Of a stretch of 64,000 bases of DNA, positions 1-64,000 are shown in pieces. How positions within the stretch are numbered: the stretch's first letter is position 1; the number at the start of each line of letters is the position of its first letter. The stretch lies in the NCBI GenBank assembly GCA_021324415.1, contig JAJPJF010000419.1, forward strand, positions 1-64,000, given 5' to 3'. Made by a program: the position numbers and the translations under genes. The stretch comes from Nostocales cyanobacterium Centralia_MAG_434. Lineage in GTDB: Bacteria; Cyanobacteriota; Cyanobacteriia; Cyanobacteriales; Nostocaceae. The notes under the pieces were generated by a model, which did no database searches, was not told where the DNA came from, and saw nothing but the letters and a program-made list of their open reading frames with translations.

Positions 1-95
1 AACAAGAAAGAGAAAAGGAAAGAAAGGGAGAAAAGAGGGACAAAGAGGAGAAGGAAGATAAGAGGGACAAGGGGGACAAGGAAGAAGCTGATTTT
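1..95. repeat. purine-rich short tandem repeat at left edge
   Basis: Purine-rich DNA made of imperfect copies of a 9-base unit close to GGGGGACAA or GGAGAAAAG. The same unit recurs at about 23960-24041, 57240-57312 and, on the other strand, near 205-230 and 58778-58818. No coding potential or promoter is visible here. It fits the short tandemly repeated repetitive (STRR) sequences of filamentous cyanobacteria. The rest of the stretch up to 243 holds no supported gene. Confidence 0.6.
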
Positions 96-243
96 TTCGT
101 TCAAATGAGTGTCCTGACTCACCCTTTTATGAAAAACCTACACCTGTAAGCTATTCCCCACTCCTAATACCATTTCACTAAATTCTTGATACAAATCCAT
201 CCCCTTGTCCTCCTTGTCTCCCTAGTTGCCAAGCCTATCAAGT

Positions 244-981
244 TTATGGTGAATTGGTATAACTCCCCTCTAGCACTTGCCCAATAAACTGTTGTAATCT
301 CTTATAGTGCGAACCTTTCCAATAAATCTGGGAGCAGTTTTGGCAGCGGTGAAATTCATTGTTCTGCAATTGGAAAGTTGGTGGAAATTGGTCAATGATG
401 GATTCCTTCGTGACAGGTTCTAGTAATCCGTTACAGCGTAAACACCGTTTAAAAGGAGATACTGAGCTAAACAAATCGAAGCGTCGCAGGACTTCCACGA
501 TTTGTTGCTGTGGATTAGTACTTCTTACGTAATATCCGTAATTTACTATACTTCGCATCAATAAACCTTTATCACGGGTTAATAAGATCCGTTTTTCAGT
601 ACTGGAGATGTAGGCTAGTTGCTCATCCTCATAGTCATTGCGGTACAACGTATCAAAGCCTAACAGACGCAAAGATGTTGCCAGTTTACCTAAATGAATA
701 TCTAAAACAAAGCAGACCCCACTCAGTGCTTTTGGTTTGACAGCCGTAGCAGAAATTGGATAAACATGAATGTTATCTTCATCCTGAACGATGTAAGAAA
801 AATCAACTGATTCCCCGTTAACTTTAATACAATCAACCTCTGGATGGGGAACACCCAAAGCTTCAATCATGTCTTTGATCGAGGCTCTTTCTCCAAAAGA
901 ATGGTCTATCCTCACATATCTTTTATGGGGTGGTAAGAAATCATTCAATTCTGCGTAAAACTGGAAAGAAGCAAAAGCCAT
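244..981 (-). CDS. Mut7-C ubiquitin/RNase domain protein
   Basis: Protein of 245 residues with two parts. Residues 1-80 form a ThiS/ubiquitin-like fold, including a VNGESVDFSYIV stretch. Residues about 85-235 form a Mut7-C PIN-like RNase domain, recognisable from FVLDIHLGKLATSLRLLGFDT, the acidic NDYEDEQLA stretch and LLTRDKGLL. The C-terminal part has two CxxC pairs (CLRC and CQNC) expected to bind zinc, followed by YWKGSHYKRL. The family is widespread in cyanobacteria and predicted to be a nuclease; its substrate is unknown. The ATG start is at 981. It is monocistronic and divergent from the next gene. Family assignment is firm; function is inferred from the family. Confidence 0.88.
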   Translation of the reverse strand: MAFASFQFYAELNDFLPPHKRYVRIDHSFGERASIKDMIEALGVPHPEVDCIKVNGESVDFSYIVQDEDNIHVYPISATAVKPKALSGVCFVLDIHLGKLATSLRLLGFDTLYRNDYEDEQLAYISSTEKRILLTRDKGLLMRSIVNYGYYVRSTNPQQQIVEVLRRFDLFSSVSPFKRCLRCNGLLEPVTKESIIDQFPPTFQLQNNEFHRCQNCSQIYWKGSHYKRLQQFIGQVLEGSYTNSP

Positions 982-1563
982 AGAAACAAGTGATTTTACG
1001 TTATGGAGTAACTTAATCCAGCCAACATCTTTAGTACCTTTATAGCATTTTTACTTACTGAGAACTTTAAATTATCGGTCTAATGGCTTAAGTCTATTTA
1101 AAAGGATCAAAATTTTTGTTTAGTATGTTTTATTTACTTATATTATCCAGCTCATAGCAAATATTAGAAAAGTTATCAAAATACCTGAATCTACTATTTA
1201 CTTTAGCTAGAGTAAAACTAGATTCCTAGCTTCTATTATTGAAGTCACACAGTGAATATGTGGGAATAGTTCGCATAAATGCACTTAAAACTAGCCACAT
1301 GACCTGACAATTTATGTTGAATCTCAGGACTTTACTTGGGGATCACTGAGTAATAATACCTCATTCTAGCGAAATGCCGATGCTTATGGACACTATCCTC
1401 CCTGAGGAATACTTGCAAAAGATTATCATTAAGATTATAATTTACTAAAGTGGCTAAAGTCCTTTGACTTTCATCTTTAATTAATAGATATTTGATTTTT
1501 CTTTATAAAAAATTTATTGAATCTTCCACAAAATACACCCAAAACACAACACAGTATCGCTCA
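982..1563. other. intergenic region with promoter of the Apd1-like gene
   Basis: AT-rich stretch between divergent genes. No convincing ORF is present: a 24-codon ATG ORF at about 1375-1449 has no support. The only motif that stands out is the Fur-box-like site at 1420-1440, listed separately. The Apd1-like frame can be extended upstream to a TTG at 1492, but the added residues do not resemble the family. Confidence 0.5.
1420..1440. promoter_or_regulatory. possible Fur box upstream of the Apd1-like gene
   Basis: The minus strand of this stretch contains AATGATAATC inside an AT-rich dyad-like context. This matches the core of the Fur consensus (GATAATGATAATCATTATC) on one half and only roughly on the other. 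It sits about 125 bp before the chosen ATG of a predicted Fe-S protein. Cyanobacterial Fur boxes are degenerate and the local DNA is AT-rich, so a chance match is possible. Confidence 0.3.
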
Positions 1564-2547
1564 ATGAACACGTTTTTTTGTTCCGACTATTCACGAAAAG
1601 TAGGAGAAGATTTGATTGGCAGTGCTACCAATTGTCAAGTTTATGTATTAGTTGAATGTCCGCCACCTTGGACATATGAAGCTTTTAATTCTAAATGGGT
1701 GCCCAAGAATTTAAGGCTTTTAGTAGAGGAATTTCAACAATCTAAGAATTCTATAAAATTTCTTTTGATTGCTAATAATTTATCCCATCAATCAAGTCAT
1801 AAGAAAATTTTAATTTACTATAAAAAAGAAGGATTTAATAATGGATATTCTAAACAAGAATTTCAATTAGAAAATCTTGAACAGGCTGCTGGAGTGATTC
1901 GGAAGTGGTTATTGTTGGGAATTCCTAAATATGAAATGGAAGTACCCACAACAAGAGATATTTTAGTGTGTACTCACGGTAGTCATGATCAGTGTTGTGC
2001 CCGATATGGCAATCCATTTTTCTTCCATGCCACAGCTACTGTTTCTAATTTAAACTTAGAAAATGTGAGAATTTGGAAATCAAGTCACTTTGGGGGACAT
2101 CGCTTTGCCCCAACGGCGATTGATTTGCCAGAAGGAAGATACTACGGATCTCTTGACCAAAAGCTATTTCAGCTCATATTGACTCGCAGCGGCGATATTA
2201 AATGCCTGAATAGAATCTATCGAGGTTGGGGAATGCTACCACCCTCAATACAGGTTTTAGAAAGAGAACTCATCATCTATCATGGTTGGGATTGGTTTAA
2301 CTACAAAGTAGTAGACAGTAGAGTTGTCAAGCACAATCAAGACCAAAATATGATTTTGGCAGAGTTAACTTTTGAAAAGCCTGATGGAACCCTGTACACT
2401 TACCAGGGTGAAATTATCAAATATGATACTAAGAATATGCAAATGAAAGTTTCGTGTAATGCTACAAAACAGTCAGTATGTGATAAATATGCTGTAGTTA
2501 GTCTTTCGTTAGTTTCCAATAAGTTTTTAACTTGTAGTACAAGTTGA
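1564..2547 (+). CDS. sucrase/ferredoxin-like (Apd1-type [2Fe-2S]) protein
   Basis: Predicted thioredoxin-fold iron-sulfur protein of 327 residues from the ATG at 1564. A TTG at 1492 would add 24 residues without family similarity. The diagnostic region is CTHGSHDQCC around residues 136-145, followed by SHFGGHRFAPTAIDLPEGRY from residue 174. The spacing, CX8C then HX3H, matches the bis-Cys/bis-His ligands of the Apd1-type cluster in the Suc_Fer-like family. The N-terminal part (FFCSDYSRKVGEDLIGSA) is the usual family start. Members are soluble and thought to act in redox or iron metabolism. A Fur-box-like site lies upstream. The gene converges on the ABC exporter with 5 bp between stops. The name 'sucrase' is historical; no sugar activity is implied. 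Confidence 0.85.
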   Translation: MNTFFCSDYSRKVGEDLIGSATNCQVYVLVECPPPWTYEAFNSKWVPKNLRLLVEEFQQSKNSIKFLLIANNLSHQSSHKKILIYYKKEGFNNGYSKQEFQLENLEQAAGVIRKWLLLGIPKYEMEVPTTRDILVCTHGSHDQCCARYGNPFFFHATATVSNLNLENVRIWKSSHFGGHRFAPTAIDLPEGRYYGSLDQKLFQLILTRSGDIKCLNRIYRGWGMLPPSIQVLERELIIYHGWDWFNYKVVDSRVVKHNQDQNMILAELTFEKPDGTLYTYQGEIIKYDTKNMQMKVSCNATKQSVCDKYAVVSLSLVSNKFLTCSTS

Positions 2548-2552
2548 TATAT

Positions 2553-4460
2553 TTAGGTCTTGCCGAGCATTTGCAAATTATGCAAACTAGCGTACAGTCC
2601 TCCTTGCTGTATCAGTTCTTCATGACTTCCTTGTTCAATTAATTCTCCCTGCTTCAGCACAAAAATCCGATCTACATTGCGAATAGTAGATAGGCGGTGA
2701 GCGATGATAATCGCCGTACGCCCGATCAAAAGCTTGTTAAGAGCTTCCTGAATGAGGGTTTCTGTTCCTACATCCAAGCTTGCGGTCGCCTCATCTAGTA
2801 CCAAAACTTGCGGGGAACGAATAGCTGCACGGGCAAAGGCTAAGAGTTGCTTTTGACCACTAGAAAGGTTTGTACCCCTTTCTCTCAGTTGAGTATCGAA
2901 GCCTTGGGGTAGTTGTTCAATAAAATTGGTAATGTTTGTTTGCGCTGCTGCTTGTTGAATGTCTTTAAAGGTGTAATTATCTCCTAGGCTGATATTACTT
3001 TTAACATCACCAGCAAATAAAAAGCCTTCTTGCAAAATCACACCCATGTAGCGGCGCAGTTCTGCTTGAGATAAATCTCGAATATCTATTCCATCTACCA
3101 AAATGCGTCCTTTGCTGGGTTCATAGAGGCGACACAAAAGACGAATAATGGAACTTTTACCTGCACCAGTCGGACCTACTAAAGCAACTTTTTCACCAGG
3201 ATGAATTGTAAAGTTGAGATCTTTAATGACATAATCATTGTCTTTGTAGGCAAACCAGACATGTTCAAAGCAGATTTCCCCAAATTTTGGAGAATTGCGA
3301 ATCTTCGATATTGGATCGTCTGGTTGATCGTCAGTTTCCCAAATTCCTGCAAGTTCGTCGATATCTTCCAATTGAGAATCTAATATCAAGAATTTAGGAT
3401 CAATGCGATCGCGTATTTCTATTGGTTCATCTAAAATATCACTAACCCGCTCAATTGCAGTAAAACCTGCTTGAATTGTGGTAAATTTTTCAGCAAATTG
3501 TCGTAAAGGGTCAAACAACCGCTGGGCATACAAAACAAATGCAGACAATATCCCAAAAGTCAATTGTTGTTGCAAAAGTAAAAAACTGCCTATCCACAGC
3601 ACACCAGCAATTGCAATTAAGGCAATCCACTCCAAGGTTGCTGAGACTGCAGAATCATAAAAGATGGTCTGATCCACCTGTTGAATGTAACGTTTGTTAG
3701 TCGCGCGAAACAACTCGGCATTGAACTTTTCTCGCCGGAACAGCTGCACTACATTCATCCCAATAATATTTTCTTGTAGTTGAGAGTTCAGGATAGAAAG
3801 TTCTTCCCTAGCTTTATAATTTGCCTTCCGATACTGCTGTTGGAAGTAAACAATTAACCCTGTCACTGGCAACAACATCAACAACAGTAATAAAGCAAGT
3901 TGCCACTCGATGGAAAACATAAAACCGATAATCACCAGCATCGAGAAAAAATCTGAGACAATGCCGATCGCCCCTGTGGAAAAGACATCTCCCAACACTT
4001 CAACGTCACTGGTGAGCCTGGTAATAAGTTTTCCTACAGGCGTTCTGTCAAAAAAACGTACTGCAAGTAATGTGACATGATGAAATAGATCTTGGCGAAT
4101 TTCTGCGGTGATTTGTTGCCCCACTTTTTGCACAAGATAACCTTGAAGACCTGTAAATGTGATCTGTACAGTTACAGTGATTAGCAACAATACCTCGATG
4201 ATATTTATAGCCTGTGGTAATGGACGTACTTTAAGAAATTCATATGTGCTAGGTTCATGACGAATAACAGAGATAGCCTGTCCAATCAGTAGTGGTTGTA
4301 TAGCGTTAGCTATGACCATCGGCACAAGTAGCAACACTGCCAATGTCAGCAGTCGTTGATTCCGACGGGCATACGGTACTAAACGCAAAAATAACCGCCA
4401 GTCGTTTTCACGCCGACGGTACTTTGTGTCAAAATTTGTTAAAAGGTTTGAATTGCTCAT
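2553..4460 (-). CDS. ABC exporter, fused permease-ATPase
   Basis: Half-transporter of 635 residues, expected to work as a homodimer in the plasma membrane. Residues about 35-330 hold six membrane segments of the type I exporter (MsbA/MdlB-like) fold. An acidic, loosely conserved linker (about 345-390, including WETDDQPDD) leads to the nucleotide-binding domain. That domain shows Walker A (GPTGAGKSS), signature (LSSGQKQLLAFARA), Walker B (VLVLDEATASLD) and the H-loop (IIAHRLST), all intact. There is no peptidase or other accessory domain. The ATG is at 4460. Substrate cannot be deduced; lipids, drugs or peptides are all seen in this family. The glycosyltransferase at 4637 is divergent from it. 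Confidence 0.88.
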   Translation of the reverse strand: MSNSNLLTNFDTKYRRRENDWRLFLRLVPYARRNQRLLTLAVLLLVPMVIANAIQPLLIGQAISVIRHEPSTYEFLKVRPLPQAINIIEVLLLITVTVQITFTGLQGYLVQKVGQQITAEIRQDLFHHVTLLAVRFFDRTPVGKLITRLTSDVEVLGDVFSTGAIGIVSDFFSMLVIIGFMFSIEWQLALLLLLMLLPVTGLIVYFQQQYRKANYKAREELSILNSQLQENIIGMNVVQLFRREKFNAELFRATNKRYIQQVDQTIFYDSAVSATLEWIALIAIAGVLWIGSFLLLQQQLTFGILSAFVLYAQRLFDPLRQFAEKFTTIQAGFTAIERVSDILDEPIEIRDRIDPKFLILDSQLEDIDELAGIWETDDQPDDPISKIRNSPKFGEICFEHVWFAYKDNDYVIKDLNFTIHPGEKVALVGPTGAGKSSIIRLLCRLYEPSKGRILVDGIDIRDLSQAELRRYMGVILQEGFLFAGDVKSNISLGDNYTFKDIQQAAAQTNITNFIEQLPQGFDTQLRERGTNLSSGQKQLLAFARAAIRSPQVLVLDEATASLDVGTETLIQEALNKLLIGRTAIIIAHRLSTIRNVDRIFVLKQGELIEQGSHEELIQQGGLYASLHNLQMLGKT

Positions 4461-4636
4461 ATCAGAGCATTATATTAATTTTTACCATCAAAGAAATATA
4501 TACTCTGAATTATATTGTTCTTCTTTCTACTCTGACACCATGCCAGAGATTGAAACTACCCAACTGAGTCTCAGATATTTTTTACCTTAAGGATTTAGAT
4601 CACCTGTTTCGCCTCTACAGCGATTCAGAATAAATT

Positions 4637-6280
4637 ATGGTCATTTTTAAAGTCAAACTCTTCTCCCGATCTAACATTTCAGAACTTTTCTGGCAACGGA
4701 GAGATCGCTATCTAGTAACTGGTCTGATACTCTTAGGCTTTTTGCTGCGTTTACCTAGTCTAAGGCTAGGTCTGTGGCGGGATGAAGCATCAACCTATTT
4801 TGACGCGATTCCATCCCAGCTAGGAGAAGTTGTCAAAACAGTCATCCGTAGTGAACTCAACCCCCCTGGCTTCTTCCTCATCATGCATCAGTGGATACAG
4901 TGGTTTGGGACTGGGGAGATAGTCTTAAAAGTTCCTGCTCTTTTGTTCGGGCTACTGCTAATTGTTGCCACCTACTGGTTGGGTCGTGTTGTTAGCTCAC
5001 GAACAACCGGACTAATTGCAGCAGCAATTACCACCATAGCACCAACAGCAGTTTACTATTCTCAAGAGGCACGCCCCTACACTCTAGCAGCTCTGCTGGC
5101 TTGCTTAGTAGTTCTGTTGTATTGCAAAGCTATTGATAGTGTTGACAAAAGGCAGTATTTATTAGGATTTGTACTGTGTGCTAGCCTATTGACCTATGTC
5201 CAATACACGGGTTTGCTACTGATTGTCAGTTTAGCTGTGGTCACTGTGTACCTACTATGGCGAGGGGAAACTAGGGTAAGATTGACGCCATTTGCCTTTG
5301 CCTTTGGAGCAATTTTTTTGCTATTCACTCCTTGGCTACCAGTTTTCTTCACTCATCTGCATACAGGTACTCCTTGGTCAAATACCACCCCTTGGGTGTT
5401 GCGATCGCGATTGTTTATTGATTGTGTTGCTTTCACAATCCCCGTGATGCGATTACGATCTCTCATTGTTGTGCCAGTCATCTTGGCATTGGGAGTCGGG
5501 GCAATTAGGCTGTTTTACCATACTGTGCGCTCCTCACACATAGTCATTCTGGCTGCAAGTATGGGATTAGTTGCTATTTCAGAAGCAGCACTCTCCAACA
5601 ATGGAGGCGGTCGCTACATGTTTCTTATAACGCCGATCGCTTACGTACTCTACACTCATTGGACAATCACTCTTCTACGATATTTAAATCGTCGCACTTA
5701 CAGGCATCGTATTCGCTCAGTCCTACGAATAGCTGTTTTATTTCTGTTCCTGTGCTGGATGGTTTTCCCAAATATGCTACAAGCTATATCCTTTGGTGAT
5801 ATAGCAAAATCGGGTGTGCGTTCACTGTCTACCAATATAGAAAAGTGGCATGTAGAGCAAGCAGTTTACTTACTTGCACCCGATTACCTAGGTCCTACTT
5901 TTGGATATTATGCTGCGCAAACTCACTCGGTTCCATTCTACGGGTTTGCCCGGTGGGATCATCCAGAATTATTTACTCCCCAAGGTTATGCAGAGTTATG
6001 GAAGTCTCCGACTCTAGTTGCTAACGTTAAAAAGCGCATTCAAGACGAAGTTCAAAAAGGCTTCCATTGGCTCTTCTTCATCAAAGACACAACTCCAGCC
6101 TTGAATACTGCTTTCTCAAATCAAATTGACCATCTTCTGTCAGAATTGCAACACACCTATCCATTAGAACTAAAAATTGATTACCCTAGCAGTGACTTTT
6201 CTGATCCAGAAGCTGTGTCCTTGTATCTATTTTCTATCAAACCGCATGGCAGCACCCCGATATTGTCGCCAACACCTTAG
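4637..6280 (+). CDS. GT39-type membrane glycosyltransferase
   Basis: Integral membrane protein of 547 residues with about ten to twelve hydrophobic segments. The first extracytoplasmic loop carries LWRDEASTYFD near residue 52, the acidic motif typical of PMT/ArnT-like (GT39, PF13231-type) enzymes that use polyprenyl-phosphate sugars. ELNPPGFFLIMHQW follows, also a family hallmark. The C-terminal ~150 residues form a soluble domain after the last helix. Such enzymes transfer sugars to lipids, proteins or cell-surface glycans from the periplasmic side; the acceptor is unknown. The ATG is at 4637. It converges on the hybrid kinase with one base between the genes. Confidence 0.8.
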   Translation: MVIFKVKLFSRSNISELFWQRRDRYLVTGLILLGFLLRLPSLRLGLWRDEASTYFDAIPSQLGEVVKTVIRSELNPPGFFLIMHQWIQWFGTGEIVLKVPALLFGLLLIVATYWLGRVVSSRTTGLIAAAITTIAPTAVYYSQEARPYTLAALLACLVVLLYCKAIDSVDKRQYLLGFVLCASLLTYVQYTGLLLIVSLAVVTVYLLWRGETRVRLTPFAFAFGAIFLLFTPWLPVFFTHLHTGTPWSNTTPWVLRSRLFIDCVAFTIPVMRLRSLIVVPVILALGVGAIRLFYHTVRSSHIVILAASMGLVAISEAALSNNGGGRYMFLITPIAYVLYTHWTITLLRYLNRRTYRHRIRSVLRIAVLFLFLCWMVFPNMLQAISFGDIAKSGVRSLSTNIEKWHVEQAVYLLAPDYLGPTFGYYAAQTHSVPFYGFARWDHPELFTPQGYAELWKSPTLVANVKKRIQDEVQKGFHWLFFIKDTTPALNTAFSNQIDHLLSELQHTYPLELKIDYPSSDFSDPEAVSLYLFSIKPHGSTPILSPTP

Positions 6281-6281
6281 T

Positions 6282-9200
6282 TCAACTATTCCTACTTCTA
6301 CCAATTAAAGTTGCAATTGTTTTGACTAACTCTTCTGGTTCAATCGGTTTAGCAATATGCTTTTGAAAGCCTGATTGTAGAGCCTGTTGCTCGTTGATTT
6401 CTCCTACATAGGCAGTTAAGGCGATCGCTGGAATCTGTTTCTCTTGATTTGCGTGCAATGCTCTGACTTGGCGCATTAGCATATAACCATCGATTTCTGG
6501 CATTCCAATGTCACTGAGCAAAACATCTGGCTCTGTTTCTGCCAATTCTTGCAGTGCTTCTTGTGCTGATGATACAGCAATTACGCTTGCACCAAACTGC
6601 TCTAGTACAAATGTATAAAAACTCAGAGTATCGGCATCATCATCTACAACTAAGATTTGAATACCTTTGAGAATTGAAGTTGTGGGAGAAGCATTTAGAA
6701 CTGCAGCGTTTGTGTCTTTAGTCAGTATTAAATCTTTCTTGATGAGTGGAAACCTGAGAGTAAAAGTAGCTCCCTGCCCCTCGCCTGCACTCTCTGCCCA
6801 AACTCTGCCACCATGTAGTTCTACTAGGTGACGGACAATTGCTAACCCTAATCCTAAGCCACCAAACTTTCGGGTTGTTGTGCTATCAGCCTGACGGAAA
6901 TATTCAAACATGTGGGGGAGGAAATCAGGGCTAATCCCTTTGCCTGTATCAGTTACTGTAACTTGAGCTTGAGCGTCAATAGATTCTAAGCTAACAAAGA
7001 CTTTTCCCCCTTCAGGAGTAAATTTAATAGCATTTGATAGCAGATTCCAGATAATTTGTTGTAAACGACCAGAATCGCCCAAAACTTTTCCTACAGAGCC
7101 ATCCAGCATCGTCTCAATTTGAATATTTTTAGCCTCTGCTGCCAAATGCATAGTCTCTATTGCTGCCTCAATGACGGGCATGAGGTGAACGGGAACCATC
7201 TTGAGGTTCAGTTTGCCTTGTAAAATGCGAGAGACATCCAGCAAATCTTCAATGAGTTGAACTTGCAATTTTGCATTACGTTCAATTATTGAAACGGCTT
7301 TCTTAAGTTCTACTGTGCTAAACTCACGGGTCTGCAAGAGTTTTGCCCAACCAAGAATGGGGTTAAGCGGCGATCGCAACTCGTGGGACAAAACTGCCAA
7401 AAACTCATCTTTAACCCGATTGGCTTGTTGTGACTCTTCGTAGAGACGAGCATTCTCAATCGCTGATGATGCAATCTGCGCCAATTGTACTAAAATTGCT
7501 TCATCAGCTTCTGTAAACTCCCCTTCGTACTTGTCAGAAAGCTGAATCAGACCGATACTTTTGCCGTGATTGTTTGTAAAAGGTGCTGCTAGCCACCCGC
7601 GCATGGGAGGATGTTTTTTTGCTTCTTTGCCAAAACCACGCCATGCTGGATGTGCTTCTAGTTCAGCTTGAGTCATGCGCATGGGACGTTGCATTTTGCA
7701 CACCAGGTTATATATTCCAGCACCAGTGGGCTTTTCATTGTAGTTGTGCCACTGAGCATACTTATCGGAAAGAGAAATCGTGTGGATTGCCTGTGCCCAG
7801 TTCTCATCTATAGTTAAACTTGTCACAGATTGGTGTGCTTCAATAATATCGCGGGCTTTGTCGGTGATGAGCTGGAGTCTTTCGTTGAGTGATAGGGTTG
7901 AGTTGATTATCAAAGACGCTTCAGCAAGCTTTTGTAAGCGGCGCGTTTGTTGTTGTTCACGGACAAGGAGTTGAGTACGTTCTTCCTCGATTTGCTTGCG
8001 ATCAGTAATGTCTGTAGAAAAGATGCTTACACCTTCTGCAAAAGGGTAGACGCGATTTTCAAACCAACGCTGCCAGGCTGGGTAAAAGTACTCAAACCAA
8101 ATCACCTTTTGTTCTGCAACAGCATGATGAACCTGCACATCAAACTTGCTGCCGACAAGATCTGGCAAAACGACCCAGATACTTTTACCCAGTAACTCTT
8201 CTTTTTGCTGACCAATAACTTCCGTTGCCTGATGATTGACAAAAGTGTAGCGCCACTCTCGATCCAACACTACAAATTGATCTTGAATACCAGCCAAAAC
8301 ATTTTCCAGCCGAGCTTTTGCAACCTCTGCTTCAGTCCGTAGTCCTTGCTCTCTTTGCATCGCCTCCTGTCGAAGACGAGCCATTTTTAAGGCAGCCTCC
8401 ACCCGTGCCAATAATTCACGCGCAGAGAATGGTTTGGTCAGGTAGTCATCAGCTCCCGCTTCTAATCCTTCCACTCGAGCCTCTTCACCTGCCCGTGCTG
8501 ACACCAGGATAATTGGAACTTCTCTTGTATTCTGATCAGTTCTTAATTCTTGCAGCAAGCCAAAGCCATCTAATCCCGGCATCATGACGTCCGTCAGTAC
8601 CAAGTCTGGGACCCGGTGACGCACAGAAGACAAAGCCGCTAAACCATCTGCAACTGCTTCCACTTCGTACTGCTGACTTAATAACCGCTTGACGTAATCA
8701 CGCATATCAGCATTGTCATCAGCAAGAAGAATACGAGCAGTCTTTGGCACAGAGGCAAAGGGAAACTTAAAGTTTCTCTCGCCCCAGTTCCCCTGCTCCC
8801 CGTTTTCTTGAGGTAGCCAACGCAGAATTTCTTCTAGGTATGGGGTTGCACCCAAAGCTGTGGAAGCTAGGGTTCGAGCGGCACTAATGCGGTCTTGAGG
8901 CAAATGAGCTGATCCTGTGGGAATCAACACAGTAAAGCAACTACCTGCTCCTAAAACACTCGTTACTTGAACGGTTCCACCATGCATTCTCGCCAATTCT
9001 TGCACCAGTGACAATCCAATTCCTGAGCCTTCAAAAGCACGTCCTTGTGCCCCCTTGACACGGTGGAATCGTTCAAATAGGTGAGGGATCTCTTCTTTTG
9101 GAATACCGATTCCTGTATCTTGTACCACCAAAGCAACATAGTCGTTTAACCACTGCAAGTTAACCGTTATTTTGCCTTCAAATGTAAACTTGAATGCATT

Positions 9201-10634
9201 AGAAAGCAGATTAAAAACTATTTTTTCCCACATCTGCCGATCTACATACACTGGTTCTCGGAGGGGAGAGCAATCGACTGAAAACTGTATCCCTGCTCGT
9301 TCTACAGCTGAGCGAAATACACTTGCTAATTCTGCAGTAAAAGTGGCAAGGTCAGTAGGTTCATATGAAGCTTCAACACGTCCAGCTTCAATGCGTGAGA
9401 AGTCTAGAAGGGTGTTGACCAGTTTCAAAAGCCGGAGACCGTTGCGCTGCACCATTTCTAACTGCTCTCGTTCTTCTGGCAACAGGGTAGTACAATAAGC
9501 TAAGGTATCTTGTAGAGGACCCAACATGAGGGTCAGTGGCGTCCGAAACTCATGGCTAACATTGCTGAAAAAGAGGGTTTTCGCGCGATCAAGTTCTGCT
9601 AATTCTTCAGCCCTCTGGCGTTCTTGTTCATAAGCTTGGGCGTTAGCAATACTGGCCGCAATCTGAGATGAAACCAAATCAATGAATCTTTGATAATTAT
9701 CGTTGAAGAGTCTGAACGGATTTAACCCAGCAACTAATATACCAGTTATTCCTGTCTTGCCTGATGCCGCGATCGGCACGGCTACTGCCTGATGTGGTTC
9801 CTGCCTCCAAGCGCCTGCCGGTAGGTGGCCAAAAGAGGCTTCCAAATTAGAAATAAGGCAGGCTTTATGTGTTCTAAGGACTTTTGCAAAAGGCCAATCC
9901 GAAATGGAATCTAACTCGACTGTTTTAGGAACTGCTGCATGATCCTGCTCGATCCCGCACGTCCCAGCTAGAAAAATTTGCTGTTTATCTGGATTAACCA
10001 GATAAATCATTGCGAAGGGTAGGTCATAAGGGTTAGTTTCCAGACAACTTGCACTCAGCGTGCAGGCTTCATGAAAGGTCCTTGCATCTGCTGTCCTAGT
10101 GGCCAGTTCACGTAACAGCACTAATTGGCGTTCACTAATTATACGCTGTGTGTCATCTGTATTGGCGCAAATAATACCACCTGTACCGCCTTGATCATTA
10201 GGGACAGGGCTATAGGAAAATGTATAATAAGTTTCTTCAGGGTAGCCGTGGCGCTCCATAATCAGCAGCAGCGCTTCGTCGTAAGTGCCCTCATTCTCCC
10301 GCATTGCTGATTCTGCCCGAGGTCCAACCTGGTCCCAGATTTCTCGCCACACATAAGACGCCGGCTGTCCCAAAGCCTCGGGATGTTTACCACCAACAAT
10401 CGCCTTATAGGCATCATTGTAAAGATTAATGAGTTCTTCGCCCCACCAAACAAACATGGCTTGGCGAGAGGTCAGCATAATGCGCACGGCTGTTTTCAGA
10501 CTTTGTGGCCATTGTTGTACTGGACCAAGTGGTGTCTTTGACCAGTCCTTCTCTCGCATCCGCGCACCCATTTCACCGCCGCCCAGAAGGAAATCGACGC
10601 CAGCAACGCTTGATGATGTTGACTCATTGCTCAT
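6282..10634 (-). CDS. hybrid histidine kinase with two transmitters and two receivers
   Basis: Very large cytoplasmic sensor (about 1450 residues). Numbering below is from an upstream TTG at 10667; I prefer the ATG at 10634, preceded by a weak AAGAGAAA, with ATG 10652 as alternative. Order: PAS-like domain (30-180), GAF (190-345), HisKA with SHEFRTPL (His372), HATPase with DTGIGIP and GSGIGLSL, receiver (650-765, Asp693 in LTDVMMPG), PAS (785-895), GAF (910-1075), second HisKA with SHELRSPL (His1095), second HATPase, and a C-terminal receiver (about 1340-1455, SDIGMPEIDG). No membrane segment is seen. All phosphotransfer residues are intact in both halves, so it can run an internal relay. The signal is unknown. 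No dedicated response regulator gene is adjacent. Confidence 0.92.
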   Translation of the reverse strand: MSNESTSSSVAGVDFLLGGGEMGARMREKDWSKTPLGPVQQWPQSLKTAVRIMLTSRQAMFVWWGEELINLYNDAYKAIVGGKHPEALGQPASYVWREIWDQVGPRAESAMRENEGTYDEALLLIMERHGYPEETYYTFSYSPVPNDQGGTGGIICANTDDTQRIISERQLVLLRELATRTADARTFHEACTLSASCLETNPYDLPFAMIYLVNPDKQQIFLAGTCGIEQDHAAVPKTVELDSISDWPFAKVLRTHKACLISNLEASFGHLPAGAWRQEPHQAVAVPIAASGKTGITGILVAGLNPFRLFNDNYQRFIDLVSSQIAASIANAQAYEQERQRAEELAELDRAKTLFFSNVSHEFRTPLTLMLGPLQDTLAYCTTLLPEEREQLEMVQRNGLRLLKLVNTLLDFSRIEAGRVEASYEPTDLATFTAELASVFRSAVERAGIQFSVDCSPLREPVYVDRQMWEKIVFNLLSNAFKFTFEGKITVNLQWLNDYVALVVQDTGIGIPKEEIPHLFERFHRVKGAQGRAFEGSGIGLSLVQELARMHGGTVQVTSVLGAGSCFTVLIPTGSAHLPQDRISAARTLASTALGATPYLEEILRWLPQENGEQGNWGERNFKFPFASVPKTARILLADDNADMRDYVKRLLSQQYEVEAVADGLAALSSVRHRVPDLVLTDVMMPGLDGFGLLQELRTDQNTREVPIILVSARAGEEARVEGLEAGADDYLTKPFSARELLARVEAALKMARLRQEAMQREQGLRTEAEVAKARLENVLAGIQDQFVVLDREWRYTFVNHQATEVIGQQKEELLGKSIWVVLPDLVGSKFDVQVHHAVAEQKVIWFEYFYPAWQRWFENRVYPFAEGVSIFSTDITDRKQIEEERTQLLVREQQQTRRLQKLAEASLIINSTLSLNERLQLITDKARDIIEAHQSVTSLTIDENWAQAIHTISLSDKYAQWHNYNEKPTGAGIYNLVCKMQRPMRMTQAELEAHPAWRGFGKEAKKHPPMRGWLAAPFTNNHGKSIGLIQLSDKYEGEFTEADEAILVQLAQIASSAIENARLYEESQQANRVKDEFLAVLSHELRSPLNPILGWAKLLQTREFSTVELKKAVSIIERNAKLQVQLIEDLLDVSRILQGKLNLKMVPVHLMPVIEAAIETMHLAAEAKNIQIETMLDGSVGKVLGDSGRLQQIIWNLLSNAIKFTPEGGKVFVSLESIDAQAQVTVTDTGKGISPDFLPHMFEYFRQADSTTTRKFGGLGLGLAIVRHLVELHGGRVWAESAGEGQGATFTLRFPLIKKDLILTKDTNAAVLNASPTTSILKGIQILVVDDDADTLSFYTFVLEQFGASVIAVSSAQEALQELAETEPDVLLSDIGMPEIDGYMLMRQVRALHANQEKQIPAIALTAYVGEINEQQALQSGFQKHIAKPIEPEELVKTIATLIGRSRNS

Positions 10635-11106
10635 TTGTTTCTCTTGCTTCATCAGGCACAGTTGCAAAGTTCAAGCCGTGGTCGTCTACTGCTTAAGCTC
10701 CTCTCAATCTCAAAAACTTATACCTCTACAGTAACGAATTGCAGAGTATCTAGATTCCTTGGATTGCTATAAAGTGATCTGATGCGTCGTTCCACCAACA
10801 ATATTTTATGGACGTTACCACTAAACTCGACTGCTGTTTGTTGAGAAGAAATAAACTTTTGCTTTAGAGGACAACACAGTTTTACAAACTTTGATGACTT
10901 TACCACCACAAGGCTGTTACTCAAAGCCATAATAAACTAAAAAAGATGATAGACAACATAGTACAATAATAAATTTCGGGCAAAATACTCTTTCGTGTCT
11001 ATTATCTTTGGATAGAGATTTGATTAACGACTTACGTCATATAAGCCACCCATTCCATATATATATATAAGATACCTATTGAATCTTCGCTTACCTCTAT
11101 TTAAGG
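10635..11106. other. intergenic region without a supported gene
   Basis: AT-rich stretch between the hybrid kinase and the GFA gene. A 70-codon minus-strand ATG ORF (10718-10930) has no ribosome binding site and no recognisable domain, so I do not call it. A short TA run lies near 11060. I see no hairpin terminator or repeat of note. Confidence 0.4.
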
Positions 11107-11583
11107 TTAATGTGATTGAGAGCTATCAGTGTTATGAATACTGTTCCATTTTTCCCATAAAGGTTGCACATCCTCTGGCTGCCCCTCGTAGTTGAGCATT
11201 TGATCTGAAATTGAAACCCATGGTTGAGCACTACATGTCCAGATATTACCAACGGGACGCAGCCAGCTCGTATCATCTAAAGTCCCGGCTTTGACGTTGA
11301 TTGTTTCTTTACTGTAGGTTCGCTTATGAAACAATCTCGTTCCGCAGCGATCGCAGAACAAACAAGTCACCTCACGTCCACTATCCGTCCCACGAGTCCA
11401 AGCCTTTGGTTCTCCTTGAACAAGGATAACCGCATCTCGTGGTACCGTGAGCGACATCCCAAAAGCACTGGAAGATTGTTTTTGGCATTCTTTACAGTGG
11501 CAGAGGTAGAGGGTTAATGGTTCGCCTTGGATTTCGTAGCGAATTTTTCCACATTGGCAACCCCCTGTATAAGTATTGCCCAC
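11107..11583 (-). CDS. GFA-family zinc protein (CENP-V/GFA domain)
   Basis: Small soluble protein of 158 residues with the zinc-binding pattern of the glutathione-dependent formaldehyde-activating (GFA) family. Cys9 and Cys11 are in GGCQCG, Cys28, Cys30 and Cys33 in CHCKEC, and Cys77 and Cys80 in FCDRCG. The order and spacing match the two structural zinc sites. The start is a GTG at 11583, supported by an AAGGAG ribosome binding site about nine bases upstream. Family members often have unknown substrates, so a formaldehyde role should not be assumed. It is divergent from the MASE1 gene and appears monocistronic. Confidence 0.85.
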   Translation of the reverse strand: MGNTYTGGCQCGKIRYEIQGEPLTLYLCHCKECQKQSSSAFGMSLTVPRDAVILVQGEPKAWTRGTDSGREVTCLFCDRCGTRLFHKRTYSKETINVKAGTLDDTSWLRPVGNIWTCSAQPWVSISDQMLNYEGQPEDVQPLWEKWNSIHNTDSSQSH

Positions 11584-11783
11584 TAATTTATTTCTCCTTG
11601 ATATTTTTGTGCTGTCTGATAATAGGCAGCAAACACATGCTCTATTCTATCTTAGGATGATACTTTTTGCCGTATCACTGATTTGTGGGCGAATCTGCTT
11701 GATAGTGTTATTGAAGCAAAATTTTTGGGAATCCTGGAAATAAGTGTGAAGGATCATTTCTCTAGATTACCTAGAGAAAAGCT

Positions 11784-13325
11784 ATGCATAAAACAGATAC
11801 TAAAAGTAAATTTCCATGGTTATCATCGCAAACAGGATTAATAGCAGTAGTTACATTTTCTGTAATTTCTTTCTGTTCGCCTACTGTACTGCATTCACTC
11901 TCCTTTAACGATGGGACATTAGCTTTTCGTCCTTCATCTGGTGTTTATTTAGCCATAATACTCCTGATAGGATATCGCATTGTGCCCGCTATCCTAATAA
12001 GTGATTTTATTACTAATTATTTCTTTTATTATCACAATATTCTTATTAGTAGCAGTATTGCTGTTGTAGAACTCATTGTTCTACAAGCAACTGCCTTTTT
12101 TATTAATCGCTTGATTGAATACCGAAATTTACTAGAACGCTCCAGAAATGTTTTTCAATTTGTGGTGCTACTGATGCTTAGTACAGTGGTCAGTTCTACC
12201 CTTATTGTCGCTATACTATGGCTCAATAACAACTCTTCTAGGACATCTTATACAGAATTATGGCAAACTTGGTACACATCGAATTTTACTGGGCTGGTCC
12301 TGATCACACCTACATTACTGTCATTAAATCCTCCATCTAGACAGCACAAACAACTTCATAGGCAACAAGTTCTCGAATTTATATTCTTGTTGGTCTTGTT
12401 GATTGCCCTAAGTTGCATGTCTTTTTGGCTAAGTTATCCCTTGGAGCATTTGATAATACCCCTGTTGATTTGGTCAGCATTTCGCTTTGGCTCTTGGGTA
12501 ACAACTTTATTGATGATTCTTGTAGTAGCGATCGCTGTTTTTGGAACAACACATGGCTTTGGAGCATTGTTTAAAACAACTGTTTCCCAATCTCATTTAC
12601 TCCTGCAAACATTCATCTGCACAGTCGCTGTTACTACTTTTAGTATATCTGCTGTGATTAATGAAAATACAAAGTTAATAGTAAAGCTCAGAAAATTAAA
12701 TGAAGAGTTAGAACAACGAGCACAAAAGCAAATTCACGAAGCTACTAACAGATCTCATCTAGCTAAAAATGAATTCTTCGCAAATATAAGCTATGAAGCA
12801 CGTACGCTTCTCAATGGGATTTTGGGGCATGCACAAATCATACAGCGTTCTCAAAGTTTAACAGAAAAAGAACGTCAAGGTATCAACATTATCTATCAAT
12901 GTGGTTTTTACCTGCTGATGTTGATAAATAATATTGAAGATACAAGTACAAATATGAACCCAGAACAGCTAGAGCAAAACTTTGTACCCTTTGAGCCCAC
13001 AGCTGGCAAGTCTGAACCAGTCGAAGAGATAAACTTTGGTTTAGCTAATGAATTACCTATTAAGTATCAGCCTATATCAGAAAAGATAGCTGAAATGGTG
13101 ATTCCACCTATATCTGAAATTACGGCCTTATATCAAGCTGTACAACGCTGTGATGTAGCAGATATTCAAGCAGAAATAAACCAAATCAAACAGTTAGATG
13201 CAAAGTATGCAGCTTTTGCTGAGCAAGTGCTATTACTGGCTGACGAATTTGAAGTAGACGCGATCGCTTTTCTCATCGAAGCACACATTAATTCTACGAC
13301 TCCTTCTAAGCCGGAATTCAACTGA
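11784..13325 (+). CDS. MASE1 membrane sensor with degenerate HisKA and no ATPase domain
   Basis: Protein of 513 residues. Residues 15-295 are a MASE1 integral-membrane sensory domain of about eight helices. A coiled-coil (about 300-325) leads into a HisKA-like helix: FFANISYEARTLLNGILGHA. This is plainly the FLANMSHELRTPLNGILGYA motif with the phosphoacceptor His replaced by Tyr337 and the conserved Pro by Leu342. No HATPase or receiver follows. The last ~80 residues, including PPISEITALYQAVQRCDVADI and FEVDAIAFLIE, resemble the C-terminal tail found after the receiver in many cyanobacterial hybrid kinases, so an internal loss is likely. The protein cannot autophosphorylate. It lies 53 bp before a REC-kinase on the same strand and may be co-transcribed with it. 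Confidence 0.85.
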   Translation: MHKTDTKSKFPWLSSQTGLIAVVTFSVISFCSPTVLHSLSFNDGTLAFRPSSGVYLAIILLIGYRIVPAILISDFITNYFFYYHNILISSSIAVVELIVLQATAFFINRLIEYRNLLERSRNVFQFVVLLMLSTVVSSTLIVAILWLNNNSSRTSYTELWQTWYTSNFTGLVLITPTLLSLNPPSRQHKQLHRQQVLEFIFLLVLLIALSCMSFWLSYPLEHLIIPLLIWSAFRFGSWVTTLLMILVVAIAVFGTTHGFGALFKTTVSQSHLLLQTFICTVAVTTFSISAVINENTKLIVKLRKLNEELEQRAQKQIHEATNRSHLAKNEFFANISYEARTLLNGILGHAQIIQRSQSLTEKERQGINIIYQCGFYLLMLINNIEDTSTNMNPEQLEQNFVPFEPTAGKSEPVEEINFGLANELPIKYQPISEKIAEMVIPPISEITALYQAVQRCDVADIQAEINQIKQLDAKYAAFAEQVLLLADEFEVDAIAFLIEAHINSTTPSKPEFN

Positions 13326-13378
13326 GTATTTCACTGAGTCAGTTTATACTTTCATCACTCTCATATTTCCCCTTCATT

Positions 13379-14674
13379 ATGACAGATATTCGACAAAATA
13401 CAATTTTAATTGTTGATGATACTCCGACTAATATTCGAATTTTATTTGATATTTTACATGATACTGGTTTAAAAGTATCTGTTGTTAAAAGTGGTGAGAT
13501 GGCACTAAATAAAGTTCTATTAATACAACCCGACTTAATTTTATTAGATGTGATGATGTCTGGAATAGATGGATTTGAAACGTGTCGCTGTCTAAAAGCT
13601 AATGCTGACACAAAAGATATTCCTATCATTTTTATGACAGCTCTTTCTGAAGTAGAAAGTAAAGTTAAAGGATTGCAACTAGGGGCAGTAGACTACATCA
13701 CTAAACCAATTCAGGTGGATGAGGTGCGAGCGCGTGTAAACACTCACTTAGCATTGAGAAATGCACAAGTTCAGTTAAGAAATGAAGTTCAGGAACGCCG
13801 ACAAGCAGAAGCAAAACTTCAACAAATCTTAAAAGAGTTACAACAAGCCCAAATGCAACTGATTCAGAGTGAGAAAATGTCTAGCTTGGGTCAACTGGTA
13901 GCGGGTGTAGCGCATGAAATAAATAACCCAGTCAACTTTATTTATGGAAATCTAATTTATGCACATGAATATATTGATGATTTGCTGAAACTGATACAAG
14001 CCTATCAACAATGCTATCCCAATCCTGTCTCTAAAGTACAAGCAATATTAGAGGTTATTGAACTGAATTTTTTGATAGAGGACTTGCCAAAACTACTAGA
14101 ATCGATGACAGTTGGTGCGGAACGCATTCGGGAAATTATACTCTCCCTACGAGTCTTCTCCCGCTTAGACGAAGCTGAGGTCAAAGTCGTTAATATTCAC
14201 GAAAACATTGATAGTACTCTAATGATATTAGGACATCGACTCAAGCCAAAACCAGAATATCCTACAATCAAAGTGATTAAGGAATATGGTGAGCTACCCT
14301 TGATTGAATGTTATGCTGGACAGCTTAACCAAGTGTTTATAAATATCCTTCACAATGCTATTGATGTCTTGGAAGAAAGTTTTAAGTTAGCTGGTTCAGC
14401 TCATACCTCTCCAACAATTTGGATTCATACAGAATTGGAAAACAATTATCTCATTATCCGTATTGCTGATAATGGACAAGGAATACCAGAAGAAATTCAA
14501 TCTAGGATTTTTGATCCATTTTTTACTACTAAACCTGTTGGTGTAGGTACAGGAATGGGACTAGCAGTGAGTTACCAAATTATAACTGAGGGGCATAATG
14601 GCTCATTACATTGTGTTTCCCAGCTAGGACAAGGTACTGAATTTGTGATAAAGATTCCCCTAAAGCAAACTTAA
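13379..14674 (+). CDS. REC-HisKA-HATPase histidine kinase
   Basis: Soluble kinase of 431 residues with an N-terminal receiver (Asp57 in LILLDVMMSG, Lys109 in ITKP), a coiled-coil linker (about 125-165), and a transmitter with [14 protein letters not shown] (His179) and an ATPase domain with DNGQGIP and [15 protein letters not shown]. Receiver-first kinases of this type take phosphate from an upstream kinase and pass a signal on, or have their kinase activity gated by the receiver. It follows the degenerate MASE1 gene by 53 bp on the same strand. Its transmitter is closely similar to those of the next gene and of the photoreceptor kinase at 30023-32842. All catalytic motifs look intact. Confidence 0.9.
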   Translation: MTDIRQNTILIVDDTPTNIRILFDILHDTGLKVSVVKSGEMALNKVLLIQPDLILLDVMMSGIDGFETCRCLKANADTKDIPIIFMTALSEVESKVKGLQLGAVDYITKPIQVDEVRARVNTHLALRNAQVQLRNEVQERRQAEAKLQQILKELQQAQMQLIQSEKMSSLGQLVAGVAHEINNPVNFIYGNLIYAHEYIDDLLKLIQAYQQCYPNPVSKVQAILEVIELNFLIEDLPKLLESMTVGAERIREIILSLRVFSRLDEAEVKVVNIHENIDSTLMILGHRLKPKPEYPTIKVIKEYGELPLIECYAGQLNQVFINILHNAIDVLEESFKLAGSAHTSPTIWIHTELENNYLIIRIADNGQGIPEEIQSRIFDPFFTTKPVGVGTGMGLAVSYQIITEGHNGSLHCVSQLGQGTEFVIKIPLKQT

Positions 14675-15060
14675 CTACAGCGATCCTATTTAAGTTACAA
14701 ACGCTTCATAAGGGTAGGGAACATACAAAATAATCTCACTAAAAAAATACTTTAAAAGTAAAAAATATTTTGTTCTTATTAAAAAATAATTAGGTTAATA
14801 TATACAGTAAAAATACTCAACCTATCAGGTAGAAAGTCTTAATAAAATGAACGTTGTCTTCCGTAAAGTAGGTTGGTCTTAATTAATTATTGTTGGTTTG
14901 TAATTGCCCTCTAGGGTTAAAGCAAGGCAAATTCAAGATATTTATATTTCTTTGCATAGCTTTGTTTCTCTGAGCCATCTACTTATTAGAAGATCTCATT
15001 AATATTGTTAATAATTATTGCAATATTATTGTGAAACTGAATATTTTACCAATAAGAATA
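14675..15060. other. AT-rich intergenic region
   Basis: AT-rich gap between two related kinase genes. No ORF, hairpin terminator or repeat is convincing. It probably holds the promoter of the downstream kinase. The downstream frame can be extended to a GTG at 15031, but the ATG at 15061 fits the receiver start better. Confidence 0.4.
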
Positions 15061-16482
15061 ATGTATATTTCAAATACCAATTTGATCTTGATTGTTGATG
15101 ATACTCCTACAAACTTAGAAGTACTCTCAGAAGCTCTCACAGATGCAGGATTTGATATTGCTGTAGCAACCTCTGGAGAAAGTGCTCTTAAGCAGGTCGA
15201 ATACGAACCGCCAAGACTGATTTTGTTAGACGTGATGCTACCAGGCATTGACGGATTTGCGACTTGTCACCAACTCAAGACAAATCCCCTAACAAAAAAT
15301 ATTCCTGTGATTTTTATGACAGCCCTTAACGACACTCTCGATAAGGTTCAAGGTTTGTCTTTAGATGCAGTAGATTATATTACTAAGCCATTTCAAAAGG
15401 CAGAGGTGTTAGCTCGTATTCACATTCATCTGAAACTGCAAAACATTACTGTGGCGATGGAGGAACAGAACAAACTTCTGAAACAGGAGATTCAAGAACG
15501 GACGGTTGCGCAAGCAGCATTGCAGCAGTTATCGCAAGAACTAGAGCAACGGGTACTTCAAAGAACTCAAAAACTTTCCCAAGCACTACACGAGCTACAA
15601 CAGGCACAAGTTAGCCTTGTCGAAGCTGAAAAATTAGCCATGCTTGGTCACTTAGTGGCAGGTGTCGCGCATGAAATTAACAACCCAGTCAACTTCATAC
15701 ACGGCAACCTTGAGCATGTTAATCACTATACTCAGGACTTACTAGAACTCATTAAACTCTATCAAACTGAGTGCTCTCCTACTTTAAAAATTGCCCAAAA
15801 ATTACAAGAAATTGACCTAGAGTTCTTGAGTGAAGATTTACCAAAAACCCTCTCTTCAATGAAAATTGGAACTAAACGAATTCAGGAAATCGTTAGGTCT
15901 TTACGAAATTTCTCCCGATGTGACGAAGCTGAAGTTAAACAAGTAGACATCCATGAGGGGTTAGAAAGCACACTGATGATCATTGATCATCGCTTGAAAG
16001 CAAAACCAAACTATCCAGCTATTCGAGTCATTAAAGAATATGGAGATTTACCTCAAGTTGAATGCTTTGCAGGAAAAATGAACCAAGTTTTTATGAACGT
16101 CATCAATAATGCAATTGATGCGTTGGAAGAAGTCATGGATAAGCGCAATAGTTTGCCTATACTGCCTACAATTCGGATTCAAACAGAAGTTCTAGATGCT
16201 GAGTATATTAGGATTTACATATCTGATAATGGCTCTGGGATCACAGAAGAAGTCCAAAAGCGGATGTTTGAGCCTTTCTTTACAACCAAACCAGCTGGGA
16301 AAGGAACGGGGTTGGGAATGTCAATTAGCCATCAGATTGTAACGCAAAAACATGGTGGCTCATTGTCCTGTATTTCAAGCCTAGGTAAGGGAACAGAGTT
16401 TATTATTGAGATTCCCATTCAGCGGTCAAAGTTACATCAACTACCAATGAACGGCATGACAAAATCCCAGGCAGCATCCTAG
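15061..16482 (+). CDS. REC-HisKA-HATPase histidine kinase (paralogue)
   Basis: Soluble kinase of 473 residues from the ATG at 15061. The receiver has Asp57 in LILLDVMLPG and the ITKP lysine. A longer coiled-coil than in the preceding gene (about 130-190) contains an ELEQRVLQRTQKL segment. The transmitter carries [15 protein letters not shown] (His204), and the ATPase domain DNGSGIT and FFTTKPAGKGTGLGM. Domain order and sequence match the gene at 13379-14674, so the two look like a tandem duplication separated by an AT-rich gap. Function of the pair is unknown; they may form a phosphorelay with the neighbouring sensors. Confidence 0.9.
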   Translation: MYISNTNLILIVDDTPTNLEVLSEALTDAGFDIAVATSGESALKQVEYEPPRLILLDVMLPGIDGFATCHQLKTNPLTKNIPVIFMTALNDTLDKVQGLSLDAVDYITKPFQKAEVLARIHIHLKLQNITVAMEEQNKLLKQEIQERTVAQAALQQLSQELEQRVLQRTQKLSQALHELQQAQVSLVEAEKLAMLGHLVAGVAHEINNPVNFIHGNLEHVNHYTQDLLELIKLYQTECSPTLKIAQKLQEIDLEFLSEDLPKTLSSMKIGTKRIQEIVRSLRNFSRCDEAEVKQVDIHEGLESTLMIIDHRLKAKPNYPAIRVIKEYGDLPQVECFAGKMNQVFMNVINNAIDALEEVMDKRNSLPILPTIRIQTEVLDAEYIRIYISDNGSGITEEVQKRMFEPFFTTKPAGKGTGLGMSISHQIVTQKHGGSLSCISSLGKGTEFIIEIPIQRSKLHQLPMNGMTKSQAAS

Positions 16483-16563
16483 GGGGAGTGTCAAGCCAGT
16501 CTACTTTCCACAAGTTGAGCAGTAAAATAACAGTAAACACACAAAAATGCAAGTCACAAGTCA

Positions 16564-17781
16564 ATGGTACAGCCACAAGAGCAAAGGATGTATCCAAAAG
16601 CCGATCCAAAAGATTGGTCATGGCCGTTTTGGCCTGCTGTACCACTCTACCCATATGGTAAACGGCGGACACTTTGCAGGGAAATAGTTCGGGATACTAT
16701 CTGGACATTTGATCAACTTCAAGGCATTCTCTACACCATCGTGCCGATTCGTATGACTGTTGTCAATCTGGCGGCAGGTGGTTTACTTATTTATGCACCT
16801 GTTGCTCCTACAACCGAGTGTATCCGTCTGGTTAATGAGCTAGTGGCAAAGTACGGTGAAGTTAAGTACATTATACTGCCAACTAGCTCTGGGCTAGAAC
16901 ACAAAGTCTTTGTTGGTCCCTTTGCGAAATGCTTTCCAAAAGCACAAGTTTTCGTTGCCCCCCATCAGTGGAGTTTTCCCTTTAACCTGCCCCTTAGTTG
17001 GCTTGGCTTTCCCAAAAAACGCACTCAGACACTCCCAGAAGATTTAAGCCTTGCTCCTTGCTTTGGGGAGTTTGACTATGCGGTTCTAGATATCAACCTG
17101 GGAAGAGGATCTTTCGTAGAAGTTGCGGTTTTGCACAAGCGATCGCGCACTCTACTAGTGACTGATGCTGTTGTGTCTGTGCCAGAAAACCCACCTGCCA
17201 TCCTGCAATTAGATCCTTACCCATTGCTATTTCATGCACGGGACAATGCACGTCAGGTTATTGACAACAATGAAGCCAATCGTCGCAAGGGATGGCAACG
17301 CATCTCGTTGTTTGCAATCTACTTTCGTCCAAGTGCGTTGGAGACAATCAGCTTTGGACAAGCATTAAAAAATGCCATCAAAGCACCGGATCACTCAGCA
17401 AAGGCATACTTCGGTTTATTTCCGTTTCGATGGCAAGAGGATTGGAAGCAGTCATTTGATGCTCTCCGAGGTCAGGGACGTCCATTTGTAGCACCAATTC
17501 TCCAAACCCTTATTTTTCCCCAAGCACCAAGGCAAGTCCTCGACTGGGCTGATAAAATTGCCACATGGGATTTTGAGCGGATTATACCCTGTCACTTTGA
17601 CGCGCCAATTGAAGTAAATCCACATCAATTCCGCAGCTGCTTTGCTTTTCTTGAGAAGAAACCCTCTGAAAATGAAAGCTATCTTCTGCCCGAGGAAGAC
17701 TTTAAATTCATTAGAGAATTAGAGGCAAATCTGATTCGTTACGGTATTGCTACACGCCCAACTTCCCAAACCACACTTTGA
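16564..17781 (+). CDS. DUF4336 family protein
   Basis: Protein of 405 residues belonging to the DUF4336 family, common in cyanobacteria and algae. The central part (YIILPTSSGLEHKVFVGPFA and FPKAQVFVAPHQWSFP) has the layout of a metallo-beta-lactamase-like fold, as proposed for this family. The classic HxHxDH motif is absent, so a hydrolase role is uncertain. No signal peptide or membrane segment is evident. The ATG is at 16564. Its last 43 bases overlap the 3' end of the convergent SGNH hydrolase gene. The biochemical role is unknown. Confidence 0.8.
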   Translation: MVQPQEQRMYPKADPKDWSWPFWPAVPLYPYGKRRTLCREIVRDTIWTFDQLQGILYTIVPIRMTVVNLAAGGLLIYAPVAPTTECIRLVNELVAKYGEVKYIILPTSSGLEHKVFVGPFAKCFPKAQVFVAPHQWSFPFNLPLSWLGFPKKRTQTLPEDLSLAPCFGEFDYAVLDINLGRGSFVEVAVLHKRSRTLLVTDAVVSVPENPPAILQLDPYPLLFHARDNARQVIDNNEANRRKGWQRISLFAIYFRPSALETISFGQALKNAIKAPDHSAKAYFGLFPFRWQEDWKQSFDALRGQGRPFVAPILQTLIFPQAPRQVLDWADKIATWDFERIIPCHFDAPIEVNPHQFRSCFAFLEKKPSENESYLLPEEDFKFIRELEANLIRYGIATRPTSQTTL

Positions 17782-18545
17782 ATCGTTTCCGCGTCTGTTT
17801 TACTTAAAAGTTCCAACTTAATGTTGTGACCTTCTTCTGGAGTATTAAATCGACTGCTGTATAGATCACGACTCAATCCTAATGGATTCTTCTCATATAA
17901 GATGGTATAAAATACGCACGCAGCTACATACGAGCCAATAGGACTTGGATGACTTTGATCTGAATAATAAAGGTGCAAGTTCGAATTTGCTGCCCGAATT
18001 TTTTGCCAAGCTATTCCAACTGGTGCGACCTTAGCTTTCAGTTCTCTAGCAATTGTTATATATGCATTAGTTAAGATCTGTTGCGTTTCTGGTCGGTTTT
18101 GCCTTGCCCACGTTAAGTAGAACAATGTTTGGGCATGAACCTGTTTAATCTCAGTATTAAACAACCTAGCATACTTGTACATCTCCTGTGGATTGGTAAT
18201 TGGTAAAGTACTCTGCTCTTGCAATACTACGTAGTCCCAACGTTTTGCCCTAATCTGCCTAAGTGCTTTACCACTGTTCCAGTGACTCTTTAATGAAGCG
18301 CCACCGAAAACGACCATTTCCGTTTCCAAGCTTCTCGTTTCTTTTGCTGAAGCAGCCAGTTGTTGTATCCACCAAGGAAGATCATTGACATAAGTATAGC
18401 TGTTACCTATGAATAAAACTTTGATTGGTTGGTCACCAAACGCTTTAACTGAATCAGCCTCAACCTGTGTGTCTGCTGTCCCGATATAAGTCATCAGCAA
18501 AATAAGGATTGATTCCAGCCAGTAGACTATTCTTCGAATTCTCAT
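17739..18545 (-). CDS. SGNH/GDSL-like hydrolase, exported
   Basis: Protein of 268 residues with an N-terminal hydrophobic segment (about 8-25) that looks like a signal peptide. Block I of the SGNH fold is present as VLFIGNSYT near residue 45, with Ser as the presumed nucleophile. VFGGASLKSHW and YVVLQEQST are further family blocks. The C-terminal DQSHPSPIGSY contains the Asp and His of the catalytic pair. Such enzymes are esterases or deacetylases acting on lipids or surface glycans. The gene is last in the minus-strand direction after the peptide exporter genes, 90 bp downstream of them, so it could be co-transcribed. A functional link to peptide export is not shown. Confidence 0.75.
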   Translation of the reverse strand: MRIRRIVYWLESILILLMTYIGTADTQVEADSVKAFGDQPIKVLFIGNSYTYVNDLPWWIQQLAASAKETRSLETEMVVFGGASLKSHWNSGKALRQIRAKRWDYVVLQEQSTLPITNPQEMYKYARLFNTEIKQVHAQTLFYLTWARQNRPETQQILTNAYITIARELKAKVAPVGIAWQKIRAANSNLHLYYSDQSHPSPIGSYVAACVFYTILYEKNPLGLSRDLYSSRFNTPEEGHNIKLELLSKTDAETIQSVVWEVGRVAIP

Positions 18546-18635
18546 GACTGCTGACTCAAAAGCTCAATTATAGAGCCAATATAACGGATCTTAACTGAAC
18601 AATAAAATATTATTTGATTGACACTGACTCTTCAG

Positions 18636-21569
18636 TTAAACCATTTGCCGAGCAATGAGCTGGGCAAAAAGACCCTGTTGCGTTGCTAGTTGATCAAAAC
18701 TACCTTGTTGCACAATTCTACCGTCTTGAAGAACATAGATACGATGAGCATTACGAATGGTGCTGAGTCGGTGGGCGATCGCAATTCGGGTGACCTGCAA
18801 CCGCTCTAAACTTTGGCTAACAATTTCCTGCGTTTTGTTATCTAAGGCACTAGTCGCTTCATCAAACAGCAGAATACGAGGTTTTAAAGCCAAAGCACGA
18901 GCAATCAAAAGCCTTTGTCTTTGTCCTCCAGAGAGATTACTTCCTCCCTCACTGACAATAGTATGCATACCCATTGGCATAGCTTCAACATCCTCTGCAA
19001 AGCCAGAGGCTCTAGCTGCTTCCCAAGCTTCATCCATAGTGATTAGTGCTCCACTGGCGATATTATCGAAAATGGAACCTGCCATCATTCGACTGTTTTG
19101 CATCACGACGCCCAATTGTCGTCGTACAGCATTGACATCTAACCCAGCTAGATCTTGCCCATCATAGTAAATCGTGCCAGATTCAGGGACATCAAATCCC
19201 AGTAATAAGCGAAACAAAGTTGATTTACCACTTCCAGAAGGTCCTACTAGAGCAATATACTCTCCTGGTTCAGTACGAATACTGACATCATCTAATGTGA
19301 TCGGTCCGTCATCTCGGTAGCGGAAGATGACATGGTCTACACGCAGTCTACCTGATAGCCTACCAGGATCAGTTTTGCTAGAATCTAATTCTGGTAAAGC
19401 TTTGAGTATTGGTTCGGCACGTTTCCACAAAGGCAAGACTTGCAAAACATCCACAACTGTGGTGCTCAAACTTGTTGTGCCACCGATAAAGCTACCAAAA
19501 GCGGCATTAAATGCTAAGAACACACCAGTAGATAAACCACTTTGACCTTGTTGTTGGGATTGCTCAAGCATGCTAACCGCTGCCAAGAAAAGGAGCGCAT
19601 TTGTGATGGGTGGTAGCACCTTGTTGATAAAGGTAACAATGTCTTCAATGTTTTGGGTACTCAGCATCAATCTTAGTTGCTGAGTGTACTGTTTACTCCA
19701 ATAAGCAAAGGCACGTGTCTCAGCTCCAGAAACTCGGATTTTAGTCACTCCATTAATCAGTTGCACCATGAGACCAAAAATCTCACCTTCTAACTCCAGC
19801 AACGGACGAACTTTCCGCACCGTTATCACACCATAAATAATAGTGATAGCAACATTCACAATAGCCACAACACAAGCCAACAGAGCGAGTATTGGACTGT
19901 AGTAAAACAGCAATCCTAGATTGAGCAACGAGAAAAAGCTGGAGAAAATACTTTTAAGAACAGTGCTACTGAGTTTATGGTGGATCTGAGAAATGGCGCT
20001 GACTCGGGATTTTAAGTCACCTATTGAGTACTGACGAAAAAAGGATGCCTTCAAGTTCAAAAGCCGATCCCATACTGCTGCTTGTGTAGAGGATTCAGCA
20101 AAGGTTTCTAGTCTAATGATGGCAAATGCTTCTGTAAGTTCAAACATGCTTTGCCCAAGAGTTGCCGCGAATAAACCCAAGGCGATTTGTACTAGTAACT
20201 CCCGGTTAGCATCAGGAATGGCATTGTCGATGAGAACAGCAGTGGCTTGCGGTGTGATCATTCCCAAGAGAGTGGTAATCACTCCAGCTACCATAATGAA
20301 GATGAGTTCCTTAACGTGTCCTTGCAGCGCAAACTGCAACAAATCAAATATTTTGAATTTTTTTTCGGGAAAAGGTCGATAAAATGTATAGCCAGTCGGA
20401 ACTAACTTGGCAGCAGTACGAGCATCTACGGGAGTTCTAGTCTGCGCTAAAGGATCAAAAATCTCGTAGCGATTGTCAGATACAGGTAATAGTGCGACAG
20501 GATGGTCGTCGTCACGAGTGTAAGTAAATATTGGACCTGAGTCTTTTTTCCACCACTTGTCAGTCAACGCAATCCGACGCATCCTAACTCGCGAAGCACG
20601 CGCGATCGCCTCTAATGGGTCTATCACTCGTCTCAGGTCTTCCGATTTAGCTGGGGGACGAATTGTAATTCCCAATACACGCCCAACAGCACCGACAGCA
20701 ATCAGTAGGGCTTGATCTGGGTCACCTGTTGGTGTCACCATTTGGGAATAAGCTGTTTTCCGTGGTGGTTCCAGCACAGATGACAGTTCTCCCAACGCCT
20801 CTTCCATCATCTGATAATTGAGACGTTCTCTTTCCTCAAATCTACGTACTTCTACTGACAACTCTGATTCTTCTAGCAGACCAATAGCATATAAGAAATA
20901 AGTAGTAAGATGACACAAACCGTCCAATACCACATCCCCATTGCGGAGATCGGTAATATTAGCAGTAGCAAACTCAACTGCATTATCTGCTTGCAACCAC
21001 ATATCTACATTCAGTGGTAACATTCTGGATGCTGGAGAGATCTCTAATTCTTCAATCCCCATCCATTTAGCGAATCCTTCCTGAATTTGCACCCAAGATA
21101 TAGTGTTATTTTGCGGCTGAAAGATCTCACCATGACTTAAAGAAAAATAGTTGAGACCCTCAGTATTAACTGGTATTGCAGGTGGGGTGATTTCAGAGAG
21201 TCCAAAGCCGAGTTGATTTATCCATCCCTCTACCCAGGCGATCGCATCATCATTGCCATTAGCAATCAATCTACTAAAATCTTCTGCGGAAATCTTGATG
21301 AGTTCTGTCTCCTCCATTGAAACCGCCAATATCTGGCGTTGCTCTTGGTCTCGTGGAGAACTGGAAAACACTGCTCCCCCATCACCTATAGTAAATAGAT
21401 AACGGCGGCTTCCCTCAGGAATACCATTCCTAACCTGGATAGAAAACAGCCCTAAAGAGCCAGATTTAATCACCCAAATAGTCTGGGTATCATTCAAAAG
21501 TATCGGCTCATTACCCTTTAGAAAATACCGCTCTCCCTGCGGAATGACAAGCCTGAGTTCCTCTAGCAT
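18636..21569 (-). CDS. NHLP-type bacteriocin export ABC permease/ATPase (second subunit)
   Basis: ABC exporter of about 977 residues, matching the NHLP bacteriocin export permease/ATPase subunit that pairs with a peptidase-bearing partner. The ~410-residue N-terminal region begins with a cNMP-binding-like fold (EPILLNDTQTIWVIKSGSLG) and includes a domain of unknown role. Six membrane segments follow (about 425-710). The ATPase domain has GPSGSGKST, NLSGGQRQRLLIARA and ILLFDEATSALD, all intact. There is no C39 domain, so it relies on the adjacent exporter for leader cleavage. I chose the ATG at 21569, preceded by GAAGGAAG; a TTG at 21587 is the longer alternative. It lies downstream of the C39 exporter on the same strand. 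Confidence 0.92.
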   Translation of the reverse strand: MLEELRLVIPQGERYFLKGNEPILLNDTQTIWVIKSGSLGLFSIQVRNGIPEGSRRYLFTIGDGGAVFSSSPRDQEQRQILAVSMEETELIKISAEDFSRLIANGNDDAIAWVEGWINQLGFGLSEITPPAIPVNTEGLNYFSLSHGEIFQPQNNTISWVQIQEGFAKWMGIEELEISPASRMLPLNVDMWLQADNAVEFATANITDLRNGDVVLDGLCHLTTYFLYAIGLLEESELSVEVRRFEERERLNYQMMEEALGELSSVLEPPRKTAYSQMVTPTGDPDQALLIAVGAVGRVLGITIRPPAKSEDLRRVIDPLEAIARASRVRMRRIALTDKWWKKDSGPIFTYTRDDDHPVALLPVSDNRYEIFDPLAQTRTPVDARTAAKLVPTGYTFYRPFPEKKFKIFDLLQFALQGHVKELIFIMVAGVITTLLGMITPQATAVLIDNAIPDANRELLVQIALGLFAATLGQSMFELTEAFAIIRLETFAESSTQAAVWDRLLNLKASFFRQYSIGDLKSRVSAISQIHHKLSSTVLKSIFSSFFSLLNLGLLFYYSPILALLACVVAIVNVAITIIYGVITVRKVRPLLELEGEIFGLMVQLINGVTKIRVSGAETRAFAYWSKQYTQQLRLMLSTQNIEDIVTFINKVLPPITNALLFLAAVSMLEQSQQQGQSGLSTGVFLAFNAAFGSFIGGTTSLSTTVVDVLQVLPLWKRAEPILKALPELDSSKTDPGRLSGRLRVDHVIFRYRDDGPITLDDVSIRTEPGEYIALVGPSGSGKSTLFRLLLGFDVPESGTIYYDGQDLAGLDVNAVRRQLGVVMQNSRMMAGSIFDNIASGALITMDEAWEAARASGFAEDVEAMPMGMHTIVSEGGSNLSGGQRQRLLIARALALKPRILLFDEATSALDNKTQEIVSQSLERLQVTRIAIAHRLSTIRNAHRIYVLQDGRIVQQGSFDQLATQQGLFAQLIARQMV

Positions 21570-21611
21570 CACTTCCTTCGCTCCCAATAAAACTTAATTA
21601 ATCCCTGATAA

Positions 21612-21670
21612 TTAATAACTAATAACTAATAACTAATAACTAATAACTGATAACTGATAACTGATAACTG
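21612..21670. repeat. heptamer tandem repeat between the two exporter genes
   Basis: Nine or so head-to-tail copies of a 7-base unit, first TAATAAC and then TGATAAC. They fill the gap between the two ABC exporter genes and run to the stop of the C39 exporter. This is a typical cyanobacterial heptamer STRR. It lies inside the presumed operon and would be transcribed. Confidence 0.8.
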
Positions 21671-23890
21671 TTAAAGAGCCCCTCCCTCACTCCGGATTAA
21701 TTGCAAGTATGGACCGTCAACTTGCTTCAATTCATCATGACTGCCTCGTTGAACAACCTTACCCCGATGCATGACAATAATTTCATCACAATCTCGAATA
21801 GTGCTAAGTCGGTGGGCTACGATAATGCAAGTACAGCCCCGTTTGCGGAGATTTCGGTCAATAATTTTTTCCGTCTCAGTATCAAGGGCACTAGTGGCTT
21901 CGTCCATCACCAAAATAGCAGGATTGTTGACCAACGCTCGGGCAATTTCCAGTCGTTGTCTTTGTCCTCCACTTAAATTGCTGGCACCTTCTAAAAGCTG
22001 GGCACCATAGCCTCCAGGCATTGAGATCACAACATCATGGATTGCCGCATCTTTACATGCACGGACCAAGTGACTTTCGGGTATTGTTGTATCCCATAGT
22101 GTCAAATTATCTCTAACGCTACCAGCAAACAAAAAGATGTCTTGTTCTACAAGAGCAATAGAGTTTACTAGCACTTGGCGAGGAACTAGCGTTCTGGGTT
22201 GACCATCAAAAAGAATCTCTCCCTGCCAAGGTGCATACAATCCACTAATTAATTTGGCGATCGTAGACTTACCAGAACCACTCCCACCTACTAAAGCAAC
22301 TCGCTGTCCAGGTTTGAGAGAGAAATTGAAATTTTCAATCAAAGGAGGAGCAACTCGGCTGTAACCAAAGGTTATATTGCGTAACTCTACATACCCTTGC
22401 AATTTAGGCGCTATGGCATAAGACATTGGAGATTTACCATCGTCTTTTGCCTCTTGCTCTTTGCTATTCTCTGCCTGTTGTAATTGCGAATCGACAGGGT
22501 TGCTCAAAACATCATCTAAGCGGTTAACACTACCCTCAACTTCTTGAAGGTTACTTCCAAGGCTGATGAGATTATTGACAGGTTCTAGAAACTGCTGCAT
22601 TAAAGCCTGAAATGCTATTAGCATTCCAATGGTCAGATGTCCATCAATCACTCGAAGACCACCCAGCGTCAAAAGTAACATGGATGCAATTCTGGAGAGA
22701 AACGAAGGTAAAACCCCCAGAGTTTGGTTTGTTACATCCATTTCCTGTTGAGTATTAACCGATTTGGCATAGTAACCGGCCCATTTCGAAAAGAAATCTG
22801 ACTCTAAGCCTGAAGCTTTGAGTGTTTCCATACTCTGAAGACCAGAAATAGAGACACCAGCAACTTTTCCCTGATCCTGTTGCAATTTTATATTGGCGTC
22901 TACACGTTGCCTTGCTACCCACTGCAATGCCACGAGATTCACAATAACAAAAGCTATACCAATGGAAGTCAGTACAACATCATATTGCAACATGACCACT
23001 GCATAAAAAATCACTGTCACTGCTGCAATAGCAGTCGTTGCTAATCTGCCTGAAAGTAGGTTGGCTAAGCCATCGTTAAGAGTAACTCGGCTACTGATTT
23101 CTCCAGCAAACCGTTGATCGTAAAAACTCACTGGTAAGCGCAGAATGTGCCATAGAAACTGACTAGACATTCCCACAGACAGTTTGATTCTCATTCGGCG
23201 TAGAAACTGCAGCTGTAGTAGGGTTAAAATTCCCATCACGCCTGCTGTGATCAACATCCCTGCAATCAACGGGTGCAGCCATTCGACTCTGTGCTGAATC
23301 AAAATACTATCGACAAACACCTGGGAAAATGTTGGCATTGCCAATCCAGGGATCACAAGCAGCAAGCCTGCGATTATACAATAGATAAGCGCGCCGAGTG
23401 AATAACGGAGCCTTTCCCACAAAGCTAGAAGAAGGTTTGATTTCTGTCCCCCTTTTTTAAAATCTGGACCAGGCTGTAAAACCAAAACTACGCCAGTGAA
23501 GGAATTGCTAAACTCTTCAACAGAGACATGACGTGGTCCGCTGGCTGGATCATTGAGATAAACTCGATCCTTACCGAATCCTTCTACCACCAGAAAATGA
23601 TTGAAGTTCCAAAACACAATGTAGGGGCATTGCATCTCTTTTAATCCTTCCAATTCTGTCTTAAAGCCTTTGGCATTTAGCCCATAGCCTTTGGCAGCAT
23701 TGAGGATATTGGTGGCTTTACTTCCATCCCGCGAAATTCCACAATCTTGACGAAGCTTTGCCAGTGGTACAATTCGACCGTAGTAACCAAGAATAATTCC
23801 TAAAGAAGCAGCGCCACATTCTACCGCCTCCATTTGTAGTAATGTGGGAGTACGACGTCGAGCAGTTTTCCGTCTAGTTAGTCCTAACAT
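21671..23890 (-). CDS. NHLP-family C39 peptidase/permease/ATPase exporter
   Basis: Peptidase-containing ABC exporter of 739 residues. The N-terminal C39 domain has its catalytic residues: Cys25 in VECGAAS, His98 in FNHFLVVEG and Asp114 in YLNDPASG. Such domains cut leader peptides after a double glycine while exporting the product. Six membrane segments follow (about 160-440). The ATPase domain has GGSGSGKST, NLSGGQRQRLEIARA and ILVMDEATSALD. The three precursors encoded upstream all have leaders ending in GG, which fits this protease. The ATG is at 23890. A heptamer repeat separates it from the second exporter gene. It is the core of the peptide-export locus. Confidence 0.94.
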   Translation of the reverse strand: MLGLTRRKTARRRTPTLLQMEAVECGAASLGIILGYYGRIVPLAKLRQDCGISRDGSKATNILNAAKGYGLNAKGFKTELEGLKEMQCPYIVFWNFNHFLVVEGFGKDRVYLNDPASGPRHVSVEEFSNSFTGVVLVLQPGPDFKKGGQKSNLLLALWERLRYSLGALIYCIIAGLLLVIPGLAMPTFSQVFVDSILIQHRVEWLHPLIAGMLITAGVMGILTLLQLQFLRRMRIKLSVGMSSQFLWHILRLPVSFYDQRFAGEISSRVTLNDGLANLLSGRLATTAIAAVTVIFYAVVMLQYDVVLTSIGIAFVIVNLVALQWVARQRVDANIKLQQDQGKVAGVSISGLQSMETLKASGLESDFFSKWAGYYAKSVNTQQEMDVTNQTLGVLPSFLSRIASMLLLTLGGLRVIDGHLTIGMLIAFQALMQQFLEPVNNLISLGSNLQEVEGSVNRLDDVLSNPVDSQLQQAENSKEQEAKDDGKSPMSYAIAPKLQGYVELRNITFGYSRVAPPLIENFNFSLKPGQRVALVGGSGSGKSTIAKLISGLYAPWQGEILFDGQPRTLVPRQVLVNSIALVEQDIFLFAGSVRDNLTLWDTTIPESHLVRACKDAAIHDVVISMPGGYGAQLLEGASNLSGGQRQRLEIARALVNNPAILVMDEATSALDTETEKIIDRNLRKRGCTCIIVAHRLSTIRDCDEIIVMHRGKVVQRGSHDELKQVDGPYLQLIRSEGGAL

Positions 23891-23959
23891 TGTGAGTTGT
23901 TAACTGGGGGAAATGAGCATAAACAATTCTTAAGGTGGGGCATAGGAGCAGAGGAGATA

Positions 23960-24041
23960 AGGAGGACAGGGAGACAAGGGGGACAAGGGGGACAAGGAGG
24001 ACAAGGAGGACAAGGGGGACAAGGGAGACAAGGGGGACAAA
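23960..24041. repeat. 9-bp tandem repeat (GGGGGACAA unit)
   Basis: About nine consecutive copies of a 9-base unit varying between GGGGGACAA, GGAGGACAA and GGGAGACAA. They lie in the gap between the HlyD-like gene and the C39 exporter gene. Stretches of TAACTCC-type repeats follow at 24068-24098. An ORF reading through the repeat encodes only Gly-Gln repeats and is not a gene. The same unit occurs at four other places in the window. Confidence 0.85.
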
Positions 24042-24096
24042 GCTGCTTTCTGTGCTTAGATGAGAGTCCTAACTCCCAACTCCTAACTCCTAACTC

Positions 24097-25536
24097 TCAA
24101 TCAGCCCCAGTCCAAGATTTCAGGATAGGCAACACAAAGGTAATTGGGGCCTCTTCCTTAACAGTGATGCGTACAGAGGTAGTGGTTCCGGGAGACATTT
24201 TCGTATCTGGACCTTTGGAAGAAGACCACTTGTAGCCACTGAAGGTTGCGGGATCTGGTTTAAGTTCTGCCAAAACTTGGATTTGCGGTTCTGTAGATAC
24301 TAGACTTCCCACAATGTCTGAATTGCCAACTACTTTTGCCGCACTCTCTTTAGTAACAGGAAAAGGTGAAACACTGGTGACATTAGCCAAAATACCACCA
24401 AAGCGTTCCCGCTCTACAGTAGAGGGGGTAATTTGTACTTTCATGCCCTTTTGAATCTTTTTGCCTTGACTAACTGGCAAAAATGCGACTTCAACCAATT
24501 TGGCAGATGGGGATTGTGCATCTATGGTCCCGATACGGGTTCCTTGTCCTAAAATTTGTCCGGGAGTGGCAGTAATTTCTAAAATGCGTCCAGTGTAGTC
24601 ACTCTTGATCACAGAGGTTTGCTTTAGTTGATATTCTAGTTGGGCAATACTCCGCTTCAAATCTGCAATTTGATTTTGCCGGGTCACTGAAGCTTGGAAA
24701 TTTTGCTCTGATAGAGTTTTTTCCTTGCTGTCTAATTGTTTGAGCTGGGTTTTTATATCGTCAATTTGGCTGAGGTTCTCTCTGTAGGACTTTTCTGCCT
24801 GAACTTGGCTGATATCTAATTGCTTGATTTGTTGCTTAATATCAGCAATTTTTTGGATACTGTCAGCGTAGGTTTGTTCTGCTTCCAACACTGTATCGTC
24901 CGAAATCGCCCCTTGCGCCTTTAGTGCTCTGCGACGCTCCAGCCTATCTTTTAGCGTAGGAGCTAAAGCCATAGCTTCTTGTAAGCGTTGCTCTAAATTT
25001 TGTCTTTGCTGAGCAAGAGCGCCAATGTCTTTATTTCTGATAATTGGGGTGAGAGACTGAGTCTGTAGCAAGCGTTGCTCTAGGGCTACACGCTGTTGGG
25101 CGATCGCATTTAGATCCAATTGACTGCGTTGACCTTGAAGCGACGTTGCATTCTGATTCTGCGACTCTAGTTCCGATAGTTTACTACGCTGCTGCTGTAG
25201 TTGCTTTTGAAGCTCGCTTTGGTCAATCGTGCCCAACACCTGTCCTTTCTTAACAAAATCTCCAACATGTACATTTAATGCCTGTAACTTTCCTGCAGTT
25301 GGGAATTCAAAGCCAACAACTTTGCTAGGATAGACTAGAACACCCCTACCTTCAACTGTAATGGGGATACGACCAACAATACTCCAAGTCACTCCAGCTG
25401 CAACCAGTGTACCCAAAGCAGCTAGAGGCAGCCATTTCATGGGGCTGACGACTTGCATAATTTGATCTAGGCGTTCAGGAGAGGAAGAACGCTCTAAAGC
25501 TTGTTTGCGAAATAGGTTTTTGGGCTGATTAACCAT
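24097..25536 (-). CDS. NHLP bacteriocin system HlyD-like secretion protein
   Basis: Membrane-fusion (periplasmic adaptor) protein of 479 residues. A single membrane anchor lies at about 34-54 (PLAALGTLVAAGVTWSIVG). A biotinyl-lipoyl-like half-motif (GRGVLVYPSKVVGFEFPTAG) follows, then long alpha-helical hairpins (about 105-320) rich in Gln, Leu and Arg. The second lipoyl half and beta-barrel come next (DYTGRILEITATPGQILGQG). This layout and the neighbours match the NHLP secretion protein that bridges the ABC exporters to the cell envelope. The ATG is at 25536, 86 bp after the cNMP-fold gene. It is part of the presumed minus-strand operon. Confidence 0.9.
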   Translation of the reverse strand: MVNQPKNLFRKQALERSSSPERLDQIMQVVSPMKWLPLAALGTLVAAGVTWSIVGRIPITVEGRGVLVYPSKVVGFEFPTAGKLQALNVHVGDFVKKGQVLGTIDQSELQKQLQQQRSKLSELESQNQNATSLQGQRSQLDLNAIAQQRVALEQRLLQTQSLTPIIRNKDIGALAQQRQNLEQRLQEAMALAPTLKDRLERRRALKAQGAISDDTVLEAEQTYADSIQKIADIKQQIKQLDISQVQAEKSYRENLSQIDDIKTQLKQLDSKEKTLSEQNFQASVTRQNQIADLKRSIAQLEYQLKQTSVIKSDYTGRILEITATPGQILGQGTRIGTIDAQSPSAKLVEVAFLPVSQGKKIQKGMKVQITPSTVERERFGGILANVTSVSPFPVTKESAAKVVGNSDIVGSLVSTEPQIQVLAELKPDPATFSGYKWSSSKGPDTKMSPGTTTSVRITVKEEAPITFVLPILKSWTGAD

Positions 25537-25622
25537 AGCAATACCATCTTAAAACTTCAAAAATTTGAATAAACTATCTAGTTACGAGTTAGTATGAATT
25601 TTTAATAGCTAACCACAGTTTG

Positions 25623-26723
25623 TTAACTGCGGCGAACTCTTTTGAGCATCCAATCAAATCTGGCTCCAGCTAGTGCTACTTGAGCCAAAAAATCAGCACT
25701 TAGTTCATTTTCATACTGAAGGCTGTCATCTAGCGACTTATCTTTGCTATAACTGAGTCTGCCGTAACCAAGCTGACTCACTATTGCTTTTTGTTTGTCT
25801 GCTAATAGAACTGAAAGCACCCGGTAAAAACGCGCAGCAAAACCCAAATCTTGTAGTAGTTTTGCAGCTAGTCTTGCTCGAGGAATCGACAACACTAGAG
25901 AGTCTTCTACGGCTTTAACACTTGCAGAAGGTGGTGGAGCCTCAACAAAGGGAGTTTCTCCAACCATGTCTCCACGAGATAATCTAGCTAACTCACGTTC
26001 TGTCGTAGCTTCACTGCCTTCCAAGTTAGAAAATGCTCGAGTCAAGGGATTGAGCTCATCCTCACAGATAGAAAGCGACAATTTTCCTTCTAGTAAGATA
26101 TGTAATGCCTCTACAGGTCTTCCCCCAGCAATTAAGACAGTATTTGCAGCAATTTTATTGACACTCCCTGCAACAATTAACCAATCAATGTCACTGTCTC
26201 GTAATTCTGCAAAGACAAATAGAATTTCTCTAAGCTGAGGCTGGCTAAGAACTAACGTACTCTGACCAAGTTGCCTAATAATCTTGTCTAATCTATCTGC
26301 CAATAAAATTGCAGTAGCTCGATAAAGATGAGCAGCAAAGCTAATATCCTGTTGCATTTTGGTCGCTAACTCACGTCTTGGAATTGACAAGACCTGCGAC
26401 TTTTGGATTGCTTTAACAGTAATAGAAGGCATGTATGCCTCTACAAAGGGAATTTCTCCTACAATCTCACCACTTGATAACTTAGCAATCTCACGCCCTG
26501 ACATTTCACCACCTTCTAGAGCAGCAAAAGCACGACCTAATGGATTGTTATCAGCCTGAGAGATAGAAACTGTAAGTGCTCCATCCAACAAAATATATAG
26601 TGAATCTACCGCCTGATTTGGACGGATGAGAACTGTTCCTGGAGCAAGTTCTTCCCTACTACCAGTAGCAAGCATCCAGTCAATATCGCTGTTATTCAGT
26701 TCCCTTAGTAGAACTTCTGTCAT
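25623..26723 (-). CDS. tandem cNMP-binding-fold protein of the peptide-export locus
   Basis: Soluble protein of 366 residues with two cyclic-nucleotide-binding-like domains (about 1-160 and 165-330), each starting with DIDW and containing an NTVLI- or GTVLI-type strand. The phosphate-binding cassettes read GEIVGEIPFVEAYMPSITVKA-like and GDMVGETPFVEAPPPSASVKA-like. At the position where true cNMP binders have Arg before (A/S)xTV, both have Pro, so nucleotide binding is doubtful. No DNA-binding domain is present, so it is not a CRP-type regulator. It lies first in the exporter block. Similar proteins accompany NHLP-type exporters in cyanobacteria, where a role in assembly or gating of transport is plausible. 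Part of a third, decayed copy lies at 27445-27580. Confidence 0.82.
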   Translation of the reverse strand: MTEVLLRELNNSDIDWMLATGSREELAPGTVLIRPNQAVDSLYILLDGALTVSISQADNNPLGRAFAALEGGEMSGREIAKLSSGEIVGEIPFVEAYMPSITVKAIQKSQVLSIPRRELATKMQQDISFAAHLYRATAILLADRLDKIIRQLGQSTLVLSQPQLREILFVFAELRDSDIDWLIVAGSVNKIAANTVLIAGGRPVEALHILLEGKLSLSICEDELNPLTRAFSNLEGSEATTERELARLSRGDMVGETPFVEAPPPSASVKAVEDSLVLSIPRARLAAKLLQDLGFAARFYRVLSVLLADKQKAIVSQLGYGRLSYSKDKSLDDSLQYENELSADFLAQVALAGARFDWMLKRVRRS

Positions 26724-26948
26724 AATTTAACTCTATTGATGTTTTCAAGAGCAGGAGAGTGTTTCGCATTGCGGCAATTACCCCAAAATTGAGGAATTGA
26801 GAGTTTAGCTGTTTTTCACTACCCTCATTTATTAAACAATGGTGACTAAGTTGTTAACTCATGCAGGTAGTCAAAAAATAGACTTTGACGTATTGTAAAC
26901 TTAATAAAGTAGATAAAGCTGATAAGTATTATTTTGCTTTATAAGAAC

Positions 26949-27218
26949 TTAGAGACCTCGAAATAAACGTTTAAGAAACTTAATATTACTAACATTCAAA
27001 CCAACAGCTTGAAAAGTATAGCTAACTATGTTTCTAGACGCGAAAACAGAATTCACTGAACTACCATGCTGATCAGTAGTAGTTGTCTGAGATGAAAACA
27101 CATCTGTTTCCTTAAAAAAAGAAAATGACAAAGAGATATCTCTACCACCAGCTATAGCATCTAATTCCTCTTCAGATAATTCAATAGGTTTACTAGGTTG
27201 CTCCATTTCATCTGACAT
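26949..27218 (-). CDS. double-glycine precursor peptide 1 (CTB-like bacteriocin)
   Basis: Peptide of 89 residues. The leader ends with ELSEEELDAIAGG at residue 26, a classic double-glycine cleavage site for C39 peptidases. The core of ~63 residues (from RDISLSF) is rich in Ser, Thr, Val and Phe, has no Cys, and ends in the basic stretch LKRLFRGL. An excellent ribosome binding site (GAGGAGG) precedes the ATG at 27218. It resembles the small secreted peptides annotated as CTB-family bacteriocins in cyanobacteria. It is the most diverged of the three and lies directly upstream of the exporter block. Export by the C39 exporter is a strong inference; biological activity is unknown. Confidence 0.82.
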   Translation of the reverse strand: MSDEMEQPSKPIELSEEELDAIAGGRDISLSFSFFKETDVFSSQTTTTDQHGSSVNSVFASRNIVSYTFQAVGLNVSNIKFLKRLFRGL

Positions 27219-27290
27219 AATTTCCTCCTCAATGATTGCCTAATTTGTTTAGGAATTTATTTGCGTGACAGTTGTTTTATTTCATTTGGA

Positions 27291-27425
27291 ACTGTGTTTA
27301 TAGTATAGATTTAATAGAACATAAACATCTGAAAAACGTCTTGAAGGTTAATTCAGCGAAATAGATAAACTGACTTTAACTTTCGTTGAGTCTCTAAGCA
27401 AATATTACTATAACTTAAGTCATAG
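27291..27425 (-). promoter_or_regulatory. conserved promoter module, copy 1
   Basis: First of three ~135-bp copies upstream of the precursor genes, reading toward precursor 1. On the minus strand it has a perfect TATACT -10 box at 27302-27307 and no good -35 box. A conserved GACGTTTTTCAGATGT block lies at 27325-27340 where an activator would overlap -35. An outer dyad has arms CAGCGAAA at 27354-27361 and TTTCGTTG at 27381-27388, with a 19-bp spacer. The dyad starts exactly 52 bp from the -10 box. Confidence 0.7.
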
Positions 27426-27444
27426 GTGGTAGATGAAAGTTCCA

Positions 27445-27580
27445 TTGTCGCATGGATAGAGTTTCAACAGGTCTTCCTCGAAGGATGAGAACTGTGTTGG
27501 TAGAAATTTTGTTGATATGCTAGAGGCGAATCAACCAATCAGCGTCAATCCTCAGGCAATTCTGCTAATGTCTTACCATG
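27445..27580 (-). pseudogene. remnant of a cNMP-binding-fold gene
   Basis: Minus-strand translation gives IDADWLIRL, an in-frame stop, then HINKISTNTVLILRGRPVET. This aligns with DIDWLIVAGSVNKIAANTVLIAGGRPVEA of the intact protein at 25623-26723. Upstream, LAELPED matches the FAELRDSD segment but in another frame, so a frameshift is also present. Only about 45 codons are recognisable; the rest has been lost and it is bounded by promoter module copy 1. It looks like a degraded partial duplicate of the neighbouring gene. The remaining bases of the 27426-28141 gap hold two hairpins, listed separately, and no other gene. Confidence 0.75.
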
Positions 27581-27633
27581 CAGTAATCCAGCGCACTCAT
27601 ACCCTAACAGTTCAAGTTCACTAGATAAAAAAT

Positions 27634-27664
27634 TTGCCTTGGGTAGCAAAGCTACCTACGGCAA
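27634..27664 (-). terminator. rho-independent terminator-like hairpin
   Basis: Nested stem with outer arms TTGCC/GGCAA and a perfect inner stem GGTAGC-AAA-GCTACC. On the minus strand it is followed by a run of six T. This is a good intrinsic terminator for transcripts coming from precursor 2, whose stop is about 480 bases upstream. Confidence 0.6.
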
Positions 27665-27990
27665 GCATTCAGTTAACATTGATATAACTTAATTTATCTG
27701 AGTAAACTCAGGAACATAATCGATATTTTTGATATTGTCAATAATTATAAAGCTAGGTTCGAATATACATTTATTAACTCATAGAGCAGTGAAATGCTAG
27801 TTGCTTAACTGCCAACGGTTCAAGGTTCTGTTTAAATGCTACTTCATTCATTTATGGAAACTTGTTGACTGAGAAAGATGCAGCAGATATACAGTAGAAA
27901 ACGGATATGTTTAAAGATATGTAAAGTAAGTAGAATAGACAATAAAAACACAACTTCGTAACGAACTCTAACCTTCTTGCATTTTATCCG

Positions 27991-28020
27991 TAGTTGTGCT
28001 TTAGCGCCAAAGCACAACTA
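27991..28020 (-). terminator. strong hairpin after precursor 2
   Basis: Perfect 12-bp stem (TAGTTGTGCTTT paired with its complement) with a 6-base loop, about 120 bases past the stop of precursor 2. There is no T-run on either strand, so it may stabilise or process the 3' end rather than terminate. Confidence 0.5.
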
Positions 28021-28141
28021 AGAACCAATAAGCAAAAATTAGTTGACAATATCTACAGATATTGATGTGTTAGCCGTGCTAACATAGCTCAAATTTATAA
28101 GCGTCTTTATAGATTTGTTTAATGTTATGGCCTCAAATTTA

Positions 28142-28363
28142 TTAAGAAATCACTACCTTTTTAAAACCAAAGGATGTAATTTCTTGTTGCTCAGCATGTG
28201 TTACAGAAACAAATCCACTACTACCTGTTGTAACAAACGAATCAAAGACATTTTGCTTTGAATGAAAAAAAGCAAATTCCAAATCTGTAATTGCTCCACC
28301 ATTCACTAGGTCTAATTCTTCATTAGACAATTCGATAGCGGTGTTGGTATTTTCAACTGACAT
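28142..28363 (-). CDS. double-glycine precursor peptide 2 (CTB-like bacteriocin)
   Basis: Peptide of 73 residues with leader ELSNEELDLVNGG ending at residue 23 and a core of ~50 residues starting AITDLEFAFFHSKQNVFDSF. The core lacks Cys and ends in FKKVVIS. The leader is nearly identical to that of precursor 3, while the cores differ strongly, as expected for a peptide family with a conserved export signal and diversified product. An AAGGAG ribosome binding site precedes the ATG at 28363. Promoter module copy 2 lies upstream and a strong hairpin downstream, so it is probably its own transcription unit. Cleavage and export by the C39 exporter are inferred. Confidence 0.82.
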   Translation of the reverse strand: MSVENTNTAIELSNEELDLVNGGAITDLEFAFFHSKQNVFDSFVTTGSSGFVSVTHAEQQEITSFGFKKVVIS

Positions 28364-28480
28364 AATTGGCTCCTTGGAAATGATTAAGAATTGTTTTTGT
28401 GTTAGTATGAATTGAACAGAAGTTTGAAACCAGACTTTTTTATTGCTTTGTTTGCGCGGACCTGTTCTCTTCTGTTCTTA

Positions 28481-28614
28481 ACTGTTTTTATCGTATAATT
28501 TTCACAAAACACTGACATCTGAAAAACGTCTCGATTGTACTCTCAACGAAATAGATAACTTCTATGGCACTTTCGTTGGTCTCCTAAGTACATATTCCTA
28601 AACTAAAGTCATAG
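28481..28614 (-). promoter_or_regulatory. conserved promoter module, copy 2
   Basis: Second copy, reading toward precursor 2. The -10-like box is TATACG at 28492-28497 (minus strand). The GACGTTTTTCAGATGT block is at 28515-28530. The outer dyad is perfect here: CAACGAAA at 28544-28551 and TTTCGTTG at 28571-28578 with a 19-bp spacer, starting 52 bp from the -10-like box as in the other copies. The 5' untranslated region would be about 120 bases. Confidence 0.7.
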
Positions 28615-28616
28615 TT

Positions 28617-28730
28617 AAGCGTAAGGCACTCGGCTCTTAAAGCTCAACGCCTCCTAAGCGATAGCCGGATTGGTTGAGAAGCCTACACTCAGTCCGAAGA
28701 ACGAGTGTAGGAGTGTGTCACCATTCCCTG
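28617..28730 (+). mobile_element. possible IS200/IS605-type end remnant
   Basis: The sequence ends in GGTTGAGAAGCC, a hairpin with 9-bp arms CCTACACTC (28682-28690) and GAGTGTAGG (28703-28711), then AGTGTGTCA. This arrangement resembles the right end and guide-RNA scaffold of IS200/IS605-family elements carrying tnpB. No tnpA or tnpB reading frame is present here, so at most this is a small remnant. The likeness is from memory of the family and needs an alignment. Confidence 0.35.
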
Positions 28731-28749
28731 TGCTAAGTAGAAGAAACAA

Positions 28750-28971
28750 TTAGCTAATGGAGATGGTCTTAGCACCCTTAGCTAGGGTAGTGTTATTGAG
28801 CGCAAGAGTTCCAGAAGTGACACCATAAGGACCAACGCTAAAGTTGGAGACTAAAGCATTTTCCTTAGTCAAAAAGCTAGCAGCCTCAGAATCTGAGATA
28901 GCACCACCATTTACTAGGTCTAATTCTTCGCTGGACAATTCGATAGCGCTGTTGGTGATTTCAACTGACAT
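28750..28971 (-). CDS. double-glycine precursor peptide 3 (CTB-like bacteriocin)
   Basis: Peptide of 73 residues with leader ELSSEELDLVNGG ending at residue 23. The core begins AISDSEAASFLTKENALVSN and ends AKGAKTISIS; it is rich in small residues and has no Cys. The leader matches precursor 2 almost residue for residue. An AAGGAG ribosome binding site precedes the ATG at 28971. Promoter module copy 3 lies upstream, and the NarL-type regulator gene beyond it is divergent. It is the outermost gene of the peptide-export locus. The lack of lantibiotic, radical-SAM or YcaO genes nearby suggests that the product is unmodified. Confidence 0.82.
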   Translation of the reverse strand: MSVEITNSAIELSSEELDLVNGGAISDSEAASFLTKENALVSNFSVGPYGVTSGTLALNNTTLAKGAKTISIS

Positions 28972-29090
28972 GATTAACTCCTTATAATTTGTTCAAATAT
29001 GGTTGTAGTTTTGTTGTCAAAAAAAGCAGAGGTTTGAACCTCAACTTTTTATTTGTTTGTTTAAGTCAACTTTGTTCTGTTGTTTCCTTA

Positions 29091-29225
29091 ACTGTGTTTA
29101 TCGTAGGATTTCTACCACAAATAAACATCTGAAAAATGTCTTGAGTGTTGCATCAACCAAATAAATAGCTTCACTAGCACTTTCGTAGGACTGATAAGTA
29201 AATACTCCTAAACCTAAGTTATAGG
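29091..29225 (-). promoter_or_regulatory. conserved promoter module, copy 3
   Basis: Third copy, reading toward precursor 3. The block GACATTTTTCAGATGT is at 29125-29140. The dyad arms are CAACCAAA at 29154-29161 and TTTCGTAG at 29181-29188, again with a 19-bp spacer and starting 52 bp from the -10 position at 29102-29107. The -10 and dyad are less perfect than in copies 1 and 2. It lies in the gap shared with the divergent regulator gene, whose own promoter must also be there. Confidence 0.65.
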
Positions 29226-29354
29226 TATGGAGAGTCACAAGGATAGTCCCGAAAGGTGGTAGGATGTTGAGAAAAGTAAATATATATGTAAATCCATCCG
29301 TAAACCTTCAACCTCACTCAGTAGTAGTCAACATACTCCCGCAAACAAAGTGAA

Positions 29355-30020
29355 ATGCAATCTTCTATGATTAGTTTGTTATTAGTAGACGACCAACCTC
29401 TCATCCGTAACGGTATCAAGGCCATGCTAAACTTAGAGCCGGATTTAGAAGTGATCGGAACTGCTGATAATGGTGAAACTGCTGTTGAACAGGTAGAAGC
29501 ATTACAACCGGATGTGGTATTGATGGATATGCGGATGCCTGTGATGGACGGAATATCGGCAACGCAAATTATTACTGAGCGGTTCCCTAGTATTAAGGTT
29601 TTAGTATTAACAACATTTGATGATGATAAATATATCTCTGATGCTATGCGAGCAGGAGCAAAGGGCTATTTACTAAAAGATATGCCGTCTGAAGAGCTAG
29701 CACAGGCTATTCGGTTTGTCCAGAAAGGTTACACTCAGATGGCTCCTGGTCTATTGGAAAAAATAATTGCTAAAACCCCAGCCGCAGCTCCTGTAAGTCA
29801 GAAAAAAGCACCAGATCAGCAAGAACTCAGCACGTTGACTAATAGAGAGCAAGAAGTGTTGCGCTTGCTTGGTATTGGTGCTACGAACCGCGAAATTGCA
29901 CAGCAGCTTTATATTTCAGAAGGAACAGTCAAAACTCATGTCACTCACTTACTGAACCGTCTAAACCTGAAAAACCGCGCACAACTAGCAATCTATGCGA
30001 ATTCTGCCTATGGTAGTTGA
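29355..30020 (+). CDS. NarL/FixJ-type response regulator
   Basis: DNA-binding response regulator of 221 residues. The receiver has its acidic pair in VDDQ, Asp58 in VVLMDMRMPVMDG and Lys in YLLKDMP. A LuxR-type helix-turn-helix (about 150-215) contains LTNREQEVLRLL and EGTVKTHVTHLLNRL. All key residues are intact. The ATG is at 29355, with a second ATG at 29367. It is divergent from precursor 3 and convergent with the photoreceptor kinase, with 2 bp between stops. It is the only local candidate to bind the three promoter modules. NarL-type regulators usually pair with HisKA_3 kinases, none of which is in this window. Confidence 0.92.
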   Translation: MQSSMISLLLVDDQPLIRNGIKAMLNLEPDLEVIGTADNGETAVEQVEALQPDVVLMDMRMPVMDGISATQIITERFPSIKVLVLTTFDDDKYISDAMRAGAKGYLLKDMPSEELAQAIRFVQKGYTQMAPGLLEKIIAKTPAAAPVSQKKAPDQQELSTLTNREQEVLRLLGIGATNREIAQQLYISEGTVKTHVTHLLNRLNLKNRAQLAIYANSAYGS

Positions 30021-30022
30021 GA

Positions 30023-32842
30023 TCAAAAACGTGGCTTTCTTATAGAAAACTCAGGAGTAAAGGGTTGTTTGAGGGGAATCTCAATCCAGAACTCTGTACC
30101 TTTACTAGGTTCTGAGACACACCTGATAACTCCACCATGCTTTTCCACAATAATCTGATAGCTGATTGCTAACCCTAATCCTGTACCCTTACCCACCGGC
30201 TTGGTAGTAAAAAAGGGATCAAAAATTCGCTTTTTAATATCTTCGTTCATTCCTCGCCCATTATCGGCAATGCAAATGGCAATATGGGCGTTATCTGCTA
30301 AAACTTGTGTAGAAATCCAAATTGTCGGAATTACGATTTGTTCTGAGTCATTTTTTGGCAAGTCCTGTCCTAGTTGTGTATGTTCATGATGATTTACAGA
30401 TGATAAACATCCACCGATAAATGCATCTTCTACAGCATCAATTGCATTGCTGAGAATATTCATGAATACTTGATTCATTTGACCAGCAAAGCATTCTATA
30501 ACTGGCAAGTTACTGTAACCTTTAATAATCTTAATACCAGGAAAATCTGTTTTTGGCTTGAAACGATGTTGCAAAATCAACAGAGTGTTATCTATGCCTT
30601 CATGCAAATCAACTGGTTTCATTTCAGCGTGATCTAGTCGAGAAAAATTGCGTAACGACAGCACCAGTGAACGAATACGATCAGATCCTACTTGCATTGA
30701 AGACATAATTTTCGGTAGGTCATCTGCCAGAAACTCCAAATCAATCTCTTCAGCTTTGAAACGAATCTCTTGGTTAGGGTGAGGATAATTCTTTTGGTAA
30801 AGACGCAAAAGCTCTAGCAATCCTTGCGTATAGTTAATTGCATGATTGAGGTTACCGTAGATGAAGTTGACAGGATTATTAATTTCATGTGCCAACCCTG
30901 CTACTAACTGTCCCAAACTAGACATTTTTTCAGTTTGAACCAGTTGTGTCTGTGTTTGTTGTAGTTCTTTGAGGGTATGCTCTAACTGTAAGGCTTTTGC
31001 TGTCGCCTTTGTTTCAGCCGTGCGGCTTTGTTGGTAGAGTTGCGCTTGTTGAATAGCGATCGCTGCCTGATCTGCTAGTTGCTGTAGTAATTCAATTTCA
31101 GTATCTTGCCAATCTCTAGGAGACTCACACTCATGGGCAATCAGCAAACCCCACAGTTGATTCCCCATATTGATGGGTACAATCAAGTTAGCTTGTACTT
31201 GAAGACTTTGCAAAAAGTTTTGATGACAAGGACTTAAAAAAGCCTCGAAAACATTGTTAATTGCCCTTATCCTACCACGAAAGTAAAAAAGGGCATATTC
31301 ATGAGGAAAGCAGTGTGGTGGTGCTTTTATCCCCAAAACAGATTGCCAGTTACCTTTAACCTCTTCAACTATCACCTCTCCTTGAAAATCGTCCGAAAGT
31401 TGGTAAATGAGCACTCGGTCTGTGTTAAGCAACTTGTGGATTTCCCGTACAATAGTTTGCAAGATTGTTTTTAAGTCCAAGGTGCTACGTATCTGGTTTG
31501 TAACTTGCTTGACGACATTAGCAAGCTGCAATGACTTTTGCAATTCAGCTGTTTGCTGTCTCACCTGACATTCAAGGTTGAGATTTAGATCTTGCAACTG
31601 CTTGTACATTTGCTGCTGCTGAATTGCTGTTGAGAATTGGTGGCATAAAGCTTGTGCAAGAGCAATATCTTCAGGCTTCCATTCAGGTGCTTGTCCTTTT
31701 CTCTCCTCTCGCCACGCTGCAAAAGAAATCTGAGGTAGCTGTTGTTGCTGATTTTGCTCACGTTGTCCTGCCCACAAAATTTCTGTATCAAATTCATTAC
31801 GGAAAATACTGAAAAATCCAATAAAATTCTGACGATAATATAAAGGGATGATTAAGACTCCTCGAATACGAGTAGACCGAAATGCCAAAGCCAAAACCCG
31901 CCATGCTGGTTCTTTGTAAAGGTCACTAACTACCCATAGGTCACCCATTTTGCAATTGGCTGCCCAATTTTGCCACGCAGGATGTTCTTCCAGCACGCAG
32001 TTTTCTGACTGGGAGGACAGTAACGGTTGGTCACCGCAAGTGTATAGCTTTGCAGTCTGTGCAATGTAAAGTCTCCCACCTGCTCCTTGAAGAGCTGCTA
32101 TAGTGGCTTCTAACGCTCCTTGTAATTGGACTGTCGGCAGTGAGTGCAATAGTGTAGTAACTTGGTTAATAATTGCTTCTCGCTGTTGCTCAGCACGGGC
32201 TTGGGTAAGGAGTTGACTTTGAGAGATCGCGATCGCCACCTGATCGGCGACTTGCTGCACTACTCTTATTTCTTGCGGTGAAATCGCTCTTGATTTGCTA
32301 TGATGTGATACTAACAATCCCCATAAATGTGGTGAGGCTGATTGCTCATTTTGTTGGAGATTATGATGTAAAATTGGCACAACTAGAGAAGATTGCACAC
32401 CCATAGCCTTGAGATATTCAATATGGCAGGGATTGACTTCTCGATAGTAAATATCAGTTTTTAGAGATTGGCTAGTTTCTAGACCCTCTAATGGCGATAG
32501 CCCAATTTTACCATTGCTCACATCCACAATTGAACGCTGGCGTGCTTTGAGAAACATCTCTCTAGCATCTGGGGGTATGTCGTTTGCTGGAAAATGTAAC
32601 CCTAATAGCGAAGGTAAATTTTCCTCATGCCTTGATTCAGCAATCACTTGACCATTATCATTAGCATCAAAGCGATAGACTTTCACCCGATCCGTATTTA
32701 AAAATAAACGAACTTCAACAACAGTAGCCTCTAATATTTCTTGAAGTTCCAGCGATTGCCGAATACGGTTGGTCATCCGGTGCAGTAAATCTTCCTGCTC
32801 CAATGTTGATAACCAACCGCTAGGGTTGTTGGATAAATTCAT
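30023..32842 (-). CDS. Cph2-type phytochrome / cyanobacteriochrome-like histidine kinase
   Basis: Kinase of 939 residues with three GAF domains. GAF1 (about 18-212) has the phytochrome motif DIPPDAR (from Asp88) and a bilin-site Cys139-His140 in [17 protein letters not shown]2 (about 220-410) carries a long insert with [11 protein letters not shown] (from 370), like the PHY-type tongue of Cph2 proteins, whose PRxSF motif it nearly keeps. GAF3 (about 440-603) has Cys539-His540 in SPCHQNFL plus Cys511 in PHCFPHEY, the two-cysteine arrangement of DXCF cyanobacteriochromes, with Pro in place of the Asp. The transmitter has [14 protein letters not shown] (His652) and an intact ATPase domain. It probably senses light through covalently bound bilins. 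No output partner is certain. Confidence 0.85.
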
Positions 32843-32996
32843 TGTTTTTTGTTGTACTAAAAATCTAAAAAGATTCTTACTTTTATATTCGAAATATTTA
32901 AATTATGCTAATAGCATTCTTACCTAGATTACTGCGTTTCACCTAAAAAACTATGTCAAATGCAACAAAAAATTACTTTTATTATTCCTGTATTGA

Positions 32997-33467
32997 CTAA
33001 TCGGAAATTACTGATAAAGACCACAGATTACGAATTTCCTCGCGTACACTCATGAGGATGCGACCAAGATGGTTTTGACCAGTTTTATTTTCACCACAAC
33101 CCCAAAAATAATCAGTCGGAGAGTTTTCCACAAGCTGTTGGTCATTCGTATTTAAAAGCACTTCTTTGATATCATGATGAGTCAGAAACTTTTTAAGTAC
33201 GGCTTCTCTCATAACTTTAAGTTTTACTATATCCCAGTCGGGACGGATTTGACGGTTACAATCACGTCCTAATGCTGCTGCTATTTCTGGTGTCTCGGCA
33301 GCATATATCTGAGGTATTATAACCGAATCCTCTGTTCCAACAAACTTTTGCGCTTGATAATAGTGTTCCACTGTAGACCAGTAAAGACCTTGAATTGTAA
33401 TTCCATGAGGAGAAAAATTGGAAAAACAGCCATAGGGCTGCCAAGCTTTGTAAAAGTAAATAGTCAT
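32997..33467 (-). CDS. NADAR family protein (YbiA-like)
   Basis: Small soluble protein of 156 residues of the NADAR/YbiA-like family. Typical motifs are YGCFSNFSPH near the start, WSTVEHYYQAQKF around residues 30-45 and YFWGCGENKTGQNHLGRILM near 118-138. Family members are N-glycosidases; YbiA-type enzymes act on riboflavin-pathway intermediates and others remove ADP-ribose from bases. Which of these applies cannot be told here. The ATG is at 33467. It lies downstream of ccmP on the same strand but is separated from it by a MITE-like repeat, so co-transcription is doubtful. Confidence 0.88.
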   Translation of the reverse strand: MTIYFYKAWQPYGCFSNFSPHGITIQGLYWSTVEHYYQAQKFVGTEDSVIIPQIYAAETPEIAAALGRDCNRQIRPDWDIVKLKVMREAVLKKFLTHHDIKEVLLNTNDQQLVENSPTDYFWGCGENKTGQNHLGRILMSVREEIRNLWSLSVISD

Positions 33468-33512
33468 TTCAAATTACTCTCTCATATTCCACCCTAATAT
33501 AATATTTCGTCA

Positions 33513-33585
33513 TATAGCAATCATAAATCACTCACTAGAAGCAAGAAACTCGGTTTTTCAAGGAAACTAACTTGGATAGGATTTC
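33513..33585. repeat. degenerate MITE-like repeat, copy C
   Basis: Begins TATAGCAATCATAAATCA, close to the end shared by the repeats at 40556-40657 and 54800-54903, and contains AGAAACTCGGTTTTTC in the position of their internal hairpin. The other end is poorly preserved, so the right boundary is approximate. Confidence 0.45.
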
Positions 33586-33646
33586 TCAATTCTTACAAAT
33601 TAAATAAGAGTGCTATGGTAGCTCAACAGAGCAAAGTCAAACGATA

Positions 33647-34288
33647 CTATTCTTGACGCATACTCAAAGGATTAACACGACCAGCTACACTTTCTATCGC
33701 CTTTAAAGCTCCGGCGGCACCTGCAAGGATATTCTGTTCTTGTCCACCTAAGTACAACCGTCCAAAACTACCTACAGCTTGAACCTCAAGGATATTAATT
33801 GCTGCTGCTTTCTCTGCTTCATTTGCGGCTAGTGCAGCATAAGCAGCTGGCTCAACTTCCAATACATACAATGTTTGTCCTGCAAGAAGTAACTGTCCCC
33901 GTCGTGTGCGATTGATAAGCTGTGTTTGGTAAGCATCAATATTGCGTATAATCTGGCTAGAAACGACACGCGGTTTCAAACATTCCTCTTGTTTAACTCC
34001 CAATGCTGCCAAAATAGCTTGACCAGCAGATCTCGTTTCCCCAGAAGAAGCAGAATGAACTTCCAATAAACCATACAATCGTTCAACAACCTGCACTCCC
34101 GGACGTACAGACGCAGCCTTGAGTGCTACATCTGTAATCCGATTAATTTCAATACCAGGGGAAATTTCAATCCACAAAGATGTATCCCCTGGTAAGGGCA
34201 AGAAACCTTGGGCAACTGTTCCCATATATGCTGCATGTTGAGGCTGCAGGCTGTCAAGAAATACGAAACTGCGTAGTTCTATTCCCAA
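33647..34288 (-). CDS. ccmP: carboxysome shell protein CcmP (tandem BMC domain)
   Basis: Protein of 213 residues with two BMC (bacterial microcompartment) domains in tandem (about 5-100 and 105-208). It forms pseudohexameric trimers in the carboxysome shell; CcmP trimers stack into a double layer with a gated central pore thought to pass larger metabolites. [30 protein letters not shown] and [14 protein letters not shown]-like blocks match CcmP closely, as does the length. The start is TTG at 34288 with GGAGAG eight bases upstream; an ATG just before it is out of frame. It sits 42 bp after rbfA, away from the main ccm cluster, as is usual for ccmP. Confidence 0.85.
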
Positions 34289-34330
34289 GATTTTGCTCTC
34301 CAGTCATAGGGGAAAATTAATCTATTGAAA

Positions 34331-34735
34331 TTATAAATTACCTGTATTTTCCTCCCGCTCCTGGGTCGAATTTTCATCTGGACGTTCTTGTTGTAGTCGG
34401 TTCAATAACGATAGCACCTTACTACCACGTTCTATAGAGTGGTCTTCAATAAATACCACCTCTGGTGTACGGCGCAGGCGCATCCGTGAACCAAGTTCAC
34501 TACGAACATAACCTGTCGCCGACTTTAAGCCTGCCATTGTTGCTGTCTTGGCTTCTTGTGTCCCATATATGCTGACATAGATTTTGGCGTGTTGCAGATC
34601 TCCAGAAACATCTACATCAGTAACACTTACCATTCCCGAACCCACGCGGTCATCTTTAATGCCGTTAAGTAGCATCTGGCTAACTTCCCGTTTAATCAAT
34701 TCAGCAACGCGGGAAACACGACGATTCGTAGCCAT
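34331..34735 (-). CDS. rbfA: ribosome-binding factor A
   Basis: RbfA, 134 residues, binds the 30S subunit during 16S rRNA maturation and cold adaptation. The KH-like fold is recognisable from [14 protein letters not shown] at the N terminus, [20 protein letters not shown] in the middle and [17 protein letters not shown] near 88-104. The ~25-residue tail after LLNRLQQ is Glu/Asn-rich and variable. The ATG is at 34735. It follows the DUF751 gene by about 90 bp and precedes ccmP on the same strand. Confidence 0.93.
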
Positions 34736-34825
34736 AAAAATCTAGCCTCCTCACAGAGGTTGTACTACACAATAAGATATCTAAACTCTTGCTTTGGGGA
34801 GGAAACCCCCCTCTTTAACTCTAGT

Positions 34826-35032
34826 CTAAATAGTGCTCAAACCCAGCATCGCACGCAGTGTGAGAGTAATAAAGACAAGGCTACCAATAAACAACCCCAC
34901 TAGTGGAATCAAGGTGATTGGTCGTTTCAACAGTGGCGCGAGAGGTGCAAATGTGCTCAAAAAAACGCCTAAAAGGGTAGTCACAAAGTAGCGGACATAG
35001 CGGAAAACATTATCCCAAAAACCATCCAACAT
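34826..35032 (-). CDS. DUF751 (Ycf33-like) small membrane protein
   Basis: Peptide of 68 residues with two hydrophobic segments (about 15-32 and 40-60) and the pattern RYVRYFVTTLLGVFLSTFAPLA typical of DUF751, whose plastid-encoded relatives are Ycf33. It is expected in the thylakoid or plasma membrane. Function is unknown. It lies directly upstream of rbfA. Confidence 0.8.
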   Translation of the reverse strand: MLDGFWDNVFRYVRYFVTTLLGVFLSTFAPLAPLLKRPITLIPLVGLFIGSLVFITLTLRAMLGLSTI

Positions 35033-35318
35033 CTTGATTTAGATTGCCTCGTTCCTGACTTTACGTATATTCTACCTTATGCAACAAGTCTCTTCATTTC
35101 TAGCAGTCGTTTTTTGAATTGGTATCATTTTTGATTAAAAAACCAGAGAACTTTAATTTCTGGTTTACAGATGAATTGCTTTCAACAAGTGGCACAGTTA
35201 ACAAAGTATATAAGAAACAATTAGGAGCAATTATAGTTAATATTTTGTATAAGCAGAATCAACTGTGGAAAATTTTAGTGATATGACATAGCGTTCATCT
35301 AACTGGCTGGCTATAGAT

Positions 35319-36500
35319 TTAGCCTATTTGAACTTCAGTATTACCATTGCGAATAGACCATGCTAGATCTAGCAGTTGAGACCAGCGCTTTTGTAACTGC
35401 TTAGGAGTGCATTTCATTGCCTTAGCGATCGCTTGGTCACTCTTATTGGCAGTTTTGAGTTGCAAAATTTGCCGTTGCTGTTCTGAGAGTTGACTTAAAA
35501 AGCGTTCCCACTGTTGAGATGACATTCCTAACTTGTTCTCAATACCCGCACCTAACCATTGATGTACCAATTGCCATTGGTGATTACGAGCAAACTTTTC
35601 TACATGGTATTTAAACCGTTGTTGCAGATAATCACGCTCGCGGCTAGTCAGACCAAGAATTTGGTCTATTTCTCTTACCCCTAGGTCTTGAAGTTTCAAT
35701 ATCAGATAATCCACACAGTCTTCCTGATCCTGAGATCGTAGATATTCAATCAATTCAGAAATGACGCGATCGCGTTCTGAATCATCAGCTAGATCAAAGT
35801 CAGACTGTACCATCATCTGCGATCGCACCTGTTGTAGTGCTGAGTAACGTTGGTAAGATTCTCCATCTTCAGTTCTAGCAGACTCAACCGCTTGTTCAAT
35901 ATCAACAGTGGTTTCTTGAGGTTGACGACGAGCAAAACTTTGAGCGCGCAGAATAACTAACTGCTGGCCAAAACCACCAGGTAAATTGATGCGGCGTTTA
36001 GCATACTGCTCTGTAAAAGCCATATATTCTGATAACTCTAATAGAGTATGGGGAGTGTAGTCTTCTGGTAATTCGTTTTCCCGTCGCAACGCCTTGATCG
36101 ATTCAAGATAAAATGCTTGCAAGAAATCTTCAATCAGGCTCGAACGAGCTTCAAATCCCAATTCCGAACTTGGCAGGACAACGTGGCGGTAAATCATAGC
36201 GCTTAAATGGCTATGTAATTCTACGCGTCCCTGCCTTGAACCTAATTGATAGTAACGTAAACATTTATGTAGACGATGCCGTGCCAAAGTAATCTGCCAA
36301 GAAAGGATTTGACCCGATTGTTGAATACGGGAACTTTTATGACAAATACGTTCCACTTCTTTGGTGATCCGCTTGGCGACAGCCTGTATACAGGTGGGTG
36401 TTGCTTTCACATGAGCTTGCATGTCTTGGCAAAGCATCTGTTCAATGTTGGTAAGTTGCTCTGGTGTGGGAGTCGGTAGATTGGCGAAGTTAGCTTCCAT
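35319..36500 (-). CDS. HetZ-family regulatory protein
   Basis: Protein of 393 residues from the ATG at 36500; a GTG at 36560 would add 20 residues without family likeness. The N-terminal half has RHRLHKCLRYYQLGSRQGRVELHS and the central LLELSEYMAFTEQYAKRRI block, both characteristic of the HetZ family. The C-terminal part (SEQQRQILQLKTANKSDQAIAKAM) looks like a helix-turn-helix. HetZ itself promotes heterocyst differentiation in Anabaena, but related proteins exist across cyanobacteria. No patU or hetP gene is adjacent here, so I assign the family and not the orthologue. It reads toward DUF751-rbfA after a 286-bp gap. The 36501-36801 gap upstream shows no gene or clear motif. Confidence 0.7.
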   Translation of the reverse strand: MEANFANLPTPTPEQLTNIEQMLCQDMQAHVKATPTCIQAVAKRITKEVERICHKSSRIQQSGQILSWQITLARHRLHKCLRYYQLGSRQGRVELHSHLSAMIYRHVVLPSSELGFEARSSLIEDFLQAFYLESIKALRRENELPEDYTPHTLLELSEYMAFTEQYAKRRINLPGGFGQQLVILRAQSFARRQPQETTVDIEQAVESARTEDGESYQRYSALQQVRSQMMVQSDFDLADDSERDRVISELIEYLRSQDQEDCVDYLILKLQDLGVREIDQILGLTSRERDYLQQRFKYHVEKFARNHQWQLVHQWLGAGIENKLGMSSQQWERFLSQLSEQQRQILQLKTANKSDQAIAKAMKCTPKQLQKRWSQLLDLAWSIRNGNTEVQIG

Positions 36501-36801
36501 AACTTTTGTATTCGAGAGTAGGCACCTTTCGTCAGTGATTAGTTGTCGGTTGTAAACCACTAATCACTCACATATATGACTGTAAAAACTCCGAAAAAGT
36601 TACAGGGTTGAGAATGTGTCGGTTTTTTCATCAGCCACTAAATATACGGGCAACTCCCTTCATATACAATGGAGTCTAACCTTTGCTGTAAGCCTGTTTG
36701 AAGTCATCTTAGTTATCCCTGCTTCCAGATGGAAAAATATGACAATCGACAAACTGGAGCCTGCCATCAGGAATAAGACGTCAAGAGCTTGAAGTTAACT
36801 G

Positions 36802-37476
36802 CTAACTCCTCCCTACCGACACCCACTCAGCTGCTTTTTCCCAACCCAAACCTTGCCGCATAATGACCGCTTTTTCATCTGTTAAGTCTAAAATAGTAGA
36901 CACTTGATACCCAGGCTCCTCACCAGTGTCCACAATGATATCTACCAATTTGTCTAAACGATCAAACAGATCAATTCGTGAGAGGTTGGGTTCTGGTTCT
37001 ACCTCAAACTCCTCCTCATCTATCTGTTCTGGTGGTAAGTGAGCCGAAGTTGAGATAATCGGATTTGCCAAAGCCCTTAACAATGCCAAGCAAACAGTAT
37101 GATCTGGCACTCTAATACCAGTTGTTTTCCGCTTAGGACTTTGTACTAGTCTCGGTACCAACTTGGTAGCAGGTATTAAAAATGTGTATGGTCCAGGAAT
37201 CAGACGCTTCATAATCCGATAGGCTGTGTCACTGACGAAGGCATAAGTTGCTACATTAGAAAGCGAGGGACACAAAAATGTCAGTGGTTTGTCATTTGCT
37301 AGCTGTTTAATTTTCCGTACCCTTTCTACTGCTGACTTTGCATTTAAATCACAGCCGATCGCATAAACTGTGTCAGTGGGGTAAAGCATCACTGCACCAC
37401 GTTGTAATGCTGCTTGTATCTCTTCTATTCGACGGGGTTGAGGATTTTCGGGATGAACTTGGAAAATTTTTGCCAT
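36802..37476 (-). CDS. Sua5/YciO/YrdC family protein
   Basis: Protein of 224 residues from the ATG at 37476. It has the YrdC fold: LQRGAVMLYPTDTVYAIGCDL near the start, RKIKQLANDKPLTFLCPS next, then IPGPYTFLIPATKLVPR and IRVPDHTVCLALL. Relatives make threonylcarbamoyl-AMP for the t6A modification of tRNA (TsaC/Sua5). The sequence lies nearer the shorter YciO-like group, whose activity is less certain. No Sua5 C-terminal domain is present. A TTG two codons upstream is a possible but weaker start. It is divergent from larC. Confidence 0.82.
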   Translation of the reverse strand: MAKIFQVHPENPQPRRIEEIQAALQRGAVMLYPTDTVYAIGCDLNAKSAVERVRKIKQLANDKPLTFLCPSLSNVATYAFVSDTAYRIMKRLIPGPYTFLIPATKLVPRLVQSPKRKTTGIRVPDHTVCLALLRALANPIISTSAHLPPEQIDEEEFEVEPEPNLSRIDLFDRLDKLVDIIVDTGEEPGYQVSTILDLTDEKAVIMRQGLGWEKAAEWVSVGRS

Positions 37477-37567
37477 AAACAAGGAGTGGGGGTTTTAAAA
37501 GTTAGGAGTTAGGAGTTAGGAATTAAATAACTAGCAATTCACAATTAATCATTAATCATTAACAATT

Positions 37568-38827
37568 ATGGGTAAACTTGCTTATCTTCAATGTCCGACT
37601 GGTATTTCCGGCGATATGTGCCTAGGAGCATTAACAAGTCTGGGTGTTCCTTTAGAATATCTAACTGAAAAACTCAACGGATTAGGAATTGAGCAGGAAT
37701 ACAAATTAAGGACAGAACTTGTTGATCACAATGGTCAACAGGCAACTAAGCTCCATGTAGATTTAACCCATACTCATCATCATAATCATGAACACAATCA
37801 TCATCACGGACGCCATTTGCCAGAAATCGAGCAAATGATTTTGAAAGCTAAGTTGCCTTCACGGGCGGAAGCTTGGAGTTTGGCAGTGTTTCGGCGACTT
37901 GCAATAGCAGAAGGAGAAGTGCATGGCATTGCTCCAGAAAAGGTTCACTTTCATGAAGTGGGTGCAGTAGATGCAATTGTAGATATCGTCGGCACTTGCT
38001 TGGGGCTGGATTGGTTGGGTCTTGATAGCAATGATGAAGGATTGCCCCTACTCTACTGTTCAGCATTACCAACTGGCGGGGGAACTATTCGGGCTTCCCA
38101 CGGTCAAATGGCAGTGCCAGTTCCAGCCGTATTAAAGTTGTGGGAAATGCGTGCTTGTCCAGTCTATAGTAATGGCATTGAACGGGAACTAGTCACTCCA
38201 ACAGGAGCTGCGATCGCCACAACTCTTGCAACAGATTTTGGTGCGCCACCACCAATGACAATACGACAAGTAGGATTAGGCGCAGGTTCACTACATCTAC
38301 CCATTCCTAATATTTTGCAAATCTGGCTAGGTGAGCAAACGACGTCCGTAGCCACTAGCCCATATCTAGAAACCATCTCTGTACTGGAAACTCAGATTGA
38401 TGACTTAAGTCCACAGGCGATCGGTTATGTATTTGAAGCTTTGTTTGCTGCGGGTGCTGTGGATGTTTTTACCCAGCCTATAGGGATGAAAAAATCTCGT
38501 CCTGGGATTTTACTAACTGTGATCTGCCATCCTGAGAACTTATCTCAGTGTGAAGCAATATTGTTTTTGGAAACTACAACTTTAGGTATTCGCCGCTTTA
38601 CTCAACAACGTGCCATTCTCCAACGAGAAATTCAACAAGTAGAAACTAAATATGGTTCAGTGCGCGTCAAGGTAGCTTGGACAGGCTCTCTAAAGCAAAG
38701 AAACATCACCAATGTGCAACCAGAATATGAAGATTGTGCAGAGTTAGCACGTAAATACAATATTCCTTTGCGCGAAATTCAGCGTCTAGCACTAGAGAAT
38801 TGGCATATACAAATAAATAATCAATAG
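37568..38827 (+). CDS. larC: nickel-pincer cofactor nickel insertase LarC
   Basis: LarC, 419 residues, inserts nickel into the pincer cofactor of lactate racemase-type enzymes. The N-terminal GISGDMCLGALTSLG and VHFHEVGAVDAIVDI blocks are family hallmarks. A His-rich stretch (about residues 70-86) is the usual metal-binding linker. The C-terminal part has ETQIDDLSPQAIGYV and GMKKSRPGILLTVIC. In some bacteria larC is split by a programmed frameshift; here it is one uninterrupted frame. No larA, larB or larE is in the window. The ATG is at 37568. The stop codon lies inside a 42-bp perfect palindrome. Confidence 0.92.
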   Translation: MGKLAYLQCPTGISGDMCLGALTSLGVPLEYLTEKLNGLGIEQEYKLRTELVDHNGQQATKLHVDLTHTHHHNHEHNHHHGRHLPEIEQMILKAKLPSRAEAWSLAVFRRLAIAEGEVHGIAPEKVHFHEVGAVDAIVDIVGTCLGLDWLGLDSNDEGLPLLYCSALPTGGGTIRASHGQMAVPVPAVLKLWEMRACPVYSNGIERELVTPTGAAIATTLATDFGAPPPMTIRQVGLGAGSLHLPIPNILQIWLGEQTTSVATSPYLETISVLETQIDDLSPQAIGYVFEALFAAGAVDVFTQPIGMKKSRPGILLTVICHPENLSQCEAILFLETTTLGIRRFTQQRAILQREIQQVETKYGSVRVKVAWTGSLKQRNITNVQPEYEDCAELARKYNIPLREIQRLALENWHIQINNQ

Positions 38828-38852
38828 TCTATAGACTATTGATTATTTATTT
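38811..38852. terminator. 42-bp perfect palindrome at the larC stop
   Basis: Two 21-base arms that are exact reverse complements with no loop, AT-rich, with the larC TAG at 38825-38827 inside the left arm. It lies between convergent genes. As RNA it would fold into a long AT-rich hairpin from either strand, so a bidirectional terminator is the simplest reading. Confidence 0.6.
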
Positions 38853-38876
38853 ACCGATTCATCTGCGTCTATAGCA

Positions 38877-39515
38877 CTAGTCTATGGCACTAGAACTGAT
38901 ATCTCTGTCATTCAAAGTTCTGTTAACTGCTTCACCTGCGTCCTCGGCTGCGCGGCTTGCATTCAATTTTGCATCTTCAGCGGAGCGTTGAACATTTTGG
39001 GATAAGTCTTTAGCAGCATCCTTGGTGTTTTCTTTAATATTTTCAATTCCTTGCTGAGTTCCCTTAGAAACACCTTCTGTGACTTCTTCTGCCGAACTGC
39101 CTACATCTTCACCCAACCGTCTCACTCTTTCACCAAGAGGAGTTCCTTGCTGATAGTTGCGCTTATATTGCTCTACACTGTCTACACTCTTGTTCTCAAT
39201 ATTGCGTTCTGCATTTTCTTTGAGAGCTTCAGCTTTGGCTTTTGTATTAGCTTTTTCTCTTCTAGGGTCTACGTCACTAAAATTATTCATCCCACCTTCA
39301 TAAGGAGAGAGAACATTTGTACCTTTAGGAACGTATACTTCAGAGTTAGGCTCTGCAGATTGAGGTCCAACAGTTTGATGAGGTGCTTTTGTTGATGGTG
39401 TAGTTGCATCAACAGAACTACAAGCTTGTGTAATCAACAAAAAAATACCTGCCAAAAAGACCACTACCATTTTGAATGGACGAATATTTCTCAGGTAAGA
39501 AATGACATTCTTCAT
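38877..39515 (-). CDS. predicted lipoprotein with helical repeats
   Basis: Protein of 212 residues with an N-terminal signal (about 14-31) ending in ITQACSS. The Cys there is a plausible lipidation site, though the lipobox is not canonical. The mature part is hydrophilic, with helical segments rich in Ala, Glu, Lys and Asp (about 90-205), including repeats such as NIKENTKDAAKDL and AEDAKLNASRAAEDA. These look like LEA-type amphipathic helices. It resembles cyanobacterial lipoproteins of unknown function (possibly DUF6658). A GGGAG site precedes the ATG at 39515. The next upstream gene encodes a related lipoprotein. Confidence 0.65.
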   Translation of the reverse strand: MKNVISYLRNIRPFKMVVVFLAGIFLLITQACSSVDATTPSTKAPHQTVGPQSAEPNSEVYVPKGTNVLSPYEGGMNNFSDVDPRREKANTKAKAEALKENAERNIENKSVDSVEQYKRNYQQGTPLGERVRRLGEDVGSSAEEVTEGVSKGTQQGIENIKENTKDAAKDLSQNVQRSAEDAKLNASRAAEDAGEAVNRTLNDRDISSSAID

Positions 39516-39634
39516 GTATTACTCCCGCTTTTATTACAAATTCAACAATTGACCAAATACTAGGATAAGCAATTTTGGCTATTAGATTTGGCTAAATTTT
39601 AAATCTAAAAATTAAAATTAGCCAAAAATCACAT

Positions 39635-40186
39635 TTATTTTCCTAAGGCTGGATTTCGCTGTAGCTCAGGTCTTGAAGTTGCTTCATCTGCTTTGTCTTT
39701 CAAAAATTCTGAAGCTTCTTCAAATGCTTCTTTAACAGTGCCAATTCGCTCTTTGACGCGAGTTCCAACATCAGGTTCGTTTTGAATCAAACCGCCTGGT
39801 TCAGGTCGCTGGAAGTCTTTTAATGTTTTAATTGGTAACTCTTGTTCTTTGTATGCTCTACCTTCTGGTGTTTCTGCACCAGGATAAAGTAACTCAGAGC
39901 GTTTGTTGTTAGCAATTAATAGTTGTGGGTTTAACAGCAAACTAGACTGATCTCTTCCAGTGTTATTAACTTTAGAGTCGGTGGACATGTTATATTTTGT
40001 ATATTTGTCTCCACCACTTTTATAAGGATTGTTAGCACCGCCAGATTGTACAGGAGGATTCTCTGGCTTTGCACCTTGAGCATTCACACTACCACAAGCA
40101 GTGCTTACAACTAATAACAAACCCGCAAAAAAGACAGTTAAAACTTGGCGCAGTCTCAGTTTTTTTAGGAAAGTTGTTAAGTCCAC
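39635..40186 (-). CDS. predicted lipoprotein, related to its neighbour
   Basis: Protein of 183 residues. The signal peptide (about 12-31) ends in VSTACGS, a good lipobox. The mature region is polar and Asn/Gly/Pro-rich, then partly helical near the end (VKERIGTVKEAFEEASEFLKD). The signal region and the style of the mature part match the gene just downstream, so the two probably arose by duplication. The start is a GTG at 40186, decided by a strong AAGGAGG site six to eight bases upstream. Function is unknown. Confidence 0.65.
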   Translation of the reverse strand: MDLTTFLKKLRLRQVLTVFFAGLLLVVSTACGSVNAQGAKPENPPVQSGGANNPYKSGGDKYTKYNMSTDSKVNNTGRDQSSLLLNPQLLIANNKRSELLYPGAETPEGRAYKEQELPIKTLKDFQRPEPGGLIQNEPDVGTRVKERIGTVKEAFEEASEFLKDKADEATSRPELQRNPALGK

Positions 40187-40778
40187 CTATTCCTCCTTAT
40201 TGACCTTTTACAAGAAAGACATTTTAATAGTCAAACAACATTTTTACTAAAAAGTAAAAATGCTATTATCGACTGAATGCTTCCAGTGTTTATGCATGAT
40301 TTATTTGATTTTATGGAGAGAAAGTAAATATATACCTCTAGCGTAAGTCACATAATTATTATTGCTTCTATCTCTTTTCTCTAACTTTCGAGAGATATAA
40401 GGTACAGTAATTACATTTAATTAACTTATTAGTATTCGTATATTTTAAGTGTTATATAAACAATGAGTAATTAATTTTATATACATTCTTTGAAAGCTAT
40501 AGAAGAAGTATAAATTTAAGATAATGTTGCGCTATTTATTGAAACTCAGATGACTTATAGCAATCCTCTTTGTGTCACCAATTGGCCAGTGCCAGAAACG
40601 CGGTTTCTTCAAGCAACCGTGTTTCTCCATGTTTGCAAATGATTTAGGATTGCTATACTACAATCTACCAGCGTAAACTTTGTTAAGTATACTATTCTCA
40701 AGGTTACATAAAGTAACATAAGGAATACAAATCCCAACTTCAAAATTAAAAGTTTTTTTAAATTCAAAGTTTAAGCTT
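40187..40778. other. AT-rich intergenic region containing a MITE-like repeat
   Basis: Region between divergent genes. It contains the MITE-like repeat at 40556-40657, listed separately. The rest is AT-rich with no ORF worth calling and probably carries the promoters of both neighbours. Confidence 0.5.
40556..40657. repeat. MITE-like repeat, copy A
   Basis: About 102 bp bounded by TATAGCAATCCT and its inverse AGGATTGCTATA. The right end continues inward as AAATCATTTG on the complementary strand, matching copy B at 54800-54903. An internal imperfect hairpin has arms GAAACGCGGTT and AACCGTGTTTC. No coding capacity. This is the layout of a miniature inverted-repeat element. Confidence 0.65.
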
Positions 40779-41696
40779 ATGAAGCAAATCTTACGATGGT
40801 TCATTTTGGGCGGGACACTATTTTTTCTAGGAAAAGCCCTCAAGGAACATTGGATTGAGGTGACAGCTATCCGCATTGAACCAGTAGGATGGGCAATTAT
40901 AGCGATCGCGACAGGGATCACTTTACTGGCACATATCTGGGCTGGCTGGGTATGGACTTGGATTTTCCAAGAATTTAATCAGCCTATAAACTCTGTTGAG
41001 TTCATTCAAGTTTATCTAAAAACCAACATTGCTAAGTATGTCCCAGGTAATGTCTGGCATTACTATGGTCGAATTATGGCAGCAAAAAATGCCAATATTT
41101 CTTCTGGCATAGCTACTGTAGTGGTATTACTAGAACCGCTTCTTATGGCAGCGGCAGCTCTTATCATTGTTTTACTAAGCAGCCTATTTACAACAGGAAA
41201 TAGGAATTTTCCTCTCCAAGTTGCACAATTTTTAGGCTTGCTAGGAGTGCTTTTTGTTGTCCATCCCCAATTTTTGAATCGAGTCCTTCAGATGTTGTAT
41301 AAATTCAAAGCAAAACAGTCTGCTAGTAATACAACAACTAACACAATGAATAATCTAAAACGCTATCCTGTAAAACCTTTGTTGGGAGAATTAGGTTTCA
41401 TAGGACTGCGTAGTACTGGATTCATATTAACTCTGTTTGCTCTTAGTCCGTTGAATGTTAGTCAAATTCCTTTGTTGTTAGCGAGTTTTGGTTTGGCTTG
41501 GTTACTGGGATTGGTGGTTCCAATCGCGCCTGGTGGATTAGGCGTATTTGAAGCAACAGCGATCGCCACACTGCAGCACCACTTTCCAACTGCAGTCATC
41601 ATTGGTGCAACAGGTTTATATCGCTTAGTCAGCATTTTAGCTGAGACGGCTGGTGCAACCCTAGCTTGGCTTGATGAGCAACTCGCTCAACGCTAG
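40779..41696 (+). CDS. YbhN/UPF0104-like integral membrane protein
   Basis: Protein of 305 residues with about seven or eight membrane segments, of the LPG-synthase-TM/UPF0104 (flippase-like) family. Characteristic features are the YVPGNVWHYYGR block near residue 86 and GLVVPIAPGGLGVFEATAIA near 245-265. Relatives include the membrane half of MprF, which flips lysyl-phosphatidylglycerol; no soluble synthetase domain is present here. It probably handles a lipid or lipid-linked substrate in the plasma membrane. The ATG is at 40779. It converges on the unknown gene at 41743. Confidence 0.82.
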   Translation: MKQILRWFILGGTLFFLGKALKEHWIEVTAIRIEPVGWAIIAIATGITLLAHIWAGWVWTWIFQEFNQPINSVEFIQVYLKTNIAKYVPGNVWHYYGRIMAAKNANISSGIATVVVLLEPLLMAAAALIIVLLSSLFTTGNRNFPLQVAQFLGLLGVLFVVHPQFLNRVLQMLYKFKAKQSASNTTTNTMNNLKRYPVKPLLGELGFIGLRSTGFILTLFALSPLNVSQIPLLLASFGLAWLLGLVVPIAPGGLGVFEATAIATLQHHFPTAVIIGATGLYRLVSILAETAGATLAWLDEQLAQR

Positions 41697-41742
41697 TGAC
41701 TAATGATTCGTTTTTAGTCTTTTACAAAAGACAAATGATAAC

Positions 41743-43056
41743 TTACTGTTTCGACTGAGAAAATACACGATAAGTATCTAAATCCAAGTGTGAATTGTGA
41801 GATTGCTCATTTTCTTTCATTTTAATCAAGCTATATTCAGTATTGTTGCCATAAATTGTAAACGTAATGTTAAACACTTCTATAAAATTAATGAGCCATA
41901 AGCACTCATCTGCTGAATATTTACTATAGTAACGAATCAAATTGGCAATTCGAAGCTCTAAATGACTGCGTGTATTATTAGAGATAAAAATTATTTTTAG
42001 TAATACAATCACTAGAGTTATAGCTTGCCCTTGAGAAATGAGCAAAGTAAATAAAACTGAAGGCTCTTTCCCATTTTCTATCGTTAAAGAATCAACAATT
42101 CGATTACAGGTTCTGAGCAATAAATCCTTATTTATAGTTTTGTCATGGTACTCTACTAACCAAGAAGATAGTTTTTCTGAAATATGTGTCCTTAAAGACT
42201 CTACTATTTTTTGTTCTTGCACAGAGAAGAATAAATATTTTTGTATGCTTTTCTTGAATTCTTTAAAATTTTTATCTTGAGTTTGTTTTATGAATATGTT
42301 AGCTATATTTTCATAGCTAAAAACACCTTTTTTGATAACAATCATTTTGATTAGACGTAAAACCTCATCTCCCAATATGCTAGGGTTTTTATAGCGATTT
42401 GTATTTGTTTTTGCATCATGGAAATGAGCACTGTACATTGCAAGCTCAAACTTGAATTTTTCTTTTAGCCTTTTGTAGATCTTTCTGGCAGCTTCTTGTT
42501 GTTCTTGTAAATTATCTTGATTTAAAGACTGAGCAAATAATAAATAGTAAGTATAGCGTTTAGTCCAATCTTGCTTGAATACCTCTTCAGAAGATTTATA
42601 AGCAAATAACTGTAAATCTTGATAGTCATCACTATCAAAGAATTTTTTTAACCAACTTAGATAAATATTTTTTTTGCTAGAAACATTAAATTCTATATTT
42701 TGCCTAAAAATATCTAATATTTCTAATAATTCTTGAGTATGTGAAAATTTTCTATTAGTTTCCCAATTATTAATTATTATATAACAACAACGTTTAAAGG
42801 TATTGCAGAATTCCTGTTCATTTTTCTGGGAAAAAATATTATATATTCCTATACTAGGACTATAATTAACTACATCAAAATAGTCTATAAATAAACGTTT
42901 AAACTCCTTTAAAACATCTTCTGGGTTCCAATTTCTAACAATTTCCAAGAAAAAACTGTAAATCTTCTCCTGCTCAGCTTCTAAACTTAACTGTCTTTCG
43001 TCAAAGTTCAGACAATATATATTTCCCTGATGTTCTGGTAAGCTATTAGTGATCAT
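41743..43056 (-). CDS. hypothetical protein of unknown family
   Basis: I do not recognise this 437-residue protein. It is rich in Phe, Ile, Asn and Lys, and its DNA is more AT-rich than the neighbours. No signal peptide is seen. One hydrophobic segment (about 335-355, SQGQAITLVIVLLKIIFIS) could cross the membrane; the rest looks helical and soluble. The long intact frame and an ATG at 43056 support a real gene. The composition could reflect recent transfer or weak selection. Confidence 0.65.
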   Translation of the reverse strand: MITNSLPEHQGNIYCLNFDERQLSLEAEQEKIYSFFLEIVRNWNPEDVLKEFKRLFIDYFDVVNYSPSIGIYNIFSQKNEQEFCNTFKRCCYIIINNWETNRKFSHTQELLEILDIFRQNIEFNVSSKKNIYLSWLKKFFDSDDYQDLQLFAYKSSEEVFKQDWTKRYTYYLLFAQSLNQDNLQEQQEAARKIYKRLKEKFKFELAMYSAHFHDAKTNTNRYKNPSILGDEVLRLIKMIVIKKGVFSYENIANIFIKQTQDKNFKEFKKSIQKYLFFSVQEQKIVESLRTHISEKLSSWLVEYHDKTINKDLLLRTCNRIVDSLTIENGKEPSVLFTLLISQGQAITLVIVLLKIIFISNNTRSHLELRIANLIRYYSKYSADECLWLINFIEVFNITFTIYGNNTEYSLIKMKENEQSHNSHLDLDTYRVFSQSKQ

Positions 43057-43279
43057 TAGAGTTTTTTAAACAATGGGCTGTTGATATTTTTCTCAGCTTA
43101 ACTCTCACTAACAGAAGTAACCATCTATTATTTAAAAATTTAGTAATTTTTTTGCAAAGAAATCTTATAAGTAGATAAAAGAACTCAGAACTCAGGACTA
43201 GATGGCGAGTCGAGGGTTTAATTTCCCACCTTCTGTAAAGCATCCCCAAGTGATTGCATTCTGAATTCTGAGTTCTCTT

Positions 43280-44527
43280 TTAAAAAATGACAAATTTAGT
43301 AAACACAGTTGCAATTTGTCTGAGATTCACTTTGTAGGCTCTAATTAGCCGAATTGGTCGGATGAGCCAGTACAAGGGATAGAGAAGTGCTGGTAGTGGT
43401 AAAACAGCTCTGTCTTTTTCATTAGGTTTCATCTGGTTAAAAAAGTACTGAACTCTCTCCCAACCGTAACTCTTCATCATAAAAGTGAATAAGCGACTGT
43501 TAAAAACCTCGGAAGAGCCATCAGATAAGAACAACGATTCTCTAATTCTTGACTGAAACCACTTCACGCATGAATCAGACTGTATCGTCGGCTGAAGAAA
43601 GTCTGGTATCTTGACTCCTAACAAGTGGCTTGCGATCGCAAGACCAACAAACAGATGTCTCTCCCTATGAAGCTTGCGTGCTTTGTCCAAAACTAATGCC
43701 CAATCTATATTCTGATAAGTGCGGATCACTTGAGCTACATCGCAACAACGTCCAAGACTGGCCCAAGTTTCTCCAGCCCCGTGAAGACATAGGATCAACA
43801 ACAAGTCCTCTGGATTGAGGTTGGGTACCATTGTGTCAAGAAGCAATGTTGAGTCAAGAGATTCCCATTGCATTTCAGCACTAAAGTCTGTTTTAGAATC
43901 AAAGTATGTGGGAATAAGGTTCCAGTGAAGATCTATGCTCACCTGAGTCTCGGGGTGAATCATTGGCCAAGCATGACTGTGTTGCAATTGATGACTAATG
44001 TCTGTGTCTTCTCCACAGCACAGTTGGTATCCCTGCGCAATGAGTAAATCTCTAGCTTTTAAGATGTTGTGTTTGTGAACCAGAATATCTATGTCGTAGA
44101 ATTGCCGTAGCGCAACGTGACCATAGACAGTAGTGGCCAAAACTGGTCCTTTAAATGAAAGAGCGGCAATATTGTTGTCTTTAAATAGAGCTAAGAGCTT
44201 GAGCAGTTCTTTGGTTAACAGAAGGTTGTACAGAGCAGTAGAGTGGAAATGAGCTCGAAGCTGATTCAAGATCCTATTAGGAACAGCTTCAGGATAGGTA
44301 TTCTTTAGGGTCTTATACAACAGTGGTGTGACTTTATGACGAGCAGCTGTTTGGATTAAATACGCCCAGTTTAGGTCTTCTTGTAGCAGAGTCCTAATCT
44401 GGATGGCATTAGTGGCGTCTATGTCAGGGTGTGCGCAGCAAAGAATGAGTAGTTCGACTTCCGCCGATCTGATACTTGTAGCACAAGCCTTAGTTGTAAT
44501 TACGTCAGCTACTAAATTGTAAGTCAT
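43280..44527 (-). CDS. nucleotidyltransferase family protein (PF14907-type)
   Basis: Protein of 415 residues of the uncharacterised nucleotidyltransferase family (NTP_transf_5). The active-site region FKGPVLATTVYGHVALRQFY followed by DIDILV holds the acidic pair expected to bind metal in this fold. IDLHWNLIPTYF is another family block. Members often sit in natural-product or surface-glycan clusters, but nothing nearby makes such a link here. The ATG is at 44527. It is a single gene on the minus strand, well separated upstream. Substrate unknown. Confidence 0.75.
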   Translation of the reverse strand: MTYNLVADVITTKACATSIRSAEVELLILCCAHPDIDATNAIQIRTLLQEDLNWAYLIQTAARHKVTPLLYKTLKNTYPEAVPNRILNQLRAHFHSTALYNLLLTKELLKLLALFKDNNIAALSFKGPVLATTVYGHVALRQFYDIDILVHKHNILKARDLLIAQGYQLCCGEDTDISHQLQHSHAWPMIHPETQVSIDLHWNLIPTYFDSKTDFSAEMQWESLDSTLLLDTMVPNLNPEDLLLILCLHGAGETWASLGRCCDVAQVIRTYQNIDWALVLDKARKLHRERHLFVGLAIASHLLGVKIPDFLQPTIQSDSCVKWFQSRIRESLFLSDGSSEVFNSRLFTFMMKSYGWERVQYFFNQMKPNEKDRAVLPLPALLYPLYWLIRPIRLIRAYKVNLRQIATVFTKFVIF

Positions 44528-44960
44528 TCAGATATTTCAGCGTAGTAATAGTACCTTCGTCTGTAGTCCTGCGCTTAGGTTTTAAGTAAGCGTCCATAAG
44601 TGGATACTGAACGTTAGACAAAATGCGGTAGCTGCACTAGCAATGATATGGAGAGTTAACTAGATTTCTGATAACCAAAGATGAAAACAAATGGTTTTGT
44701 ACTCAGAAGCGAGAACATCCTCATAAACTTTATAAACTTCGGTTTTTTACAAGGATGGGCAGTTGAAGCATTGGCCAAGAAACACTATAGAAAGCGCTTC
44801 GTTACCTTGTAAGTATACTAAACTATAGCAGCCTTATTTGATTTATGAAAATTTTATGACAAAAACTCGGTTTCTGGGCGACTTTACCCATAAGCTTGCC
44901 GTTGCGGCAAAGTTATGGGTAAAGTCACACAAAACTGTATGTTTACAAAATTTCTAAAAG
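44528..44960. other. intergenic region with degenerate repeat and hairpin
   Basis: No gene is supported. At 44824-44885 a degenerate MITE-like copy (D) begins TATAGCAGCC and holds AACTCGGTTTCTGG. It runs into a strong hairpin at 44881-44925, listed separately. The small ORFs reading into the tRNA gene are spurious. Confidence 0.5.
44881..44925 (-). terminator. long hairpin downstream of tRNA-Leu
   Basis: Perfect 13-bp outer arms, ACTTTACCCATAA (44881-44893) and its complement (44913-44925), enclosing an inner stem TTGCCG-TTG-CGGCAA (44896-44910). It begins 36 bases past the 3' end of the tRNA on the minus strand. It may terminate or process that transcript; no clear T-run follows. Confidence 0.5.
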
Positions 44961-45322
44961 TGGGGGTGGAGGGACTTGAACCCTCACGACCTTTTACGAT
45001 CAACGGATTTTCATTCTCCCGTAGCTTTCACTACTGCTTTGTAAGCCAGAAAACTTACAAAGCTTTGAGAATCGGACTCTCCCTTTACCCTCGGCTTTAC
45101 GTTAGGGTAGCTCCCGTCGAGTCTCTGCACCTTCCGAAAAGTTAAGAGTTGAGAGTTTTGTACTTCCTCTGCACTCGTCGCTCTTGAATCGGCTTGGCTC
45201 AGGATTGCCGTGTCTGTTACCAGATTTAGGTTTCCCTGAGTTTGAGAGCTGCCACTTGCTGGATTTCTCCACCAAGGCTCAGTTGACTAAGTCCGTAGCG
45301 TCTACCATTCCGCCACACCCCC
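44961..45322 (-). tRNA. trnL-UAA: tRNA-Leu(UAA) interrupted by a group I intron
   Basis: The 5' exon (45322-45289, 34 nt) starts GGGGGTGTGGCGGAATGG and ends in GACTT. The 3' exon (45011-44961, 51 nt) starts AAAATCCGTTG and ends in CCTCCACCCCCA. Joined, they give a full tRNA with a 7-bp acceptor stem (GGGGGTG/CACCCCC), a long variable arm as in leucine tRNAs, TTCAAGT in the T loop and anticodon UAA. The intron lies between the first and second anticodon bases, the classic cyanobacterial and plastid site. The 3' CCA is not encoded. Confidence 0.96.
45012..45288 (-). other. group I intron in tRNA-Leu(UAA)
   Basis: Intron of 277 nt that begins just after the exon-terminal T and ends in G, as group I introns do. 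Conserved core segments are visible: GGCAATCCTGAGCCAAGC (P/Q side), AGACTCGACGGGAGCTACCC (R side) and AGAGTCCGATTCTC (S side). A variable region around 45137-45170 contains AACTCTTAAC-type repeats and probably corresponds to the P6b stem, which often holds heptamer repeats in Nostocales. It encodes no protein and should self-splice. Confidence 0.93.
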
Positions 45323-45572
45323 TGATGTTTTTGGGAGTTGCTTGCTTTTTCCTTAAGGCAGCAAACTCAGCCTATGAATTTGAGGCTTGTTTATACCTCT
45401 AATATATAACACCACAAATTGTGTTTTTTGTCCAACTTTTTTGAAGACAAATTTTTGGTGTCAGATCATCATATCAGAAGTCAGGACTTTTAACCAAAGT
45501 TCCCTCTTTTCTGAAGTTGGCTATTCAGCCTATGATGGAAAGCAGACGCCATAACATTAAGAGACAACAACG

Positions 45573-45785
45573 ATGGTTGTACCACTACTGTATCTGAGTT
45601 TAGCTGGAGCTTATCTTCTGGTCATACCAGCTGCTGTCTTGCTGTACCTAACACAGCGATGGTATGTGGCTACCTCCTTTGAGCGTAGCTTTATGTACTT
45701 TCTAGTATTTTTCTTCTTTCCTGGATTGTTACTCCTGTCGCCGTTTGTGAATTATCGACCTAAACGGCGAAAAATCGAAGTTTAA
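45573..45785 (+). CDS. ndhL: NAD(P)H-quinone oxidoreductase subunit L
   Basis: NdhL, 70 residues, a small membrane subunit of the cyanobacterial NDH-1 complex that drives cyclic electron flow and respiration in the thylakoid. Two membrane segments (about 5-27 and 40-60) and the [20 protein letters not shown] core identify it. The ATG is at 45573. The order ndhL-DUF3007-trpA is conserved in many cyanobacteria, which supports the call. Confidence 0.9.
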
Positions 45786-45806
45786 CCAAATCGATAGGTC
45801 ATAATC

Positions 45807-46118
45807 ATGCGACGCATTGATGTTTTCGGAATTGGCTTTGGCATTTTTTTTGCAGGTGGCTTGGCATATATACTGTTGCGACAAGTCGGCTTGAATAGCG
45901 TAGATGCTGGTATCTGGAGTCAAGTCTTACTTGTCGGAGGGTTAGTAGGCTGGTTGCTAACCTATGCTTTCCGTGCGTTCAGCAAGAAAATGACCTATCA
46001 CCAACAGCGTGAACAATATGAAGAAGCCTTCTTCCAAAAACGCTTGGCAGAACTTTCCCCTGAAGAACTAGCAAAAATTCAAGCCGAAATAGAGCAAGAA
46101 GAACAGTCTCAAATTTAG
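45807..46118 (+). CDS. DUF3007 membrane protein
   Basis: Protein of 103 residues with two membrane segments (about 8-27 and 38-58), then a charged helical tail (KMTYHQQREQYEEAFFQKRL and onward) probably facing the cytoplasm. This is the DUF3007 family, found in cyanobacteria and plastid-bearing organisms, normally between ndhL and trpA. It lies 21 bp after ndhL and is surely co-transcribed with it. Function is unknown; a link to NDH-1 or photosynthetic membranes is inferred only from context. Confidence 0.85.
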   Translation: MRRIDVFGIGFGIFFAGGLAYILLRQVGLNSVDAGIWSQVLLVGGLVGWLLTYAFRAFSKKMTYHQQREQYEEAFFQKRLAELSPEELAKIQAEIEQEEQSQI

Positions 46119-46165
46119 TCAATAGTCAATAGCTCTTTATGATGAATTACTATTGACTATTGACT
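46117..46165 (+). repeat. 16-bp inverted repeat between DUF3007 and trpA
   Basis: Arms AGTCAATAGTCAATAG (46117-46132) and its exact complement (46150-46165) with a 17-base loop, built from the heptamer TCAATAG. It starts at the DUF3007 stop and ends 15 bases before the trpA ATG. As RNA it would form a stable hairpin that could lower read-through or ribosome access to trpA. Confidence 0.7.
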
Positions 46166-46180
46166 ATTCACCATAAGTTA

Positions 46181-46993
46181 ATGACTAAAATCTCTGATTG
46201 CTTTGAAAACCTTGCTAGTCACTCACAGTGTGCTCTCGTTCCGTTCATCACTGCTGGTGACCCAGATATAGAAACAACAGCAGCAGCTTTGCAAATTCTA
46301 GATCGTAGTGGGGCAGACCTAATTGAACTAGGCGTTCCTTACTCTGATCCTTTGGCAGACGGACCGGTGATCCAGGCTGCTGCTACCCGTGCACTACAAC
46401 GAGGCACTACCCTGGAACAGGTGCTAGAAATGCTAGAAGTAACTGGCCCCAAGTTACGATCGCCAATCATCTTATTTACTTACTACAACCCAATTTTGAA
46501 CCGTGGAATTGAACGGTTTCTCAAACAAATTGCGGCGGCGGGAGTAGCAGGATTGGTAGTTCCTGACTTACCCTTGGAGGAATCAGCAGACCTGCTCAAA
46601 CCTGCTTCTGCGGTAGGAGTTGATGTTACCTTATTAGTAGCTCCCACCAGTTCCGCAGAACGGATAGAAGCGATCGCCCGTTCTTCCCAAGGATTTATTT
46701 ACCTAGTTAGTGTCACAGGTGTGACAGGAATACGATCTCAAATAGCTCAGAGAGTACCCGATTTGCTGAAACAGATTCGCCAAGTCACCCATAAACCCAT
46801 CGGTGTGGGTTTTGGTATTTCCCAGCCAGAACATGCAACTCAGGTCAGGGACTGGGGCGCAAATGCAGTGATTGTTGGTAGTGCTTTTGTGAAACGGTTG
46901 GCTGAAAATACTCCTCAAGAAGGGTTGAGTGCGATCGCTGAGTTTTGCCAGCAACTGAAAACAGCTATTTCTACGCCATCAGTAAAGACTTAA
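46181..46993 (+). CDS. trpA: tryptophan synthase alpha subunit
   Basis: TrpA, 270 residues from the ATG at 46181; a TTG at 46160 lies inside the upstream inverted repeat and is unlikely. It cleaves indole-glycerol phosphate to indole, passed to TrpB. The TIM-barrel motifs are clear: [30 protein letters not shown] with the catalytic Glu and the Asp of DPLADG, and [13 protein letters not shown] in the phosphate-binding loop. Full length. The other trp genes are not here, as is usual in cyanobacteria, where trp genes are scattered. Confidence 0.96.
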
Positions 46994-47219
46994 TTAAAAA
47001 TCATGTCACCGCAAACTCTTTCTATCTCACGTGGTAGACAATTTGAAAAATTTCGTCTTGAATATATAAAGCAAGTATAACCCAGTAGAAAACTTGCTAC
47101 TCATGTATCGTAGAATTTGGGTATTCTGCAAAGCTAAATATGGTATAAATTATGAGTAAGAGTACGAGTGTGAGAGTCGCTGATGATTGTAGTTTCGATA
47201 CAATTTAGGGGCAAAGGCG

Positions 47220-47867
47220 ATGAGTGAAAGTATGGCATTTGTCGGTGGAGTCGCTGTAGCTGGGTTAGCGGCTCTCCTATTGCTCAAAGGCACAGGTAAC
47301 TCCCTACAGCCTAATATCGTTAGCCCACAAATGCCCACTGTCGTAGCACCGCAACCAGTGGTGCAGTCGGGGCAATATCCTTATGGGCAAACAGGGTATT
47401 CTAATGCCCCAGTACCAACTGGTCCTAGTACTGAAGATCGGGTGGCAATGGAGCGGCTGAAAATGGAAAATGAAGCCGTTAAGAAGGAGAACGATCAGCT
47501 GAAAACCCAAATTCAGCAGATGCAGTTCCAATATCAAACTCAATTAAACGCTATAAACGCTCAGAACAACCAAAATCAGCAGCAGCAAAAGCTACCTACC
47601 GTACAGTCACCCGAGCAAACCCCCTGGTGGTCTTCACCAATCACATGGGCTGTGGGAGGTATGACTCTCACTATTGGTGGTGGTATTGTTGTCGCTGGAG
47701 TTTTGTCTTTGTTTTCACCAAAGCAGCGTCCAACCCGAACAGTACAAGTTATTCACCCTTACACTGGTTCTACAGCACCGTTAGCTCCCGTTCGGCGCTC
47801 TGAGTTTCTTCCTCCTCGTACTGAAGTTCGACGGGTTGAAACACCAGAATACGACGATATTTATTAA
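47220..47867 (+). CDS. hypothetical coiled-coil membrane protein
   Basis: Protein of 215 residues of no family I can name. A hydrophobic segment lies at the N terminus (about 6-24, FVGGVAVAGLAALLLL), then a Pro/Gln/Tyr-rich stretch, a coiled-coil (about 70-120, MERLKMENEAVKKENDQLKT), a Gln/Asn run, and a second hydrophobic segment (about 142-166). The tail is basic with TVQVIHPYTGSTAPLAPVRR and ends in an acidic YDDIY. It may be a two-pass membrane scaffold. The ATG is at 47220. A strong hairpin lies 31 bp past the stop. It is a single gene. Confidence 0.65.
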   Translation: MSESMAFVGGVAVAGLAALLLLKGTGNSLQPNIVSPQMPTVVAPQPVVQSGQYPYGQTGYSNAPVPTGPSTEDRVAMERLKMENEAVKKENDQLKTQIQQMQFQYQTQLNAINAQNNQNQQQQKLPTVQSPEQTPWWSSPITWAVGGMTLTIGGGIVVAGVLSLFSPKQRPTRTVQVIHPYTGSTAPLAPVRRSEFLPPRTEVRRVETPEYDDIY

Positions 47868-47897
47868 TAGGATAGTACGGTTCAGTTAAGAAGCATC

Positions 47898-47932
47898 AAC
47901 AACCCCAGTTTCTTCATGAAACTGGGGTTGTT
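47898..47932 (+). terminator. terminator-like hairpin
   Basis: Perfect 15-bp stem (AACAACCCCAGTTTC with its complement) and a 5-base loop, 31 bases past the stop of the preceding gene. The T content after the stem is low, so it is a fair but not classic intrinsic terminator. The stem sequence resembles the internal hairpins of the MITE-like repeats. Confidence 0.55.
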
Positions 47933-48040
47933 TGCTGTGCTGCATATTAGAACATCTAGAGGAATTCATCCTTTTGAAAGAGGTTGCCCTAAACAGAACG
48001 CAAACAAAATTTATCAGAATCCAATATTTATTTTAAAAAA

Positions 48041-49309
48041 ATGCGAGAAAAACAACATGATTTAGATCAAAATGCAAGGCTATCAAATAGCAAACCTCCT
48101 GGTTTTAGCCGCCCAATTTTGCCTAGACCGATCATTTATTTGCTGATATTCTTACTGGGTGCAGGTATCGCATTACTAGGAAATGCGTTGATATCTCACA
48201 ATCAACCATCATCCACTCAACAGACCAGATCTTTACCAACTACTGCACCTACTTATTCAACATCTCCTCCGGCTAATCAATTACCCTCACCACCAGTTAC
48301 TAACTCAATAGCTAGCGTAGTTCAACAAGTGGGACCAGCTGTGGTGCGCATCAACTCGACGCGAACTGTAACTCGTCAATTGCCTGATGCTTTCAGTGAC
48401 CCAATTTTCCGCCAATTCTTTGGTTCTAACACCCCTCCATCGTCTAGGGAACTTATCCGAGGTCTTGGTTCTGGCTTTATTATCAATGCTGATGGTCAAA
48501 TTCTCACCAATGCTCATGTCATTGATGGTGCAGATACAGTAACTGTGTCACTCAAAGACGGTCGTACCTTTAAGGGGAAGGTATTGGGTGAAGACCCTGT
48601 CACAGATATCGCTGTTGTCAAAATCCCGGCTGAGAATTTACCAACCGTGTCGTTGGGCAATTCAGATCAACTGCGACCAGGAGATCAGGCGATCGCGATC
48701 GGTAACCCACTAGGGCTCGACAATACTGTAACCTCTGGAATTATTAGTGCTAAAGGTCGTACTCTTTCTGAGAAACGAGTTGATTTTTTACAAACTGATG
48801 CTGCAATCAATCCTGGTAACTCTGGTGGACCTCTGCTAAACAGTCGAGGACAGGTCATTGGAGTCAATACAGCAATTATTCAAGGTGCTCAAGGCATTGG
48901 CTTTGCCATTCCGATTAACACAGCCAAACGCATTGCCAATCAACTGATAGCTCACGGCAAGGTTTCTCATTCTTACATGGGCGTTGAGATGGTAACACTA
49001 ACTCCTGAAATTAAACAAGCTATCAATAGCAATCCTGAGAGTGGCTTAAGGCTAGAAACAGACAAAGGTGTGTTAGTTGCCAAAGTCCTACCCGATTCTC
49101 CTGCAGCAAAGGCGGGAGTTAGATCAGGGGATATCATTCAAAAAATTGATGGTCAGGAGGTTACAGATTCCAGAACTGTCCAGGAATTAGTTGACACTAA
49201 ACCTGTAGGTAGCGACTTACAATTGGGACTACGCCGCCAAGGACAAAATCTCAACCTGTCAGTACGAACTGAGCAACTTCCAGTTAATAATGCACAGCAA
49301 GAGCAATGA
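48041..49309 (+). CDS. HtrA/Deg-type trypsin-like serine protease with PDZ
   Basis: Deg-type periplasmic or thylakoid-lumen protease of 422 residues (HhoA/HhoB/HtrA group). An N-terminal membrane segment (about 31-51) anchors or exports it. A Ser/Thr/Pro-rich linker precedes the protease domain. The catalytic triad is visible: His159 in TNAHVID, Asp189 in VTDIAVV and Ser261 in NPGNSGGPL. One PDZ domain (about 310-405) follows with [17 protein letters not shown] and [12 protein letters not shown]. It degrades or refolds damaged proteins under stress. The ATG is at 48041. A terminator separates it from the convergent RND operon. The C-terminal end of a second member lies at 63798-64000. Confidence 0.93.
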
Positions 49310-49323
49310 TAGTAGAAAAAATA

Positions 49324-49351
49324 CAAGACCTACTCTAAAGGGTAGGTCTTG
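49324..49351 (-). terminator. intrinsic terminator between convergent units
   Basis: Perfect 10-bp stem CAAGACCTAC (49324-49333) with GTAGGTCTTG (49342-49351) and an 8-base loop. On the minus strand it is followed by TATTTTTTC, a good T-run, so it terminates the RND operon. On the plus strand it may also stop the protease transcript. Confidence 0.75.
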
Positions 49352-49384
49352 CATACTTAACTGCTTATCACAATCAGGTGGCAA

Positions 49385-50758
49385 TTACTTGGATTGTCTG
49401 ACTCGTTGTGCAACAGGCTTTACTTGTGTACCCTCTGTTTGATCTACTGTGGGAGTAGCAATTAGAGATTCATTTCCTATTAACCCAGAGGCGACTTCTA
49501 CCTCTGTGCCATAATCTCGCCCTAACTCAACTTTTTTATAATGCACTCTATTATCTCTGGTTACAGTTGCTACTTGCGTACCTTGAGCATTAATCACTAG
49601 AGCACTATCAGGGATAATGAGGGGTGGATTAGCACGAGTAATGTTAAACTTGACTGTTGCATACATCCCAGGTCTGAGTATTCCATCTGGATTATCCAAT
49701 CCTACTTGGGTCAGCAAAGTCCGGGTATTAGGATCTAACGCATTGGTGGTACGCAAAACCTTGCCTGTAAAGATCTTTCTCGGCAACTCTCGGACTTGAA
49801 TCTGTGCCGTTTGACCATTCTTGAGTGACTGTGCTAAAGTCTGCGGTACATTAACATTTACATTCACATGATCGTAAGCAGCGATAGTATATAAGCTGGG
49901 AGTACTACTGGTACTACCTGCTGACACTAAAACCCCAGCATTGACGTTACGTGCAGTAATAATTCCTGTGAAGGGGGCAGTCACTTTTTTATACGACTGC
50001 AACACTGTATAACGGCGGAGATTGGCAAGACTGGAATTGACAAGGGCTTGATTGGCATTCACGTTAGCTTGGCTTACCTTGACGGTATTTTGGGCAGACT
50101 CAACACTAGCTAGGCTGGCTTGATATGTGGAATATTTTGTATCTGCATCCTGCTGTGTAACAACACCTTGCTTCACGAGAGTTTTCCAACGATTCCATGT
50201 TTGAAGTGCTATGAGTAGATTGGCACGCGCTTGCTTTAAGTCCGAAAGACCTTTATCCACACTTGCACGGCTTTGAATCAAATTGGCTTGGGCTTGCGCT
50301 AACTGGGCTTGGGCTTGCAAGACTTGCTGATCAGTTTCGGGAGACTCAATCTCGGCTAGTACCTGACCTGCACGTACGCGATCGCCAATATCAACAAACC
50401 AACGGCGCAAATATCCATCAGTTTTGGCATAAATAGTCGTCTGGTTGAGAGAGACAACAGTCCCAGGTAGCACTAAATTATTGGCAGCAGTTCGGCGAGG
50501 AGTCAAAACATTCACGGAGGGTATAACATCTTGTTCCTTGACTGCTGCTTTTAATTCCTCTTGTTGGCTTAAACGAGGTAAGATGCCTATAGCTAGGAGG
50601 CTGACAACAGCACCGATACCTAAAGCGATAGCCACTGTACGACCATGACCACTATGACGTTGCTCTGTCGTGTGCTTCTCAGGCACTGATGGTTGTGATT
50701 GGGGTTGAGGAGCTTGAGAATCCACCGATGATGAGGATTTACGATTTTGAGAATCCAT
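49385..50758 (-). CDS. RND efflux periplasmic adaptor
   Basis: Membrane-fusion subunit of 457 residues (AcrA/HlyD type). A membrane anchor lies at about 40-62. A lipoyl half-domain (TIYAKTDGYLRRWFVDIGDRV), an Ala/Gln-rich helical hairpin (about 140-250) with LAQAQANLIQSRAS, the second lipoyl half (VTAPFTGIITARNVNAG) and a beta-barrel (VNVNVNVPQTLAQSLKNGQT) follow. The N-terminal ~38 residues are Ser/Gln/Pro-rich and cytoplasmic. The gene starts 5 bp after the RND permease stop, clearly the same operon. No outer-membrane TolC gene is nearby. Substrates unknown. Confidence 0.92.
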   Translation of the reverse strand: MDSQNRKSSSSVDSQAPQPQSQPSVPEKHTTEQRHSGHGRTVAIALGIGAVVSLLAIGILPRLSQQEELKAAVKEQDVIPSVNVLTPRRTAANNLVLPGTVVSLNQTTIYAKTDGYLRRWFVDIGDRVRAGQVLAEIESPETDQQVLQAQAQLAQAQANLIQSRASVDKGLSDLKQARANLLIALQTWNRWKTLVKQGVVTQQDADTKYSTYQASLASVESAQNTVKVSQANVNANQALVNSSLANLRRYTVLQSYKKVTAPFTGIITARNVNAGVLVSAGSTSSTPSLYTIAAYDHVNVNVNVPQTLAQSLKNGQTAQIQVRELPRKIFTGKVLRTTNALDPNTRTLLTQVGLDNPDGILRPGMYATVKFNITRANPPLIIPDSALVINAQGTQVATVTRDNRVHYKKVELGRDYGTEVEVASGLIGNESLIATPTVDQTEGTQVKPVAQRVRQSK

Positions 50759-50763
50759 AGGTG

Positions 50764-53700
50764 TTACTTGTGCGGTTGTGATGATAAGGCAAATGCGGAA
50801 TGTTGATCAGAGGGAGCATCGTCCTCCTCATCCATAGGACGGGGTTGTTCACGACGCAAAATACTATAGACAACAGGCACAAAGATCAGAGTGGCAAATG
50901 TTGCAGCCGATAAGCCACCAATCACTGCACGACCTAAGGGTGCATTCTGTTCACCGCCTTCCCCAAGACCAAGGGACATTGGCACCATACCAATCAACAT
51001 AGCAAACGCAGTCATCAAGACTGGACGTAAGCGAGTGAAGCCAGCCGACTGAGCAGCACGATAAGCATTTTGCCCAAGTAGACGCTGCTCGTTGGCAAAG
51101 GTGATGAGCAGAATACTGTTTGATGTCGCCACACCAATACTCATAATCGCACCCATTAACGAAGGGACATTGAAGGTGGTACGAGTAACAAAGAGCATCC
51201 AAATAATGCCAGCCAAAGCACTAGGCAGTGCCATCATAATAATGAGAGGATCAAGCCAAGTCTGAAAGTTTACCACCATCAAGCAGTAAACCAGCACAAT
51301 TGCAAATACTAGTCCGAATCCCAGACCGATAAACGAAGCACTCATCGTTTGTACTTGACCACGCACCTGAATCTTACTACCTCTGGGCAACTTGCGCTTA
51401 AACTCAGCCACTATCTTATTAACATCACGAGCAACACCACCAAGGTCACGACCTTGGGCGTTGGCATAAATATCAAAAACAGGTTGCACGTTGTAGTGAT
51501 TCACAACTTGCATCATTGTGTCACGTCTAACAGTGGCTAAGTTGCGTAAAAGTTGCGGCGGTCCATTTTGATTATTTGCGATCGGTGTATCCTGGAGGCT
51601 GTCAAGAGAATTCATTTTGTATTGGGGGACTTGGACAGCAAGGGTGTAACTCACTCCTTTTTTGGGATCTAGCCATTGGTTGATTGCTGCTTGACCACTA
51701 GAACTTAATGTTGTTAGCACACTATTTGCAACATTGCGCTGAGTCAGACCGACTTGCTGTGCTTCCGTACGATCCACATCAATACGTAACCTTGGAGCAT
51801 CCATGACTTGCTGTACATGCACATCTACTGCGCCAGGAACACGCGCCACACGTGCTTCAATTTGTTTAGCAATATTGTAGTTTGCCTGAACGTTTTGATT
51901 GGGACCAGATATTTGAATATCTACAGCCGCTGGTAGACCAAAATTCAGAATTTGGGTAACGATATCCGCTGGCTCAAAAAAGAAGGTGTAATTGGGAAAT
52001 GTTTCTTTGAGTTTTTTGCGCAGTTGCTTGATGTATGAAAAAGTTTTTCCCGGCTCCTTCATAGATACGAGAATATCAGCATCAGCCGGACTAATTGTGG
52101 CACCGTTATAGCCATAGGTAAGATTGATACCACTGCTGGGTATGCCAATATTATCCAAAATCATGCCTAAATTCTCAGATGGAATGACCTGACGGATGAC
52201 GTCTTCTACCTGATTCACAATGATTTCTGTCTCTTCTATACGAGTTCCAGGCAAAGCCCGTACATGCAGGGTAAGCTGACCACCATCAACTTGAGGGAAA
52301 AAGTCTTGACCGACGAATGGTAGGAGAACTAGAGCACTCATCCAAAAAGCACCGAACAATACAAAGATTGTCCGGCGACGATTCAATGCCCAAGTAAGAA
52401 TACCGTAATACCAATCACGAAATCTTTCAAATTGGCGATTAAACTTGTCGTGCTGTCGCCAAAAGAAGTCTTTTTTGACGGTTTTTCTGGAGTTTCTCGC
52501 TGCATCTGCTGTGGCAGACGACTTACCATCTAGTGAATACACTTGGTGTCCATGACCGTTATGTTCACTCGATGACGATGTATTATCTAGTGAATGTGTC
52601 TGATACCCACGACTGTCGTGGTTGTTTTCACTACCATGATCCTCGCCTGCAGTGTACAAGTCTAATTCAGACCGTAGTAAATAGTTTGCCATTGTTGGCA
52701 CTACTGTCCGTGATAATAGGTAGGAAGCAAGCATGGCAAATACTACCGCCATTGCCAGAGGTACAAAAAGATACTGTGCTACCCCATTGAGAAACACCAC
52801 TGGGACAAAAACGATACAGATAGATAGCGTTGCTACAAACGCTGGAACAGCAATTTGTTGAGCACCATCGAGAATCGCTCGTTTTAGTGGCTTACCTTGT
52901 GCAAGATTTCGATGGATATTTTCAATTTCTACTGTGGCATCATCTACCAGAATTCCCACTGCGAGGGAGAGTCCACCCAAGGTCATGATGTTGAAGGTTT
53001 GCCCTAAAAAACTCATGATAATGATCGAGACTAGGATGGAAAGAGGTATTGAGACTGCCACAATCAAGGTACTACGCCAACTGCCCAAGAAAATTAGAAT
53101 CATCAACGCCGTTAAACAGGCAGCAATCAACCCTTCTTTAAGCACACCATCAATAGAAGCCTTCACAAATAGAGATTGGTCGAACAAGAACGATAATTTC
53201 AGTTCCTTAGGCAAGGTAGCTTGAATTTGTGGTATGGCTTCTTTAACTCGGTTGACAACATCAATGGTAGAGGCACTGCCAGTTTTAAGAATACTCAACA
53301 AGATAGAGCGTCGCCCATTTTGGTGCACTACATTCGTTTGCACTGCATACCCATCTCTCACTTGGGCTACATCGCGAATGTAAATTACGGTACCATTGAC
53401 TTGCTTGATGGGCAAATCGTTAAGGGCTGACACTATATCTGGACTATTGTTGAGCTGCACTGCGTAGTCGCGAGTGCCTATCTTCGCATTGCCAGCTGGC
53501 AAAATCAGGTTTTGGGCACTGACAGCATTAGTCACATCTTCGGCTGAAATCCCTTTGGCATAAAGTGCCTGTGGGTCAATATCAACCATAATCTGCCGAG
53601 GTTTACCACCAAATGGTAATGGCACACTCGCTCCTTGGACTGTTGCTAACTGAGTACGAACGAAGTTAGTAGCATAGTCATTGAGTGCCTGTTCAGAGAG

Positions 53701-54144
53701 AGTTTGACTGCCCACACTCATCTGAAGAATCGGCACACTAGAAGCGTTGTATTGTATGATAAACGGTGGTGTGATGCCAGGTGGTAGAGGGCGCAAAACT
53801 GTTTGGCTGATAGATGTGATTTGGGCTACTGCCGAGGGCATGTTGGCATTGGGTTGGAAGAAGACCTTGATAACACTGATACCACTCAGAGACTGAGATT
53901 CCATGTGTTCAATGTCACCAACAGTTGTAGTAATAGCGCGTTCACTAATTGTTACAATGCGCTGTGCCATTTCCTCAGGCGTTATGCCCGTGTAAGTCCA
54001 AACTATACTGACAACTGGAATATTTATTGCAGGAAAAATGTCAACTGCCGTGCGGGTTATTGTCACAATACCTAAGATGACAATCAGTAAGGCCGCGATC
54101 ACGAATGTGTATGGGCGACGTAAAGCGAGCCGGACTATCCACAT
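50764..54144 (-). CDS. RND efflux permease
   Basis: Inner-membrane RND pump of 1126 residues with twelve expected membrane segments in two halves. The proton-relay region in TM4 is intact (GILVDDATVEIENIHRNL). The periplasmic porter and docking regions are standard. It falls in the HAE-type group (drug or metabolite efflux) by overall likeness. Unusual is a ~50-residue cytoplasmic insert between TM6 and TM7 (about 495-548), rich in His, Ser, Asn and Asp, with two related units around QTHSLDN and QVYSLDG. The ATG is at 54144; it is first in the operon with its adaptor. Tripartite export with a TolC-like protein encoded elsewhere is assumed. Confidence 0.93.
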   Translation of the reverse strand: MWIVRLALRRPYTFVIAALLIVILGIVTITRTAVDIFPAINIPVVSIVWTYTGITPEEMAQRIVTISERAITTTVGDIEHMESQSLSGISVIKVFFQPNANMPSAVAQITSISQTVLRPLPPGITPPFIIQYNASSVPILQMSVGSQTLSEQALNDYATNFVRTQLATVQGASVPLPFGGKPRQIMVDIDPQALYAKGISAEDVTNAVSAQNLILPAGNAKIGTRDYAVQLNNSPDIVSALNDLPIKQVNGTVIYIRDVAQVRDGYAVQTNVVHQNGRRSILLSILKTGSASTIDVVNRVKEAIPQIQATLPKELKLSFLFDQSLFVKASIDGVLKEGLIAACLTALMILIFLGSWRSTLIVAVSIPLSILVSIIIMSFLGQTFNIMTLGGLSLAVGILVDDATVEIENIHRNLAQGKPLKRAILDGAQQIAVPAFVATLSICIVFVPVVFLNGVAQYLFVPLAMAVVFAMLASYLLSRTVVPTMANYLLRSELDLYTAGEDHGSENNHDSRGYQTHSLDNTSSSSEHNGHGHQVYSLDGKSSATADAARNSRKTVKKDFFWRQHDKFNRQFERFRDWYYGILTWALNRRRTIFVLFGAFWMSALVLLPFVGQDFFPQVDGGQLTLHVRALPGTRIEETEIIVNQVEDVIRQVIPSENLGMILDNIGIPSSGINLTYGYNGATISPADADILVSMKEPGKTFSYIKQLRKKLKETFPNYTFFFEPADIVTQILNFGLPAAVDIQISGPNQNVQANYNIAKQIEARVARVPGAVDVHVQQVMDAPRLRIDVDRTEAQQVGLTQRNVANSVLTTLSSSGQAAINQWLDPKKGVSYTLAVQVPQYKMNSLDSLQDTPIANNQNGPPQLLRNLATVRRDTMMQVVNHYNVQPVFDIYANAQGRDLGGVARDVNKIVAEFKRKLPRGSKIQVRGQVQTMSASFIGLGFGLVFAIVLVYCLMVVNFQTWLDPLIIMMALPSALAGIIWMLFVTRTTFNVPSLMGAIMSIGVATSNSILLITFANEQRLLGQNAYRAAQSAGFTRLRPVLMTAFAMLIGMVPMSLGLGEGGEQNAPLGRAVIGGLSAATFATLIFVPVVYSILRREQPRPMDEEDDAPSDQHSAFALSSQPHK

Positions 54145-55251
54145 GGAATTACCTATGAAATTGCATTAAATGACAATGCTATACAATTCGTAGAGCTAAC
54201 TTTTAGAATGCTAACGTTTAGATTAACATTTTTTATAATGGTTTCTATACTAAGTGATGAGAATTTTACATTTCAAGTCGGTGCTTTCTTGATACCAACA
54301 GCTTGATTAAAGCGATTTTCAAAAGCCTTACAGTTTTAGGAACCGCAAAATGAACGTAACGGTTTGTTTTTTAACACAAGTAAGTGGTTTTATAACCCAA
54401 AAGCGTTGTTGCAAGTAGAAAATCCTTATGTCCGACTCAATAGATCAGCCTTTGGCTGGATTCATTTATACACTTTTAATTCAAGAGTGAAATTGTCATT
54501 GAGAATTAACAATCTAATGGCCAATGAGGTTTCTACCTACACCTCGTTATTAAATTTGTAAGCATCCCTTAAATGGAACAAATAGTGCGAGTGTCTCGCT
54601 CTCGTAATATATTTAGCTATTTAGCAAGCAAGATGTGAGTGCAAAGCACACGCTTCGCGAACGCACTACAAAATAAATCTGCCAAATCGGGATGTACCCT
54701 TAAATTTCTACTGAGAGATAGATAAATCACAAAGGAAACTGAATGTTCGATTCTTTGTAAAGAAGTTTTCTCTTCGTAGGCTGTTGACTGACACAGGTGT
54801 ATAGCAATCCTAAATCATTCGTGAGAAGAGAGAATCCAGGTTTCTGCTAGAAACCTGGATTCTGCGGCTTTTAATTTTTACACCTCGCTTAGGATTGGTA
54901 TAGAAGTGGTTATAGCTAGTTGTTTTAGAAATAAAGAAAAAAAACTTTTCATATCTTTTTATAGAAGAAAACAAAATTTATAATAGTTTTGAAATGATTA
55001 CCATGAATTCCTCATATTCTTCCTCTAATTTGGAGTATGATTCGGAAAATCGCTTTTCAGCACACATACTGACACATCATAATTGCATAGAACTCGTTTT
55101 CCAACAGTATTTTCACTATATGTGGCTTTAGCTGTTGGAGGTTATAACGAGAAAGGAATGCTGACAGCACAAGTCATAAACTTATTTTTGATTGTTCTCT
55201 TGATTTGTCTAACGTTATCTAGTTTCACTTTTAAACAAAGTTCTAGTTATT
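54145..55251. other. long intergenic region with MITE-like repeat
   Basis: About 1.1 kb without a supported gene. It contains the MITE-like repeat at 54800-54903 (listed separately) and an AGTGCAAAGCACACGCTTCG-type palindromic patch near 54640. A 65-codon ORF at 54364-54561 and an 86-codon one at 55083-55343 have no domain or ribosome binding site. The left part should hold the RND operon promoter. Confidence 0.5.
54800..54903. repeat. MITE-like repeat, copy B
   Basis: About 104 bp with ends TATAGCAATCCTAAATCATT and, inverted, CTATACCAATCCTAAGCG. Inside is a perfect 13-bp hairpin GAATCCAGGTTTC-TGCTA-GAAACCTGGATTC. It has the same ends as copy A and is non-coding. The best preserved copy in the window. 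Confidence 0.7.
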
Positions 55252-55416
55252 ATGCTCATCCTAGATTTGGCTTTTTCAAGCTTTCGTTGGTATCGTCGTT
55301 TACGAGGTGGGGAGTGGTGGCAAGTGGAGATTCCCTTATTTGATGGCTCTCAGGTTGTTTGGGTGCATCAAAGACCTGATTGCAAATCATACATCATACA
55401 AACGGAGAAGTACTAG
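55252..55416 (+). CDS. small basic-aromatic hypothetical protein
   Basis: Possible peptide of 54 residues starting at the ATG at 55252. It reads like a real protein: an aromatic and basic N-terminal part (FRWYRRLRGGEWWQVEIP) and then VVWVHQRPDCKSYIIQ. The composition, with four Trp and a balanced charge, is unlike random sequence. I recall similar short cyanobacterial proteins with an RWYRRLRGG core but cannot name a family. It is convergent with the DUF3685 gene. The overlapping longer frame at 55083-55343 is less plausible. Confidence 0.45.
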   Translation: MLILDLAFSSFRWYRRLRGGEWWQVEIPLFDGSQVVWVHQRPDCKSYIIQTEKY

Positions 55417-55465
55417 AACGAAGCTTCAACTTCTTCTCAAAAAGCTTTAGAGAAGAGAAATAATA

Positions 55466-57205
55466 TCAAAAATGTTTATTTCTTTTGTCTGATAGAGAAA
55501 CACTGCCTAGACCTTGAAGAATACCACGACCAATTAAACCTAGACCTCGACCAACGACTTGTGTGAGAATGAAAACAACTCCACTCCCTAAGAGAGAAAA
55601 GAGTGATTGTAAACGAGGTGCGATCGCATCAGCAAACTCTAGGACAAAAGTCACCACAAGTGAGATCCCAGTAAGTTCTGCTAATTCTTGACTACGCGGT
55701 GCGTAAATTGAAACTGTGGCAATACCACGAGGAACAAGTACAAACAGATCATAACGGCTTTCAAAAATTGCCTTGGGCTCTGTGATATAATTCCTAAAGC
55801 GGTATTTCCAAGATAAATTATTTCTAAATCGCTCAACTTCCCGTGTGGAAATCATTTGACGTTTATAAAAATTTTGCTTAATCTCTTCTACATTAGCTAA
55901 TTTGTTGAGTAAGGGCTGTATAACAGCATTAGCTATCTGAATTAACAAGTTTTCCAATATCATCAATCCTTGCTCTTGCGCTTCAAGGCTATGAGCTGAG
56001 TATAAACTATTATCAATGTGTAGGTCTTTTTCAAAGACTAGATAAGAAAATAATTCATGAGTTAAAGGAATTTTGTTCAGGATTTCTGGTTGTACTACTT
56101 CAGTATCTTGTAATAAAAAAGATGCAATTCCTACTTGCGTCTTGTTTACATTTAATCTTGAAAATTTACCAAAAAAATCTGTGGTAGCTCCTCGCCATAC
56201 ATCAATTAAAATATCTTTTTTAATTTCATATAATTGTTGAATATCTAATTGAGAATTAGATACTTCATTTAGAATATCAGTAATTTTTTGAAGGATAATA
56301 TAAAGCAATTCTCGCTTTTTCTCTAATCTTAAAATATCAATTTCCAAAGGTATATTTGTCAAATTTTTTAAATCAAATTGTAGTTTCTGAACACAAGATG
56401 CAAATAACGCTGCCTGTATTGCTTTAGGGCTTACAAGAGAATGAGGCAGACTAGTACTAAGCGAGGAACTTACAGCAGGCAATATTGTAAGCGATGTATT
56501 CTTGCGGCTCTCTATGTCTGGTTTGCTTGGGTTCGGTGAACTCAATATCCTATTGAGAAACCAACGAGCAACTAGCAATTCTCGCCGTTTGCCAGCCAAA
56601 ATTGCTCCTTCAAAGAGTGGCAGTCCAGGAGCTTGTAATTGGGCTGTCACTTTCATCAGGGTAGTATTAATATAATCAGTTCCTGACACTCGTAGACGAT
56701 TTCGCAACCGAGTCAGAGGACGTGAAGGTAATTTTTGTGATTTCCCTGCCTCTTCCCTCTCTTCCCCCTCTACTTTGTCCTGAAACCAATAGGAACGACC
56801 AACCGCAACTTCCTGAATGATGCTAACTAACTCGGCAATAGGAGTACCTTTAGGACAGTAACCATCTACCCCAGCAGCTCTTGCTGCTAAAAGCAGTCCA
56901 TGGTCTTGTACAGAACTTAGAAGCAGCACAGACAAATTTGGGTATTGCGTTTTTAGTTGTTGACAGAGTTGTAATCCAATCTGTTGACTGGAAGTAGAGT
57001 GACTGTTGCCTAGTTCTACAATCACCAAATTCACACCTGAGGCGTTTTGTCTGGCAAGTTCTGCTAAGATTTGTAAAGCAGTAGTGTATGTTTCTGCCTC
57101 CGATACCACTTGCAGCTCGGTGAATTCTTCTAATGCTACCCGTAACCCTAATCGAAAAATAGGATCTGGGTCAACTAACAATAATTTCAAAGGCGTATCA
57201 CTCAT
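55466..57205 (-). CDS. DUF3685 protein with pseudo-receiver domain
   Basis: Protein of 579 residues. Residues 5-135 form a receiver-like domain (LLLVDPDPIFRLGLRVAL), but the phosphoacceptor position in NLVIVELG is Glu64 in place of Asp, and the switch-end Lys lies in GYCPKGTP. So it is probably not regulated by phosphorylation in the usual way. The rest, about 180-575, is the DUF3685 domain found in cyanobacteria, with a hydrophobic segment near 515-565 that could be membrane-bound. Function is unknown. The ATG is at 57205. It lies downstream of the Fur-family gene on the same strand, with short tandem repeats between them. Confidence 0.82.
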   Translation of the reverse strand: MSDTPLKLLLVDPDPIFRLGLRVALEEFTELQVVSEAETYTTALQILAELARQNASGVNLVIVELGNSHSTSSQQIGLQLCQQLKTQYPNLSVLLLSSVQDHGLLLAARAAGVDGYCPKGTPIAELVSIIQEVAVGRSYWFQDKVEGEEREEAGKSQKLPSRPLTRLRNRLRVSGTDYINTTLMKVTAQLQAPGLPLFEGAILAGKRRELLVARWFLNRILSSPNPSKPDIESRKNTSLTILPAVSSSLSTSLPHSLVSPKAIQAALFASCVQKLQFDLKNLTNIPLEIDILRLEKKRELLYIILQKITDILNEVSNSQLDIQQLYEIKKDILIDVWRGATTDFFGKFSRLNVNKTQVGIASFLLQDTEVVQPEILNKIPLTHELFSYLVFEKDLHIDNSLYSAHSLEAQEQGLMILENLLIQIANAVIQPLLNKLANVEEIKQNFYKRQMISTREVERFRNNLSWKYRFRNYITEPKAIFESRYDLFVLVPRGIATVSIYAPRSQELAELTGISLVVTFVLEFADAIAPRLQSLFSLLGSGVVFILTQVVGRGLGLIGRGILQGLGSVSLSDKRNKHF

Positions 57206-57239
57206 CTTTTACCCAGCCATAAGGGAGGGGGAGCAGAGG

Positions 57240-57312
57240 GGCACTAGGAGCAGGGGAGCAGAGGAGGACAAGGAGGACAAGTGGAGCAACTGGCGTAGAC
57301 AAGGAGGACACT
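57240..57312. repeat. purine-rich short tandem repeats
   Basis: Imperfect copies of GGAGGACAA and GGGGAGCAG units between the DUF3685 and Fur-family genes, followed by ATTCCC and TAACTCC-type repeats up to about 57370. Same repeat family as at 23960-24041. No gene. Confidence 0.65.
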
Positions 57313-57387
57313 CTATCATATACCCCATTCCCTACTCCCCATTCCCCATTCATAACTCCTAACTTCTAACTCTCTGTAAGTCAGGCT

Positions 57388-57828
57388 TTAATGTGGTTTA
57401 CGGTAGCCATAAAAATTAATGCTGTAATCAGTAATTCTCACTCCTGTTTGTTCTTCTACTTGGCGGATGACTTCCTCTGGTAGTTGCACATGAACATCTA
57501 GAATTTGATTTGTATCTAGACAATTTACATGGCTGTGAGAATCGCTAATGTTACCGTATAAACGACCGTCACAGCGTTCAATGGACTCAATAATACCTTG
57601 GCTGGATAAAGCTTCTAAATTTTGATACACAGAAGTATGACCGATCGCTTTGCCTTGGTTATTCAAGCGATCATATATCTCTCTAGCAGAAAGATGCTCG
57701 TTTGCATGCCAAAGTAGTTCTAGAATAAAGCGACGCTGACGGCTAACACGCATCCCCAGCATTTGACAACGCTCAAGAGCATCTTCAAGAGAACGGATTG
57801 GTTTTAGAGATACTGCTTGTTTTTGCAT
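57388..57828 (-). CDS. Fur-family transcriptional regulator, PerR/FurC-like
   Basis: Metal-dependent repressor of 146 residues. The winged-helix domain (about 15-95) contains RVSRQRRFILELLW, HLSAREIYDRL and HTSVYQNLEALSSQGII. The dimerisation domain has SDSHSHVNC, holding the His and Cys metal ligands, and ends YSINFYGYRKPH. The paired C-terminal CxxC zinc motifs found in many Fur and Zur proteins are absent. The overall pattern fits the peroxide-sensing PerR/FurC group of cyanobacteria better than FurA or Zur, but I cannot be certain. The ATG is at 57828. It stands alone, with an AT-rich promoter region upstream. Confidence 0.78.
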   Translation of the reverse strand: MQKQAVSLKPIRSLEDALERCQMLGMRVSRQRRFILELLWHANEHLSAREIYDRLNNQGKAIGHTSVYQNLEALSSQGIIESIERCDGRLYGNISDSHSHVNCLDTNQILDVHVQLPEEVIRQVEEQTGVRITDYSINFYGYRKPH

Positions 57829-58220
57829 ATTTAAGTTTTTTAACGAGGGAGTAAATTTTTTCTTTTGAGTGTTTGTTATTGTATATATTTAAAAACTTTT
57901 GACCCTTCTCTTTTCCCACTACCCACACTTTGGTCTTTGATGATTGTGGCATTCACAGATTGACACAAAGTTTTCTTGTGTTGCTTTGCTTTTCCTTAAT
58001 GTAAAACAAACTCATTACCACTTTAGCTTAATTTAATCATAAACGTCCACTTCAAGGCTGAGTTCTTCCCTACAGGAGATGTCAAGCTAATAAAACTCCT
58101 ATTGCGAGGATTCAATTACTGCCTTTCAGGTTTTATTCATTTATATGGCATCAATTACCCAAAGCTGCTAGTCTGAATTGTCGAGCTACCTTCAAATATC
58201 AGTCTGTCGCTTTTGAGCCA
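57829..58220. other. AT-rich divergent promoter region
   Basis: About 390 bp between the Fur-family gene and the divergent CRR6 gene. AT-rich next to the Fur gene, as expected for a promoter, possibly autoregulated. No ORF, hairpin or repeat stands out. Confidence 0.4.
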
Positions 58221-58703
58221 ATGACAATTACGATCGCACTCAATACTGATGTTATTAACAGTTTAGATATTGACCCTGCAGCAACAGTGATTGAAAAGCT
58301 GCTGCAAGAGGGGACAATAGCCTCCCATGAGCAGCAGCTGCGCTTTGAGATTACCTATCCTCTCCAACAAGGAGATCCTCGAGAACTCTCAGAAATTCCA
58401 GAAGTGCGGTTATGGTTTATCCGGTTGGATGCTCGCTATCCTTGGTTACCATTCTTACTAGATTGGAAGGCAGGAGAGTTTGTCCGTTATACTGCTATGC
58501 TCGTACCACACCAGTTTAGTACCAAAGAAGGAATTCAGTACAATCCTGAAGCCTTAGAAATCTTTTTAATGCACAAGCTGTTTATCCTAACTGACTGGTT
58601 ATCAAATCAAGGTCTTCCAAGTAAATCTCGTCTTAAATCAATGGCTCAACTGCTTGGCTATGAGCTAGACGACGCCCTGTTTGAGATGTTTAGCAATAGC
58701 TAG
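58221..58703 (+). CDS. crr6: CRR6-family NdhI maturation factor (DUF1817)
   Basis: Protein of 160 residues of the DUF1817/chlororespiratory reduction 6 family, needed for assembly of the NdhI subunit of the NDH-1 complex in plants and cyanobacteria. LRFEITYPLQQGDPRELSEI, VRLWFIRLDARYPWLPFLLDW and SRLKSMAQLLGYELDDALF are the conserved blocks and are all intact. It is soluble, without a signal peptide, and of normal length. The ATG is at 58221. With ndhL at 45573 it is the second NDH-1-related gene in the window, but the two are unlinked. Confidence 0.85.
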   Translation: MTITIALNTDVINSLDIDPAATVIEKLLQEGTIASHEQQLRFEITYPLQQGDPRELSEIPEVRLWFIRLDARYPWLPFLLDWKAGEFVRYTAMLVPHQFSTKEGIQYNPEALEIFLMHKLFILTDWLSNQGLPSKSRLKSMAQLLGYELDDALFEMFSNS

Positions 58704-58777
58704 CAGTTAGGAGTTAGGAATAGGGAGTGGGGAACTCGGGGCATAGGGCATAGGGCATAGGGCATAGGATATATAAA

Positions 58778-58818
58778 GTATCCTCCTTGTCTCCCTTGTC
58801 TCCCTTGTCTCCCCTGGT
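58778..58818. repeat. pyrimidine-rich short tandem repeats
   Basis: Copies of CTCCCTTGT, the complement of the 9-base unit seen at 23960-24041. They follow a run of GGGCATA repeats at 58739-58765. Together they fill the gap between CRR6 and the next gene. Confidence 0.7.
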
Positions 58819-58851
58819 GCCCCTCTGCTTACCTAAATGTATCAACTTAAC

Positions 58852-59700
58852 TTAGCTAGTCCGGTATATGAGGTTTAATGCAGTGTTAAAAACATATTCG
58901 ACTGCTTTAGATTGGCTAGGTAATGCTGTCAGCCAAATACGATAATCGTTATATTCTAAAATTAAGTTTGCTATATCATCAATTTTAATTTGATGAAGAA
59001 CATTGGATTGGGCTAATTCAAAATCCTTCAAGTTTCCACCCAATCTTATAACTTTTTGTGCAGCTTGAATAAATCCATTTATAACAGATATCATATACTC
59101 TTTTCCTGCGCCTTCTGTAAAAATAGGTGAGGCTTTCAAGGCTTTTAACTCTTCCAAAATAAGAGAAGCAATTTGTTCTTTTTCTGGAGTATTCCAATAT
59201 GTAGGAAGTCTTATATCTAAATGTTCGTCTTGAATATATTGATATTGAAAATATTCATTAATATTTACAGTTCTTTGAATTAGCTTTTGACCTGAAAAGA
59301 GTTTTTTTATAGGATTTAAACTTGTGTCAATAGATAGGTCTCGGAATACTTTTTCCTCACCTTCTGGACATTCATATACAACATAAGTCCAAAGTCCTGG
59401 ATTTTCTGTATCAGTACTTTCAGCTTGATAAAAAGTAATTGTACTGTCTTCTACACACTCAAAATATGCACTTTTGATATCACTAGATTGGAAGAAGTCT
59501 GTTTTTTTAGATGATTGAATAATTTTTCTAAAAAGTCCGGTGATATGATAGCTCTGGCTTTGTACTTGAATAAAACGTTTTCTGTTGCTAATAAAACTGT
59601 GTAACCGAATTACCATTGATCTTTCCTTTTTGTATAGTTCATCGCTTTTTTTAGATGCACCAGCCTTAAAGTAAGAGCGAAATGAAGAAACACAGAACAT
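58852..59700 (-). CDS. hypothetical protein of unknown family
   Basis: I do not recognise this protein of about 282 residues. I take the ATG at 59700; a GTG at 59715 and a Met codon at about residue 29 (VIRLHSFISN follows) are alternatives. The sequence is mixed alpha/beta in character, with an acidic stretch DSTITFYQAESTDTENPG and a helical C-terminal third. No signal peptide or membrane segment is visible. Its DNA is AT-rich relative to CRR6 and gmhB on either side. No neighbour suggests a role. Confidence 0.6.
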   Translation of the reverse strand: MFCVSSFRSYFKAGASKKSDELYKKERSMVIRLHSFISNRKRFIQVQSQSYHITGLFRKIIQSSKKTDFFQSSDIKSAYFECVEDSTITFYQAESTDTENPGLWTYVVYECPEGEEKVFRDLSIDTSLNPIKKLFSGQKLIQRTVNINEYFQYQYIQDEHLDIRLPTYWNTPEKEQIASLILEELKALKASPIFTEGAGKEYMISVINGFIQAAQKVIRLGGNLKDFELAQSNVLHQIKIDDIANLILEYNDYRIWLTALPSQSKAVEYVFNTALNLIYRTS

Positions 59701-59961
59701 AGCATTCAGATCCACTTATGAGCGAATCACACTCAATCAGATGAGCTGTAAGTCATAGACACGACACAGCAGTCACCACCCTTGCTGTACTGAGGCTGAT
59801 AATCTTCGTTTTAGCCTAAATTTTCTGCTTTGTCGTTAATTCACTTCTAGACACATATAGCTTTCCCAAAAAATTTTACAAAATAACAAGCTACAAGTAG
59901 TTTTTCATCAATAATCTTTTTTTTCCGCAAAATTTTAATCAATTCAAGAATTGGTAGTAGC

Positions 59962-59990
59962 TAAAATCCACCATCTTAAGGTGGATTTTA
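59962..59990 (-). terminator. hairpin after gmhB
   Basis: Perfect 11-bp stem TAAAATCCACC (59962-59972) with its complement (59980-59990) and a 7-base loop, 22 bases past the gmhB stop. The stem ends in TTTTA on the minus strand, so it is a likely terminator for the GT9-gmhB pair. The rest of the 59716-60011 gap shows nothing else. Confidence 0.6.
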
Positions 59991-60011
59991 TAAAATAAGG
60001 CTTGTGATTAG

Positions 60012-60602
60012 TTAGTAATCACCTAGTTGAGGCAAAATCCAGGCGACAGCTGCAGCTAAATCTTTAGCGATGTAATCTGGTTTTGTATGGTGTTGGTACT
60101 CACCAGCTAGAACACGATCACCATAACCAGTTTGTACCAAAATGCCTACACAACCAGCATTGTGTGCCATATCTACATCCGTTGCTTTATCACCCACCAT
60201 AAAGCTGCTGCTTAGATCCAAATCATGTTCCCATGCAGCAGCCACCAACATTCCCGTATTGGGTTTGCGCCAAGTGGACCACCGAGTATATGCTGGGTTT
60301 TTACCGCCTTCTGGAGGGCTGAGGTACGGACAGTAGTAAAGTGCATCTAACTTTGCTCCAGCCTCTTTTAGCAGTAAGTGACAAAGCCGATGATGTAAAG
60401 CTTGAACATGACTGTCTGAGTAATAGCCTCTAGCTGGTCCAGACTGGTTGGATACCAAACAGCAAAATATTTGATGATCATTTAACTGACGTAATGACTG
60501 TGCAACTCCAGGTATGAGATGTAAATCTTCTACCTTGTGAATGTAGCCAGCTTCGACATTTAACACACCATCACGGTCAAGGAAAACTGCCGATCTAGCC
60601 AC
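60012..60602 (-). CDS. gmhB: GmhB-like heptose-bisphosphate phosphatase (HAD)
   Basis: HAD-superfamily phosphatase of 196 residues like GmhB, which makes D-glycero-D-manno-heptose-1-phosphate for surface polysaccharide. The nucleophile and acid are Asp9 and Asp11 in FLDRDGVLNVE. VSNQSGPARGY and the metal-binding MVGDKATDVDMA are intact. The zinc loop is odd: only Cys91 of the usual four ligands remains, as CPYL, and the CxCRKP position reads STWRKP. Some members lack zinc, so activity may be kept. The start is a GTG at 60602, overlapping the GT9 stop by 8 bp, so translation is coupled. Specificity (alpha or beta bisphosphate) cannot be told. Confidence 0.82.
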   Translation of the reverse strand: MARSAVFLDRDGVLNVEAGYIHKVEDLHLIPGVAQSLRQLNDHQIFCCLVSNQSGPARGYYSDSHVQALHHRLCHLLLKEAGAKLDALYYCPYLSPPEGGKNPAYTRWSTWRKPNTGMLVAAAWEHDLDLSSSFMVGDKATDVDMAHNAGCVGILVQTGYGDRVLAGEYQHHTKPDYIAKDLAAAVAWILPQLGDY

Positions 60603-61560
60603 CCCAGATTTTCTCCAACACAGCTTTAGGTGAAATATCTCTCATTTGGCCTGTTGAGGATTTGATAGCAATGAATTTGTCGCTTTTAGGCAATAGCTTT
60701 GCTGGGTCGGTGGGACCAAACAAGGCGATAGTGTAAGTCTGTACTGCCACGCTTAAGTGCATTGGTGCACTGTCAGTACATAACATGAGATTTGCCCCAG
60801 CAATGATCGCTGCTAACTTTCCAACATCTTCTGGGGAAGTGATCCTAATTTCGGGTGCAGCCTGCTTAAGACTACTGACAAGCTCTTGATCATCTGGTCC
60901 CTGAATAACAACTACGGGGATATCCGGCTGCGTGTTTTGAATTCCTTGAATAATTTGTAGCCAATTCTCGACAGGATAAATTTTGTCTAGACCCTTACGC
61001 TTAGCAAGTTGACTAGAACCACCGTGAATCAGAATGTAGCCACTCTCCTTAACTAGCAACCTTTGTTGTTCCTTGTCTGCCCATTCAATATCTTGTTTGG
61101 GAATCTTGATGGCTAACTCAGGACATGGAGAGTTAATACCCAGTCCCTTTAGTAAATCGTGATACATAGCAGCAGCATACTGCTGTGTTTTCAAGGGAAC
61201 TGAATTGGTGAGAAAAACAGATCCTCGACCTCGATAACCAATACGTATCGGAATTCCAGTAAGCCAGAGCAAAAGACCTACTAACCAGCTTTGCCCCAGA
61301 GCAATAGCGACATCGTACTCGCGTTCACGAATGATGCCTACTAAATTCGCCCAATCTGCCAAGCTGTTACGATCTTTGAAATCGAATGTTAATACGTCTT
61401 GCTCTTTGACTGATCTACTGACCCGGTAAGCAGCCTTTGACCGGGGTTCTACAACAACATTTATCTGAGCGTTGGGGTAATAGCGCTTCAGGTCGTCTAG
61501 AGTAGGAAAAAAGAGAATTTGGTCGCCTATTCCGCCAGGGACAAGGGCTACTACTCGCAT
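60595..61560 (-). CDS. glycosyltransferase family 9 (heptosyltransferase-like)
   Basis: GT9-family enzyme of 321 residues with a GT-B fold. The N-terminal VVALVPGGIGDQILFFPTLDDLKR and the C-terminal LMLCTDSAPMHLSVAVQTYTIALFGPTDPAKL are diagnostic. GT9 enzymes transfer heptose from ADP-heptose onto lipopolysaccharide-type acceptors. Its 8-bp overlap with a gmhB-like gene fits a heptose pathway, in which GmhB supplies the precursor. Only part of the pathway is seen here; gmhA, hldE and hldD are not in the window. The ATG is at 61560. It is divergent from ispD. Confidence 0.87.
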   Translation of the reverse strand: MRVVALVPGGIGDQILFFPTLDDLKRYYPNAQINVVVEPRSKAAYRVSRSVKEQDVLTFDFKDRNSLADWANLVGIIREREYDVAIALGQSWLVGLLLWLTGIPIRIGYRGRGSVFLTNSVPLKTQQYAAAMYHDLLKGLGINSPCPELAIKIPKQDIEWADKEQQRLLVKESGYILIHGGSSQLAKRKGLDKIYPVENWLQIIQGIQNTQPDIPVVVIQGPDDQELVSSLKQAAPEIRITSPEDVGKLAAIIAGANLMLCTDSAPMHLSVAVQTYTIALFGPTDPAKLLPKSDKFIAIKSSTGQMRDISPKAVLEKIWGG

Positions 61561-61767
61561 AATATTTATTTACGCTTACTCGCTCCCTATTTTAGGGGAA
61601 GATAGGGATTTAGAATGAGGAATTGTTGATAGTTAGTAGTGAAGAATTTAGTAGTTAATGGTACTTTTTGGCACCTAACTCCTAAATGCCAGTTGCGACA
61701 AGTCGGTAAACCCGGCTAACGCAGTGGCTTCTCCTAACTCCTAACTAGTATAGAGTCGAGGAAGGCT

Positions 61768-62457
61768 GTGCACTTATTAATTCCAGCTGCAGGAATGGGA
61801 AAAAGAATGGGGAGTGATCGCAATAAACTCCTACTAACACTGAGAGATCAACCAATTATCAGTTGGACACTCAAAGCTGCTGAAGCAGCGCATGAAATTA
61901 CTTGGATAGGAATTATCTCTCAACCAACCGACTGGCCAGACTTCAAAGTCATTTTAGCTCAACAGCAGTTGACTAAGCCCGTGGAGTTGATTCAAGGGGG
62001 CTCCACTCGTCAAGAGTCAGTTTATAATGGTCTACAGGCACTACCAGACTCTACCAAGCAAGTCCTAATTCATGATGGCGCAAGGTGTCTTGCTACAGCA
62101 AATTTATTAGACAGGTGTGCTCATGCGCTGCGCCAAAGTTCTGGTTTGATTGCTGCTGTACCTGTTAAGGACACAATCAAGGTTGTAGGTAAAAATGGCA
62201 TAGTTCAAAGCACACCTGACCGAAGTCAACTCTGGGCTGCGCAAACTCCCCAAGGATTTGATGTTGGCTTATTGAAACAGTGCCATGCCGAAGCTGTCCG
62301 TCAGGGTTGGGAAGTGACTGATGATGCTGCTTTGTTTGAAAGGTGCGGCTTGCATGTACAAATTGTTGAGGGTGAGGAGACAAATCTGAAGGTGACTACT
62401 CCACAAGACTTAGCAATTGCGGAGTTCATTCTCAAAACTCGACTAGGTGAAGAATAA
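61768..62457 (+). CDS. ispD: 2-C-methyl-D-erythritol 4-phosphate cytidylyltransferase
   Basis: IspD, 229 residues, the third step of the MEP isoprenoid pathway: joins CTP and MEP to give CDP-ME. The nucleotide-binding loop LIPAAGMGKRMGSDRNKLLL with its Arg and Lys is intact, as are VLIHDGARCL near residue 104 and AAQTPQGFDVGLL near 164. The start is GTG at 61768, right after a GAGGAAGG ribosome binding site, and the first residues (HLLIPAAG) match family starts. Normal length. The gene appears alone, followed by scpB 100 bp downstream. Confidence 0.94.
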   Translation: MHLLIPAAGMGKRMGSDRNKLLLTLRDQPIISWTLKAAEAAHEITWIGIISQPTDWPDFKVILAQQQLTKPVELIQGGSTRQESVYNGLQALPDSTKQVLIHDGARCLATANLLDRCAHALRQSSGLIAAVPVKDTIKVVGKNGIVQSTPDRSQLWAAQTPQGFDVGLLKQCHAEAVRQGWEVTDDAALFERCGLHVQIVEGEETNLKVTTPQDLAIAEFILKTRLGEE

Positions 62458-62558
62458 TTGACAGGGTGAGGTAAATAAATATTTGTATCGATTGTGGAGC
62501 TTGAATGATTGACCAAGGAATGGTATGATCCCACACACTCATTATTTGTCCTTGACTA

Positions 62559-63086
62559 ATGATCATAATGAATGCAGCGACTAAGATAGAAGCTATTCTC
62601 TACTTAAAGGGTAAGCCACTGTCGATCAGTGAAATTGCTGAATATGCCGCCTGCGATCGCAATACTGTTGAGGAAGGCTTAATTGAATTAATAGACGAGT
62701 ATGCCCGTCGAGATAGTGCTCTAGAGATTGTAGAAACCCCAAACGGTTACAGTCTACAACTAAGGTCAGATTTTCATGACTTAGTGCAAACTCTCATTCC
62801 AGTGGAATTGGGTGTAGGTGCATTACGGACTCTAGCAGCGATCGCTCTCCATAGTCCCATCCTTCAAACTGATTTGATCGACCTGCGTGGTTCTGGAGCA
62901 TATCAACATGTCCAAGAACTCGTCTCTCTGGGTTTGGTCAAAAAACGTCGTGATAATGATTCTCGCTCCTACTCTCTACAGGTAACACCTAAATTTCATC
63001 AATATTTCCAAATAGAACAACTTCCCCAACCTTTTTCCGCCCCACAGCAGCAACAGTTAGAACTTGAGTTACAATCAGAACCATAG
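62559..63086 (+). CDS. scpB: segregation and condensation protein B
   Basis: ScpB, 175 residues, a subunit of the SMC-ScpAB condensin complex for chromosome segregation. Two winged-helix domains are expected; KIEAILYLKGKPLSISEIAE near the start, LQTDLIDLRGSGAYQHVQEL and LGLVKKRR are the identifying blocks. The final ~25 residues are Gln/Pro-rich. ATGs at 62559 and 62568 are both possible starts; the first is annotated. scpA and smc are not in the window. It probably shares a transcript with ispD or has its own promoter in the 100-bp gap. Confidence 0.9.
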   Translation: MIIMNAATKIEAILYLKGKPLSISEIAEYAACDRNTVEEGLIELIDEYARRDSALEIVETPNGYSLQLRSDFHDLVQTLIPVELGVGALRTLAAIALHSPILQTDLIDLRGSGAYQHVQELVSLGLVKKRRDNDSRSYSLQVTPKFHQYFQIEQLPQPFSAPQQQQLELELQSEP

Positions 63087-63208
63087 AGAAAATAACTTCC
63101 ACTCCCTTCTATTGCGGAATCCTAGACCTCCAGAGAGAGGTAGTATGTATGCCTTACTCGGCTACTATGGTTTAGAGTAGAATTAGCCACTCAGCTAAAA
63201 AATTGCCA

Positions 63209-63556
63209 ATGGTGTTTGATCCTGACTTTTTGAATGACAATCCTGAAGAACACCCTAACCAGCTGCTTTCTGATCACTTTGAGGAACAACATAATCAGTT
63301 GCTCAAATATCTACAGCATCAACCTCCTGAGGTTCTAGCCCGTGTTGCTCAGTCTGTTAGCCCTGAAATCAAACAAATCATTTCGCAAAACGTCCAAGGG
63401 CTTGTGGGCATGCTACCTACAGAGAGTTTTAACGTGCAAATTACAACAGATCGAGATAACCTGGCTGGTCTTTTAGCATCAGCAATGATGACCGGGTATT
63501 TCTTACGCCAGATGGAACAGAGGATGCATCTGGATCATTTGAACAATAATCACTAG
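63209..63556 (+). CDS. DUF760 family protein
   Basis: Small soluble protein of 115 residues of the DUF760 family, found in cyanobacteria and plastids. LLKYLQHQPPEVLARVAQSV followed by PEIKQIISQNVQGLVGMLP and FNVQITTDRDNLAGLLASAM are the conserved stretches. No membrane segment is predicted. The ATG at 63209 is preferred over a TTG two codons before. Function is unknown. It lies downstream of scpB on the same strand. Confidence 0.83.
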   Translation: MVFDPDFLNDNPEEHPNQLLSDHFEEQHNQLLKYLQHQPPEVLARVAQSVSPEIKQIISQNVQGLVGMLPTESFNVQITTDRDNLAGLLASAMMTGYFLRQMEQRMHLDHLNNNH

Positions 63557-63797
63557 TCTTTGGTCTTTAGTCTTTCGTTGTTAACAGGGAATGGGGAACA
63601 GGCAACTCTTAACAGGGAAATCCCCTATTCCCACCCCCGAAGAGCATGGTCATTAGTTCATTGTCTTTGATAAATTTAATCATCAATGAACGCTAGTTGC
63701 TACAAACCGGGCAACCCGGACCCCAGTCGCCCCAGGAGGGTTTTGCCCTCCTGCAACGCTGACTGTCCAACGCCTTAGCACTCCCAAGGAGCAAGGA
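63557..63797. other. intergenic region with repeats and a hairpin
   Basis: Contains ACAGGGAA-type repeats near 63583-63630 and a hairpin with 8-bp arms CAGGAGGG (63733-63740) and CCCTCCTG (63746-63753). The hairpin lies 45 bases past the stop of the minus-strand HtrA-like gene and may mark its 3' end. No gene. Confidence 0.5.
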
Positions 63798-64000
63798 CTA
63801 TTGTTTAGGATATGTCCCCAAATGCACCTCTAAGTTTTGATTCTTGCCATCACGGTTGATTTCGATTTCCAAGATGTCACCTATAGAGCTAGAATCCACT
63901 AATGTCTGTAGTTGATCTACACTTAGAACCTGTTTGCCGTTAATTTTTTGCACAATGTCGCCAGGACTAAGTCCTGCCTGCTTTGCTGGTGATTTGTCTA
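63798..64000 (-). CDS. C-terminal PDZ of an HtrA/Deg-like protease (partial)
   Basis: Only the last ~66 codons are in the window; the gene continues past the right edge. The reading gives DKSPAKQAGLSPGDIVQKIN, then NGKQVLSVDQLQTLV and a C terminus HLGTYPKQ before the stop at 63798-63800. This is the end of a PDZ domain and matches the last part of the Deg protease at 48041-49309 in layout. A serine protease domain is expected in the missing part, but a stand-alone PDZ protein cannot be excluded. Confidence 0.75.
   Translation of the reverse strand, partial: DKSPAKQAGLSPGDIVQKINGKQVLSVDQLQTLVDSSSIGDILEIEINRDGKNQNLEVHLGTYPKQ

Follow-up and report, generated by a model that had tools for sequence, protein, structure and literature searches.

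A conserved promoter module upstream of CTB-family bacteriocin precursor genes probably marks a cyanobacterial regulon, with a NarL-family response regulator as candidate activator

In the 64,000-nucleotide stretch of Nostocales cyanobacterium Centralia_MAG_434 DNA analyzed here (the window), three genes for CTB-family bacteriocin precursors each stand behind a copy of one module, and the same blocks at the same spacing recur before peptide and other genes in this genome and in further cyanobacteria. We read the module as an activator-dependent promoter bound by a NarL-family response regulator and driven by a HisKA_3 kinase, controlling the regulon formed by these genes, and put the probability of this reading at roughly 0.7. 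The computation itself shows the cis-architecture with its fixed spacing, how it is conserved and which genes are its targets, and both the cis-element and the regulon are well supported. In the mechanism that we propose, the module would be the regulatory half of the promoter of a widespread cyanobacterial regulon, with a -10 hexamer TAC(T/G)AT 19 bp downstream of an invariant AGAC(G/A)TTTTTCAGATGT block that would lie near -40 of the predicted start and replace the -35 box. Additional upstream sites (CAACGAAAGT, TATTTCGTTGAG and ACTTTAGTCgTAG) would load more activator, most plausibly the NarL-family response regulator encoded beside the third copy and its orthologs. A HisKA_3 kinase, often encoded next to the regulator gene, would phosphorylate the regulator, which in its active form would turn on the precursors and, in many genomes, also the exporter operon, RTX calcium-binding proteins, a Tll0287-like c-heme membrane sensor and a GST-like reductase. 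Phosphorylated NarL-family regulators are known to exert control of this kind.

All three copies lie on the minus strand and each points toward one precursor gene, as an earlier note on this DNA had described: copy 1 (27291..27425) serves the precursor at 26949..27218, copy 2 (28481..28614) that at 28142..28363, and copy 3 (29091..29225), which is divergent from the response-regulator gene, that at 28750..28971. The ~135-bp repeat was recovered by a repeat finder and by alignment as one family (27273-27427, 28463-28617 and 29073-29227), with pairwise best ungapped identities of 67-75% over 130 nt where shuffles reach at most 45%, and the copies match profile R2 at 27290-27422 (E 4e-25), 28480-28611 (E 1.8e-25) and 29090-29217 (E 3.5e-26). 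The GAC block described before, GAC(G/A)TTTTTCAGATGT, is exact in all three (27325-27340, 28515-28530 and 29125-29140) and is always 19 bp from the -10-like box, which reads TACTAT at 27300-27305 and TACGAT at both 28490-28495 and 29100-29105. The dyad arms (CAACGAAA/TTTCGCTG at 27381-27388 and 27354-27361, CAACGAAA/TTTCGTTG at 28571-28578 and 28544-28551, and CTACGAAA/TTTGGTTG at 29181-29188 and 29154-29161) enclose the claimed 19-bp spacer in every copy. A distance of exactly 52 bp from dyad to -10 had also been given; its constancy stands and its value does not, since the hexamer TAC(T/G)AT is 48 bp away and the figure of 52 requires a -10 placed a few bases further downstream. The GAC block is the best-conserved part, ahead of the dyad, and most copies elsewhere extend ~30 bp further upstream (ACTTTAGTCgTAG, then ATATTTACTTA). 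As a separate observation, a terminator-like hairpin (GAGGTTCAAACCTC then TGCTTTTTTT; window 29042-29029, minus strand) sits in the 5'UTR of precursor 3, downstream of the -10 and ahead of the start codon, with similar UTR sequence in related genes, and attenuation is possible there.

The precursors (89, 73 and 73 aa in the order given, all on the minus strand, the first with a double-glycine leader) score 56.1, 57.8 and 52.4 bits against NCBIfam NF038167, all above its curated cut-off of 32 bits, and are by sequence members of the CTB bacteriocin family, with a predicted antimicrobial role. Also on the minus strand, a gene for a TIGR03896 bacteriocin-type transport-associated protein with two cNMP-binding domains (25623..26723), homologs of which sit behind a module in other genomes, opens an exporter operon that includes an NHLM-type HlyD secretion protein (24097..25536; TIGR03794), an NHLM ABC exporter with a C39 peptidase (21671..23890; TIGR03796, PF03412), which is expected to cleave and export the peptides, and a second NHLM ABC exporter (18636..21587; TIGR03797). 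This gene set resembles the Group V cyanobacterial bacteriocin clusters, with two CAP_ED domains, HlyD, a C39 ABC exporter, a second ABC exporter and several double-glycine precursors, although the paper describing those clusters (PMC3140520) nowhere uses the terms promoter, response regulator or histidine kinase. Tandem CTB precursors under common control are likewise seen in the Nodularia CTB operon, for which induction of expression by phosphate limitation, and induction alone, has been reported (PMC9846622). The Pho-box-like octamer in the three copies is a single site, with no direct repeat.

Searches of this genome by DNA sequence and by profile placed the module before nine CTB precursors on seven contigs, the six beyond the window lying on contigs C113, C433, C301, C300, C428 and C271. 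The second genes of tandem arrangements (C301:7253 and C549:3344) have no module upstream, as expected for an operon. Four more modules front genes outside the CTB family: a Tll0287-like (c-heme) sensor gene followed by a ParA-like gene (C459), a gene called superoxide-dismutase-like from its sequence (C210), and genes for proteins of 53 (C38) and 128 residues (C372), neither with a Pfam match. The module is not specific to peptide genes and marks a wider regulon. It is absent upstream of a second CTB subfamily of this genome, with ‘type B’ leaders; these genes have a common upstream element of their own (ACTTTTTCCGACTC..ACCGAACTTATCCGACTGACAA, with CCGA(C/A) boxes ~10-11 bp apart) at seven loci on contigs C140, C449, C227, C177, C250 and C4, which is probably a second, separate regulon.

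The earlier note had proposed a profile search of this genome and its relatives, and the module recurs in both, before peptide genes and others, rather than as a general repeat unrelated to peptide genes. A first profile detected modules in 18 of 60 genomes, this one among them, and a second, derived from 27 diverse copies, did so in 33 of 159 (E 1e-6). A strict pattern (AGACNTTTTTCAGATGT, a gap of 18-20 bp, then TANNAT) matched 82 stretches in 84,980 bacterial and archaeal species, all with cyanobacterial titles (the cultured strains Fischerella sp. PCC 9431 and Tolypothrix campylonemoides VB511288 among them), where about 1.4 matches are expected by chance if equal bases are assumed. A phage origin of the module was considered and rejected, the strict pattern having no match in the viral collection. 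Behind modules in relatives we found, among others, genes for CTB precursors, for the TIGR03896 protein at the head of the exporter operon, for Tll0287-like sensors and RTX proteins, for a Nif11/NHLP leader peptide, and for GST-like reductases and Spy-type (LTXXQ) proteins. When 85 sites were roughly sorted, 10 went to CTB, 8 to the exporter operon, 8 to GST-like and 6 to RTX genes (an undercount, as several RTX proteins landed in ‘other’), 5 to Tll0287-like genes, 5 to kinases, 3 to DUF4278-type and 2 to ParA-like genes beside a sensor, with 38 left unassigned; because the first downstream gene was picked by a heuristic, single assignments may be wrong. Small YRG-repeat proteins are encoded directly behind modules at five loci in several non-Nostocales cyanobacteria, and the one that was scanned (L141) matches DUF4278. 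In one related genome (G004) a CTB array is broken by runs of unknown bases, and neighbors missing there may therefore be assembly gaps.

When 65 non-redundant sites were anchored on the block, the conserved letters ran, in order, ACTTTAGTCgTAG, ATATACTTA, CAACGAAAGT, TATTTCGTTGAG, then ATTC, the block and TAnnAT, the letters of block and -10 being fixed partly because the pattern demanded them; AGAC, GAT and, in the -10, TAnnAT nevertheless never vary across the 27 diverse copies found by profile. If transcription starts 6-7 nt behind the -10, the block centers near -40, from which we infer the position of a class II activator. The activator dependence suggested by the earlier note fits this placement of an invariant block and the lack, as it had also observed, of a good -35 box: no sigma-70-type two-hexamer match overlaps the three copies. 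In those copies we also found no NtcA site (GTA-N8-TAC) and no HLR1 site. The block is only weakly palindromic, which leaves room for a sigma-factor element, and the strongest competing explanation is that block and -10 form the promoter of an alternative sigma factor, with the upstream dyad a separate activator or UP-type region and the linked regulator acting on that upstream part alone or indirectly. The strict 18-20 bp from GATGT to TAnnAT, the asymmetry of the block and its placement over the -35 all speak for this. Against it, no sigma-factor gene was recognized among the recurrent module neighbors, the -10 has the usual TAnnAT form, and the SigJ J-Box (GGG.A...T) is absent from the three copies, so that we consider a sigma-factor promoter unlikely. 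The J-Box promoters of hormogonia are likewise widespread among cyanobacteria and have a weak -35, but the J-Box, GGGaAtacT, sits at the extended -10, whereas conservation of the module spans about -31 to -130 (PMC6495340). SigG was weighed as a candidate sigma factor as well, and no definition of its regulon was found in the literature searched.

The activator that we favor for this promoter is likely the NarL/FixJ-family response regulator encoded on the plus strand beside copy 3 (29355..30020), which carries Pfam Response_reg (PF00072) and GerE (PF00196) domains, over cut-off, and whose nearest solved structures are VraR, NarL, DesR and DevR. By our own reading of the regulator and module tables of related genomes, 18 of 29 homologs with at least 66% identity lie within ~2.1 kb of a module, as against 0 of 13 at lower identity, and the chance of such proximity is about 0.002 each; the distance is, for example, 28-35 bp in seven genomes and 156-204 bp in four. 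The module is present in 24 of 26 genomes with a regulator of at least 66% identity vs 9 of 133 without (Fisher p 6e-19), a figure inflated by shared ancestry, so that the adjacency of regulator and module carries more weight. A 100/99 branch in a tree of 35 regulators separates those linked to modules, together with a few that are unlinked, from the ordinary paralogs (three regulators, L195, L197 and L208, are marked unlinked there though model searches place modules nearby), and the recognition helix reads TVK[T/S] in module-linked regulators vs TVKN in unlinked paralogs. Counting against this regulator as the activator, nine module-bearing genomes (G004, G006 and G017 among them) have no regulator at 66% identity or more, and two regulator-bearing genomes have no module at the cut-off. 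As in the NarL, VraR, DesR and DevR/DosR regulons, a regulator with a receiver and a LuxR-type HTH is found with a HisKA_3 kinase nearby and inverted-repeat sites upstream of the -10. Unlike those regulons, the module has no consistent NarL heptamer: the canonical TACYYMT is not in copies 1 and 2 and, by sequence, occurs in copy 3 only. Some members of the NarL/FixJ family do without this heptamer, and we know of no match to the asymmetric GAC block and target set among those four regulons. This genome has a HisKA_3 kinase of the linked type on contig C459. A large GAF/PHY histidine kinase is convergent to the response-regulator gene (window 30023-32842, minus strand); its homologs do not recur near modules, and it need not therefore be the partner kinase.

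Another activator, for example of the AraC type, might instead read the block, with the response regulator linked as a target or in parallel. A ~17-20 bp asymmetric block over the -35 is similar to AraC-type sites, and one module, in a Myxosarcina MAG, stands before a gene of the AraC family, which counts against a NarL-family activator. We nevertheless regard this as improbable, given that no regulatory genes are commoner around modules than those for HisKA_3 kinases and for the NarL-type regulator, the latter in 20 loci, that among the 30 commonest neighbor clusters we recognized neither an AraC-type gene nor any further transcription factor or sigma factor, and that in the window and in several genomes the regulator gene lies upstream of the module or divergent from it rather than behind it. 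That the module is a transcribed RNA element (a leader or riboswitch-like structure) and not a set of DNA sites appears very improbable: the 8-bp inverted repeat with its constant loop and the pairing of 79% of cells, more than in slid controls, are in its favor, but changes on both sides are limited to 3 of the 8 pairs (208 of 500 shuffles were as high), the most variable pair is broken in 11 of 27 copies, the -10 lies downstream of the dyad, and no Rfam family reached its gathering score at 26600-29600, where matches were far below.

The statement that peptide cores differ while the module is kept was borne out by copy 1, in which the module is 65-66% identical to copies 2 and 3 and the leader 60-61%, vs 30-34% in the peptide core, 33-35% in the 5'UTR and 17-26% in the region upstream. 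Conservation of the module while 5'UTR and core diverged argues for selection on it beyond recent duplication; together with the tandem second genes that lack a module and the same architecture before unrelated genes, this upholds the preference for shared regulation over mere duplication. It is scarcely credible that the copies merely survive from a recent tandem duplication in which a gene was copied along with the region upstream, since, although the precursors are paralogs and their leaders are as identical as the modules, UTR and core have diverged well below the module, and the non-CTB targets already contradict it.

As to the signal, all seven Tll0287-like sensors near modules that were read, including that on contig C459 of this genome, share an identically placed CLRCH c-heme motif, and the one that was scanned has a HAMP domain. 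A 2026 preprint reports c-type heme binding by the Tll0287-like domain family and, for a HAMP-linked, membrane-bound member, behavior like that of a nitric-oxide sensor (PMC12889525). It is a guess that this sensor feeds the HisKA_3 kinase. More tentatively still than the activator itself, the NarL-family regulon might connect an extracytoplasmic c-heme (redox/nitric-oxide) sensor with a coordinated release of secreted peptides and RTX proteins, through a dedicated -35-less promoter common to several cyanobacterial families; we hold this to be a doubtful extension.

In the literature searched (CTB promoters, NarL regulators, bacteriocin clusters and HetC), we found no description of the motif, of CTB promoters, of a regulator of CTB genes, or of this regulon with its architecture and targets. 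The module probably marks a regulon not described before and points to its regulator. For the many cyanobacterial double-glycine peptides we know of hardly any trigger or regulator; what is gained is a named candidate regulator and a sequence signature with which targets may be found in any cyanobacterial genome. Since the module also ties the peptides to their exporter, to RTX proteins and to a heme sensor, it can now be tested directly what these peptides respond to.
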